From NCBI GenBank assembly GCA_002205965.3, contig NADL03000657.1:2046001-2110000 (forward strand): a DNA stretch of 64,000 bases, in the 5' to 3' direction. Shown piece after piece: positions 1-64,000 of the stretch; position 1 is the first letter of the stretch, and each line of letters opens with the position of its first letter. The notes under the pieces are model-generated. The model ran no database searches. It had not been told where the DNA came from and was given only the letters and a program-made list of their open reading frames with translations. The DNA comes from Kappaphycus alvarezii. Lineage: Eukaryota; Rhodophyta; Florideophyceae; Gigartinales; Solieriaceae. The translations under genes and the position numbers were made by a program.

Positions 1-269
1 GTTTCTTTCCACACAATCAGTATGATACCCTGCATTTCGCATTTACACCGACCCCCCCCGCGACCACCCGCCCTTTTGTGCTCATGCACACACCAGCTGG
101 CCACATCCGCCCTTCGCACCTTCGCATCTCCCTGTATACCGTCTTGACCCTACCACCGCGTGACTCACTTTCCCCTCTCCACTTTGCACTACACTACCCC
201 GCGTCCGTCCTCTCCCAAACCCCCTCCTCCCCTCCCCGCCCCCCCCGCATCTCGGCCTCATGCCGCTCC

Positions 270-1278
270 ATGGGCAAAGTGTGCCGCGTCGCCCTTCTCG
301 TCTCCACCTCAATTGCAATCTTCGTCATATCCGTCGCCTTTTCCCTCATCACCTGGCGTGACTTTCATACCATTCGCACCTCGCCCTTATCCCCCGTCCC
401 CTGTACAGTCGATCGTTCACAAGTCCTCCCTTGTTCACCCAATCCCCGTTTCACCGTCCGTGTTACTCTTCTTCCCTTTGTCTTTCAAAACTCCCTCGTG
501 AACCGAATGGTAACGCCGGAATCGCAGCCTACCCTACCTCAGATTCATCAGAGTGTCCTTTTGCTACTCGTGACGCTGCAGACGACTTTGCCGCCAAGTA
601 TCCCCGGGAGAAGAGAAGGAATGTTACACCGATGGTGTTTTTATCAGCCTCTCCCCAGGCCTCGCCCCTTCAAATCAAATCTACAAGCACCTGTTACGCA
701 CCATCTTTCCCATCGTCGCCGCCGCTCTCTCAGGTTTACTAACTTTGTACGCGCTTTATCGACTCCACGTAGTCATTCGCATGGGCTCTGCAATTTTGGA
801 TCCTCCGCTAGAGCTGCGAGTGAGTCGATTGCGTTCAGTGCCTATGGATGATGTCGTCATTGATAATGCAAATTTGGATACTTTTGGTTTAACAAGACCG
901 CCTAGTATTGATCGAAGTGCTGGCAAACGACCCTTGTGCAGGACAGAGGCGAAGAAGCTTATGGAGAAGCTTCGGGGTTTCGGTGATGTAGGTGCGGGCG
1001 GTACGTGCCCGATATGTTTGGAGGACTTCGGAGACGGTAATGGCGTCAGTGAAGACGCTGTCAAGCTGCCCTGTGGCCATGAATATCATGAACACTGTCT
1101 ACTCGAGTGGTGCCAGAAGGGTTCTTATCTATGTCCGTATTGTGGGCCATACTGCAGACTGGATTTATTGCAGGATGACGATGATGAGCACGTGGTAAGT
1201 GCGGCGGAAGTTAGTGCAAGAGATGCAGGGCGAGGATGGGGGCTAAATGTGGATAGGGAAGATTTACCGAGACCTTAG
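270..1278 (+). CDS. Membrane-anchored RING-H2 E3 ubiquitin ligase, frame-interrupted
   Basis: Probable E3 ligase of the signal/TM - lumenal region - TM - RING-H2 layout. The chosen ATG opens a hydrophobic segment (MGKVCRVALLVSTSIAIFVI). A second hydrophobic stretch, IFPIVAAALSGLLTLYALY, is coded at about 703-756, followed by an acidic linker. The RING-H2 finger lies at about 1006-1134: CPICLEDF, then LPCGHEYHEHCLLEW, then LCPYC, which supplies all eight metal ligands in C3H2C3 order. The tail is acidic (DDDDE). The reading passes through three frames: the N-terminus in one, the lumenal part (about 500-600, ending ADDFAAKYP) in a second, and TM2-RING in the third. The second switch falls in the run CCCCGGG at 602-608. 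The first lies somewhere in 430-510. One-base sequencing indels or real decay are both possible. A short intron is less likely, since no good splice sites stand out. The RING itself is certain; the full gene model is not. Confidence 0.75.
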
Positions 1279-1731
1279 CCTGTTAGGAGTGAATACTCAA
1301 ATTCAGTAGCGCCGTCAAAATAGTCAAAAAATGCTTGCTTTTCTATCGACGTCCTCACTCGATGTCTCTGGCAAACGGCGTGACTATTCAAGCTGGGACC
1401 ATACGCGGTTTGTCCCACTTCAATCGAGAAAGAGAAATTGTAAGTGCAATCACTACAATGCCCTCTTTGAGGAGAAGTTGAGCAGGGTTGCATCTCGCAG
1501 TCCACCCGTAGTAAGTACCGCACCTGGATGAAATGATGATCGCTCATTGGCGTAGGCGTGGCTCAAGCAACTGGCAGGAGGTGGATGAAAGACATGGAAG
1601 CAAAACAGTAGTTTCAGAAGAGGGGGCGGTGGAGCTTCCAGATCGCCAAAGGAGATGGGGCTCGAGCGTTTCTGTACCATTCCAGGCGCCTTGAGTATTG
1701 GAGGTTAAATGGAGCCCAAGAGGCGGAGATG

Positions 1732-1836
1732 ATACTGTACAGTACAGTACTGTTCGCTTTAGGTGCACACGGTTTTGTGCAGTACAGTAATGTATGTACA
1801 GTACAGTAATGTATGTACAGTACAGTACAGTACAGG
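1732..1836. repeat. TACAGTA-rich palindromic cluster
   Basis: Tandem and inverted copies of TACAGTAC/GTACTGTA. The unit TACAGTACTGTA is its own reverse complement, so the stretch can fold into hairpins. The same motif recurs at 35.7-36.0, 57.2-57.7, 59.0, 59.57 and 60.1-60.2 kb. Confidence 0.85.
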
Positions 1837-2164
1837 AAATTACACCTAATGGACGCAAGGATGTTTTACAAAGTCTGAATTCAGACATTTTGATTTGAAC
1901 CGGGAGCCTCCGTAACCAATTTGCACACCTTCGATTTGTAATACGTGTAAAGCCCGATATGGGCCCGTTTCGGCCTGAGACTAAAACTCCAGTTCTACGC
2001 AAGTAGTTATTTTATCCAAAAAACTAGGACCGCCTAAATTCTACCCATCACAGAAATAAGTGCATTTACGCAATTACAGTACAGTGCTAGGTTGTTTTTA
2101 TTTAATGTTTCCTGGTGACGACTTGTCCCGCGCAACGCACTTGCAGCGGCATGGATACGTACAA

Positions 2165-2210
2165 CAATCGACCATATCTTCCAAACATTAAAATAACCCA
2201 AAAATTCCCA
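2165..2210. repeat. Short interspersed repeat (copies near 57.8 and 57.97 kb)
   Basis: The run CGACCATATCTTCCAAACAT followed by TAAAATAACCCAAAAATT is shared almost unchanged with 57801-57842, where it reads ACCACATCTTCCATGCAT. A looser copy sits at 57966-58005. No coding content. It could be part of a non-autonomous element. Confidence 0.55.
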
Positions 2211-2269
2211 CCAGGTTGTCTGACGCAAAACGCCAGCCAGGTCCCAACGGTCCTCATACTGCATATCAG

Positions 2270-2965
2270 AACGCACTAGTACTGTACTGCATACCGTACC
2301 GCTGAGTGCGCCACCCGGACTGTGGATCCCATGGAAGACCACACCGCCGACCTAAGCGACTAAGGCAAGGGCTACCGTACTTAAACAGATACAAGGCAGT
2401 AACCGAGATCCTTGGCAAAAAGCTTTTCAAAGCCATAGCAGGCGTCGGCGTCCGAGAAGTGCCGAAATACCTAACTGCCGGACTCAATGCCCGCCCTGCG
2501 GACATCCTCGTCCACCCGCGGGCCAGTGACGAAAACATCACGCCTCCCCTCCCGTGGCATACGCTAGAACAGTGTCATTGCCATTCCAACCGAGCCTCAT
2601 GTTTCTAGGAGCACAAAAGGCGCAAGCGGCTGCCGCCGCCGCACACAAATGGAAAGAGAGGGACCTGCCAATGAAACTGGAGGGCATTCCAAACGACGCA
2701 TTGTCAAGACCACGGCGACGAGACTGGAACTTGGCTCCAGCAGCTTTTGACTTGCTGGGTCGTCGTCTGAGGCGATGACAAAAGTCGTCCAAGAATATGC
2801 GGCTGTCGTCGGGATACGCAACGGATGCTCGTCGCCCGCGGTGAAGACTCGGCTGCACAACAGCTCAGCTTTGCGATGTTGTCCAGGTGTGCTGCATCAA
2901 TTTCAGATTGTGCCCCGCATCCTGCGGAGATGGGTCATCTCATTTAGACTTGATGAAATGATATT
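2270..2965 (+). mobile_element. RLE-type LINE, C-terminal endonuclease fragment (plus strand)
   Basis: A fragment of the C-terminal restriction-like endonuclease region of a non-LTR retrotransposon. It contains LNARPADILVHP, which matches the RPADILVQP motif of the larger copy at 4.7-6.9 kb, followed in other frames by an Ala-rich helix (KAQAAAAAAHKWKERDLPM) and RDWNLAPAAFDLLGRR, equivalent to FRPLAFDSLGAP there. At least two frame changes are needed to follow it. It has no reverse transcriptase part, so it is 5'-truncated, and it lies tail to tail with the two minus-strand copies that follow. Confidence 0.6.
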
Positions 2966-2974
2966 TACTCGTTA

Positions 2975-3110
2975 CGTATCTTGAGTGTGCACCGACGGAC
3001 CGACTACTGGTTCATATTCTAACTTTGGAAGTGAGAGGGGGATTTTTTGCTTACTGTATTACGAATCTACAGTGTGCACTGATTGACCGACTACTCAGTT
3101 AAACAGTAGC
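2975..3110 (-). repeat. LINE 3'-end repeats
   Basis: Two copies of GTGTGCAC..GA.(T/G)GACCGACTACT lie at about 2982-3006 and 3071-3100. The same string ends the minus-strand LINE copies at 4.70-4.74, 58.25-58.29 and 59.66-59.70 kb, so it marks the 3' untranslated end of this LINE family read on the minus strand. Confidence 0.55.
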
Positions 3111-4660
3111 CAAATAATCAGTTGCTGTACAACGAGAAAAGAAGATCTTTTATTTTATGGATTCTGGCGGGGGATCATTCAGGAGCCTCTTCTGGAGGTC
3201 CGGTGGTTGGGAACGTGCCCTGTTTTCGGTGATTCAGCATGACTGCGGTTTACTGGAGAACAAATGTCGAGACACGTGTCTTCAGCCTTCGAAATTCAGA
3301 CATGGGATGCTTCCCTTGACGGTCGGCTGTCAATGTACTAAAATCATGAGGCGCCTGGAGATCTATTGCCTCCATTTGTCCATAAATATCAATGGCGATA
3401 GGGAGAAGGTCCATACCCTCGGTGCGACAAGGTAGCGCATAGTATTCCCTTTTCCGCCGTTCAGCTCGTGTTGGTGCTGAGAGACCTTCATCGGCCGGGC
3501 TAGTCAGTTCGCGGTAGATAATATCCCGAAGACGGTTGTGACGGCGCACCGCACCGACACCCCCTTTGCAGGTTGATGCATGATGGCCCATGGTATCGGG
3601 AAGAGGGGGAACAGTGGAGTTACCCTCTAGGCAGGTAGCGCAGCGCTGGAGGCGGCAGAATACTGGGTCGCCTGAGCGAAGGTCGACCATCGTGCGCCAT
3701 ATCTCCCCTGAGGTGTATAGGTCGGTGGACGGCAGCGGAATTGTTGAGAAGGGGGCGGAAGCCGTTGAGGAGGCCAGCCGAGTAAAAAGGTATGAAGAAG
3801 AGGCAGTAGGGACCGATGCGTGAAGCAGGGAGAGGCGGGAAAGGTGGAGATGACGGGTGATCTCTTCCTGGAGGGAGCGAGCGTCGTTGTGGTCGAGTTG
3901 GTTGAGGCGTGACATGAGTGCCTCTAGCCGTAATTCTGCAGGGAGGCCAACACTCGTGGCCAGGGTGTCGTAGGATTGGGCCAGAGGCCTGGCGACATGC
4001 GTGGAGTATGTGGGTAGGAGTTGCCGAAGTAGGGGCCTGTTCGTCAGATTTGGGACCGTGTACGCGATGACGCTGATGGAAGTGCATGGGGTGAGCCCAA
4101 GGCCACCGTGGCGGAAAGGCACCGTGGCTTGTAGTCACGCGATGTCGGACATCTTCCGGTGTACTTGCTGGAAAACCCTTCGCAACCCCTTGTCAAAAGC
4201 TTTGGCAAGTGGTAAGGTAATGTGCCGCGGGTTTGAGCGGAACAAGTACTTAACCACACATGAGGAGGCACAGAATTGGAGAATATGGTATGAGATCTGG
4301 GGCTCTTTCATGGCGGAGAGGGATGTCCAGAGTGGCTCCGCCTCCCGCAAAGCTTTGAAGGCCAGAGAAGTGCATGTATCCGGGGTGCCAATCGGGCTTC
4401 CAAGAACCGTGATAGCATCAGAGGCGAGGACGTCGCATGGCAGGTCATAAAGGAGAGGGTGTGGTGAGAGTGAGGGCCACCAGGCCGACCTTTTCGGAGG
4501 GTTAAGGTTAACATGGAGGGGAACTTAAGTCCGCTCAGACGCAGGCATTGGAAAATGGCCTGGGCTTGTGAGATGAAAACTATTCGAGTTTCGTCATCTG
4601 CGTAACATGTGTGAATAATGGCTGGGTAATTCGCAATTGCAAAGACAAATTAGTGTACAG
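3110..4660 (-). mobile_element. RLE-type LINE, RT C-part plus endonuclease domain, decayed
   Basis: Minus-strand non-LTR retrotransposon fragment. It starts at the catalytic box (YADDE, coded near 4590-4606), continues through RT thumb sequence (VLGSPIGT; EPLWTSLSAMKEPQISYHI), and ends in a zinc-knuckle/endonuclease region at 3250-3640 with CATCLEG, then DTMGHHASTC, RRHNRLRDII and PIAIDIYG. The 290-residue frame at 3250-4122 holds most of the C-terminal half. Several frame changes lie upstream. The protein differs clearly from its neighbour at 4.7-6.9 kb, so this is a separate and older subfamily. The 5' half is missing. Confidence 0.75.
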
Positions 4661-4689
4661 TGCGCGAAATGAGGGAGACAAACGGAGGA

Positions 4690-6950
4690 AGTCTAATGCG
4701 TTCAGTATCTCCTGTGGACTGCGCACGTCCTAACTATACGGTTAAGATCTAACCGGATGTACTTCGTCGTCCGTGCGCATCGGTGCTCGGGACAGGATAG
4801 CTTCGGCGATGGAGGACCACAGGGTGCAACTCAGTCGCTGGTAGATACGGCGGCGGACAACGCCAACTGTCGAGTGACACTTGGACGCGATCCGCGGAAC
4901 TAACTCCTCGATAAATGCAATAGTTCCAGGGGAAGGGGCACCTAGGGAATCAAACGCCAGAGGTCGAAACGTGAAGTTCGGCGTGTAAGGCGCAGAAGAT
5001 GGGCCAGTCGATGGAGCGGGGAGTCGTCGGGCGATGTTGCGTTCCAGGGTTGTAACCTTGTCGCGGGCCGCCAGTTCAGCAGCGCCTCCGGCAGCCTGGG
5101 TCGCCTTGGTGCGAACTGCGGCCTTGAACGGTGAAACGACGGTGATGTCACAGGCAATGGGGCGCAACGTTGTGCCTTCCGGGGTTGGTGGTGGTTGTAC
5201 AAGGATATCGGCGGGGCGGAGCTCAGTGCCCGGGACGAGGAACGGAACCTCTTGCCGAGTATCCAGACCTGCGGCGCGGGTAACGTGCGTCGCAATCGCA
5301 TTACATAGCGAGTTGTGGCGGTGACGACGGCCGAAACCAGGGCGGCAGAGGTCGGCGGCGTGATCCCCGAGGGTGTCCAAGGGGTGGTCACAGTGGTGGC
5401 AGTTGAGGGCCATGGAGTCATCATACACTGGCAGTCCGAGGTGACGGCGGAGCATGGTCTGCCAGTGTGTAGTGTGGACCTTCGTAGCTGCCGTGGGATG
5501 AGCGAAGAGAAACGCCGCAGCGGGGCTGCGGCGGAACGCTAGGCCACGGATGCGATGTCGAATGTCGGCGTCGCTATGGGCGGTCGGTTTGGGGCATTCT
5601 CCCAGGAGTAGTCGTGCCAATGTACTCTTGCCCGCGCCTCTTGCTGCACCCGTTTGAGAAGGGTTAGTGTGTTGGTGGGTGAAGCAGCTAGAGTTGGAGG
5701 GTCAAGGGTGGAAAGGTCGACTATTCCGGGGATGGAGAGGGCGAAACGGCGGAGAGAAGGCCCAGCCTGACGGAGGAGGAAGGACCGGTCGCCGCGGTAG
5801 CGGCCAGAAGCTAGTGCACAAGCACGCGGCGTGGCGTATGCGGAAGTTCGCTGCCGTGCGGGCGCAGCATCAATGATGCTGGCGGCGGCAGCGCCGTGGA
5901 GGCACGAGGCGATGCTTTCGAAGCCCTGGCCTCCGAGGTGCATGGGGAGGCACACTTGGTCCCAGGCTCGGTCCGTGAGAGCTATGCCGTGTAACTTTTC
6001 ATATGATGACCGTTGTAGATCATCAAATTCTTCAGCGGCGGACTCTGCTAAGCGCGGATCTGAGAGCTTGAATGCATGCGATAGGAGGCATGCAGAGGCA
6101 CAGATCCGGTGCATGTGGAACCGGGCGCGGGCGTCGCGGACCAGCAGGAGGCGGTCCAGGGTACGGCGGCACTGAGCAATCTTAGACCGGAGAAAACTCT
6201 CCGTGAACGTTTTGTTCCCAATGGGGGCCCCTAGAAGCGGAAAGCCGTCCCGCGAGCATTCGGCGAGAGGGAATTCCGCTAGGAGGGCTGCTCGATCCGG
6301 CGGCATGACGTGAGGCCAATGTATGCGTGTCTTCCGTTGGTTGACGTGGAACCCAACCGTGGGACCATCTCGGGCAAGGAGCCGGAGCGCCTGACGGATG
6401 GCGCCAGGGTTCCCGACGATCGTGCCGTCATCGGCGTACCATTGGCAGAGAGCAATGTTGGGGATCTCAGCAACCCGACGGATGAGGGGTTGAATCGTTA
6501 GCGAGAACAACAACATGCTGGCCGGGTCACCCTGTTGGGTGCCCTGGGCACTTGGTATGACGGTGCGATCCCGGTTCGGGACAAGCAATGGCGGTTGCAT
6601 TCGGCCATAGATCATGTTTGCGAAGCGGGCTAGCGAGGGGGCGAGCATTGGTAGGTGGTCCAGCATAGACTGCCGATCAACGCGGTTAAAGGCGTTGTTG
6701 GCGTCTATGAGGACCGTGGCGACGTTCGGGGTGGCGGAGAAGCGGCGTAGTGTCGTGCGGGTGTCGTGGACAATAGAGTCCAACCCGGCTTTAACACCAT
6801 TGGCCGTCTGATGCGGCGACAGAACCGAGTGTGAATCGGCTATTGCGGCGGGGAGCAGTGCCTTCGTCACTATCCTGCGAAGCACAGACCCGATGGCGAT
6901 CGGCGGACCTTGTCGGGAGTCGGCTGCAAACGCTGCGTTGGCGAATGCTT
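4690..6950 (-). mobile_element. RLE-type LINE with reverse transcriptase and restriction-like endonuclease, 5'-truncated
   Basis: Two overlapping minus-strand frames encode a reverse transcriptase (5539-6885) and a C-terminal nuclease (4742-5620). A one-base frame change near 5580-5620 separates them. RT landmarks are IAIGSVLRRIVTKALL at the truncated start, FNRVDRQS, QGTQQGDPASMLLF and the catalytic YADD (6427-6438). The C-terminus has CHHCDHPLDTLGDHAADLC, a CCHC knuckle, then RPADILVQ, IACDITVVSPFKAAVR and LERNIARRL, which fits a PD-(D/E)XK endonuclease of the R2/NeSL kind. No apurinic-type endonuclease is seen. RT domain 0 and any N-terminal fingers are absent, and the break at about 6947 is typical of LINE 5' truncation. 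The 3' end carries the family tail at about 4700-4740. Confidence 0.85.
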
Positions 6951-6995
6951 TTAGTTATTTCAAGTACAGCACAGTACGGCCATCTGTGTACAGTG
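6948..6995. repeat. Short repeat shared with 27.5 kb, TACAGTA-bearing
   Basis: TTTTAGTTATTTCAAGTACA followed by GCACAGTA resembles TTTTTAATTAATTTAAGTAC plus AGCACAGTA at about 27497-27530. It lies exactly where the truncated LINE begins, so it may represent the insertion site or host repeat. Confidence 0.4.
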
Positions 6996-7410
6996 CTATC
7001 GAACAATGTGTCTGAGTTGTTCGGTAGTCTCTCGTCACCGGACAAGAGGAGCTCGCAGGAGCCAAATACAGTGTTCAGTAACAGAACAAGTTTATTGTGA
7101 TGATATCTTCATTGTCCCCCTCTCCCGTCTTCGAATTACCCCGCTGTCTCATCCTTTTGTTCCTACCTCTCCCTGCCGACACTGAGTTGCAATGCCTGAA
7201 ACATTGCATTTGTCCAGTAGTACCTCGACCTTTTGGCATCCTCACGACCTTAAGTAAAGGTCGTGGGCAATGCTTACCAATCGGGATTCGATTAGGTAAA
7301 CACGTTGATTCAGAGACTGTGCTGACATCCAAAGAAGCCATATTACAGATCCAAATATCGACAAGTGCAGTCCCGCTCGATGCCACAGCACACCGCCAAA
7401 TCTGAGTTAC

Positions 7411-7506
7411 ATGCAAAATGGATTTCAAATCCAATGTGTGAAACGTGATCTCGGGCGAGTTGCATTCCACGTAATCTGATATTTAGCGCACACCGCGCAG
7501 GCCTAT
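7411..7506. repeat. Copy of the DIRS-like element's terminal sequence
   Basis: About 96 bases running from GCAAAATGGATTTCAAATCC through TCTCGGGCGAGTTGCATTCC to CGCGCAGGCCTATA. They match 19890-19985 at roughly 90% by eye, next to the right end of the YR element at 16.1-20.05 kb. It looks like an isolated end of that family, or a host repeat next to which both lie. Confidence 0.6.
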
Positions 7507-7678
7507 ACAGTCATCTCTCGATAAATGGCCGCTTGAGTGGTATGGCCTTGCGGCCAATTAACGAGAGGGGTTCATTATCAAATGCACACGTGTCATATAT
7601 TTAATTTATCACTTACTGAACAGCTTGCCTACTGGTGTCCTGTTACGGTTCACGTGAACATGCCACGTGCTAGTACTC

Positions 7679-7968
7679 TAGTACGTGGCATGTGCACGTG
7701 TATTGGCAGTCTACAGTAGTTCAATGGCGGTTGCATTATCGGACCATTGCATTAGTGCATTCGTGTCAAATGCAACCACGGCATTCGATTCAATTGCTGC
7801 ATTTGATGCATTTTAGTGCACAGTACGGTAGTACAGTAGTGACTTTACAGGACCTTGCGAGTCTATGTAAAGTGCCCCTGACCTAGTCTCCAGGTTCAGG
7901 GAGGCATCAGTGTTCGTGTGACAAGCAACCTGATCCGTGCTTTACAGTTTAAGCAGTAAGCTGTAGCA
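7679..7968 (+). repeat. 5' LTR of gypsy-like element
   Basis: 290 bases beginning TAGTACGTGGCATGTGCAC and ending near GCTGTAGCA. They pair with 14411-14700 over the full length, with about 23 differences by eye (roughly 8%), mostly transitions. The clear divergence indicates an old insertion. A TACAGTA-like run (CAGTACGGTAGTACAGTAG) lies inside it. Confidence 0.85.
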
Positions 7969-10900
7969 CAAAATCGATGTTACCACCTCGACTACTCGAG
8001 CTAGTCATTTCGAGGGAGCAATCAAGGTACGAGATTCTTCAGAATCTAGGACGGCAACGTCTGAGACAAGGCCATCCTTATTAGAAAAAAACATCTTCTT
8101 CGTGCATCAATGAAGGGCAGTTTTCGTATCCACGGGATCTAAACATCTCGTAGGCACGTTAAACAAGGGTTATAAGCTGATAAAAAGGGATGAGACTTCC
8201 GGAAAGAAGCATGGGCACACAAGGCGATCATTCGCCGCTTCAAAAAAAGACATCCTCGAAAAAGTCGAAGTCAGAACTAGGGTCGCAACCTGCTGACTGA
8301 GAAGGTCAATTTTCGCCTAAAGAAAGAAGCATGGTTCGCCGAGAACAAGAGCGAACCCACATTCAGAAATGCCGGACCAAGGTCAGAAAGGTGCTGAGCT
8401 TCACCCTGGAGATTCGATTCTTCAAGAATCTGTTATGCATTGCAAAGAGGTGGAAATAAAAGGCGAAGCCACGCCACAACACAGTCAGTGCACTGTTGAG
8501 GTAATGGTAGAATTCCGTGGAGCAGTCAATGGCATTTCGACCGTAATTACGGATATAGTTCAGCTAACCAGTAAGTTAGAACAGATAAAAGGGCTTCCAA
8601 GGAGCCATTTTGTGGAAGAAAACGTAGAGAGGCCCATCGGGAGATGGCGGCCGAAGAAGATGAAGATAGTATTGATTCATAAAAGGATTCCGCGGCTTCT
8701 ATCCTGTACACGTGAGCCACAAAATATCCAAAAGCTCCATCAAAATCTGTTGTTGTCGTAAGGCTGGAGAAGCCTCTTTCTTCGATGCTAAAAGAACGTG
8801 TTACCGCCTGTTGAAGGACTTCTCAATTCAGGAGAGTGACGAGAGGCGCTTTCTGTCTTGTTCCTTCGAAAGAGACGCGGCTAGAGTCTTCGGGAGTGTG
8901 GCCAGTGTACACTGTAATGTCAATGCTGATGAGCTCTGGGACCACTTGGAGGCTAGACTGTGCAACAAAGCGCAGTTAAGTGCATTACAAGACACAATTT
9001 TTTCACTATTAAATGGATTCAGAAGTATGAAACTGTGTTTGCTTTTGGGGGACGCTTAAGGTATGCTTCCGTGACTCTGCAGATCCCAATCTCAGACGAA
9101 ATCATGGTGAACCGCTTTAAACCAGGTCTGCCCGCGAGTCTCCAGGAGCAGCAATTCTGGTATCAGGGGGCTACGACACCGTGGTGAGTACCATTTCTAG
9201 GCTTGCGTCAGTACGTCAGTCTGCGAGTCGGGAAAGTGCCCGGCAATTTTAAGAGCCAGTTAAGCCATACAGGGGACTTCCGCGTGAGTAAGCAGGGTAT
9301 AAATTCCCTCAAGTAACCAGCTATTACTGCCACGAAAAGGGCCATATGGTTAGGGACTGTTGGAAGAAGAATAATGATGTGATGCGGCGTTATAGTGATA
9401 AATCACCACAGGAGGAAGGCTCGGGGGGTCCGAAGCGCCCGGTCGAGAAGTGAAACCTCCACTGGAGGTGGTAAAAATAAAGTTTGAGGGGTTTTGCGCT
9501 TGTTGGGAGCCAGTTTGTTGGCAGGAGATGGTTTACGATGAAAAGGTAGCAGTCTCAGTCAAGATATTTAGGGTGAATATTCAGGCACCTGTATATATAG
9601 CAGCCTCATCAATCTGGGATTACTTGAAGTGGTTCTAGGATAATGGGGGATTTTGCATCCAAAGGAGGGTAGAGCTCGTGCGGTGGATGGTCGTGTTATT
9701 GAAGTCAAAGGGGAAGGTTCCGTCAAGTTCAATATATGGGGACTGAGTTTTTGCGAAAACGCCCGTGTAAGGACCCAACTTCCGGACAAGCTGTTGATAG
9801 GGCGGCGGCTCTGGCGAAAGCACAAGCTTCAGATAGACTTGGGAACGGATTCAGCGTCCATATTTTATCATGGGAAGAGGGTTAAGAGTCCGCTAACCAT
9901 ACAGGAAGAGCAAAGAGGATTCGAGCATGAGACAATTCAGCCGGTCATTGAGGATCATGAAGTGGACAACGCCATAGCCTCAATGGACCTTTTCGAGTTT
10001 TTTTCAAGCAAGGAGATGTAAGGTAAGCTTCGTAACCTGTTGTGGGAGTGTCGACATATTCTCAAAGGCCTTAGGAAAATTGTAGGCATACAGCACAGGA
10101 TATCCCTGAATCCCAATGTGGAGCCGGCCTGTGCCCCGATGTGGAGGCGATCGCCCAAAGAGGAAGAGATCGAGCGCCTTTCATTGCAGAGGCTTATTGA
10201 CCTTGGGGTTCTAGAGCCTTTCGTATCCCCTTGGGCTACGAAAAATGTGTTTTTGAAGACAAAGGATTCAGGAATTGGGATTACATCCGATTTCCAACGG
10301 CTAAATGACCTCACCATCACAGACTCTTACCCAATGGAGAACATGCGAGAGATTTTGGACTGGTTGGGCGGTAAGAAGATCTTCTCAGTCTTTGAACTTA
10401 AAGATGGCTTCCATCAGGTCCCTTTACATCCTTATTACAAGGCATTTACGGCGGTGCGAACAGTGCTAGGGCTATATCAATACACACGACTGCCTGCCTA
10501 TGGGGTTGAAAACGCTCCTGGAACTTTCTAATGGGTGGTCAACAACATCTTGGGGGATCGGAGAGGGAGAGATTTATTGGCTTTCCTAGATGATACAAGC
10601 ATCGGAAAAGGCACTGAGGAGGAGCGTCTCGATTCCTTAGCTGCCATATTGGATACTCTGCTCAAGGCGGGTGTGAGACTCAAATTATCCAAGTGCTCTT
10701 TTGGGGTTTGGCGAGCGGAATTTTTGGGCCATGTAGTGGACGAAGAAAGGTTGAGGCCTTCCGATAAGCACATTGAGGCTATCAGGTACCTGGTCTAACC
10801 GGCACCAAGGGATGAAATAATGAAGTTTCTAGGGCTCGTGAACTTCTTCGCTTCATTAGTCTACAATTTTGCGGACAAGGCCACCCCACTCTATGATTTC

Positions 10901-13769
10901 CTCAAGGGAACAGGTTTTTCCAAGAAAAGGTGGCATGATGAGCGACTGATTTTACCAGACTGGTCGGATAAATGGGTTGTTGCGCAAGAGAAGGCCTGGA
11001 AAGTATTGAAGGATGCCTTAAGTAAGCAAGAGGTCTTTGCTGCGCTTATCCAGGGAGCTGACAAAAGGGTGATGACAGATGCCAGCTCATACAGACTCGG
11101 TGTAGTTTTGCTTCAAGCCGATGAGACGGGTCGATGGCGTCCCATCTTGTTTGCCAGCAGAGCCCTTCGTGAATCGGAGAAAAAATATGCCCCCACGGGG
11201 AAAGAGTGCTTGGCAATCGCGTATTACTTACAAAAATGGCGGCACTATCTGCATGGAGAATCTTTCACGGTAGTTACGAACCATTTGTAACTGAAATGGT
11301 TGCTTGACCTTAAAGAGCCTCGGGAGAAGTTGGCTAGGTGGGTCATTGCAATTCATGATTTTGACTTCAAAATAGAGCACCGTAACGGACGGGAGCTAGT
11401 GGTCCCAGACACCCTGAGCCGGGACGCAGTCCCACCCCTATGCCAGAGGTGCTACGGGGAAATTCATTCCAACAGTTTGGATCGGGTTAGGGAGGAGACA
11501 GGGAACGAAGGAATCTCGAGACTTGTAAAAGGACCTCACTGCGGAACATCAGAGCATGACCACGAGCGGTACCCGCCAGATGAACAGAGATTGCGGGGAC
11601 GCAGATCGCAGAATTTTTGGACTTGCAGGCTTACTTGGGATCGCAAGATAAGTTCTTGGTGGATGAAGGCAGGGTTCTGCGATACTCCGGAAGAGATTAA
11701 GTCCCCGTTGTGATGCCAAAGACATTATTGCCTGAGGTCCTTAAATGAGTCCATGGTTCACAAGTGCAAGGGCAGTACGGTCTCCGACGGAAGATCTGCG
11801 AGTTGCTTCCTCAAGACTACTGAAAGGGTATGCGGCGTGATATTTCTGCATTCTTGAGGAACTGTCTGCATTGCACAGTAGCACGGGAACGAAATACAGC
11901 CTGAAAGGCTCCTTTGGAGGTGGTCCATCCGAAACGAAGATTTCAGCAGGTCGCTTTTGACATCCAGACAATCACTCCACGCACGGAAAGCGGTAACATT
12001 AAATTTCTGGCAATATTTAATATCTTCACAAGATTTATAAGGGCTAAGGCCATACCGGATGAAAGGGCTGAGAATATTTCGAAAGTGCTCATCGACGAAT
12101 GGATGTCGATATTCGGCCCGATGGAGACCTTGATGTCGGACGGGGGTCCAAACCTGACTGGATCTGTAGTGAGAAGTCTGACTGATTTCTTGGGCATCGT
12201 TAGAATGCAGGTCTATCCATTTCATCCACAAGCGAATGGCACAGGAGAGAGATGTAACCGTACCTTTATCAAGGACATTGCGAGTTTTATGGCCACTGGC
12301 ACGTAGGATTGAGGTGAACACGTTACCTTAGCAAATTTTCGGTACAATACTGGCGTGTGCACAGCCACCGGTATCATGTCGTACAAAGCTATGTTTCGCG
12401 TTGAAGAATTCCATTCCTGGGGCGAAGTGGGAACAGCCTGCTTTGAAGACGAGCCTGAGGATCTTCCCAGTCGCTTAAAACTTCTTCAACGCCGCTTATG
12501 TGCCGAAGATAGGAGTGAAAGGTCCAGAGCCAAAAGGGAATATGACAAGAGGGTCAATCCCATCTAATTTAGGGAGGGAGATCGCGTCTTGCTTTGGTCG
12601 GTAGAATTGAGGAAAGGCGAAGGGAATAAGGTCATCAAGCACTGGATTGGACAGTATAAGGTCAAGGAAAGGCTAGGAAGAGTCGGATATATCTTGGAGT
12701 CGGAGGTTGGGGGTAAATTAGCCAGACTACACGCCAACAGGCTGCGAAGAATTGGAGATCGAGTTGCAGAAACTGGAAACCCAACCGATGGTGTGTTCTC
12801 GGATTCCTTACGGACTGTGAAGAAAAAATCTGGAGAAAAGACAAGAAGGAATGAGAAGACAGGTGATTTAGAGCGCCATTTCAAGGTAAAACTTTCGGGA
12901 AGAAGGTCGCCGAGATGGACCCCGGAAAGTGAGTTACGGGAAGTTGTGGTGCGTTTGAATGACAGCCGTGTAGCCAAAGGGGTTGATAATCTGCTCTCAT
13001 AGGACGGGCCAGACTCCCAGCGGGAGACTACGCTACAAGCTTCGGACACTCTTCAGGAGTCGGACTCCAGGCCCCTGCAGACCCTGTAGGTGGTACGCGA
13101 TTTCATCGCTAACCTCATCTTGCCCGAACCAAGATGGGCCAGGTATCCATGCATTATTGCAGGGGTCCCTAGGCTGATTCAGGAATGCACATTTGAGTAG
13201 ACGTGGGAGATCTCCCATACACTGCATCCAGTTGAATCAAAAGGAGTTACGGTGGTTGATTCCCTTCCCTGCCGGTGTTTTGTCCCAAACAGGAGGAGGC
13301 TGACCATCGACAGAGTTCCGCCTTGGCCATAACGTGGGGAAAGCCGACAGTGATGACGTTCCTTGTATCCTGACGTAATGATGTGGTATTGCTGCGGGTG
13401 GCGCTCAGTAATACAGGTGAGCCAGGAGTTGCGGTACTTGTAGCGGAAATGTGGGGAATTTTTTTGTAACGATGCCGATATGTGCTGATCCCTACAAAGG
13501 GGGTTGGCGATTTCAGCTCTTCCGCAGAGGCACCACCAGTGTAAGTCAAGGGGGTGACGAGATAGCTTCCCTTCAACGGGGTGCGGCGATTCCAGCTCCC
13601 CGCCTAGAAACATACAGTGCAAAACAAAGGCGTTAGGAGAATTGGAGAGCTCTGTAGGAATTTATCAACATTATAATCGTTGATCTAAAATTGAAATCGG
13701 TCAACATTAAAAGGGGCCGCTACGGAAGTGAGAGGGGGGTTCTATTGACCGAGAAGGCTACATAAAAAA

Positions 13770-14267
13770 GTGGGTGCTGCGATGCAGAGCCTGAATTCAC
13801 CGCAGAAAATCAGGATGGCTGAGCAGGAGATCCGAGCAGCATACGAGGCGGTGAAAGAAGGAAGAAAATTTATGATGGGGGTTATTAAGGAGCTTGCGAA
13901 AGTGGAGCGCTTTATGAGTAAGGTGGTGCGGGAGGTTGTTCTTACCGAGGAAGGGGAAGAGGTGCAGTTCGTAAGGTAAATTCTGGCCAAGAGGAAGGGA
14001 TTGGATTACGGCAGTCTGGTAGTCAACGAATGCCGCAAAAGGTATAAGCAACCGCTATTGGAACAGGAACCGCAAAAGGGACGGGAGAAAAAGAAGGAAC
14101 GTAGTTCCCAAGAACATCCAGGAGCTGCTCCTTTGGAGAAATCGGATCAGCAACCGCAATCAGTCAATCCAGCAAGTAGCTCGGACCAAGTACCGCAGAC
14201 TTCCCAGTTGCCGTGTAGGTCAGATTTGGATTTGGAATCGGAAGGGAATGCGAGGAATAATGCTTGA
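13770..14267 (+). other. Extra 3' coding-like region of the gypsy fossil
   Basis: Between the integrase C-terminus and the 3' LTR lie two adjoining stretches of plausible coding sequence. One is helical and charged (AEQEIRAAYEAVKEGRKFMM), the other is rich in Gln, Ser and Lys (KGREKKKERSSQEHPGAAP). No membrane or signal segment is visible, so nothing suggests an envelope. The mix of a coiled-coil-like part and a polar tail resembles gag-type or accessory proteins. I do not recognise it. Confidence 0.4.
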
Positions 14268-14410
14268 GTCTATGTCTCGTGTGATTAGATTTGTCTCATG
14301 ATTTTTTAGATTTTTTAATCTGAATTTGTGTTTGTTTTTTTGAGTTGATATTTTCATTTTGTCAGTGATGTACGCGAGGGATGCACAAGGTACGAATGTT
14401 CCGGTTCAAG

Positions 14411-14700
14411 TAGTACGTGGCATGTGCACATGTATTGTCAGTCTACAGTAGTACGGTGACGGTTGCATTACCGGACCATTGCATTAGTGCATTCGTGTCA
14501 AATGCAACTACGACATTCGATTCAATTACTGCATTTGATGCATTTTAGTGCACAGTACGGTAGTACAGTAGTGACTTTACAGCACATCGCGAGTCTATGT
14601 AAAGTGGCCCTGGCCTGTTCTCCAGGTCCAGAGAGGCATCAGTGTTCGTGTGATAAGCAACCTGATCCGTGCTTTACAGTTTAAGCGGTGAGCTGTAACA
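14411..14700 (+). repeat. 3' LTR of gypsy-like element
   Basis: Direct repeat of 7679-7968, same orientation and length, ending GCTGTAACA. It defines the right border of the element. Confidence 0.85.
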
Positions 14701-16120
14701 GTACAGTGCAGTAGCTTGCCTAGCTGCTGTACTACGTTGCATTTGTAACGATTGTAAAATACGTAAAGAGGAAATAAAGGAGACATCCATAACATACTAT
14801 ACTCTGTATTGGAGACCGCTTGTGTGCGGCACTAGCACTGTGCGGTAACAAGTGGTGGCTGCTTTGTCCTCTAAATTTGATCACTTCTTTTTATGGTTTA
14901 TATGCAAAATTCCTCTGCAGTTTCAGCAATGATTGTGTTATGTGGCTCATGGTGGCCGGTGTCCTGCAGCCACAAGTTATGGACCAAAGAGCCATGTACA
15001 GTACTGCACGTGGCCATAATTTTGGACACGAGACCCATGAACAGCACTGTGCATGGCTCTGAGCCACAAGTATCGTGGACTACACAACAGTACAGTACGG
15101 GGAGTCTGAAAACAGGCAAATAGGGGAGTTTAAGTGCTTAGTTTTATGTTTTGCTCGGAATTTAGTACCAATTTGTGCATTTTCAAAATTTTCGAATATC
15201 TATATAGACGCTGGTCGACTGGAGTACGGTCCGCGACCGGCCAAAACACAAAAAAAAAACTCAACACCCCGACACCCAAAACACCTCAACACCCCAACAT
15301 CTTAACACTACTATCTCCAAAACTTGCCCTTTTCTTGTCTATTGTCCTCAAATCATTGGTGTCTTTTGTCTCCTTGGACTTTCGGTGTGCATACCGAAGT
15401 TCAAGGGGGCAATACCCATTGTACTGCAGGTATCTCTTGTCTCCTTGTAATTTCAGTGCTTAGCTCGAAGTGCAAGGGGGCAATACTCTCAGTGACGGCT
15501 AAAGTTTTAACCTTCCTAGTTCTAACAGTGTATGGTCGAAGGCATGCGGAACCACTAAAGACGCAGCAAGACCACCACGGCTACTAAAGATGAGTCAGAG
15601 GGAAGGTTTGACAGGTTTATTTGGTAGCGGTAGGAAACAGACCAGGTTAAACAGGTTTTTAAAAAGGGAGAAAAACACAAACCGAAAAACATAACAAACA
15701 AAACAAACAAAACAAACAAAACAAAAAATACAGAAAAAGAGAAACGTGATCAAAAGGAAAACATTAAAATAAATAACCCCTTCCAGTATCTTGACAAACC
15801 TTTATTATTAGATTGGTTGTCCACCCGAGAATTAATGACTGTAAACCATGTCAGCATGATTGTACGGTGCGGTACAGCTGATTTCATCTCGAGAGGGAAA
15901 TATTGCGTACACAACATAAAAATCAACGACATTTAAAAAATATTGCATTTATTTTTACGCTGTATTCTGAAAGTTCCGAAAGAAGAGCACAGTTATTGAA
16001 AATTCGCCGAATATTATATATCGGTGGTTTATAAGCACACCAAATACTTTGTAGACTACAACTCAGGACATTTGCCGAGAGAGGCTTTTTATAGAGCGGC
16101 CATATTACAACAGAAGACAG
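14701..16120. other. Intergenic stretch with simple and tandem repeats
   Basis: No credible gene. It contains TACAGTAC motifs (about 14700 and 15090), a two-unit tandem repeat at 15361-15494, and an (AAAC/AAACA)n simple repeat at about 15690-15728. The open frames here are short and without family features. Confidence 0.6.
15361..15494. repeat. Two-unit imperfect tandem repeat, period about 74 bp
   Basis: TTGTCTCCTTGGACTTTCGG..GAAGTTCAAGGGGGCAATAC is followed 74 bases later by TTGTCTCCTTGTAATTTCAG..GAAGTGCAAGGGGGCAATAC. The conserved core AAGTnCAAGGGGGCAATAC is notable. Function unknown. Confidence 0.6.
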
Positions 16121-19100
16121 TATATGAACCCACCAGATTGCGAGGATAGGCACTATTGCTTCTCCATCAGGCTTTGACCTCGGTCGTTGTGACATTGTCA
16201 CAGAGAGCATTTCAAAGAACCTTCCACGAGTGCGTATCGATCTACTTAAAGGATGTTTACCGCGCAAAGCGCATCACATTCATATAACTGGAGCCAGTGT
16301 GATTCGGAGAGGATAAAATCTCCCGAAAAAATGCTGGCTTCTCTGGAGACAACGCAGAAAGTCGTTGTTGAAGAGCACAGCTTTAATGCTGAAGATCTCT
16401 TGCAAACGTTGTTGGAAAGTCTGCCTATGCATCTGCCGTCTATCTCTTAGAAAAGGCCCGAATAGCAGCGGAGTCAACTTTTTCTAGGCCCACTTTCGCA
16501 GAGGAAGACTAGAGTGACTAATCTCGCTATGCTGCCCTCAAGTTTCCCATTACGATACATACACACCTGCCAGCGCTTTTCAATCCAAAGGAGGTCAATT
16601 GGGACTAGGAGTGGGCGCGGAAAGCAGTAAACAGCCGTCGCTATTTCTCAGAATTTGAAGAGGCCACGATGCTCCTTACCGCTGGGGTATGACATGAGCG
16701 AGCCATGCTCGTGTTCAATCTGGCAAACGAGCTGTGTTCAGAGAGTAGGGTGCAAAATAAGACTCTCGATGAAGTGTTTAAATTCTTCGCAAAGTGTGTG
16801 GACACGACCTTTGAAGCGTTAAGATAAAGAAGGGACTACTTATCATACAGAGTCTTAGATGATGCCGTTGTTAACCATTTGGAGAGATATACAGTATAAA
16901 TGCGAGAAAGGCTTCGATGCGGATGGTTCCAAGTGCTAGAAAGCGCCGGAGATCCATGTTTATGAAGTTGAAGCAGAGACTAAAATTCTTGGGAGAAAGA
17001 AGGCCGGCGGTAATATTGGGAGTTCTAATGGAAAAGAACCAAAAACTTCGAATCCTACTGATAAGGGGACTGCTAAACCTGGTACCAGTGCCTTGTCCAA
17101 CAAGGATAATGAGTCCTCTAAAAATACCAGCACTACGACTGGCAACCAGACGAAGGGGTAGTTGAAAGGGATTGATAACGTGACGGGCGATCCGAAGAGA
17201 TGGGGAGCCGGAAACGGACAATGAAAGTCATATAAAGTCCTGCGGGAGGGTCACGCAAAAAATGGGGGAGCTACCGTTGACGCCCGCGAACCTGGTACAA
17301 ATAGGTGGCTAGTTGGTCATAGGCAGGCACTCGCAAGGCAGCGGATATGTAGAAATACGAGTTGCGATGCAACAAGCGGGAGTGGGAAGCAATGCGCAAC
17401 GGAGTATTCGATTCACTGGACGTTAATGTCCTCCAATTCCAGCTGTTATCTGTCAAGCATCCTTTCTTGACGATAAAGGAACGGAATGTGCTTAAATAAC
17501 AATAGAAAAGAGACAACAAGAGCGTGTTTGTGGGGAGCTGTCTCAGGACGAGATACGGAGACAGCAATACATATCAACCGAAATCATATCCCGAGACAGC
17601 AATGGAAAGATGCATGCAGTAGCTAGACTGCCCCACTTGTCCAGCCACTGGCATTCCAATCACAAAAGGGTGTCGCCCATCGAATATTTTGCCGCTCAGC
17701 TGATGGTCAAAGACAGGATTATTTAATTCGACCTCGAACTCAAAGGGGGCTACAACGGCTTTCTTATACACCTAAAAATGAGAAAATACTTTACAGTAAG
17801 ATTGGGTAACCGCTACTTCCAATATATAGCGTTAAAGTTTGGCTGGAGGCTCATTCTCTACTAGTTCATCAGCGTGACGAGTCGTGTCTTGGCATACCTC
17901 AGGAATCGATTTGGGTGGAGAATTCTAGATTACATCGACGACATTCTAATATGCGCGAAGGGGAGCAAACGCTCTATCGCGTCAGATTGCAGGAGAGACA
18001 CGGATATAATACGCTGTGTAATGAGCCCATATGGCATACGTATACACCCAGACAAAGGCGCCCTTGACAATAGCACCTTCGGTCAAGAGCACTTAGGGCT
18101 GATTATAGACACCTAGAGGATGCTCTTTATGGTTCCAGAAAGGAAGGTAGTGAAGGTATATAGGGCAGCACAGTTATTGATGCGGATGATTCGCAAAAAT
18201 CGGAGACAGGTTGACATTACGAAATTGAAGTCATTCGCAGGGTTATGTCAAAGCTTGAGCTTGGCTGTCCCCGACACGGGTGAGGCTTTAAATACATACA
18301 CAGACAACATTTGCACCATGGAGATAGTGAATCGCATGGCGTCAACGTCCAGAACTTTGATAAGGGAGGTCTTCAAACTGCAGGCGAAAAAATGGCAACA
18401 AGGACTACGATTAGAGGCCCATAAGATCCCTTCTGCGTTGAACTTATATGCAGATCGTCTCTCAAGGAGGCGGTGTATCATAAAAAATACCCTATTAGGA
18501 CAGAACACATAGCAGAAAGCAAATGGACAGGTATGGTAGAGGCGGACTATAATCAAAATTGAGGAGCAGCGACACGTGTACGACCGCACCTCGAATTAGT
18601 CCCCCTGACCTTAAGAGAGCAAAGAAAGAACAATTTTCGGAGTGATGCTACTACCGTTCTGGACTATCCGCCCATAGTGGCCGATGGTGGCCGAAAATGC
18701 GACCCGCATACATCTAATGATGCCTACGACCCGTCCAAGGACTAAACGCTGGAGAATATTGTGCGTTTACTACAGCCAAACAAGCGACTGTATAGTATCG
18801 CAGAACAGGCTACAAGCCATATCATGGAATAATCGGGAGGTTCCGCGACACTATTGCTCCAGAGCGGAGCTGATCTAGTGGTCACAGGGTTGGAGAATAA
18901 CACGTTGCGATCTTGGTACGCAAAATTGCATAAGTTTATCAAATTCTGTGGTGAGGATCATCGAAACCCGTTCGCAGCCAAAAAGTTAGATACTGTAGAA
19001 TATATTGGGTGGTTATATGGCGAAGAGAAGATCGGTGCTGGTTCTATAGGGAGCTACATTACATATCAGAAGTTACCTAACGTTACCAGACAATAGGGCT

Positions 19101-20050
19101 CGCACCCCCAGCTAGCGGTTCGGGAGTGAGCGTGGTCAAGGAAGGGTTCATTGGAAAATCGGTACGGTCACTAGAAAAGTACCACGAGTTCCCATGGCTT
19201 TGAACCATATACATGGCATCTTATCGTGCGGCATAAATGCAACTCCATTAAAGGATTATGTGCTTGTCAAAGCGTGCGCTACTTTCGTCTTACAGTATGA
19301 TACATTTGACCGACCTGTACTAACCGCTAGTTTTAAGTTGGCTTGGATCCATGAGTTTTTAGAATCCGCAATAATGTATACAATTCCCGCAACTGTATCG
19401 GAAAGGAAAGCAAAACACAAGAAGCCATGGAGACTTAAAAAGGAGCGTTTTAACGAGTTAAATCACCATCATTCTGTACTTGTTAGCGGCTGGTACTGGA
19501 TCTAATTAAGCTGCAGAATAAACCCAATTTATTTTTTTGAAATTAAGGTTCAAAGATGGTGACATCCTACCCCAGATATGGAAGAACAATAGCTTAAAAT
19601 GTGTGTCATTCAGTTCGGTATATAACTACCAGCCGGGATACCATACGCAGTCCATAGTTGTAGATCGCTTACCACGTCATTTGCTTTCGCCATTGGCGTA
19701 CCATTGCCTGTTATCAAGTCGCATGCGGATTAGGCCCTTGACGGGACCACGTTCGACGGTACTTATCGTGATCTAGCCTATGTCATCTGGACCAAGCGTC
19801 CACATGGTTTGGCGACCTTCGCCCAAACCAGTCCACATGATTTGGTGACTGTCTTCCAAACTGGTTGCCGCAATGCTTGGATTTTTTTCATGAAAAATGG
19901 ATTTCAAATTCAATGTGTGAAAAAAATCTCGGGCGAGTTGCATTCCACGCAATCTGATATTTATAACACATCGCGCAGGCCTATATATAAACCCACTAGA
20001 TTGCGGGGATACCCACTATTGCTTCTCCCTCGGGCTCTGGTCACCTCTCT
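16121..20050 (+). mobile_element. DIRS-like YR retroelement fossil, old
   Basis: Plus-strand element with a gag-like start (about 16310-16450) and a reverse transcriptase in which FDLELKGGYNGFLIHL and DYIDDILICAKG can be read. An RNase H part lies at about 18120-18480 (TDNICTMEIVNRMAS; AHKIPSALNLYADRLSRR). A tyrosine-recombinase-like region lies at about 18850-19500 (NTLRSWYAKLHKFIKFC; GYGS-type core helix equivalents). RT followed by RNase H and a recombinase in place of an integrase defines the DIRS order. A direct repeat, AACCCAC(C/T)AGATTGCG(A/G)GGAT plus ACTATTGCTTCTCC, occurs at 16121-16180 and 19984-20040 and brackets the element. It is broken in many places and looks older than the copy at 36-41 kb. 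Confidence 0.7.
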
Positions 20051-20429
20051 TGCCCCTCTTTTTACACTCAAAACGGGCCGTTTACGGTCTACTATCTTAA
20101 TATAGCTCAGATGAGCAACAATCCGATATGTCCTATGGAACTGACGTAATGACTAATCTTTTCATTATGAAAAAATAATATGTTTTTAAAAAATCTGCTC
20201 AACTTATTCTCTTCATAAATAAACGATTGAGATATTGAATTTGCGAGGCATAAAAACGTTTTTCTAAACAATGCTCACCAATGCCGGTTTGAGGGGGGTT
20301 TTGTAGTCACAGTACATTTATGCTTTCAACTCAAAATTACAGGGAAAATCTCTACACTAAATTGTCAAGGTGCTTTCCCAGGTGTCCTAAGACATCTAAA
20401 TTGCGCTTGTGCACAGAATCAATTAGACT

Positions 20430-21330
20430 ACAAAAATATTTTGAGGGATAGAGTTCCAAAAAGCGGTTACACCCGCCACCACATCTTCTGTGTTTTTAAA
20501 TTGCCGATTAAATTTGTAGATCTCTCTTGCCAGTACCGCCCACAAGTTCTCGGTAAGAATGATGTCCGTAAAACGGACTGGTCAGTCCATTAAGCGAGTT
20601 AATTTCTCATTAAACCAGTCCAGAGTTGATCTAGCATCATGAGCCAGAGCACATCTTGCTGAAAAGTCCAACTTAAAGGCATAAAGTCTTCTATCCACGG
20701 GAAAAATATTCTCTTAACACCTTGGTATAGCCGAAAATATGCGACGGCCAGAAATTTTTGTCAAGATTGTCTTGCCATGTGCATCCAAACCAGCACAAAG
20801 CGTTATACCATTTCCTTCATGCTGTAGCTTCGACAAGATTTGTTCTTCCTTCGTCAAATCGTTCCAGTAGTCCTCCAAGCCATCCGGTCAGTCGCAATTA
20901 AAACTCTTCTCGTCAGTAAAAAGTAAAGAGCCCCCAGAACCGTGACCCATTTTTGAATACTTTCGAGCCGATTATATGCGGGTGATTTTTTCCTTTCTGT
21001 CAACAGGGGGCATGATTAACTTTTCGGTACCTTAAACGGACGTTCCTGGTAAGTTATTTCAGCGTTCGTCTGACTGAAATCAGCAACTGAAAGGTGTCGC
21101 GAGGCCCTCGGAAGCTCGGTTGCATATTTGATTATGCTCTTAAGAGCCTTATTTTGTCTCTAATCGTCATTTTCCGGTGTTTGGTGCGGTATTTCTCTTT
21201 TCTTTAAACCTCTTATCACGAAGAAAGCTTTTGATTTTGTTGTGCGATCTTTTAAGTTGATGAGCGATGTCGGATATGTTTTTACCAGCTTCTGCAGTGC
21301 TTACGCTTGAAACGTTCACACTCCGTCAGT
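20430..21330 (-). mobile_element. Tc1/mariner transposase relic
   Basis: Minus-strand reading gives, from N to C, a helix-turn-helix (NISDIAHQLKRSHNKIKSFL, coded at about 21215-21275) and a catalytic block at about 20760-20935 with FTDEKSFNCD, PDGLEDYWNDL and CAGLDAHGKTILTKISG. The C-terminal block at about 20440-20640 has LDWFNEKLTRLMDWPVRFTD, then ENLWAVLAREIYKFNRQF and VTAFWNSIP. The order HTH, first Asp box, then DW-PVR-TDI...ENLW is diagnostic of Tc1/mariner. In-frame stops occur, for example after FNCD, and the frame shifts several times, so it is dead. I could not find matching terminal inverted repeats. Confidence 0.75.
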
Positions 21331-21899
21331 CGCGTGCCGCGTGGTATTCTAGGGAACACAAGAAGCGTGTGGATGTTATTTGAGAAGGATAGAGGTCAAG
21401 AATGGCGGCTCCACTTTAAAAGAAAATTATATCAGTTGAAGTTTTTAATGACCCTAGACACCTCCTACAGTTTATTTCTTCAAGATTTCGTGAAAAAGCA
21501 TTAGTATTGACTTTGTAATGGAATTTTTAGAGGTCTACTGAGGCGCTCAATGCGTTTATCAGATTATTTTTAAAATAGAGTAGATTATAATGGAGAAACC
21601 ATGATTTAGGGGGGGTTTCTATGGCATCCAGAACTGCGAGACACACTAGAGATGACATATGAGTAAGTTGTTGTTGACTTTTTGGGCATCTAGAGTGTAT
21701 TTCATTCGATTTCTACTACGAAAAATTCTCCCTCAATGGCAAATTTGTAGATGAGGCAAAAAGTACTCCATTGTCAAGAAAAATTCCTTCGGGCATTTCG
21801 TCAAAGAAGAAGATCCTCAAGACGTCATCATACAAGCATTAAAAGATAGTTTCGACATCTAAGAAATTGCTGGATCGCTGAAGGGGGTTTATTACTTTT

Positions 21900-24800
21900 A
21901 TGATAAAGCCGACTTCGACAAAGTTGAAATATTTGGACTTTTACGCACTACGCCTTACCGTGACAAGAAAATACTACAATTATTAGCTTCTGCGGACATC
22001 TAGATTACTCATGCATAAAAAGGCTCTAAAATATTTCCATTAGATTCGCTCGACGCTTATTGGCCCGTGAAATCGTGTCTCAGACGTTTCATCAGCCAGG
22101 AAAATACGACATCGTATCAGAACTTGTGAGTGCCAATTTCTGCCCGCCTTTTGGCCACCTCTTTTGTGAAGGCGCACGGTGAATGAGTCTACTAAGATAA
22201 TGCGCCTTCTGTTTGGGGAGCAATGAGTACACCGCGTCGCAGTCATGTCCAACACAGAGTGTCGCATAATACGCGTCGTAGAATTTTTACGCGTCACACA
22301 AATTAAGGTTTACGGCACTGAAGTTTGGGCTTTGCCGGACTCTGAGGCCGTACACCAACCTGATGTCTGCCTTCTTTTCCCGAAAATTATATCTATGGCC
22401 GAATTATAGGTTAAGGTAGATAACAGTGGCTAGTGGAGAAATTTGATCTTGTTTGGCTCGTCGCTGAATGGTCCAATCACTTTCGGAGAATAAACGGTAA
22501 AGTTGGACTACCTTGTTGCCGATAAATCTCCATTTGACATTATCATTGGTCTTCCTGCACTCTCCTCTACGCGTGCGAGCCTATAATTTGGAGCGCAAAT
22601 GTGCGTCTGTATATCAGGTCCGAAAAAACCATGCTTCTGCTCGAACCTGAAACCAAAACCACCGACGAGAAGCTCGTCTACGGCAAATATATCGGCACTT
22701 TTGGCGAATTTTTCACATCTGATTAGAACGCTTGGCCATAGTGATAGAAGAATTTGCTTTGTTTATCGACGGAGACTTGACGGTACAAGCAGAACAGAAG
22801 CCTTCTGAGAAAGAAATCAACACCGTGGAAGACAAAAATCATGGCGCTCTTAGGTCTCGTCTAGCGCATCTTCGAGAAAAAAAGTTTCGAATAAACGATT
22901 CCATCCGAAGCAATGAAATAGTCGCTGGGAATATTGAAAAGCTCCGTCCCACCGCATTTCCAGTGGAATAAAATTTGAGCGAAAGAACCAAACTACTGTT
23001 TACCGCAGAGTTAGTGGTCTAGTCCCGCGCAGAAATGATACGGTCCGATAAGTAGTTAAAAAATGCCGAAAGCAGGTATTAGTACCCCATCGTCTTCAAT
23101 ATGGTCCTCTCCTGTAGTGATCGCCTCCAAGAAGGACGGAAAGCCTAGATTCTGTATGAGCCACCGCGCTTGGAACCGTAAGATGAAGGCTGATCGTTGG
23201 TCTCTTCCCAAGGTAGAAGAAATATTCGATGTCCTAAATGGTAGTTCTGTATTAACTACCCTCAACTTGTCCGCGGGATATTGGCAGGTTCGTATGAGCG
23301 AGGAGTGTAAGGAAATGAATACTTTTTTGCCGTTATGGGACGTTCAAGTTTGAGGTTATGCTCTTTGGTCTCATGAATGCGATGGCAAATTTTCAGCACA
23401 TGGTGGACTATGTTCTACGGGAAATTCCATTCGCCCGCGTCTATTGGCACGAATTTTTGGTTTTCTCAACTACGTTAAGGATAATATTGATCAAATTAAT
23501 AAAATTTTCGTCGCTATCAGCAAGGCGTGCATGGTGCTCAAGATCATTAGTTGTGACTTTTCAAAATCAGCGGTGAAGCTGCTATGACATAAAGTTGACA
23601 AGAACGGAGTTCATGTCGATGAACAGAAGGCTAAATTCATCAAAGAATCCCCTATCCCAAGGGACACGAATCGGTTGCCCGGTTTCCTCGGTCTTGCTGG
23701 TTACTATCTCCGTTTTATTTGGAGCTTTGCTGATATTTCCGACGCATTTCAAGCTTCTATTTCTGGAAATAAGGAGCTCAACTGGACAAAGAAATTGATG
23801 GCGGCATTCGAGACTTTGAAAGAGAAGCTCACCAGCCCATCGGTTTTGGAATTTCCATACTTCCATTCTCCGGTTGTAGTGGACACTGACGCCTCAAGCG
23901 TCGCATTAGGGGCAGTTAGCGCCCAGAAAAGTAAAAATGTAAGATAAATCCCGTGCAGTACGGCACCATGAATTCGGCTGAGTAGAACCATTCCGCAGTT
24001 GAAAGGGAAGCTCTAGCGGTAACTTTGGCCTTGTGGAAGCTTCGCGTATACCGGTTATCGACAAAGCCATTCGGGTTGATAACTGATCATCGAGTCCTTC
24101 GCCGTGCCTTCAAAAAAAACGAAATTTACTGAACCTTGGTGCGGTGGATGGACTTTTTTGCAAGTATGAGTTCGAAGTCGAGTATAGGCCGCGAGCTGTT
24201 AATAGCGCCGCGGATAAATTTTCGCAAGATGCCCCCACTTGCTCTGCATCATCCTCAGTTATCGAAAAAGTAGACTTGGTTGCAAATATTGGATCAGTCG
24301 CTGTTGTGGAGGGCCGTTCATTGAAACCTCATGTTATTGAGGTCGCTCGTCATTCTCATGAGTTCAAGATCTAAGAAGAAAACGAAGCCAAGAGGCGTGC
24401 GATCAAGAGTATGGCGAAGCGCTTTATGGTTTGGAAAGGGAACCTACTGCGACGCACTAAAATGATTCTCAAGATTGTCCCCTTCGTTGAGGATATGACG
24501 TTCATACTCCACACCTTCTACGACGTTGTTGGGCACTAGGACACTGAACAGACGAACTATTTCGTCTCTAACTGCTACTGGTGGATTTTTATGAATAGTC
24601 ACATCCGAAACTATTTGAATAGTTGTGAGGAATGTCAGAAGGCAAAAAAGATTCCACCATACCGTAAAAGCCTGAAAATCACGTTATCAAACATATTTGA
24701 GACCTACTCGATCGATTTTGTCGGGCCGTTTACAAGTAAGAAGGACGAGAAGAAGTTTTTGATCATTTCGGTAGATCATTTAGCTGGTTGGCCCATCGTT

Positions 24801-25200
24801 TAGTACACCAAAGACTTATCGGCCGAAATTTTTGCTTAGTTTATACGGAAGGAAATTTTATCCCACTTTGGTCTCTCGAAGAACTACTGTTCTGACCTAC
24901 ACCCCCGTGTAGAATGATAGGGCCGAGAGAATGGTACCCCCTATCAATACTGTCTTCAAGAAAATGGTTTTAAGTCAGGGAACCGATTGGAAGGCGAGTC
25001 TGTCGAGCGATTTTGTATGGATACCGCCGTCGTATTCTCGCCTTCGGAGCATCCCAGTTCGAGCTGATGTACAGAGTGGTGCCACTCAGGGAATCATCAG
25101 ATGCCCTAGCTCTCATTTCCAACGCTTTGGAGAGCCATCTCCAATTTCGATCAAAATTGGCGCTCTAAGCACGACGAGGGGATGATCAAGAGCTTCTATC
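21900..25200 (+). mobile_element. Ty3/gypsy-like element fossil, second copy type
   Basis: A gag/protease-like region (about 22.3-22.97 kb) is followed by a reverse transcriptase (about 23.06-23.58 kb; SPVVIASKKDGKPRFC, LSAGYWQVRM, LFGLMNAMANFQHMVD), RNase H (about 23.68-24.12 kb; VVVDTDASSVALGAVSAQK, TDHRVLRR-like) and an integrase zinc region and core (about 24.59-24.98 kb; CEECQKAKKIPPYRKS, YSIDFVGPFTSKKDEKKF). The order is Ty3/gypsy. Sequence differs strongly from the 7.7-14.7 kb element, so this is another family. No LTR pair was recognised. Heavily broken, old. Confidence 0.75.
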
Positions 25201-28200
25201 AATAAATTATGTCTTTATGGAACCGGTGTGGTTCAACATCAGGGACTGGGTCCTTTTCGAATACGGGGAGGCCTTGGAGGCAACGGTTAAGTGTCAAGCG
25301 CTCAAGTTCCGATACTTCGGGCCGTTCCGGATATAGAAGGCAGATCACCCGACCTATTGGCTGACATCGTATGGTGGACGCTACTTGCAACGTGTCATCC
25401 ACGCAAGTCGTTTGGTTCCTTTTGTGCCCCCCCCCCCCAAACCTGTAAAATTGGTATTTCCAAGTCCCGCTGAACATGATGGTCGCAGAATTACCGTTGT
25501 AGTAGAAGCTGTCTCCTTTTTGTTTAAATAATACGTTTATGTTGTTGTTTATACGCACTTCTACAAGATTTTTTCTGCTCACCCTTTCATTTCTGATGTA
25601 TAAAGAAGTGTCAGTATCGCCCGAGAAAAATAGAGGAATGAAGCATACCATAAAACGACATCGATTGATGGAATATTTTGGATCACCGTATAATCTGCTG
25701 CTTGGGGCTACCTGGCTTTGCCTTTACCTACGATTGCGTTCCATCACTGCCGCGACGTGAACGGATTTCCGATTTGGTCCTGGAATGGCGGCAGGAAAGC
25801 TTCGACGCCTGCTCACTTCTCAGCGACAGTTTTAGACCTTCCAATGTCGTGGTGAAGCTCGAACTTCTGCCTATGTACTCAACCATGGAGTTCTCGGAGA
25901 ACTCAAGAACGGAAGTTTCAACCGGGTCTAGTAAATGGCAGGTCATAGTATTCATCGCGGTGCTGTTCCTGACACCGTTCGAACATTCTATAGACATGAT
26001 GTGAACGGCAAAGTCCCAAGCTAACGCGAATTTGACGATGGGGAACATATTCAAGTTCTTTTCTAGTATATTCTTTCTAGGGGTGTTTGCTTTTTTGCGT
26101 CGCTCAGGTCTCGTATGTGACCTTTTTCCAAGCTTTTCGCGAGGCTTCAAGCCAAATGTGACTTGAAATGGTCAAACCATCGCTTCGCGTCACCCTTCTT
26201 TCCTAATTCTCGCAATTGGGTCCAACTTCAAGGCGCTAATGTACCCTTCTGTCTGGTCTGTGAAAGGCTTCTTGAGGAACGGAAAAGAAAGGAAACTGTT
26301 CTCATCAACATGGGGTTCCCGAAAGCGGATAAAAGAAAGGAGAGGCTTCCGACCAGGGTGTTTCTGGTAACATTCGTAAATCTCGAAGATCGTCTCCCAC
26401 CGGGTGTCTGAACCCAGCGTGGATAGACCCTCTTCAATGATCTCGTACAAGGAGGAGCTACTTAAAACCCCAAAGGAACTGGTGTAGATGAGAATAGTTT
26501 GAAATTTTCCTAGTGGCATCTACTTTCCCCTTTTTAACGGCTGCTTATTCATCATATATCATAGACGTGACTAACTAGTCTCTCTGAGACACCTTTCTGT
26601 AAGTACGAGAGTCATGCAGTGATACTGCAAGGCTCACTTGGAAAGCAACATGCTTCGCACTCTCCTCGGTAGGCAAGGCGGAAGCTGCGCCATCATATGA
26701 TTTCCGAGAAAGACTGGAAACTAACAGGCGCTAAACATTGTCATTTGTGAAATCCGTAGGTGAACACGATGAGCTCTGGTTCCTTCGACGAAATGAAGTT
26801 GAACTTAGTAATGTCCGATCTACCAAGAAGGTACTTTATCTGTGGAGGTAGCTTTGAGGAGCCTCCGCTTTCGCATCCCTCAACCTCCTCTCTGCCTTGG
26901 TAGCGGTCTTCTTTCGTGGCGCTTTGCCTCCGGTGCTTAACCTCTCTAACTGATTCGTCCTCACTATTGAGTTAATTGTGCTCAGCTAAAGATCGGCTTC
27001 CTCGAGTATATAGGCAGAGTGAAACTGCATCTCCGTAACTCTCAGCGTCCACGTCACCGTCGCTGTGCCATCGCAGGCTAAGAGGCACGGGATGGAGAGA
27101 TAGATATAGAAAGCAAAGTAGGACCCGCTTGCAAAAACAGTGGCGTGGGCCTACAAGCAAAAATGGCATGCAAGCCAAGAAAATCAAGCCGGAAGGGCAG
27201 GGAAGGCGGGAGTCACAACTCTGGAAGGCGGTAGTCACAACGCTCTAAGACGCACAAGCCAGAAGGGCGTGAAAGAGGAGCGGCGCAAGCTGAAAGGGTA
27301 GGGAAGGCGAGAAGCGAAAAGAGAGCGCGCAAGAAAGCGCAAAGAGGGGCGCCTTGATGTGGAGGTGCGAGGTGGAAGTGCTCGGAGATGGGCCGGCGAG
27401 CTGAAATACTGTAGTGCACAGTACATTATTCGGTCCATTGATAAGGTGCTTTCTTAAAGGTGGGGTGTTATGGGGACCAACCCAGCGTTGGCGATTGTTT
27501 TTAATTAATTTAAGTACAGCACAGTAGGAATCTATTTACTGTACTGTGCGGTTTATATTTTTCTTTTAGACTACAGTACTGAAATTTATTATTATTCTAT
27601 GAATACCCAGCTATTGTTGGCCATAAGAGTCTTGACTCTTGTCTATATGTGCTAAATATCTGGGGCGCGCGAGCAAAATGCGGGGGCAACCGAATGAAGA
27701 CCTTCATCAACACGTAAAACCCCTAAAACCAGGGGTATAATATCGTACTTCCCTATAAGAAGAGACTTCCTTGACAAAACATGATCAATCTTTATTTTGT
27801 ACAGAAGCATAAAAAAGAGCAAATTTGACGAAGTTGCATCTCTTTTTTCGATAAAATTTGAAAAAAGGGATTCCAGGTAGGATGAAAAATAAATATATAC
27901 AATCCTCAAGTTTAGTGAATATAAGCGCAGAGATGTAGTCTGTGATTCTTTTTTCGTCATTCACCATCACTTGGCCTCGCCGATAATTGCTCGTACCGGA
28001 AAGTACAGAAAACAGTAAACTGAATGCATGGGAGCAAAAAAGTCTTCTCATGGAATAAAAAATATCTTGAATCCTAGAGATATCTCGGGGTCTCGGAAAG
28101 TCAAAATCGAACTTGATTTTTAATAGAGTACAAATAGAGTATAGAAATAAACATAATGGCTGTGTGTTCTCGAAAATGAATATTCAATACACTCTACCTC

Positions 28201-29655
28201 TTATGGGTAGCCAGCTAAGGAAATAAGACGGCAGCTGAATTAATAAAGGACTCAAACCTGCCAATTTTTAACCGTTTGACACAAAAAAGGGACAATTTTG
28301 TCCTTTGAAACCAATATAAGATGGATCCAGACGTCCTAGAATGACTCAAGAGATGATATCATACCTAGCGTCGAAGAGAAGGTTTCAATTCGAAATTTCA
28401 AGTAGTGAGCGGCTCAGTTATGATAAAGGTGCATATTAGGGATGTATCCGATTCAATTTCAATATAGAGGAGAAAAAAAGAACGCTACAGAATACTTTTC
28501 ATCGCTGAAGAATTGTTTGATGCTTTTGGATCTGGAAAATATTCGAGTTCTCTTATTTTTCAACAATATGAGGCTATCATATATTGGGCGAATCTGACAA
28601 AGTAGTTGGTTGAGTCCAGGTACATTACCATCATGCACTGGTCGGTCTAAAGCCTTGACATCTACTCTACTTTGAACGTGTGTATAGTTCTAGTCAGGGC
28701 TGTTTGTCGTCTGTTGAGGCAATTTTCTATTATAGAGGAGCTGAAATGCGCAATTATCAAGGAATAGTCCAAATCGAGGTCGCTCGTTCCTTTCCAATTC
28801 TATTTTTAGGACGCAGGGGTGTCTCAGAGACATGATTCAGATCAGAGGGCTGAAAAAGACTATTATTTACTTCTCAACTGTCGAAATGTCTTTCAATTAT
28901 TTACTGTGTCTATATTTGTTCCACCTTCCCTGGTATCCTTTTTGGAATTTTTTTGAAAGGGTTTGAAGTTTTGATCCCTTTGTGAAAGTTGATATCCAGT
29001 TTAATTTTAGTGACGCCATATTGTATCGTATTTTACACTTATCGGTCGCGATGTCATCTTCTAATGTGATTTTTTTAGTTAATTTCCATTTTGCCGCCTC
29101 AACATATTGCTCAAGGTTATTAAATGGGAGACTTTATAACGAATGGTTAGATGTTGCGTTCCGTCGGGGGTGGCGGCAAGACTAGATCCAGAGAACCAAA
29201 GAGAGACTAATAGGCAGGAAACCTTGGACGTTGGGTACTACCCTCACATGCAGATCGTCAGCGTTGTACCTAGAGTACTCATACTTATCTTTTCCCTAAT
29301 GCGCAAATTTTTGCATAGTATACAGTAAAACAACTTCTATAGGGCTTAGGTTATTTATAAAAAGATTTTATCTCACATTTGAGGTGACAGAAATACTCTG
29401 GGAGACCTATGCTAGCGGTTCAAAAAGTTTGAGCTAAAAGAACCCAGCCATTTGACCGCGGTGCACCGAGCAAAACCGCTTCCTGGGGGAGATTGAAAGA
29501 GACAAGAAGAGGCCTAACACACAGTGTGCACAGCCATGAACAAATGAAGATTTTACCAATGTTCAAGTCTCTACACGTATTAAGTCTTCTATCAGACAAA
29601 AAACTTCCTTTTTAGTCTCTGAGCAAGCCTCATTAGCTTTTCTCCTCTTCCTTAT
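25200..29655. other. AT-rich region without recognised genes
   Basis: I see no convincing protein family on either strand. Local features are a poly-C run at about 25429-25437, a two-unit short repeat GGAAGGCGGnAGTCACAAC at about 27203-27243 within a purine-rich stretch (27060-27400), and a TACAGTA-bearing repeat at about 27497-27545 that is shared with 6.95 kb. Long A/T-rich stretches at 27.6-29.6 kb probably hold old, unreadable element remains. Confidence 0.5.
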
Positions 29656-29659
29656 CAGA

Positions 29660-32600
29660 AACGTCAAAAAAAAGCATTTTCATTTGCTACAGTGACTAAT
29701 GAAGCTGCATGGGTAACAAGATCCTCAGCTGCGTCCTTAATAACATCTGTTATGTTCCGTACTTGATTCAAACTGTTTTAGTAATCATCAAACGACCCGA
29801 GAAGCGTCAGTTTCTAACAGGTCTTGTCGTTGGAACATCCTGTAACCAATTAATGCATTGTAGGCAAGAGTTTTAATTATCTGGGAGATTATCTGCTCTT
29901 ATTTACAATGAGTAAATGGAGCACAAATCTTAGACCTGAATTGCGTTGCTCCATCGACACCAGCTTTTTCTTAAAGTAATTGGATTGTTTTGCAAGCTTA
30001 AAAGGTTTAAATAGATCATTTTCCATCATAAGATTGTTGATACATCTCCAGAACTTTAGATGCTTAGATGCTTTTTGTTTCCGTGAATAATAAACAAAGC
30101 TAGGAACAGAAGGGCTCTACTGATGGACCCATGTTACCACTGGCCCATCTAAATCGTCAAGAATTCCAAAGCTATACCTGCGTAGATTCTGAAGGATGCG
30201 TATGAGAACAGAGTAAAGGATTCCAGTTTCAGCTGCGGCAACATACATCATACGCCTAAAGTCCATCACAATCGCCTGGTGTAGCACCTGTCCTCTGTGT
30301 TCAGTTTGGACATACTGGACAAGCGTATGATCTCCCACTGAGTGCTTGATCATGTCAGGGTTTGCTAACGTAACATCCTTTCCGAGACGGGCCGGCGCCA
30401 CACGCGTCTTGATTTCCAATGCAGCAACTAATACGTACTCTTCCTTAACTAATTCTTCGGCACCTCCATCTACCCAGCCGCGCAAAAATTCCCTTGAGAA
30501 CCACAATTCAATCCGGAGAGCAATCATAATTGCTATTTTTCTTCATCTTCAATATGCCGGCCTCGAATACTTCCAAAGTGTTATTGTTACTGCGGATTTA
30601 ATTTATAACTGCATCCTCATTTTCAGATCCGTTCTTCATAGCTTCCGTGGATACCTCAGTAATAAACCTTTCATTTGTATATATCTCAAAACATTCAGCA
30701 TCCGACCTTTCCACAACACCTTCACTATTCCTAGCCCCCAGATATTTGCGCGCCGTATCATTAGTCTTCAGAAAAATCCCATCATTTGTGCCAGTAACTC
30801 TGAACTGCCGCAACAGAAATCAGTCCGCGCAATTTTGGCCAATTTTCATGACAATACAACGCTGTTTATGATACTCCTCCACCAAACCTCTGAGCTCTTT
30901 AACCTCATCGGATTCCTTCTCATCGCAGACGAAAAAGGGTTTCTTCCAAATTCAATATTACCCTTAGAAAGTACTATCCAAGCCATTGAAGATTCTGTCA
31001 CATTTTTGAGGTCTGTGTAAAAAAATTGAGCACCTTGTCGAATTTTGCAGTACCAACCTTCCGTACTGCAACAACCATCATTTTCTGTTCACCTACAGTG
31101 CTTCCTGTAGTTCCCACGCTCTTCGTTACAATGAATGCTTGAGGCCCCAGAGAATGAACATCATCCACAACAAAATCCTTTCTTCTGTCCAGCCCCACAG
31201 CCATAACACGACCACCGTCTCCTTCAAATTACCATCTTCCTGCTGAGTGGAGCTCCCAGTTGAATTAGCGCCACCATCCTTCTCAACTTCCGTAGTGACA
31301 AGGTCAACTCTGCTGGGGTTCAGATAGCTGAGTGCAAAAAAAGGGTGAGCCTTCAATAGGTTGTCTTTCATTACTAAAACAGAACCCAGACCAAAACCAG
31401 GCAACAAAGAGATAAAAGCTTCCTTTCCATAACCACGATCCCATGTAACAGCAAGATCTGTCAATACCTCCTCCTCAAGGCCGTCCAATACAGTTTCCAT
31501 TAGCTTACGCACATTATAAGCCTGACTCTCACGGCGACTCCTAAACCTAGACTGAAAATTAACCCTGAATATAGCGCATGCAAGATAATCGGCATATGTC
31601 CATCTACGTCAGCTTTACTCTTCGATATTGCCTTAACCAGATTTTCTTGTGCCCTTTTTTCAAAAAATTCATCATCAAGAGTAGAAAAAAAATTAACAGG
31701 GGTAAAAAATGCCAACTTTGTGTTGCGAAAGGCTATTTTTTCGAACTCTGATAGCTTCCAGGTTGAATATAGTCGTGAATTCCAGGTTTTTCTCCTTCTG
31801 CTTCTATTACTGTGGCCGAAGACGCCAGTACGTGATATGCGATCAATTTTACTCTTTTCAGAGATGGAACAACAAAGACATACTTCCTTAAATAGTTTTT
31901 AGACCTGTCGAGGCTGTGATTAGAAGAGCTTGCATACAACATAGTTGCCACATAGCGATACATATAGGCTAATGAACAGGTGTTGCCTCTCGTTTTTTCA
32001 GATTAATTCATCCATTCAACAAGTCTGCAAGCTTTGCAACAGCTTGTTCATCATCAGAACCATAAATTTATCCCTCGTGGCGCTATATCCGAACCCTACA
32101 CTCTAATCACATCTTATTGACAGATTATGAACAGAAAAGTAGCCTTGTTCTGAATTACATCCTTCGCAAACTTCTTCTCCATCAAAACAGATCCAACCTT
32201 TTTTTTCTATAGGCCACCCATCACTTGGATCGTACACATTGGTGCCTCTACCTCCACTAACACGCTCACGCCCACTCCCATCACTTGCACTACCACTTTC
32301 CATACCTCTCCCCACTACCCTCTTATTCTTCCACTATTTGAGACCCTTGGTGTTGCTTCCCCTCCACCTTCGCCAGAAACGATTCCTTCTTCTCTATCAT
32401 TTCTCCCTTCATATTGGTTCCCCTTCCTATTGTTTCTACACTGGTCGCCACCAAATCTACCACCAGCCCTCTCCCATTATTATCTGTATTTACGCTTGCA
32501 TCAGCTTTCTCACTTTCAGCGTCCTCAAATTGGGCTCCAGCGATCCATAAACCGAGCTGTTCTGCAAATAATTTGTCCTTTGTTATTCGCTATCAATTAA

Positions 32601-33200
32601 GTTGATACCGCAAGCAGTAAATGTATCCACAGTACCAGATGGCGCATGACTCCGCAATGGACTCGTGCTTGGAGGATAGGCTTTTGAAATTACTCTCCTT
32701 CTTACAGAATACTTCAGAGTTTGTTACCAGTTGAGTGTTTCCACCGCCGTTGAGCACCCCCTCAGTAGTTGCCGCAGATGAATAGGAAGGGGTGTGGTCG
32801 GCGTAGAACTCGGCATTTAGAACCCTCATCCTGATGCAGGTGTCACAAACACTAACCAAAGGATCCACCAGTGAACAGCTGCAACCTGACCGGTTCGGAA
32901 ATGTGAACATTGGTTCAACTCCGAGTTCCCTCCAAATAAATAAAATGGATCACTTCCTCTATTTGATTGACCTTTGAGGATTAAGAAGCCTCCAAGATAT
33001 GTAGAGTTACTGAACGACTCCTGAAATCGCAAACCTATGTATTTTAATACAGCAATTTTTCCGCAAATTGAGTGTTTGCCACCCTGCTCGTCCATTTATG
33101 CTTAGCCACATCGGATAGAATTTCTGTCCCACACTCAAAAATCGATATTTACCACCAAAACCACACTGCTGGACCCTTTTCCTCTCATCATGTCGCATAA
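29660..33200 (-). mobile_element. DDE DNA transposon with YqaJ-like nuclease domain, decayed
   Basis: A long minus-strand protein relic of about 1,100 codons, read in several frames. From N to C: a zinc/N-terminal region (33.2-32.1 kb), then NVRKLMETVLDG and AVTWDRGYGKEAFISLL (31414-31440), a DDE-like block resembling the second Asp box of piggyBac-type transposases. Next come LLKAHPFFALSYLNP and FVVDDVHSLGPQAFIV. The nuclease part follows: LRQFRVTGTNDGIF, EAMKNGSENEDAV (30607-30640), VFEAGILKMKK..CSPD, EIKTRVAPARLG (30401-30418) and HRGQVLHQAIVM. GS-NE, SPD and E-x-K are the motifs of YqaJ/lambda-exonuclease-type PD-(D/E)XK enzymes. The tail PFKLAKQSNYFKKK..LNQVRNITDVIKD runs down to about 29.7 kb. 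I recall the same order in oomycete repeat proteins, from memory only. Frames change at least four times, so it is a pseudogene, or it carries assembly indels. Confidence 0.65.
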
Positions 33201-33289
33201 GCTAATCCACTCCATATATCGACTTGCTACTCTTCGAGGGACACTCTGCCATATCATGAGCAGTTAATCTCAAACCGCAACTCTAACGC

Positions 33290-33930
33290 CAAGCGTACCG
33301 AAACCAGCACCATCATCTAAACCTGCTCAATTCACAGCGGAAATAGCGCCTGCACCAAATGGAAGCACGCATTCCACTCCTACCGAACCTAGTGGAATTC
33401 ATGGTTATGGCGGTCAGTTTCCTTCTCCTTCCTTGCCATAAATGCCTCCTTCAATCGCCGCCAATCGCGCAGCCCTTCCCTAAGGACAACGCGAAGCCAA
33501 CGGACACCCGTGGTCCTGGCTTTACACAGTCGGAAACAGACGCTCTTTTGATCGGAAGCGAATACCTACTGGCGACCCTCTTATGCCCGAAGATATGCGA
33601 AAAGTGAAACGAATTTGAAAACAGATGACAGAACGCGCTGAAATCGGATTTTGGGACGAGGACAACAACGACCTGGCGGGCACTGGAGATGAAAATGCGG
33701 TATATACTTGACTACGTCAGAAGGTGGTGCACAATTGTTAGACAGCTCATCGAATCCATTACCGCAAACGGCGGATGCAACAACAGCAATTCCAACTGCC
33801 GTGCAATGTATGCCAACGTCACTTCCCGAGTCGTCTCTCACACCAAGGCCATTAGTGAGCAAGCGTCGCTTGGTCAGAGAGCCATTGAAATGCTTGTGTC
33901 CTTCCTTTATTTTCCTACTCGAGCCAAGCT
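33290..33930 (+). pseudogene. SANT/DUF6818-like transposon accessory gene, fragmentary
   Basis: Plus-strand remnant, divergent from the transposase relic. It reads as a polar Pro/Ser-rich lead, then KPTDTRGPGFTQSETDALL (about 33490-33550), and TGDPLMPEDMRKVKRI with KQMTERAEIGFWDEDNNDL (about 33571-33660), then a Ser-rich tail ending SLTPRPLVSKRRLVREPL. From memory, RGPGF-E-LL followed by PTGDP-cP-VRRAKRI is the signature of the SANT-like DUF6818 family found with transposons in protists and fungi. The central part between the two motifs is much shorter than in the family, so an internal deletion is likely, and there are in-frame stops. Divergent pairing of a transposase with a Myb/SANT-like gene recalls Harbinger elements. 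Confidence 0.5.
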
Positions 33931-34614
33931 AACCATCCTTTTTTCTAACTTTATGCATCCCCCCGCTTCCCTTTTGTATGCCGACAAGAGTTGTGGCGTA
34001 CAGTAGCGGACTTTCTGGTCTTCCGTCGGTACAAATGTCCCGCCAACAGCCATCATATCGCGCGCGCCACTGCCCTCGTCCGATTTGGTCCATCTAGTAC
34101 TCAATGAAGTAAAGATTCATCGTAGTTAGTTCCTAATTGAATAGTCGGTCATTCGGTGCACGCTCAAGATAAGTAATGACCAAAGATCCTTCTTTCGGTG
34201 TACTGTGCAAAAAACATTGGGTATGACTTTTAAAGGAAATCATGTTGAGCAATTCTGTGTTTGAATTAATTCTTTTAAATGGAAGACCCCTCTATCAATT
34301 AGGGGATAACTCCGAAAGAGCGAATAGTTTCTGCGCAACAAGGCCCTCTCGACAAATAAATTTAGTCATAAGCTAGTGAACTTCAAAAAAAAGATAATTA
34401 AGACGAAATATGATAAGTCCTTTACTCACACAATTCATAGGATTCCGGCACCCAAATGAATACACAATGAATACAGTTCATACAGAAAAGCGCGGTATAT
34501 TTTGACATGACGTAGTCATTGCAAAAAGACTGCTCCATCCAAAGGTAAACCCGTTTTAAATGCAGCATTATCAAAGGGACCCTTCATTTATCGCCGGCAC
34601 CACCAGCAGGCATC

Positions 34615-35060
34615 ATGGCAACACTATCACAGTCCCAATTCCCCCCCACTCAACGGCCTGTCCCAGTGACTAGCCAAAATCATGCCACAAATTCCCTTCA
34701 AATCCTCGTCGATGTGGCTGTTGAGCGCAACGCTCAACTCCAAAATTTCAGTGACTCTGAAGACCCTCACACAGATGACGAATCTACCTCTTCTTGCCTA
34801 ATATTCGACGTCTTTTATGAAGCAGGAGGGACTAAAGCAATTCACAACTTCACAAACTGTGATACATCGGAATTCGGAACAGTATGGGAACCATCTCGGA
34901 TATAGTCAACGAAAATTACAATATCGGGCCGGGTCGAAAATCGAAATACAGTGGAAATAACATGGTTCTCATGACGCTTAATACCTTCAAGTATGGAGGA
35001 TCATGGCAAATTATTGCCAAGGTGTTCAGCTTGAAGGGCCCAACATTTTGAAAAAATAGT
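34615..35060 (+). mobile_element. Harbinger/DDE_4-like transposase N-terminal fragment
   Basis: An ATG opens an acidic, Ser/Thr-rich leader (LQNFSDSEDPHTDDESTSS) followed by HNFTNCDTSEFGTVWEPSR. In shifted frame this continues as IVNENYNIGPGRKSKYSGNN and MTLNTFKYGGSWQIIAKVFS. Pattern NF-EF--LW...W--GRGRKS...D-FFMTL--LK-GG-W---AK-F--K-PTF is typical of the region before the catalytic core in DDE_4-type transposases. The catalytic core is not present downstream, so it is a truncated relic. Family assignment rests on remembered pattern only. Confidence 0.4.
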
Positions 35061-35671
35061 GACCAAGTTTATTATCATGCGAAGTTGGCCCCGATATAAA
35101 TTCCTTGTGAAACTAATATGTCCCAATTTCAGCTTGGAGATTTGCTCAGGGATAGAAAGCGGTTCAAAAACTTCTCATCCATGAATATTGATCGAACGGA
35201 CGGGAGAAGCATCTTGATTGCCGATCCAATTTCTTCGGGCGGGTTCTCTTCTCCAATTGGGTTCAAACCCATAACAAGATGGACGATCTCGAGAAACTTC
35301 TTTTCAACATCACTTGACGGCTTGCACTTGTCGGCAAGAAGTTTGATCCGACCAAAAGATACTCGGCGTGCATCGGTGCGGGTAGTGGAGGTCATCCTGA
35401 TTCACGACTTCGCGAAGCGCTAATCGGGATTGTGGAGCGACACGGGTGTCTCTTGAGGGAAACAAAGAGTCCGAGCTCTTTGCGGAGGAATTTAGATGAC
35501 GAGAAGGGATGGGTAGGATTGAAAATTGTTGAGGGGGCGAAGCTGGGTGAAGGATATCAGTAAAAGTGCGCCGCACAGTTTACTAGACAATTTTTCGCTC
35601 TCCTCAACGATGGTGACGAGGAAAGCCCAACATAAAGTACGGCGTCGCGAGTCGAGCGACAGCACAGCACT
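35061..35671. other. Unassigned stretch; possible short minus-strand coding fragment
   Basis: The minus strand at 35129-35395 gives an 88-residue open frame with helical, charged character (KLLADKCKPSSDVEKKFLEI). It may continue in another frame up to 35576. I do not recognise it. A plus-strand frame overlaps the same bases. Neither is convincing as a gene. Confidence 0.25.
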
Positions 35672-35980
35672 ACTTACAGTTTCATTACAGTGCAGTGCTC
35701 AACAATTACAGTACTGTAGTATACCAACCTAAAGTATATGTACAGTACTGTAGTATACTATTGTACAGTACTGTACATATATAGCATACTGTACTGTAGA
35801 ACAGTAATGTAGTACATACTGTATAACAGTGCTGTACATACTTTACAGTACTGCACATACTGTATTACAGTACTGTACATAATTTACAGTACTGTACATG
35901 CTGTAGTGCATACTTTAGTACATATTGTATTACAGTACTGCACATACTGTTGTAATACAGTATACTGTACAGCACTGTAC
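35672..35980. repeat. Dense TACAGTAC/GTACTGTA palindromic array
   Basis: About 300 bases made mainly of ACAGTACTGTA, TACAGTACTG and GTACATACTGTA in both orientations, the densest cluster in the window. It abuts and partly overlaps the left terminal repeat of the DIRS-like element (which contains CTGTACAGCACTGTACAT). It could fold into nested hairpins. Confidence 0.85.
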
Positions 35981-38900
35981 ATTTTGCCACTATCAGGGAC
36001 TTGGATCACGATAAAGACCGGTTCAACAGGGCTATATAATCGCCAAATTGGAAACATCTAGCGCAACTCTTGGTCCCTCAAGTCGCTTGTTCTCATCCCT
36101 CGAACTAGCTCCGGACGAATCTGTCTAGGTCGACTATCACACTTGGACATCAACCATGTTCCATGCCACCTCTTCTGAATCCTCTCAGTCCGACGCTTCT
36201 CGCCTTCATACCCTCGAGAACAAGGTCACCGGCATCGAAACCCATCTCTCGCAGATCTTCAACTTGCTCCAAGCTTCCGCTGGACCGTCGAACACTCCTG
36301 CCGCAGAGCCTGCCGCCGCCGCCGCTTCAGATCCACCGGCATCTGATCCCACTGCTAAGCCCCCATCCGCCTTCGAGGTTACAAAACGGGCGTTCTCCAG
36401 TTCACACTGCCAACGTCCTCTGCAACCGCAGTTGCCGACACTCTCTACCCTCCAAGAATACGCTGAGGTCGGCAAGCTCAACAAGTACCAGCGTCCCAGC
36501 TCCGTCGCTCCATTTCCCTCCAAGAGGTTCATTCTGGAACCAGAAGGGCTCTTCGGTCGCATCAAGGCCGCCGACGTTCGTGACGGGTGGGAAGCCAAAG
36601 TACTCTGAAACGTTGGGCACAACTGTGAGACCGCCATCGCCTGCGCTCAACGCTTTACCGAGGCCCTCCAGAATAAGGACATATCGGCCGCTACCGAGTT
36701 CTTCTCTGTTCTACACCACTACTTGGAGTCCACTTACAGTCGCGTTCTGGAACGAACCGACTTCTTTACTGACTCTGTCGAGTCCGGAAATTCCGAGGCT
36801 ATCCTGCTCCAGCACTACCCTCGTGAAGACGATTACCCGTATTCGTCTGAGCTCTATCGCTCAACTAAGGCTAAGTTCGCTGAATTGCGCTCCCAGGCGT
36901 ACGCGAAGGAGTTCAACAAACCGGCCGCTCAAGGTTCTCGACCTCGGAATAATCGGTCGGGAAAAGGTCCCAAGGACTCTAAGTCCAACTAAAGCCGTCG
37001 CCTCCTCGACTCTTCGTTTCTGTCGCTATGTCCCACATCCTCTGTCGCAATACCCAGTGCGCCGCCCCCTTCTGTGCCGAAACCCTCGGCGCCGCGAAAT
37101 TCCTCGTCCGCGCTCTACGGTTTGGGGTCTACGAAAAAACCATCACAACCTCCCCTTCACGCACAAAATTCCAACTTCTTCAAATTCCTATCGATCCCCA
37201 AGACCGAGAATTCTACGACTCAGCCATATCGGATGTGCTTCACCGTTGCAGTTACGAAGAAATTTCCGAGTCGACCGCTCTTTCCTTACACCAAGATGGC
37301 TTCCCTATCTCCAACGCCTTTGTGGTAACCTCAGCAGAAAAGAAGCGGCTAGCGGTCAATCTTTCTAGACAATCTACCCTATTTCGGGATATCCCGGTTC
37401 GCATGGAAACCTTGGAAGGGTTCGCTCTAGACCTTCAAGAATCCGACATGATGTTTTCTTTCGATATCGCCAAGGGTTACCACCATTTTCGTCTACACCC
37501 CGATATTCGAAATTGGTTCGTCTTCAAAGTAGACCATCGTTATTCTCGCTGCGTTGCCCTCCCTTTCGGATGGAAACCCTCTCCCGCCTACTTCATCAAG
37601 TTCATGCGACCTTTCGTTCAATATGTTCGGGAAACCCTACGTCTTCGAATCTATCCCTACATGGACGACTTCTTGGTGGCTCTAAACCGTCCTTCGCGTC
37701 TCAAACGGCCGGCCGACAGATCGATTCTCTGTTCCGCTCGTGTGGACTTCAGAGAAAGGAGGACAAAGGTTACTGGGAAAGGACGAGTCAGATCGAGCAT
37801 TTGGGATTTCTAACCGATACAGAGCGTCCAATCTTTGGGATTACGGCTCGAAGGATGGAAAAGTTGCGAGTTATTGCCCGACAACTATTACACCAAGCAC
37901 GCTGCAATCGCCGACTAGTCGACGTACCACTGCTACGCCACTTCGCAGGTATCGATATGTCATGCTCGCTCGCTATGCCCCTCGCCCAGTTCTACACCCG
38001 ATCAATTTACGACTCCCTAGAGACGAATCTGAGCAAGAAAGGGAAACGCGTGAGGCTTCTTCACGCCGCTCTTCGGGACCTGCGCTTCTGGAGGGACCTC
38101 ACTACCAATCCTCCAGAGAGGTCTATCGCTACTCCACAGCCACCATTGCCTCTTCACTCAGACGCGTCGACGGGAGTCGGTCAGGGATGGAGATTGGGAT
38201 CGGATCTGAGGCCAGAGGTACAAGGTTGTTGGGAGGCTCGCGGACTCTGGGACCCCGTACTTCGAGTCAAGCCAATAACTTTCTTGGAACTACGGGACGT
38301 CACGGACAATATTCGCGTCTTCGCGTCGTTGCTCAAGAACGGGACTCATCTCAAGATTTGGGAGAACAATCAAGCGGTGGTATCGATACTCAATGCAATG
38401 ACCACCCAGTCACGCCCATTGATGAGAGAGCTCCGTTCGCTACACCGCTTGCTTCTCAAGCTCGGGATCACCATCGAATCACAGTATCTGCCCTCGGCAG
38501 TCAATCGTTTTGCCAACCGACTGTCACGCCTACAGAAACTCGACGATTGGAGGATCAATACCGAGTCCCTTCAGCCACTACTCGAAACTTTCCCAACAAC
38601 AATCGACAGGTTCGCAGACAGCACCAATCGGATTTGCAAGAGATTCAACAGCGATTTTTCGTCTCCTGGCTCCCTCGCCGTAGACGCTCTCTCCCAAGAT
38701 TGGCAATCCGAGGTCAATTTTTGGAACCCGTTTCTCAAGTTGATACCACTCGTCGTCGCCAAGATCATCAAGGAACAGGCCGCAGGAATCTTGGTCACGC
38801 CGTATTGGCCCGCTCAATCGTGGTTTCTCAACCTGCGCCAACTGTCACGGCCACACGTATTCGCCGCCGACAACCTCTACCTACCGTCTCTGTGGGCTCC

Positions 38901-41125
38901 GCCGTCGATGCCCGTCCCGCCGTGGAATATCTCCGTCTGGAAAATCTCGCAGAAGAAGCACGATCGCTACCGCTCGCAGTGACTCTCCAGCAATCTGTGC
39001 TTACAGCATCAGGAATAGGGAATATTTCGGGGGGAATACTATTGCACGGATCATGCCGAAAGCACGTACCCCGAACACCTGGCGCTCGAATGAGATACTA
39101 TGGAAGAAATGGGTTACCTTTTGCTCGCAGGATGGAATCGACCCCTGGAGGGCTTCGAAGGCCCTTTGCTTCGCTATCTGGGGTGGCTCTTTGATGAATC
39201 TTGCGTCAGTGCTGGATCAGTCCGTAACTATCTCTCCGCGGTTACAACTGCCCACACCAGGATTAGTCGCCCCCTCGAAATCACTCCTTTGATACAGCTC
39301 GCAGTGACCGCATATCAGCAAGCCGATTTGGAACGGAAATTCATAACTGACCCGGAAGCCACCAAAGAACGTCGGGCTTTACCAAGCTCCGTGGCCCGCC
39401 AAATATTCCAAGCCGCAATGAATTCTCCAACTACAGATGTGGAATTTCTACGAAATGCTTGCGCAATACTCGTGAGCTACGTATTCTTCGAACGTGGCGA
39501 AGCTGGGATATCATTGCTACTGGACTGGTAAACGTTCAATCTGTCGATATCGCTATAGCGCTCCGCAAGAATAGGCAACGGGTTGCGCACACGCTCTCCT
39601 ATCGTCGCAATTCAAACTGTTGTGAAAGTCTGATTGATTTGATGCTTCGTTACGATGTTCTACGCCTTTGAAATGCTTCTAAATCGCGCTATTATTGGGC
39701 CTTACTGGGTACTCGCTTGTCTACTAGCGCACGCACCCTATCTATCTGGATTTATTCTACGCTCTCTCGTCTGAACATATCCCCACCGCCGCAGGTTACT
39801 TGGTCCTCGCACTCTCTACGTATGGGAGTTGCATCCGAAAGCGCAGCGATCGGGGTCCAAGAATACCGTATTCTCGTCTGGGTGATTTGTCAGCCGGCAG
39901 AACGTTTCGAGAGTCGTATTTGGATGGAAGAGTGCAACCGTGTGATGATTTGTATTCTTCTTCGGCCACCTGTTTTAACCGCAGTCTCGAAGCAAATCCT
40001 TTGAATTTGGTTTTTCTCTATGTTTAATTCGGTACTTTAATTGTAAAATTATGGGTGAATAGGAAAAGGGGGGTTGAACGGAACTTTGATTTGCCACTCT
40101 AAACAAGTCACGCGGTCACGGTTGCATCAGTTGACTGTAAGCACCTTTTATGATGGCCACGTAGGCAGCTTACCGTTGTACACCCTACACTCGCTGCCAC
40201 GGCCGCATATGCTTACAAATTTCTACATAGCAGCCGTACCGCTTGCGCAAGGGAACTTGGATCACGATCAAGATCGGTTCAACAGGACTATATAATCGCC
40301 AACTTGGAAACCTCTAGAGAAACTCTTGGTCCCTCAAGTCGTCGCTTGTTCTCCCGCCTCCCGCCCTCCATTCATCCTTCATGGCCCAATCACAAGTCCT
40401 CTTTGTTCTTTGTTTCATTTGTTTGAATTATTTGAGTATTGTTTTCTTTACACGTGTCAAATCAAAATTATGCGTCCTTCGGTCTGTCAATTGCATTGTG
40501 ATTTGAAATATCGTGTCCTTTGGATATTTGGGTCTCTTTCATTCGATATCATACCTTGCATCGTTAATTGCTCTTAAGTTCGCTTGCAGGAGTATCGCTT
40601 TCGCAACACGTCAACTGAACAAGTCGTAAGCTCTCGCAAAACAGAAATCTGCTATGAGGGTGCTAAATTAGTTGTCAACCGATTTCTCGGTTCTCTGAAC
40701 TAAGATCGCCACGAAAAGGCTTTAGCGTGAAATTCATGTTACAGAGACGGACCGAACGGCCCGCGACAGATGAAGGCACTTGCGTACCTCCGATCCAACC
40801 TCCGTGAGAAGGATGGACACCTCAAGATGACTGTCATTCATCTCGTGAAATCTGGGACTGACGATACCTCAATTTTAGCGTGATTTGGCATGGGACGCTA
40901 GCACCCTAACCATCCCATGGAAATCGTTTTTTCCAAAATTTGACTCACCTAACCTTCTTAGCTTCACTATCTCTGTCGAAGGGCTACTGACGACGTATGC
41001 GACGAGAACGCGGGGTATGTTATACGCCATGTTTTAGCTATTTTACCTTTAGTCAATCTAGTAAATTTGTTTGTGTTTCTCTATGTTTAATTCACTGTAC
41101 AGCACTGTACATGTTGCCACTATCA
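35964..41125 (+). mobile_element. DIRS/PAT-like YR retroelement fossil with split direct repeats
   Basis: Parts in order: gag-like region (about 36156-36990; coiled-coil start, Ala/Pro-rich middle), reverse transcriptase (about 37030-37800; FDIAKGYHHFRLHPDIRNWF, PFGWKPSPAYFIKFM, YPYMDDFLVAL), RNase H-like region (about 37800-38560; WENNQAVVSILNAM, QYLPSAVNRFANRLSR) and a tyrosine recombinase (about 39050-40000; VRNYLSAVTTAHTRI, then HSLRMGVASESAAIGV, the box before the catalytic Tyr). Shared blocks at the ends are all in direct orientation: 35964-35995 with 41094-41125, 35996-36094 with 40251-40353, and 40013-40030 with 41076-41093. This is the split-direct-repeat pattern of PAT/Ngaro relatives rather than the inverted ends of DIRS1. 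It is broken in a few places but much better preserved than the copy at 16-20 kb, hence younger. Confidence 0.8.
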
Positions 41126-42415
41126 TCTCGAAATTAGGTACATCACCCAGCTGCACTGAAAAGAAAAGTCAGGTATACCTTAGAATCGTGGCCAGTGGGC
41201 GCAGTGCCATGCCAGCTTAAAACCAGTTCTTTGGCCCAATAGGTAGCCCTGCAGCCAACGAGGGTAGAGAACTAAAACTGTTTATGAGCCACTTGCAGCA
41301 CAGTACACGCGTGCACTCGGGGCGCATTGGTCGGAAAAAACTATTAAAAGTTGTCTAAAAGCCAATCGCAGCGGTGTGCGCGCGTTCACTCGGTGCGCAT
41401 TGGTCGAAAAAAAATAAATTTCGCTAATTTTTGAAAGCTCAGCAGCCATTTAGAATAGATCTTCGCTGCTGAAGCTGATGCTGATGCTGAATTTTTTGAT
41501 TGGCTCTCATTTTGTTGATTTTCGACAGTTTTCTCGCACGTCGTACTCAAAAGGGCTCAAAATTGGCGGGATTTGCGTGGCGTAATATATAATGTGCAAA
41601 TTTGGGTATTTTTTTCTACATTTACTGAGTGCTGCAAACTGTCTAATTTGTCGCAGTATCTGCGATTTGGGTGCATTTTCAACATTTCCTCTAATACTAC
41701 CCTCCTACTACCTCTTCTCAGACTAATACCTGAACAAATAATTATTTATAAAGAGAATTTCGCTGTGTGAATTTTCTATTATCTCTTCTTCATATACTGT
41801 GCCTGACTAACATACCTCTTTATTTGGTTATTTTTCAGGTATGAAGCGATTTAAAAATCATCGCGTCTTTGGGAGAGGGACCTAATAGAATGTGTTCAAA
41901 AACATAAAGTTATCTGTGTGTCTGTTGTTTTTTTCGGGCACTTTGGTGCGTTCTGAAACCCAATGCATGCCCAATCATGTATGATGACAAGAACATACAT
42001 GCGGGATGCAAAGTTGTAAATCTGGGAGCTAAACTTCAGCCGATTTGACTACTGGTTAAACCAAGTTTGCAAAATTTTGCTTTTTCAAGCTACCGATAGG
42101 AGTGTGCAATCTAGGATCATAAATGCAAAAGTGTAAACTTGATCATTTGCTCCAACCAGTGGAAATGCTCGAGGCAATAGGCTTTTCTGTTGATCTGTCA
42201 TCAGTGGGGAGCATTATGAGCCATCGACATTGAAATTATAGTCCTCATCGAATGATATGCGAAAGAGGTGTTTTGAAAACATTGCCGCTAGACAGGGGGA
42301 AAACTGGGGTGTTTTAAGCTTGAAAAATAGGTTAGCCTATGTTCCAAAGCGCATCAAATAACTGGCAGAAGTGGTCAGCATGGTGGAACCAAGAAACGGA
42401 GTTAATCTGGTTCAA
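41126..42415. other. Intergenic stretch with short direct repeat
   Basis: No gene recognised. A direct repeat of about 35 bases, TGCACTCGGGGCGCATTGGTCG with a following poly-A, occurs at about 41309-41345 and again at about 41383-41418 (TTCACTCGGTGCGCATTGGT). A CTGATG microsatellite lies near 41470-41487. Confidence 0.5.
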
Positions 42416-42420
42416 AGTCG

Positions 42421-43300
42421 CTAGAAGGCCGACGCGAGACCAGCCAGCAGGCAGGTCGCGTTGGACGTGGCAGCGGCCGCAGCGTGCCTTTGCATGAATA
42501 TCCTGCGAACCTTTCCGTATGATTCCATGGCCCTGAATGCAACGCTTCTTACCACTTCGTTTATGACGGCGTAAGAGTCTGGATGCCAACCGCCAAGGGT
42601 GGATATGGGCACGGGGACGAGTCTGCCTCGAGAGGAAGTAGCAATGAAAGATTGGTATTTTCTGTGCTTCGCTGCTCGGGCTGCGTTAAGGGAGGTCAAG
42701 GGGTTGAAGGTGTTGACTTTCCTGTTCGATGGCGCGAGAGGATTGACAAACGTGATGTCGAAGAAGTCAGTCCCCCCGCAGCTTCCCATAGCCCGAATAT
42801 TCGGTCTCGTGCGGCGGAGGCCCTCTCGCGGCTCTACGACGGGATGACGGGCGGCTTTGGCCAGGTCCCTAGCCAAAAGGTTCACTTGCCGGTCGTGACG
42901 GATGCTCCTGTGCGGGCCGTGCAGGCAGTGGAGGAGGTGGTCACCATAGACGTCCAACGTGTGGGGGCAATTTGCTCTTGGACATGGTGTGCCGGGAGCA
43001 AACAGCGGGACGTCGCAGTGATATCGGAGCCACTGGGAAAATTGTCGGGCCTCGATATGTGTTTGCAGTCCGGGACATGGCGCACAATATACCCCCTCGT
43101 TGGAGCCCGGAAGCCCCGTGGATGCGCGGAACGCTTGCCTCCTGCAGTCTCGGTGGGAATCGCCTGTTGTACTGCCTCATGAGAAGCATCCGTTGGTGTC
43201 TTCTGCGGTGCTGTTTTTTGAGAGCAGAACACGTTGAACGGGATGATCTTGGACGGTAGGCAAGACAGGGACCATTTCCGATGGGCGTCCACGGCGCCGG
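42421..43300 (-). mobile_element. RLE-type LINE, C-terminal endonuclease fragment
   Basis: Minus-strand frame 42421-42957 reads LDVYGDHLLHCLHGPH with IRHDRQVNLLARDLA, VVEPREGLRRTRPNIRAM, and TDFFDITFVNPLAPSN, then a helix SYAVINEVVRSVAFRAMESY. In another frame just upstream (42957-43010) CPRANCPHT supplies the first two knuckle cysteines. This is the same knuckle plus PD-(D/E)XK arrangement as the copy at 4.7-5.6 kb, but from a third, distant subfamily. The reverse transcriptase part is absent or unreadable upstream, so the copy is 5'-truncated. Confidence 0.65.
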
Positions 43301-43958
43301 CGTATGTTTCCAGAGACTTGTGTAGTGTGTGTCCTGCCGTGGCCGCAAGTTGTGCCGAACTGCAGGAAGTGCTCTACGTACGTACAGTACTGTTGTACTC
43401 TCATTTGATCATTCGATAAGAGAAGAGTGTTTGACAACGGCGGAGTTGTCAGTGATGAACTGCAGTACTCGCGATGGTTTTGTGTCTTAGGTGATCATCC
43501 TGTCCCAAGATTGCAGGAAGGAAATGGTCGTCAGCCAGTGACGGCGAATACAGTAACTCGTGCACCGCAAAATCAGGTGCGAGGTAGATATTCCTAGATG
43601 TATACAGAGCGGCGATGGAACAATGGCTATGCTGTATAAAAGTCCAAACGGGGCGGAGCACAGGCTCTTATTACAAATTACAACCGAACAGTAACGCACG
43701 AGTACAATTCATGTATTTCTGATGGGGAGTGACGAAGGAAGCCATTCTGCTTGCTGAGGACCAAATAAGGCTCTGTATCGCATTGCCAGCGAAGTTTCGG
43801 GGAGAGAGTTTGGATGCAGACTGAAGACGGTGTTCCGTGCAACAATGGCCTGTTATCCCCATTCTTCGCAAGGTGGTAGTATAGAGGGCCCCGTTTGTGC
43901 CCGCCATCTTCGTTCTCCAAAGGTTCGACGCATTTATGTTTAGTTCACCCCTGCGTTC
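43301..43958. other. Intergenic stretch left of the bestrophin duplication
   Basis: No credible gene; small open frames overlap on both strands without family features. A TACAGTA motif occurs at 43380-43396. The sequence ends at the left border of the 6.47-kb duplicated unit. Confidence 0.5.
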
Positions 43959-44034
43959 AGCTGATCACGCAGACTGCGTAGTTATTCACACACATATGTA
44001 TGTAGTCTCGGAGCTAAAGATCGTTCTTAACGGT

Positions 44035-47000
44035 CTACTCGAAAGGGTAGCGATTCGAAGCACCGCTCGGAAACGGTTGTCGTCGTTCCTCTAGATCAAC
44101 GAGGGATATTGCGCCTTGCGGAAAACGTGGCATGTTTGCCTTGACAGCATCCACGGCCTGATCCCGGAGCATCCCTAATGGCAAATCAGAGTAGTCACAG
44201 CCGAAAGGATCCGCTAGCTCATCTGCCCATCCTTGTACCCCGAGAACACCGTAGCTGATCAGCACAAACCAAACTACAGCAAGCCAGCCTGTGAACGCGA
44301 CGAGTCCGATTGGTAAAATGGCGAGGTAGATACCCATAAAGATTCGCAAATGAGACACATATCCAAAGGGTATTGGGACCCTGGCCACACGTCTACACTC
44401 GAAAGCAGCGTTTTGGAGACTCTCCACGTAGAGCAGAACATTAAAGTATATCTCCTCTGGGAGCCCATTACGTTCCGGAGCTGTTAAACTCAGCGTTTCC
44501 GTGTAGAACAGGTAGGATCGGATAACATCAAGGCAAAACGAAACAGGCTCCTGTGATTTCAATATTTTCTGAATATCACGTTCGCCAAGAATGCTCTTTA
44601 ACCGTTTCGAGCAATGAACATCGGTACGCAAGCTTGCCGCAAGTACGATTGGAACAGCTGCGATATGACCACATATGCGATCCAAGTCACCCTCATGAAA
44701 ATATCCGGGTGCGCATGATTCCAGGAAACGGTTTGATATCAAACGGCAGTTACCAATTATTCCTTCATGCCAAAGCTCTTGCGCGCGAACATAACGATTG
44801 TGACTATCTGTCAAGCGGAAACCTAAGAGCAGGAACAATGCAAATCCCACATACTCCTGAATGTCACTGCTGATCGCGATACCCCCACAAAACCATTGTC
44901 CGCTACAGTTTTCAACATCCAGTCGAGACCTGACGAGGGAAGTAAGTCCGACGATGGCAGCCGCCCAACCCGCCAGGGCCATGAGCTCCCAGAACGGCAC
45001 GATTGTTGCAGCAAGGTAGGCACCTCGTTTTAAGTTCGACCATCGGCTTTTAGCCATGCCATTCCTTGAAGGTGGTTGATCGGAACATCTCTGAGGCGTT
45101 CCTTTGTCCAGTCTGCATGGGGGGTATCATGATTTGTAAGCAGTGTGAATGCTGGTGTTTCGAAGTGATGAGTGTAAAGTACATCTTTGACAATGGCGTG
45201 CGAATATCTATCCGTGTCAATGTCATTGAGATCTGTCCCGAATGGATCCTGCAATTCGATGGCAATGGAATACATCCTATGGAAGAATAGGGAAGAATCA
45301 CAGTGCGAGTACATGTTTCTGTCAGCAACACCACACATCAATCACACCTTGTCAATGCACAAAGATATCAGATACCTACCCTAGGATCCCAAAGGCAATC
45401 AGCGGTGACCAAAGCACGGTAAGCCATCCTGGTGACGTAAAGGCAGGTTGTCGGGAAGAAAACTTGTCAGAGGCCACCCTCTTAGTATCCAGTTTCACAA
45501 AAACAATGGATAATGAACTTACCTGACAGCTCAAACAATATGAAGGGGAGCAGCATGAACCATATTGCCAGTAATGTTTTCGTCAAAGTCCTAAATACTG
45601 GGACAGATGAAAATTCTTCAAGAACATGGCCTCTTGGAAACACTCCTCAATTGTACTGATCGGGGTCCGAACAAAGGCTGTGCGGGTAGTCGGTCGGGAA
45701 GGCTCTCTGTGAAGAAGCTGCTCACTAAAGTTGACAACCCGAAACAGCCATGCTCGGATTACGGCCGTGCAATGGAGAACCATACTGTCTGCACATGACA
45801 CTTGAGCAAGGTCACTAGATGTCATCAAAGACCCGACTTCCCGAATGTCACGCGAGCCGCGTAACTCCGCCCTGAATAACAGCGGAATTGCAGCGACCAA
45901 GCCGACCAGACGCTTCTTGTCATCGACATGCAGCGACCCGTCGCTATAGTATATATGGATATTTGCAGCGAGGCATGGCATGCGGAACGCAATCTTCCTC
46001 CAACAATCCCCCTCCCCGCTCATACCTCGCATATGCAGTTGATACAAGGAAACCAAGGAGCGAAAACGCGCCAAAAGACGCACCGTTTACGACGTCCGCA
46101 GTTATAGCAATAGTTGATCTCCACCATTCGGTATCCGAGTTATCGCCCTCATTCCTAGTGGCGTACGAAATCAGCGAGGCGCCTACAGCCCACATGAACA
46201 CCGCCAGCACCGAAAACCACGGCGTCGAGAATATCAGGTGCGTGAAAAGCGAGCGCTTTGTTCGACTCACAGCGTGACCGTCAAAAATAACATTGCCTGC
46301 TTCCGAGTCAGAAAAGTCTAAACTCGGCAGCATGAAACGGCCCGCCACCTCTTTACCACGCAAGCGCACACCAGCAACAGAAGCCGTGCCCCTTCCTATT
46401 TCAGGAGCTGGTGGAGCACATAGCTTATCTGTGTCCCATCCCGCAGCATGAACTGCGTCGAGGGCAGCGTTGGCGGCACTGTTGCAAAGCTCTTGAATCG
46501 GTAGGTCGTTAACATCGCATCCAAATGGATCAACGAGCTGTCCAGAAATGTCCTCCAGGATGAGGACGCCGTACGAAATGATCGGCGCCCATAGGATTGT
46601 AAAGAAACCAGTGTCAGCTGTCATGGATAACGGGAGAAGCGTCAACCAAATGTAAGTGAAAATGCGCTCATGGCGGCGGTAGGACGGCACAACTGCAAAC
46701 CGTTTTGTAGTTGCCAGGCGTGACACCGCCCCTCGCAATGAAACTAAACGCCCGAGTTGCGGCCCTATTATTGGAGGAATGGAACGAAAGTCGTCGTCCA
46801 AGTCCCAACCACGTCGGATTGTCGAATCCTCCACAAGAATGTACGCTTCGATCGTTTCGAAGAGATGTTCGATAGGGCTGGCAGCATCTGCAAACCGCTT
46901 TCGGTCTGCGTTAGACAACAAACCCTCTGCAGCAGATTCCGCGACCATGACCGTTCTCAGCAGCATATCCCGCAAACATAACGGAATTTGCACGATATGC

Positions 47001-49783
47001 GCCAGGACTCGCTCCTTGTCTCCAGTGTGGAAAAAGCCCGTTGGGAATGCTTGCACAAAATCAAGGGCCATGCCGCGCATCTGTAGTGCCAAGTCTGAAG
47101 AACGACTGCACCGTTATCAAAACGGCTAAGCGCATCCGCTGCCCGAAATGTAAGAATGAGGAAAAGCGCAAACCCAATATCTGCCAGGACACTCCCCTGA
47201 ACGTCAATTGGGCTGCACCACTGTAGACAATTTCCGCGGTCCTCGCCTTCCCACAAAGTGGACAGACCCCACGAGGCGTAAACAGCTGCAACAGACCACA
47301 ATGTGACAGCTAGGTAAGACGTAAATGAAATAGCTGGAAATCTGGCAATGAGGATTCTGATGGCGGACTTTAGGGTCAGAGTTCTCACGTGATTTCCGAG
47401 GTAAGGTAACTCTGATGATTGAACCACATCACTGCGACGGCTTTGGTTAAAGAGAGACCTCCACTTTCTTTTGATCTTCAACCACGGGGAACGAAGCTTC
47501 TTCAACGAGTAACGCCCAACGTTTTTATCGGCAGAGGCCTTAGGTCGCGAGTTAGTGGTCGCTTTTTTCATCAACTCTTCAAGGCCTTGAGCCTTTGGGA
47601 CAAACAGGGACCTATCATATTCTTCCTCAGTATGCACTACCGCCCGAGAACCACCGCGAGTGGTCAAGTAAATCCGATGCACAGAGTCTTGTATTTCCTG
47701 GCAGAACCGATCCAGGGGCACGTCCTCCTCGTCATATCCAAACGGGTCGTTCAATCGCAGGCCAACTGTTACCAAGTTGACAATCGAATACGCTATTGGG
47801 AGCACGTACAAGAATGTCAAAAATCCATCGTGCTGAACAATGGTCATGGTCAACATTGCCAACCACAGCGCAGCAAACACCCTAACATGCATTGTAAATG
47901 CGGTGCCAGTGGTGCTTCCTTCAACGCTACACTCTCCCACAACGCGCGATCGATTTCCCAGAGATTCTCCTGCACTGTAAACGCCTCGACCAAAAACGGC
48001 CGCTTCTTTTCGGAGAGCACTGCGCCCACTGCAGCATCTGCTGAATCCAAATAAGCCATCAACACATCCGTGCACCTCATAGGCAGCTCCCGTCCATCCC
48101 TCAACACTGCGCTCATTTCCTCGTACCCCAAAATATCCCCTAATTCGCGCCCATCTCTTCCTTCGCCCCGCAAATGTAACTTCATGGCTACCGGCAAGCA
48201 GCCAGGTAAGACAACACTCTCTCATGATCCCTCTCATGCCAATATCCTTCATGCATTAACAGACACACCGCATGCGCCAACGCATCCACTCTCGGACGAA
48301 CCCGAGTCTGCCATAAGTGCAAAGCATCCCACAGCCGATTGTACGCATCCATAGTCCAAAACGTTAACAGCAGAAACAGGCCCAAACTCGCATACCCGTG
48401 GCCGTGCTAGACAATGGCACTTGCACAGACCACCAACGGTCGCCATTCTGTCGAAACACCTCTCTATTTCTGGACAACCCCCAGGTGAGAAACACAATGA
48501 AAGCTGCCCACATAGCAGCTGCCAGCAACGCCAACATTGCGCCAAAAGGGAGATGAACACGCCTGAATCGGAGCATACGCTGCATGGCAGAAGGCGGGGA
48601 AGCGGGAGGTGATGATTTCGGGGAATACCTTGGAAATTCGAGGGCAGCGGTTGTGATAACCAGTGTAGCTGGTGAGCGGAATTTTGGGAGGGCTTGACAA
48701 GTGCGACGTAGGAAAGGTTGGAGGCAAGTGCATCCTGGAGAAGGTCTGCGGCAAAGCGAGCGCAAAGACGGGACAGAGGGATGGCGGTGGGACTGGGGTG
48801 GAAGGGGCGGGCTAGACTGCGGGCGATGTAGAAGAGGGTTGCTATGGCGTAGGTGATGAGAATGGACCAGAGGGGGGTGAACCAACGGGAATCGGGAATG
48901 AGGGAAATGGGGAGGAGAATTGCCCAGATGTATAAGAAGAGGTGGAGGTGGTTGAGATAACCGTGTGCGAGTTGGTGATGGTGCAGGCGGTGGAGGGCGT
49001 TGAGGAGGATTCTGCGGTGTCGAGGAGGGTGTTGATATGGAAGCGGGTGCCAGATCCTGCGGGAGTCTTTGAGACAGAGAGGGCAGGAAAGTTGAGCGGA
49101 GAGTCATCTTCGATGGAGGTAAAGTAGGCACGGACAGTTTGCAAAAGGTGGTGAGGAGGGGAGGGATGAGAAAAGGCGGTGGAGATGTCGGACGGGTGGA
49201 GAAGTGGGGAAAGAAGCACATCCGCGGGCGGGTGTGGTCGGGGAGGAAATGGAGCGGAAGGGAGAGCGGAATTGCAGCAAGGTGAGCGATGATACGTGAA
49301 TGAGCGTTGGGATGCCAGAGAGGGGCAGGGTATGTGAGACGGAGCTTGCGAAGAACGTGACGGAGGGAATGGTGGAGGGTGTTGAGGTGGAGTTGGGTGC
49401 GACGGCGGCGGATTGGGATTCAGACACGAGGAAGGAGAGCAGGATGAAGAGGGAAAAGGCGGCGGTGAGAAGGATTGGGGAGGGGAGGGAGAGGTTGGCC
49501 ACGAGTGTACGTGTGGTGCGGGTGGAGGAGATGCGGGTGGAGAGTGCGGTGAAGGCGACAGAGGTGAGAAGCTGGAAGAGGAGTACACGGACGGGGAGGG
49601 TGGACACGAGGTGGTGAAGGATGGTGCGTGGGGTGAGGGAGCCGAGAGTTTGGTATAGTGGGCGTGCGCGGAGGATATCGGCGAGGTCCAATCGGAGGAA
49701 AGTAGCGGACTGGGTTGGGTGCCGGTGCGGTCATGGCTGCGGTATCGAGAGGGGGAGGGCTTGTGGAAGGAAGGTTGAATCAC
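44035..49783 (-). CDS. Five-domain concatenated bestrophin-like channel, copy A
   Basis: Bestrophins are ring-shaped pentameric anion channels, about 300-400 residues per subunit. Here five such domains follow each other in about 1,850 codons. Each has the pore-helix box (D1 FSLFILLSFLVSESQSR; D2 GLFLLLTFWTMDAYNR; D3 GFALFLILTFRAADALSR; D4 FSLLGFLVSTAYARYE; D5 GFALFLLLGFRLTDSHNR). Each has a helix like HIAAVPIVL and a C-terminal DPFGxDxxDLPL box (D2 DPFGYDEEDVPL at about 47.74 kb; D3 DPFGCDVNDLP at 46.53; D4 DPFGTDLNDID at 45.24; D5 DPFGCDYSDLPL at 44.21). D1 has the degenerate ARPFHPSPTAIPL (48.80). Frame 46957-48252 runs D2 into D3; frame 45944-47092 runs D3 into D4. Two introns lie in D4. 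The start is the ATG after a TATA box. About ten one-base indels interrupt the frame, mostly where copy B is open. The tail after D5 ends RYPFE-stop. Confidence 0.85.
45277..45379 (-). other. Intron 2 of bestrophin copy A (domain 4)
   Basis: 103 bases, GTAGGTATCTG...CTTCCATAG, phase 2 (CTA GG|G). It leaves a 49-base exon (45380-45428) coding WLTVLWSPLIAFGILG. After splicing, ILGMYSIAIELQDPFGTD aligns without gaps to VLGVQGWADELADPFGCD of domain 5. Copy B equivalent: 51745-51847, same length. Confidence 0.85.
45429..45522 (-). other. Intron 1 of bestrophin copy A (domain 4)
   Basis: 94 bases, GTAAGTTC...TCACCAG, phase 1 (TCA G|GA). Removing it joins FELSG to WLTVLW, which matches AFTGWLAVVW of domain 5. 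The equivalent in copy B is 51897-51988. Confidence 0.85.
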
Positions 49784-49827
49784 GGCATGCGAGACATTGA
49801 GTTGCGCTTGGGGAAACGAAAGAGGAA

Positions 49828-49833
49828 TTTATA
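49828..49833 (-). promoter_or_regulatory. TATA box of bestrophin copy A
   Basis: TATAAA on the minus strand (in CCCGGGTATAAATTCCTC), 45 bases before the ATG at 49783. The usual 25-30-base spacing would give a leader of about 15-20 bases. Confidence 0.55.
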
Positions 49834-49839
49834 CCCGGG

Positions 49840-50430
49840 TGCAATGGTGATACGGTGACGGTTGCTGACTGGTACCCGCACGTGATTGACTGGTTTGGGA
49901 GCTCACACGTCTGTTAGGTCAATCGGTAGCATCACGGCGGCTTGCAGGGGTTATCTTGCTACTGTACTGCATGATACCTGCAAGACTTATCTCCGGAGCG
50001 CAACTCACGTCACGCCAACCCTTGAATTGACGACTGCAAATGGCCCGCCAATGAGAGATCACTTGAATCAACGCATTGGCTCGAATCTATTACCTTGCCG
50101 TTTCTTGCTTTCTCTGAGCCATCCGCCACCCGCCTCCATCCTGCTCAAGGCATTTCTATATTACTGTAACCCTTGCGGATGCCGGCCTTGTGTTCCTACG
50201 CAGGGCCCCACACGTCAGCAGCGACTGGGGCGGCTTTACTTCCGCACATTAGTACCGTATTGCTGTAGGGTAGAATGTGCGGGGCATTGCCTGACGATCA
50301 AGTCATATCAAATGTTGCTTTCGTACCGTGCTTTGTTGGTAACGAACGGGTTTAGGGTATGGGGGGGTTTCGTCTTGTCATGGGGATGCTTTCAGGGAGT
50401 CCATTTGGTAGCCGAAAGATACAAGGCCAT
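49840..50430. other. Upstream region of bestrophin copy A (inside the duplicated unit)
   Basis: Holds the promoter side of copy A and the end of the duplicated unit. No gene seen. The open frame across 49886-50566 spans the duplication junction and is not credible. It matches 56300-56891 almost base for base. Confidence 0.6.
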
Positions 50431-50506
50431 AGCTGATCACGCAGACTGCGTAGTTATTCACACACATATGTATGTAGTCTCGGAGCTAAAGATCGTTCTT
50501 AACGGT

Positions 50507-53500
50507 CTACTCGAAAGGGTAGCGATTCGAAGCACCGCTCGGAAACGGTTGTCGTCGTTCCTCTAGATCAACGAGGGATATTGCGGCCTTGCGGAAAACG
50601 TGGCATGTTTGCCTTGAAGCATCCACGGCCTGATCCCGGAGCATCCCTAATGGCAAATCAGAGTAGTCACAGCCGAAGGATCTGCTAGCTCATCTGCCCA
50701 TCCTTTGTACCCGAGAACACCGTAGCTGATCAGCACAAACCAAACCAAACAGCAAGCCAGCCTGTGAACGCGACGAGTCCGATTGGTAAAATGGCGAGGT
50801 AGATACCCATAAAGATTCGCAATGAGACACATATCCAAAGGGTATTGGGACCCTGGCCACACGTCTACACTCGAAAGCAGGCGTTTTGGAGACTCTCCAC
50901 GTAGAGCAGAACATTAAAGTATATCTCCTCTGGGAGCCCATTACGTTCCGGAGCTGTTAAACTGAGCGTTTCCGTGTAGAACAGGTAGGATCGGATAACA
51001 TCAAGGCAAAACGAAACAGGCTCCTGTGATTTCATATTTTGAATATCACGTTCGCCAAGAATGCTCTGTAACCGTTTCGAGCAATGAACATCGGTACGCA
51101 AGCTTGCCGCAAGTACGATTGGAACAGCTGCGATATGACCACATATGCGATCCAAGTCACCCTCATGAAAAGATCCGGCTGCACATGATTCCAGGAATCG
51201 GTTTGATATCAAACGGCAGTTACCAATTATTCCTTCATGCCAAAGCTCTTGCGCGAACATAACGATTGTGACTATCTGTCAGGCGGAAACCTAAGAGCAG
51301 GAACAATGCGAATCCTACATACTCCTGATGTCACTGCTGATCGCGATACCCCCACAAAAACCATTGTCCGCTACAGTTTTCAATATCCAGTCGAGACCTG
51401 ACCAGGGAAGTAAGTCCGACGATGGCAGCCGCCCAACCCGCCAGGGCCATGAGCTCCCAGAACGGCACGATTGTTGCAGCAAGGTAGGCACCTCGTTTTA
51501 AGTTCGACCATCGACTTTTAGCCATGCCATTCCTTGAAGGTGGTTGATCTGGAACATCTCTGAGGCGTTCCTTTGTCCAGTCTGCATGGGGGTATCATGA
51601 TTTGTAAGCAGTGTGAATGCTGGTGTTTCGAAGTGATGAGTGTAAAGTACATCTTTGACAATGGCGTGCGAATATCTATCCGTGTCAATGTCATTGAGAT
51701 CTGTCCCGAATGGATCCTGCAATTCGATGGCAATGGAATACATCCTATGGAAGAATAGGGAAGAATCACAGTGCAAGTACATGTTTCTGTCAGCAACACC
51801 ATACATCAGTCACAATTTGTCAATGCACAAAGAGATCAGATACCTACCCTAGGATCCCAAAGGCAATCAGCGGTGACCAAAGCACGGTAAGCCATCCTGG
51901 TGACGTAAGGCAGGTTGGAGAAGAAAACTTGTCAGAGGGCACTCTCTTACTATCCAGCTTCACAAAAAAAATTGGATAATGAACTTACCTGACAGCTCAA
52001 ACAAAATGAAGGGGAGCAGCATGAACCATATTGCCAGTAATGTTTTCGTCAAAGTCCTAAATACTGGGGACAAGTGAAAGTTCTTCAAGAACATGGCCTC
52101 TTGAAAACACTCCTCAATCGTACTGATCGGGGTCCGAACAAAGGCTGTGCGGGTAGTCGGTCGGGAAGGCTCTCTGTGAAGAAGCTGTCCACTAAAGTTG
52201 ACAACCCGAAACAGCCATGCTCGGATTACGGCTGTGCAATGGAGAACCATACTGTCGCACATGACACTTGAGCAAGGTCACTAGACGTCATCAAAGACCC
52301 GACTTCCCGAATGTCACGAGAGCCGCGTAACTCCGCCCTGAATAACAGCGGAATTGCAGCGACTAAGCCGACCAGGCGCTTCTTGTCATCGACGCAGCGA
52401 CCCGTCGCGATAGTATATATGGATATTTGCAGCGAGCGCATGGCATGCGGAACGCAATCTTCCCTCCAACAACCCACCCGCCATACCTCGCATATGCAGT
52501 TGACACAAGGAAACCAAGGAGCGAAAACGCGCCAAAAGATGCACCGTTTACGACGTCCGCAGGTTATAGCAATAGTTGATCTCCACCATTCAGTATCCGA
52601 GTTATCGCCCTCATTCCTAGTGGCGTACGAAATCAGCGAGGCGCCTACAGCCCACAGGAACACCGCCAGCACCGAAAACCACGGCGTCGAGATATCAGGT
52701 GCGTGAAAAGCGAGCGCTTTGTTCGACTCACAGCGTGCCGTCAAAAATAACATTGTCTGCTTCCGAGTCAGAAAAGTCTAAACTCGGCAGCATGAAACGG
52801 CCCGCCACCTCTTTACCACGCAAGCGCACACCAGCAACAGAAGCCGTGCCCCTTCCTATTTCAGGAGCTGGTGGAGCACATAGCTTATCTGTGTCCCATC
52901 CCGCAGCATGAACTGCGTCGAGGGCAGCATTGGCGGCACTGTTGCAAAGCTCTTGAATCGGTAGGTCGTTAACATCGCATCCAAACGGATCAACGAGCTG
53001 TCCAGAAATGTCTTCCAGGATGAGGACGCCGTACGAAATGATCGGCGCCCAGGATTGTAAAGAAACCAGTGTCAGCTGTCATGGATAACGAGAAGCGTCA
53101 ACCAAATGTAAGTGAAAATGCGCTCATGGCGGCGGTAGGACGGCACAACTGCAAACCGTTTTGTAGTTGCCAGGCGTGACACCGCCCCTCGCAATGAAAC
53201 TAAACGCCCGAGTTGCGGCCCTATTATTGGAGGAATGGAACGAAAGTCGTCGTCCAAGTCCCAACCACGTCGGATTGTCGAATCCTCCACAAGAATGTAC
53301 GCTTCGATCGTTTCGAAGAGATGTTCGATAGGGCTGGCAGCATCTGCAAACCGCTTTCGGTCTGCGTTAGACAACAAACCCTCTGCAGCAGATCCGCGAC
53401 CATGACCGTTCTCAGCAGCATATCCCGCAAACATAACGGAATTTGCACGATATGCGCCAGGACTCGCTCCTTGTCTCCAGTGTGGAAAAAGCCCGTTGGG

Positions 53501-56244
53501 AATGCTTGCACAAAATCAAGGGCCATGCCGCGCATCTGTAGTGCCAAGTCTTGAAGAACGACTGCACCGTTATCAAAACGGCTAAGCGCATCCGCTGCCC
53601 GAAATGTAAGAATGAGGAAAAGCGCAAACCCAATATCTGCCAGGACACTCCCCTGAACGTCAATTGGGCTGCACCACTGTAGACAATTTCCGCGGTCCTC
53701 GCCTTCCCACAAAGTGGACAGACCCCACGAGGCGTAAACAGCTGCAACAGACCACAATGTGACAGCTAGGTAAGACGTAAATGAAATAGCTGGAAATCTG
53801 GCAATGAGGATTCTGATGGCGGACTTTAGGGTCAGAGTTCTCACGTGATTTCCGAGGTAAGGTAACTCTGATGATTGAACCACATCACTGCGACGGCTTT
53901 GGTTAAAGAGAGACCTCCACTTTCTTTTGATCTTCACCACGGGGAACGAAGCTTCTTCAACGAGTAACGCCCAACGTTTTTATCGGCAGAGGCCTTAGGT
54001 CGCGAGTTAGTGGTCGCTTTTTTCATCAACTCTTCAAGGCCTTGAGCCTTTGGGACAAACAGGGACCTATCATATTCTTCCTCAGTATGCACTACCGCCC
54101 GAGAACCACCGCGAGTGGTCAAGTAAATCCGATGCACAGAGTCTTGTATTTCCTGGCAGAACCGATCTAGGGGCACGTCCTCCTCGTCATATCCAAACGG
54201 GTCGTTCAATCGCAGGCCAACTGTTACCAAGTTGACAATCGAATACGCTATTGGGAGCACGTACAAGAATGTCAAAAATCCATCGTGCTGAACAATGGTC
54301 ATGGTCAACATTGCCAACCACAGCGCAGCAAACACCCTAACATGCATTGTAAATGCGGGTGCCAGTGGTGCTTCCTTCAACGCTACACTCTCCCACAACG
54401 CGCGATCGATTTCCCAGAGATTCTCCTGACTGTAAACGCCTCGACCAAAAACGGCCGCTTCTTTTCGGAGAGCACTGCGCCCACTGCAGCATCTGCTGAA
54501 TCCAAATAAGCCATCAACACATCCGTGCACCTCATAGGCAGCTCCCGTCCATCCCTCAACACTGCGCTCATTTCCTCGTACCCCAAAATATCCCCTAATT
54601 CGCGCCCATCTCTTCCTTCGCCCCGCAAATGTAACTTCATGGCTACCGGCAAAGCAGCCAGGTAAGACAACACTCTCTCATGATCCCTCTCATGCCAATA
54701 TCCTTCATGCATTAACAGACACACCGCATGCGCCAACGCATCCACTCTCGGACGAACCCGAGTCTGCCATAAGTGCAAAGCATCCCACAGCCGATTGTAC
54801 GCATCCATAGTCCAAAACGTTAACAGCAGAAACAGGCCCAAACTCGCATACCCCGTGGCCGTGCTAGACAATGGCACTTGCACAGACCACCAACGGTCGC
54901 CATTCTGTCGAAACACCTCTCTATTTCTGGACAACCCCCAGGTGAGAAACACAATGAAAGCTGCCCACATAGCAGCTGCCAGCAACGCCAACATTGCGCC
55001 AAAAGGGAGATGAACACGCCTGAATCGGAGCATACGCTGCATGGCAGAAGGCGGGGAAGCGGGAGGTGATGATTTCGGGGAATAACCTTGGAAATTCGAG
55101 GGCAGCGGTTGTGATAACCAGTGTAGCTGGTGAGCGGAATTTTGGGAGGGCTTGACAAGTGCGACGTAGGAAAGGTTGGAGGCAAGTGCATCCTGGAGAA
55201 GGTCTGCGGCAAAGCGAGCGCAAAGACGGGACAGAGGGATGGCGGTGGGACTGGGGTGGAAGGGGCGGGCTAGACTGCGGGCGATGTAGAAGAGGGTTGC
55301 TATGGCGTAGGTGATGAGAATGGACCAGAGGGGGGTGAACCAACGGGAATCGGAATGAGGGAAATGGGGAGGAGAATTGCCCAGATGTATAAGAAGAGGT
55401 GGAGGTGGTTGAGATAACCGTGTGCGAGTTGGTGATGGTGCAGGCGGTGGAGGGCGTTGAGGGAGGATTCTGCGGTGTCGAGGAGGGTGTTGATATGGAA
55501 GCGGGTGCCAGATCCTGCGGGAGTCTTTGAGACAGAGAGGGCAGGAAAGTTGAGCGGAGAGTCATCTTCGATGGAGGTAAAGTAGGCACGGACAGTTTGC
55601 AAAAGGTGGTGAGGAGGGGAGGGATGAGAAAAGGCGGTGGAGATGTCGGACGGGTGGAGAAGTGGGGAAAGAAGCACATCCGCGGGCGGGGTGTGGTCGG
55701 GGAGGAAATGGAGCGGAAGGGAGAGCGGAATTGCAGCAAGGTGAGCGATGATACGTGAATGAGCGTTGGGATGCCAGAGAGGGGCAGGGTATGTGAGACG
55801 GAGCTTGCGAAGAACGTGACGGAGGGAATGGTGGAGGGTGTTGAGGTGGAGTTGGGTGCGACGGCGGCGGGATTGGGATTCAGACACGAGGAAGGAGAGC
55901 AGGATGAAGAGGGAAAAGGCGGCGGTGAGAAGGATTGGGGAGGGGAGGGAGAGGTTGGCCACGAGTGTACGTGTGGTGCGGGTGGAGGAGATGCGGGTGG
56001 AGAGTGCGGTGAAGGCGACAGAGGTGAGAAGCTGGAAGAGGAGTACACGGACGGGGAGGGTGGACACGAGGTGGTGAAGGATGGTGCGTGGGGTGAGGGA
56101 GCCGAGAGTTTGGTATAGTGGGCGTGCGCGGAGGATATCGGCGAGGTCCAATCGGAGGAAAGTAGCGGACTGGGGTTGGGTGCCGGTGCGGTCATGGCTG
56201 CGGTATCGAGAGGGGGAGGGCTTGTGGAAGGAAGGTTGAATCAC
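50507..56244 (-). CDS. Five-domain concatenated bestrophin-like channel, copy B
   Basis: Second complete copy of the five-domain gene with the same start (MIQPSFHKPSPSRYRSHD), the same two introns and the same stop. Domain 1 is open here in one 314-codon frame (55300-56244), where copy A is shifted. The D1-D2 linker is continuous (SNFQGYSPKSS; PPASPPSAMQRMLRF), where copy A lacks one base. Domain 2 is open over 54383-55042. Conversely, copy B is shifted at the end of D1 (SLIP|DSRW), in D3 and repeatedly in D4-D5, where copy A is open. At the D4-D5 linker each copy carries one different indel (run of 6 versus 5 G near 51590; one extra T in GATCTGGAAC near 51550). Either the two genes are one sequence with independent read errors, or both decay separately from an intact parent. 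Confidence 0.8.
51745..51847 (-). other. Intron 2 of bestrophin copy B
   Basis: 103 bases, identical borders (GTAGGTATCTG...CCATAG) to the copy A intron at the same position and phase. Confidence 0.8.
51897..51988 (-). other. Intron 1 of bestrophin copy B
   Basis: 92 bases with the same GTAAGTTC donor and CACCAG acceptor as in copy A; differs from it by small indels in its interior, as expected for intron sequence. Confidence 0.8.
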
Positions 56245-56288
56245 GGCATGCGAGACATTGAGTTGCGCTTGGGGAAACGAAAGAGGAA

Positions 56289-56294
56289 TTTATA
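56289..56294 (-). promoter_or_regulatory. TATA box of bestrophin copy B
   Basis: TATAAA on the minus strand, 45 bases before the ATG at 56244, in the same context as in copy A. Both copies therefore keep their own core promoter. Confidence 0.55.
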
Positions 56295-56891
56295 CCCGGG
56301 TGCAATGGTGATACGGTGACGGTTGCTGACTGGTACCCGCACGTGATTGACTGGTTTGGGAGCTCACACGTCTGTTAGGTCAATCGGTAGCATCACGGCG
56401 GCTTGCAGGGGTTATCTTGCTACTGTACTGCATGATACCTGCAAGACTTATCTCCGGAGCGCAACTCACGTCACGCCAACCCTTGAATTGACGACTGCAA
56501 ATGGCCCGCCAATGAGAGATCACTTGAATCAACGCATTGGCTCGAATCTATTACCTTGCCGTTTCTTGCTTTCTCTGAGCCATCCGCCACCCGCCTCCAT
56601 CCTGCTCAAGGCATTTCTATATTACTGTAACCCTTGCGGATGCCGGCCTTGTGTTTCCTACGCAGGGCCCCACACGTCAGCAGCGACTGGGGCGGCTTTA
56701 CTTCCGCACATTAGTACCGTATTGCTGTAGGGTAGAATGTGCGGGGCATTGCCTGACGATCAAGTCATATCAAATGTTGCTTTTCGTACCGTGCTTTGTT
56801 GGTAACGAACGGGTTAGGGTATGGGGGGTTTCGTCTTGTCATGGGGATGCTTTCAGGGAGTCCATTTGGTAGCCGAAAGATACAAGGCCAT

Positions 56892-58250
56892 TGAGAGGAT
56901 AGATGAAGGTTTCCAAATAACGGTTTCTGGACCGAACACTGGCGCCTTTGTCTGGAAACAGCAATTTTATTCGAAGAAACAGAAATTCGAATGTTTCTGA
57001 ATCTTTACATATAAAAGGGATTTGGCTGCTCAATCGTCGCACCTTTAGAAGGTAACCTCGTATGTACACGTGTTTGAGGGTTAGGACTGGGACCTTTGAG
57101 ATTAAAGTGCGTCCGCTAAAGAGACACACTCTGGCAAAGGCTCAACCGATGCCGATACATACCGTATTGCACAAGCAAAGAGGACGGAAGAAAATTCCTC
57201 AAATGAAATCTCGGCGAGCCGAAATAACAACATTGTACAGTACAAAGCTGTCAATAGCCTATACTGTACAGTACCGTGACACTGCTAAAAAGCTAAGCGC
57301 TAATCGGTTGCATACATACGTGAAATGAATATACTGTACTGTACATGTATTGTACGTATCTGCACACAGTACAGTACAGTACAGTACATGTTTATTGTGC
57401 TTTACTGTACTGTACAATAAGTTGATAAACTATACTTCATGAAGCAAGTGTGATGGGTTTTAATAAAGATGATAGGACGAATAGTGCTTCATTTACTTAA
57501 TTTACTCATTTTTGTTGTGTGCACGGATTGCACCATGCCGGATAATACTAAAAATAAAGCAAATTCTACCGAATTACCATACTGGGACAACGTATTTAAG
57601 CAGTTCCTCAGCTATTTCTACTCTTTCCACACGGAACAGTACAGTATGCTTCTACTGTACGTGATGTATTTTCACCACAGCTCCAATGCAGTACAGTACA
57701 GTACAGTACTACAGTATGCTGCACTTGATTGTTCCCAATGTCACATGACAAAACCATAATCATCTTGCACCGCATAACGTATTAGCCTCGTGGATATAAC
57801 CGACCACATCTTCCATGCATTAAAATAACCCAAAAATTACCCCAAAGAATGTGCACACATCACCTTTCATCCGACGCAGCTTGTCCGCTGGGCCGCCATG
57901 AGCCAGCTTTTTATGGAAATTTAAGAGGTACTAATGGTCACCCTGTAGGATATTCCGGGCCACAACCGACCATATCTTTCAAATACTAAATCACCCCACA
58001 TTTCTTCCTCTCATCTGCCATCGCGATAGTCAGCAATTCTCGACACATGACTAACCCCCGCATTCTATTCGTAAAGGGTAACCAGGGTTTTGCAATAAGC
58101 TGGAGGATAAACGGCAAGATTCTTGAAAAATGATATTTACTCCATACTTATCTAGAGGAATTTTGTGGTTAATCTAATCCATGGAAGATGTGCTCGGTTG
58201 TATCCGCGCCGCTAATGCGTTATGCGCGATAAGTCGTCGCTGATGGGTTA
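56892..58250. other. Intergenic stretch with TACAGTA clusters
   Basis: No credible gene. The open frame 57469-57759 starts with a hydrophobic stretch (IVLHLLNLLIFVVC) but runs into TACAGTA repeat and has no family features. Two copies of the short repeat of 2165-2210 lie at about 57800 and 57966. Confidence 0.5.
57238..57420. repeat. TACAGTAC-rich cluster
   Basis: Includes GTACAGTACAGTACAGTAC (57367-57388) and ACTGTACTGTAC nearby in the opposite sense. A further run lies at 57638-57718. Confidence 0.85.
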
Positions 58251-58425
58251 CACACTAGAGTGTGCGCTGACTGACCGACTATACAGTTAAAAACTAACTG
58301 GATGGACTAAATCGGTTACATGTAGTGCGCGGCGCGATATGATGGCCATGTCCCCCGACGACCACAAAGCGCAACTCATACGCTGGTAAATGCGTGTGCG
58401 ACTAGTAGCGTCCGAGGTATGGCTT
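58251..58425 (-). mobile_element. RLE-LINE 3' end, C-terminal codons plus tail
   Basis: Minus strand reads TSRTRIYQRMSCALWSSGDM, matching VVRRRIYQRLSCTLWSSIAE at the C-terminus of the LINE at 4.7 kb. The family tail (GTGTGCGCTGACTGACCGAC) follows at 58254-58290. It is aligned over about 170 bases with 59663-59822, so it is a severely 5'-truncated copy. Confidence 0.65.
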
Positions 58426-59660
58426 TTACGCAAGAGGATCGCAACATTGAAGGGAATTTGCGGATAGCGATTTCACCCGTCGGTAGTCCTCGCCCATGCA
58501 CTTGTTCGTTTGCTTCGCAGCAAGCCGTAACGACAAGCCATGAGAGCCACATCACCACCAGGAATTCAGGATACTGTTGTAACACTGCAGCAATACTCTA
58601 TTTTATTTTCAGCAGAGCATACCGCATACCCGCATATCATGTATGCCCTTGCAGAGCAAATGCTTGGTGCTCATCTGCAGAAACCTGATACCGCGACTAT
58701 CATCCCACTACACAATAGTGGCGATTTTAGCTATTATCTTGGTAGATCCTGACAATTGTTCAGAGGGCCATTTCATCCTTTCCTCGAATAACCTCTGCAA
58801 GTATGTTCTTGTGCAGTGAACAATTCGAGTACCGCACAAATAACACCCGCCACACAATTGTAACATTAATTTCGCCTTATTGCGAGTGAGCTCAACAAAT
58901 AACCATCCGACGTTTTATTACAACTTATTCATGCTATCTGTTGCACTTCGCTGACATGTACAGTAGAAGGATCCGACAAAAGATTACCGAAGGAATTGAG
59001 TACAGATATTGTACTGTACTGTACACAAGGTTGCGTAAACGCCCCCGCTGCTCAACGCCATCCAACGGCGTGAGCTGTGCTGGGCGCGCGGGTTTATTTA
59101 TTACTGTCCTCCCCCCCACTATGCTTGCACGCCTGCAAGCACCCTTTATCATCCTAGAGAAGTACCGCAACATTGACTACCGTCCGCTGCATCGCTGAGG
59201 CGCCCGCCCCGGCCCTTCTCTGTCAATAAAGCAACCAATATTTTATTTATTAAAGCGCTCTGGTATACTGCGTCGATCGCCGCCGCGCAGAACGCTTTGA
59301 GCCGAGACCACGTCTCACGACAAATACCACAACACGGTAGTGAAGCAATAGTGGATCTGCCGCCGTGACAAAACAGTACAGAACGTGCGGATCACCGCTG
59401 GCGGATGTGGGGGATCGGTATGGTGACGAGGCAAGACTTGCTAGGAAGAAAAGCGTCCGGTTGGTCGGAAGCGAACCGTTTCAACTCAGATTGGACTGCG
59501 CGTTTAGGTTTACGGAGGGACTAATTTCGCCCGGTCATATCGTGCAATTACGCTACCGTAGAGTACTGTACTGTACAGTATATCAGCCAGGTTCAATTGC
59601 CTACTATCCACAGTGTGCACTGTATAAGAGAGAAGAGGATCTTTACTCACTGCTTACAGT
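58426..59660. other. Intergenic stretch, no gene recognised
   Basis: TACAGTA motifs at about 59008-59026 and 59560-59585. GC-rich 59.03-59.22 kb has short overlapping open frames without features. Nothing else seen. Confidence 0.5.
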
Positions 59661-60060
59661 ATCTTGAGTGTGCACCGACTGACCAACTATTCAGTTAAGA
59701 ACTGAATGGATCAAATCGGTCACGTGCAGTGCGGCGCGAAATATGATGGCCATAGCCACCGCAGACCGCAACGCAAAACTGATACATTGGTAGATGCGTG
59801 TGCAAATAGTAGCGTCCGAGGGGTGGCACTACACGTGGTACAAACTTCGATAAATACCGTCTTCGGAGAAGGTGCACCATGGGAGTCGATAACCAGAAGC
59901 TAGAATCGAGAACTTGGTCGCGGGAGGGCGTGGAGGGGGGCACCAGGCGCTTTGACAGCTTTTGCTGTAGGACCTGGACGTTGCGTTAGTGAGTGAGGGC
60001 GTGAAATGCTTGGGAATGGCTTTTATTCTTTGCTGTCCTACCTTGGCCAAGCGTAAACTG
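59661..60060 (-). mobile_element. RLE-LINE 3' fragment, C-terminal region plus tail
   Basis: Minus-strand frames read, in order, FTPSLT, then LLVIDSHGAPSPKTVFIEV (compare FRPLAFDSLGAPSPGTIAFI at 4.9 kb), then SDATICTRIYQCISFALRS, and end in the family tail GTGTGCACCGACTGACCAAC at 59668-59687. Two frame changes. 5'-truncated at about 60060. Confidence 0.65.
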
Positions 60061-60084
60061 TTCTGTCCCTTTTCCTACCTACAA

Positions 60085-60185
60085 TCGATATAGTACAGTA
60101 TGACATCTACTGTACTGTGCCGGGTGGTGGGTATACAGTGCCTAACCCTACATCTACTGGGGAGGTACAGTACAGTACCTCCCCG
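60085..60185. repeat. TACAGTAC-rich cluster
   Basis: AGTACAGTATGACATCTACT followed by GTACTGTGC, and GGAGGTACAGTACAGTACCT with CC, a near-perfect inverted repeat (GGAGGTAC...GTACCTCC at 60160-60182). Confidence 0.75.
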
Positions 60186-61395
60186 GGCGAGCTCGAACAG
60201 CCCATATGCCCCCCACTCAAAGTTAGACAAGGGCGCACAGTTGAAGTACAAACCCCCCACACTCCACCACCCTACCATCTTACCACCGTTAACTTCCTCC
60301 CAACCAAGGCCAGCCTATCAAGTACCGACTACTGCAGCACGCCTGCATCCACCCTTTTCTGCCTCTTGAGAAGTGCTAACGTGCTGTTAAACAGCTGGTG
60401 TACTCGTGAAGGTCCTCTTTTGGTGTTTCGCTGCAACCACCTCTCTGTGAGCCTTCTCCATCAAATCATCCTCCCCCAACTCCCTCGTCCTAACACTCTC
60501 CTCTTCTTCGCCTCCGCGAACTCATACTAACCTTCTGTAAATATCTTCAGGCCTCCAGAGACACCCTCTACTCACATCCACCTTACGATGCCCACATAAA
60601 GATCAAGACCGCCACGACCAGACTCCTTCCACGCCAGTTCTGAATCACTTTCTTGCTCAATTTGGAACGCACACAGCCCCTCAAAGCATCGCTCACACTG
60701 AATCACTCGCTGCACTCTTCTACCTGGCAAATTACCGCGCTTACCCACCGAATCTTCTCCGGAACAACAGAAAACGCCCCACACGTCGTTGGTTTCCACA
60801 TTTTGTCCCCTAACATTTACTAGGATCCACATTTGCTTGCTCTTCCTAGGGTCCACTTCGATGTCCTCACACACATTCGACCAACGCACCCACTCAGCAG
60901 TACTTTCTTTCAAGTTCACTCTCCTCGACGAAGTACTCTTCTCGTCACATAAAACGAAGACAGTACCAATAAGAGGAGAGAGGGGAGGGAAACAAACCTG
61001 GGTCAATGCAGTTCTCGTGGCACCGGCTGACTCGACCACCTTGCGGTCCAGGCCACAGCAGCCCGCCTCCCATCGTCTCTAATTTTATTTGCCTCTTTCC
61101 AGTCCCAAAATCCTTCTTTAACTCCTTTTCCTATCCTCTTGTTTTCCTCTTTCCCTTATTCATCTTTCCCCTGCATTTTCTTGCTGATTCACTTCTTCTT
61201 ACTTGCTGACGGGCTCAACTCCCTCTGCCGCACATGTGGCCGGACTAAAACCTTCCCAGACCTCGGCTTCCAAATCCCTCAGTAATTTCGCCCTCTTCTT
61301 CCCCTAACAACGTCGGATTCCGTTTACCTGCTAATAAATTTACTACTTATGCCTCAACAGCAGCTCCTTGGTAGTGACCCAACTTCCTTGGTTTC
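60186..61395. other. Pyrimidine-rich region; one unassigned open frame on the minus strand
   Basis: The minus strand at 60572-61039 has a 155-codon open frame with ordinary globular composition (RRVNLKESTAEWVRWSNVCE; NVRGQNVETNDVWGVFCCSG). I do not recognise it. Being next to the 3' side of the gypsy-like element at 61.4 kb, it could be a host gene exon, a product of that element or chance. No LTR was identified here because only one end of the element is in the window. Confidence 0.3.
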
Positions 61396-61399
61396 CCCT

Positions 61400-64000
61400 T
61401 TAAAAGAGTTTCCTCGATGAAATAGTATACCCCACCAGCCGGCGCGGGTGGATTGCCTTCCTGCTCAATCGGCCAGTTGACGAGACCAACTTGTAGCGCG
61501 GATAATCGGCCTTGATTACCCGGCACGATCCGTAATAAAACGACTCAAACTCGGGCCACTTCCGACCCCTCCTGAATGATGTCCCATGCGCCACTGGCAC
61601 TTCGTCCCCAGGCTCAAACCGTTTGACCCCCCATAGCCTTTCGCGGAGCGCGCGACCTTGCTGCGACGGAAGTACTTCCACTAGCTTCCCGCAACATCTC
61701 GAAGAGGTGGTAACCTAGGTAATCTTCGCCAAGAAGGGCTACCGCGTCGCTTGACATCATCCTCAGCTCGATCTCATACATTAATCGGAACGGCGAGTTG
61801 ACACTCCCGCGACCACGTTTTCAATAGCCTTACAAGACTTTCAGCATAGCCTACACCCAGTCGCCTCCACTTTGCACGATTGGTCTTTTGATTGCGTGCT
61901 TTATAGTCCCCACCATCCTCTCGGCCCTCCTATTTGCCGTAGGCGCAAACGAGAGGACGACCTTCCAGTCGATCTCGTGATTATTCATAGACTCCTTGAC
62001 GGAAGCGGCCATAAAAGTCTTGAAATTGTCCGAAAGTATCCTCCTTGGTGGCCCGAATGGCTCGATAATTTACTTCTCAACGAACCTAATGACAGCATCG
62101 GAGGTGGAGCTTTCCGTTGCCCAAGCTATTCGCCAGCCTTTCATGTGCTCCACCGCGATTACAGCAAACCCATTTACCTTCCAAAATAGCTTTCAAGGGC
62201 CCGCGAAGTCCACTGAAAACGTTTCGAAGAAACCAGTAACGGCTGCTTTAAGAATCGTATGATAAGCCGGTATCGAGCGTGTTGACATTCTGCGCATGCT
62301 TTAACGTGTTCCGTCACGTCCGGATACACCACAAGCCACCACAAACGGCCCTTTACGAACTTTCTTGTAGAACCAGCATCCAAATGAACGGTACCATCGT
62401 GTAACGTTGTAAATATTTCGACACGCTGTCCGATTGGCGTAAAAAAACGCAGTCCAACCTTCTCTCGTCGAACGGAGTGTCGTTACAAATCATAAATTTC
62501 CTCGCTTTCATTCGGATTTCGGTCCTCTTCTTTGGGTCCCTTTCTTGAGCCCGTTCCTCGGCCAGAAAACTCTTTATTTCCAGGAGGCCCGGCTTTAATC
62601 CAAACAGTTTAGGGTGATTCCCCTGGATCATCGCTATGAGGCCTTTCGTGCCGTTTTCTTCCCTTTAAGCCTCAAGTTCTAAGATGAGTCTGCGAAAGAC
62701 ATAATAAGCCGCCCGTTGGCCTTTCCAGGCCTGTACGTAATTTCGAAGTTGTACTCGGCCATCAAATCCATCCACTCTGCCAACCTTCCATGTATATCCT
62801 TCTTCTTCAAAGCTTTCTGCAGGGCTTAATGGTCCGTATATATCACGAACGGCCTTTCGGCCAACAGATAACCACGAAAATTCTTGAGAGCGAACACTAC
62901 AGCAAAGCTTCCCGTTCGCTCGTAGTGTACCGGCGTTCCTGCTCCGTCATTTTCCGAGATGCGAACTGTACCGGATTCACTTTTCAATCTTCTTTTATCT
63001 GGAAGAGAACCACTCCTAGGGCAGTCGAAGAATCATCCGTCTCCATCACGAACGGGGGGTCGAAATCAGGGAACGCGAGTACTGGAGGCGTCATCAGCTT
63101 CTTCTTCAGGTACTCAAAAGCCTCCTGCATTCCCATTTTACACTCAAATGCCTTCTTAACGGAAGTTGCAGCGTGCGGCACTGCTGAAATATCTGCGAAG
63201 TTCCGTATAAAGCGTCAATAGTACACCGGCAACCCTAGAAAGCTCCTAAGTTCAGTTACATTTCCGGGCAAAGGGGCATCCACGATATCTTTGATCTTGT
63301 CGGAATTCACCTTCACACCGCTCGTATTGACAATGTGACCGAGCAGCTTCACTTCCGACTGAGCAGAGCTGCACTTGGTTACCTTCAGCTTCAACTTCGC
63401 TTCTTTTATACTCCTTAACATCACTTTGCAGTGAGCTATGTGTTCCTCCAACGTCTTAGAGAATATTACAACATAGTCCACGTAAACCATAGCAAACGTC
63501 AGCCCGCGAAGAACCTCTTCCATCATCCTTTGGAACTTCGTTGGACCATAAGTGAGTACAAACTTTATCACCTCGAACATGTACGTTCCATATTGAGAGA
63601 AAAATGTCGTCTTTTCCTCGCACGGTTCGGGCATTCTAACCTGCCAGTCTCCTGTGAAGAAACGGCGCCAGAGACTTAGTCGTAAATATCTTCTATTTTT
63701 GGTAGCGGCCAGCGATCTGGCTTCATCAATCGGTTCAACTGTCATTAATGGACGCAAAAACGGGTCATCCGTCCTTTTTTGTGGCGATCACTACCGGAAA
63801 GGACCAGGTGGACCTCGACGGCGTGATGATGACCGCCAATAATTCGTTCACTTCTTTCATTACTAATTTTTATGTATCTGCTGCATTCAGCGGGCTTTCG
63901 AATGTATCGGGATATCAGCCGTCAACTCGAAAGAATGTATCACCGGCACCCGAGCCCGCTCCAGAGCATGTCTGTCCCACACTATCACGTCCATCTCCTT
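61400..64000 (-). mobile_element. Ty3/gypsy-like element, 3' part, continues past the window end
   Basis: On the minus strand, from right to left: reverse transcriptase (about 63.9-63.2 kb; YDVIFS-type region, LRSIKEAKLKLKVTKC, SEVKLLGHIVNTSGVKV, ELRSFLGLPVYY), RNase H (about 63.18-62.8 kb; FVMETDDSSTALGVVLFQIK), an integrase zinc region (about 62.40-62.25 kb; HVKACAECQHARY), an integrase core (about 62.2-61.8 kb), and a C-terminal GPY/F-like region (61400-61681; FEPGDEVPVAHGTSF, YPRYKLVSSTGRLSRKAIHP). Order RT-RNase H-integrase is Ty3/gypsy. Protease and gag would lie beyond 64000. Broken, but with long readable stretches, so probably younger than the two other gypsy fossils. Resembles the 22-25 kb family more than the 7.7 kb one. 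Confidence 0.8.

Follow-up and report, generated by a model that had tools for sequence, protein, structure and literature searches.

A gene for five bestrophin domains in one chain in the red seaweed Kappaphycus alvarezii, with relatives in other red seaweeds: a candidate single-chain pentameric channel

We report that the minus strand of a 64,000-nucleotide stretch of the Kappaphycus alvarezii genome (hereafter the window) carries a gene with five bestrophin domains, D1 to D5, which is present as copy A at approximately 49.7-44.0 kb and as the tandem copy B at 56.3-50.5 kb (Table 1). The initial annotation of this DNA had read five such domains in order on one strand of copy A; they were found there and again in copy B, with starts 1.0-1.3 kb apart (separations in copy A of 1,061, 1,014, 1,274 and 1,252 bases). 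Also seen among the open reading frames were the stop-free passages that it had listed, i.e. across the D2-D3 and D3-D4 borders in copy A and across D1-D2 in copy B, and the TATA box that it had placed before the gene is present, its function being putative. Its claim of five DPFG boxes holds for four good ones, while that of D1 is degenerate (ARPFHPSPTAIPL). Elsewhere in the window, the open reading frame 574-1278 encodes a RING finger (PF13639, 46 bits), and those at 5539-6954 and 36983-37813 encode reverse transcriptase (PF00078) and are probably the remains of retroelements.

Table 1. Positions in the window of the two tandem copies of the five-domain gene and of their features
Feature	Position	Strand	Remarks
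Tandem unit 1 (copy A)	43959..50430		First of two tandem 6.5-kb units, the whole gene being duplicated
Tandem unit 2 (copy B)	50431..56891		98.35% identity to unit 1
TATA-box-like TATAAA	49828..49833	-	Upstream of copy A; putative, read from the letters
Copy A D1, diverged, degenerate DPFG box	48720..49616	-	HMM 153 bits; Pfam 45.6 bits on the open frame with the C-terminal part of D1
Copy A D2	47623..48555	-	HMM 258 bits; Pfam 54 bits on a piece
Copy A D3	46415..47541	-	HMM 303 bits; Pfam 75.7 bits
Copy A D4, two introns inside	45165..46267	-	HMM 271 bits; Pfam 17.1 bits, below cut-off, frame-broken piece
Copy A D5	44095..45015	-	HMM 298 bits; Pfam 114 bits
Copy A D4 intron GTAAGT...CACCAG	45429..45522	-	From the L020 copy of the same gene: position common to Y and Z paralogues
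Copy A D4 intron GTAGGT...CCATAG	45277..45379	-	From the L020 copy of the same gene: position common to Y and most Z paralogues
Copy A stop codon	44035..44037	-	End of open reading frame 44035-45126
Copy B D1	55178..56076	-	Pfam 42.4 bits on a piece, plus aligner/HMM
Copy B D2	54078..55012	-	Pfam match on a piece, plus aligner/HMM
Copy B D3	52875..53996	-	Pfam 23.5 bits (below cut-off), plus aligner/HMM
Copy B D4	51633..52687	-	Aligner and HMM only, without Pfam match
Copy B D5	50570..51483	-	Aligner and HMM only, without Pfam match

Gene models were computed with a protein-to-DNA aligner that tolerates frameshifts and allows GT-AG introns, using as guide two homologues joined end to end. The spliced-alignment scores were 2548 for copy A and 2284 for copy B. 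Alignment nulls cover two loci, copy A and locus L013 of the same genome, and with a shuffled guide and on the other strand they gave 26.1 and 20.7 for copy A and 21.0 and 28.3 for L013. The models contain 11 (copy A) and 19 (copy B) frame corrections, and zero stop codons were met in copies A and B and in a third copy described below (L020), where it should be kept in mind that the aligner penalises stops and may dodge them. Two introns proposed by the aligner were set aside because the frame is open at these places: a 153-base 'intron' at 47520-47368, at the D2-D3 border of the window gene, is probably spurious, and a 60-base intron after D1 in another gene of the family (the Y-type gene, see below) was treated as such. 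The weakest domain of the window gene is D1 (153 bits in copy A vs 258-303 for the others), which has a long branch and an odd letter make-up, and it may have changed role. Inspected by eye, this D1 is rich in proline and serine and has no normal DPFG box.

The family named in the initial annotation, PF01062, was the wrong one, the profile that is matched being PF25539 (Bestrophin_2). PF01062, the animal-type bestrophin profile, gave sub-threshold matches alone in the homologues and one locus frame (13.2, 19.3 and 20.4 bits vs a cut-off of 24.2), and a search of the whole genome with it returned no match and is uninformative, as no control matched either. The PF25539 cut-off was passed by the homologues, by the pieces of copy A (the D4 piece excepted) and by other loci of the same genome. 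Specifically, on the raw open frames of copy A this profile matched a piece of each domain, with D4 below the cut-off of 27; in copy B the D1 and D2 pieces matched and D3 was under the cut-off, while no match was obtained for D4 and D5, the frames of which are too broken in this copy. Counting with profiles gave the five domains that had been predicted, both in the conceptual products (HMM) and in annotated homologues (Pfam, PF25539); the HMM used for this count derives from five of these homologues and is not independent, while Pfam is. Precomputed Pfam annotation of the protein-search hits listed PF25539 alone. Our own Pfam scan, which covered 14 of the 52 homologues and a frame from one locus, detected bestrophin families and no rhodopsin domain, the only other match being a weak and unrelated one in P0003. 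In the DPFG(x)D box the P, the G and two D columns reach a conservation of at least 85% at each of the five positions, the exception being D1 of the window gene. In hydropathy profiles of four chains, every domain shows hydrophobic blocks for TM1, for TM2 and at its C-terminal side, and TM3 and TM4 are not resolved.

A PF25539 profile search of the 336-Mb assembly (884 contigs) gave 51 matches on nine contigs, which correspond to ten multi-domain and two single-domain loci. Five domains could be modelled in nine of the ten multi-domain loci: the two in the window, one each on contigs C24, C862 and C447, and two each on C774 and C96. The tenth (L019, C846:187400-197300) is of Y-type, with five in-frame stops, parts of four domains and a damaged D3, and is probably a pseudogene. 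At the single-domain loci, on C476 and C692 (L021, L022), there is a bestrophin gene that has one domain and separate introns of its own. Pairs of loci are about 95-97% identical over most of their length, which suggests that several of the five-domain loci are allelic pairs, and we infer approximately four distinct five-domain genes, i.e. X (the window gene), Y and two Z genes. The C24 locus (L020), in which D1 is partial, is a third copy of the window gene and matches at 95.7% the upstream flank of copy B together with the downstream flank of copy A, the arrangement that a haplotype with a single copy would show. The clearest frame is found on C862, where three domains, with three Pfam stretches, share a raw open frame that is 1,115 residues long, and in the second Z gene (L016) a single frame correction was needed across all five domains.

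Homologues were collected in three protein searches, each of which scored about 8,000 candidates within a length window, and these yielded 52 distinct proteins. The searched lengths together span approximately 200-2,900 residues, so that two- and six-domain proteins could have surfaced; neither a sixth domain nor another domain order was present among the 52. Parts of all five domains are present in 17 of them, of which five are annotated proteins and twelve come from 'lgn' contigs and are presumably direct gene calls; twelve of the 17 start inside D1. The remaining ones comprise parts of D1-D4 (16/52), D1-D2 (1/52), the D4 tail or more together with D5 (14/52), a D5-type domain alone (3/52) and a bacterial-like single domain (1/52). 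All five domains are near full length in P0029 (Gracilariopsis chorda BWQ96_08484, 1821 aa), P0031 (Gracilaria domingensis, 1859 aa, with the database name 'Bestrophin/UPF0187') and P0033, which has 1,816 residues on a contig of 6,448 bases. Both ends are present in P0030 and P0036 from Agarophyton chilense, with a gap in D5 and in D2, respectively; owing to the gap, the D5 of P0030 is matched in two parts and the HMM gives six stretches for this protein, where Pfam gives five. Five Pfam stretches each were obtained for P0022, P0025, P0029, P0030, P0031 and P0036, four for P0024, P0026, P0027 and P0041, and three for P0023. P0041, a EukProt entry with a transcriptome label, carries D1-D4 in one frame and runs out of frame before D5. 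The search of relatives that had been suggested for five-domain homologues was thus successful in Gracilariopsis chorda, Gracilaria domingensis and Agarophyton chilense, and further loci came from the same genome; A. chilense is a florideophyte red alga and the other two species are its relatives. With seven more five-domain loci in the genome and the 17 of 52 homologues, the architecture does not depend on the frame-broken copies in the window, and on these gene and protein sequences a single-chain five-domain bestrophin can be regarded as established.

As assembled, copies A and B are frame-broken, so that the window gene in particular is only putatively functional. It might be that these X-type copies are decaying pseudogenes and that no channel is produced from the locus, a reading under which the family would still be real and which is compatible with the explanation that we prefer. 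The number of frame corrections in both copies would fit decay, as would the D1 of the X-type, with its proline and serine richness, odd make-up, long branch and degenerate box, and the clearly broken relative L019 with its five in-frame stops. On the other hand, no stop was met in the models of A, B and L020 (with the reservation given above), the intron sites are preserved in the L020 copy, and the D5 of the X-type has a relative elsewhere, P0001, that is 56% identical to it. In addition, over 49.7-46.6 kb copies A and B are separated by 1 substitution and 15 indels, each of one or two bases, with more substitutions further on; over that interval this is the pattern of long-read error and not of decay, and we infer that the indels are sequencing errors of the long-read assembly. 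Taken together, we regard decay of the window copies as unlikely, while giving it appreciable weight.

The position of introns bears on the question of whether the domains share one transcript. The two D4 introns in L020 lie at domain columns 258 and 274, of which the former is common to 7/7 loci (L013-L018, L020) and the latter to 6/7. In the incomplete homologues the D4 match stops at column 73 in 13 of the 16 D1-D4 proteins, and an intron lies at column 74 in six loci of the Y and Z types; likewise, it starts at columns 273-290 in 12 of the 14 proteins with the D4 tail and D5, beside the intron at 274. These breakpoints at D4 introns imply that in those species the domain borders lie inside exons and the splice sites inside D4. 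Every domain border is crossed by several homologues, and the linkers between domains are 10-50 residues long, that between D3 and D4 measuring 34-42 residues in 12/12 chains. Given the open frames and the conserved introns inside D4, separate transcripts for each domain are very unlikely, and the gene would be transcribed as one unit comprising all domains.

Two trees address the origin of the five positions. The first was computed from 88 domain rows, with pieces of fewer than 200 columns dropped and copy B, L017, L019 and L022 not entered; here D1 to D4 each form one clade (100/100), as does D5 once the unassigned EukProt protein P0015 is included. In the second, with 94 rows (from 18 chosen chains, three further single-domain rows and an outgroup of 12 bacterial rows), D1 to D5 form one clade each with support from 100/99 to 100/100, and the five positions jointly form one clade (96/81) whose next branch is the single-domain gene of this genome. 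Identity between the domains of a chain is 20-33% in the seven chains compared, and the same position in different chains has a median identity of 40-48%, near-identical copies from this genome included. These position-wise clades and identities indicate that the chain was built by duplication of one domain before the species and paralogues split, and the order of the domains has not changed since then. Bacterial single-domain relatives were found in Planctomycetota, Acidobacteriota and Myxococcota, with 26-43% identity to a D5-type query over the best segment (24 loci), in a scan that used one short pattern and is not a census.

Purifying selection acts on all five domains, and about equally. 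Between the Z genes L015 and L016 the non-synonymous differences are 0.15-0.20 per site and the synonymous ones 0.69-0.90 in every domain, and between Y and Z the corresponding values are 0.30-0.34 and 0.78-0.87; a dN/dS ratio is given only for D3 (0.124), since synonymous sites are saturated in the other domains. Conservation of at least 85% in each of the five positions is seen for 17 alignment columns, and the characteristic W, R, H, D and LP residues are retained throughout.

The pore neck was located by alignment with KpBest, the neck positions of which we take to be I62, I66 and F70 in author numbering, and these columns depend on an alignment in which identity to the bacterial rows is about 20-26%. 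A hydrophobic neck in TM2 is present, with T or S at the middle position in some D4 rows. At the upper neck, in counts that include near-identical copies from this genome, W is found in D1 (17/19), L in D2 (39/39) and F in D3 (37/40), D4 (34/39) and D5 (30/39), and the lower neck, counted in the same way, has F in 18/19 D1, 39/39 D2, 39/40 D3, 25/25 D4 and 34/39 D5 rows. The usual triads are W-V-F (D1), L-L-F (D2), F-L/M-F (D3), F-variable-F (D4) and F-L-F (D5); exceptions occur in a few chains, and in the window gene the triads of D1 and D4 are F-I-F and F-S-F, respectively. Architecture, its conservation and the position-specific divergence are in this way documented at the level of sequence. 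The position aligned with KpBest I180, presumably the second constriction, is variable, mostly polar or small and not a conserved hydrophobic residue in all five domains, and the pore may differ from that of KpBest at this place. By eye, D2, D3 and D5 of most chains inspected have a pair of cysteines, separated by a few residues, ahead of TM2, which D1 and D4 have not; a position-specific disulphide is possible.

KpBest (PDB 6iv3, 4wd8 and others; PF25539) belongs to the same family, with E-values of about 1e-17 between the D5 of the window and KpBest chains, and its neck and DPFG motifs align with those of the five-domain chains. Its PDB entries list five chains each: in KpBest every chain has a single domain and the pore is built of five identical chains, whereas here five different domains are present in one chain. 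The D5 of the window also matches the C-terminal part of a bestrhodopsin (PDB 7pl9, 'Rhodopsin'; E 1.8e-11), likewise an algal bestrophin within a long multi-domain chain. Such rhodopsin-bestrophin fusions, the bestrhodopsins, were reportedly described by Rozenberg et al. in 2022; one bestrophin domain is fused to rhodopsins and there are still five chains per pore. With no rhodopsin domain in the proteins scanned, an identity as bestrhodopsins was rejected. A weak match (E 0.05) links the D5 of the window to PDB 7ek1, a 'Bestrophin-like protein' which we take to be VCCN1, and channels of this type have one domain per chain. The same five-domain family includes P0031 of Gracilaria domingensis and P0029 of Gracilariopsis chorda, whose N-terminal extensions, judged by eye, are unlike a plastid transit peptide and differ in this from the VCCN1 kind; with 12 acidic vs 8 (P0029) and 6 (P0031) basic residues, their acidic character speaks against such a peptide. 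Plant bestrophin-like channels of the VCCN1 kind are, like the red-algal chains, relatives of bestrophins from photosynthetic eukaryotes (PMC5948301).

The database labels of P0029 and P0031 say bestrophin or hypothetical protein and nothing more, and no text remarking on their five domains was found in the open-licence literature searched, where no paper containing both 'bestrophin' and 'Gracilaria' was found either. Among the matches listed from this literature, outside which lie preprints and most subscription papers, a chain with several bestrophin domains is undescribed in the titles and the beginnings of abstracts.

Bestrophins of known structure are pentamers around one pore, with both ends of the protomer in the cytosol. 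We propose that the locus encodes one polypeptide of approximately 1,700-1,850 residues, as judged from the relatives, with D1-D5 in fixed order, and that the five domains go back to a single bestrophin domain, which was duplicated internally before the divergence of the sampled species and of the paralogues in this genome. The chain would wrap once, from D1 to D5, into a single, complete and non-symmetric bestrophin pore, with linkers of approximately 10-50 residues on the cytosolic side and with position-specific neck residues of a kind that would be impossible in a homopentamer, and the product would work as a gated ion channel in a cell membrane, probably for small anions. That one chain makes one pore is the best reading given that known members are pentameric, that the domains are five and that the pore residues are conserved by position; closure of the ring within one chain, conductance, the ion and the membrane would follow from this reading. 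We hold with good confidence that the five-domain chain closes on itself as one asymmetric pore, arose by duplication and has a channel role. It is likewise likely, with a shade more reserve, that each chain alone is a whole asymmetric pore and the first known natural covalent pentameric concatemer, with an order of domains fixed before the sampled red seaweeds diverged.

Another way in which a real five-domain chain could work is that pores form between chains, domain-swapped or clustered, in rings that mix several polypeptides, and linkers of the length seen here might allow swapping. We consider this improbable, since every chain with both ends present has five domains, a number that matches the pentamer, the position-specific neck residues are conserved and a covalent set of five closes most simply on itself. 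There is still less reason to think that the chain is a membrane protein of bestrophin fold that no longer conducts, e.g. one that serves the genome's single-domain bestrophin as scaffold or regulator: the polar, small or variable residues at the position of KpBest I180 in all five domains would agree with it, but the neck phenylalanine and the W, R, H, D and LP columns are retained at all five positions and selection is similar across them, and we rate it as distinctly improbable. Five separate tandem single-domain genes that mimic one chain, as the regular spacing of the domains might suggest, are refuted by the three-domain open frame of 1,115 residues, by P0033, which spans all five domains, by the conserved introns inside D4 and not between domains and by the homologues that cross every border, and their probability is negligible.

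A single chain that closes into one asymmetric pore would have its counterpart in the Nav/Cav channels, which have four domains in one chain, tetrameric channels having been turned into single chains in nature. There, too, a homo-oligomeric pore has become one chain in which the positions diverge and the order is kept; the likeness is one of analogy and not of membership, as the fold is unrelated and four-fold, whereas the red-algal chains are bestrophins and five-fold. We know of no natural five-fold single-chain channel. If the ring closes within one chain, this would be an asymmetric bestrophin in which each position can be mutated alone, for which homopentamers need engineered concatemers. 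The family might, as speculation, have relevance to the anion, bicarbonate or osmotic physiology of red seaweeds. Finally, with five repeats that have their own conserved necks, in several paralogues and species, it would lend itself well to the study of how fixed heteromers evolve from symmetric oligomers.
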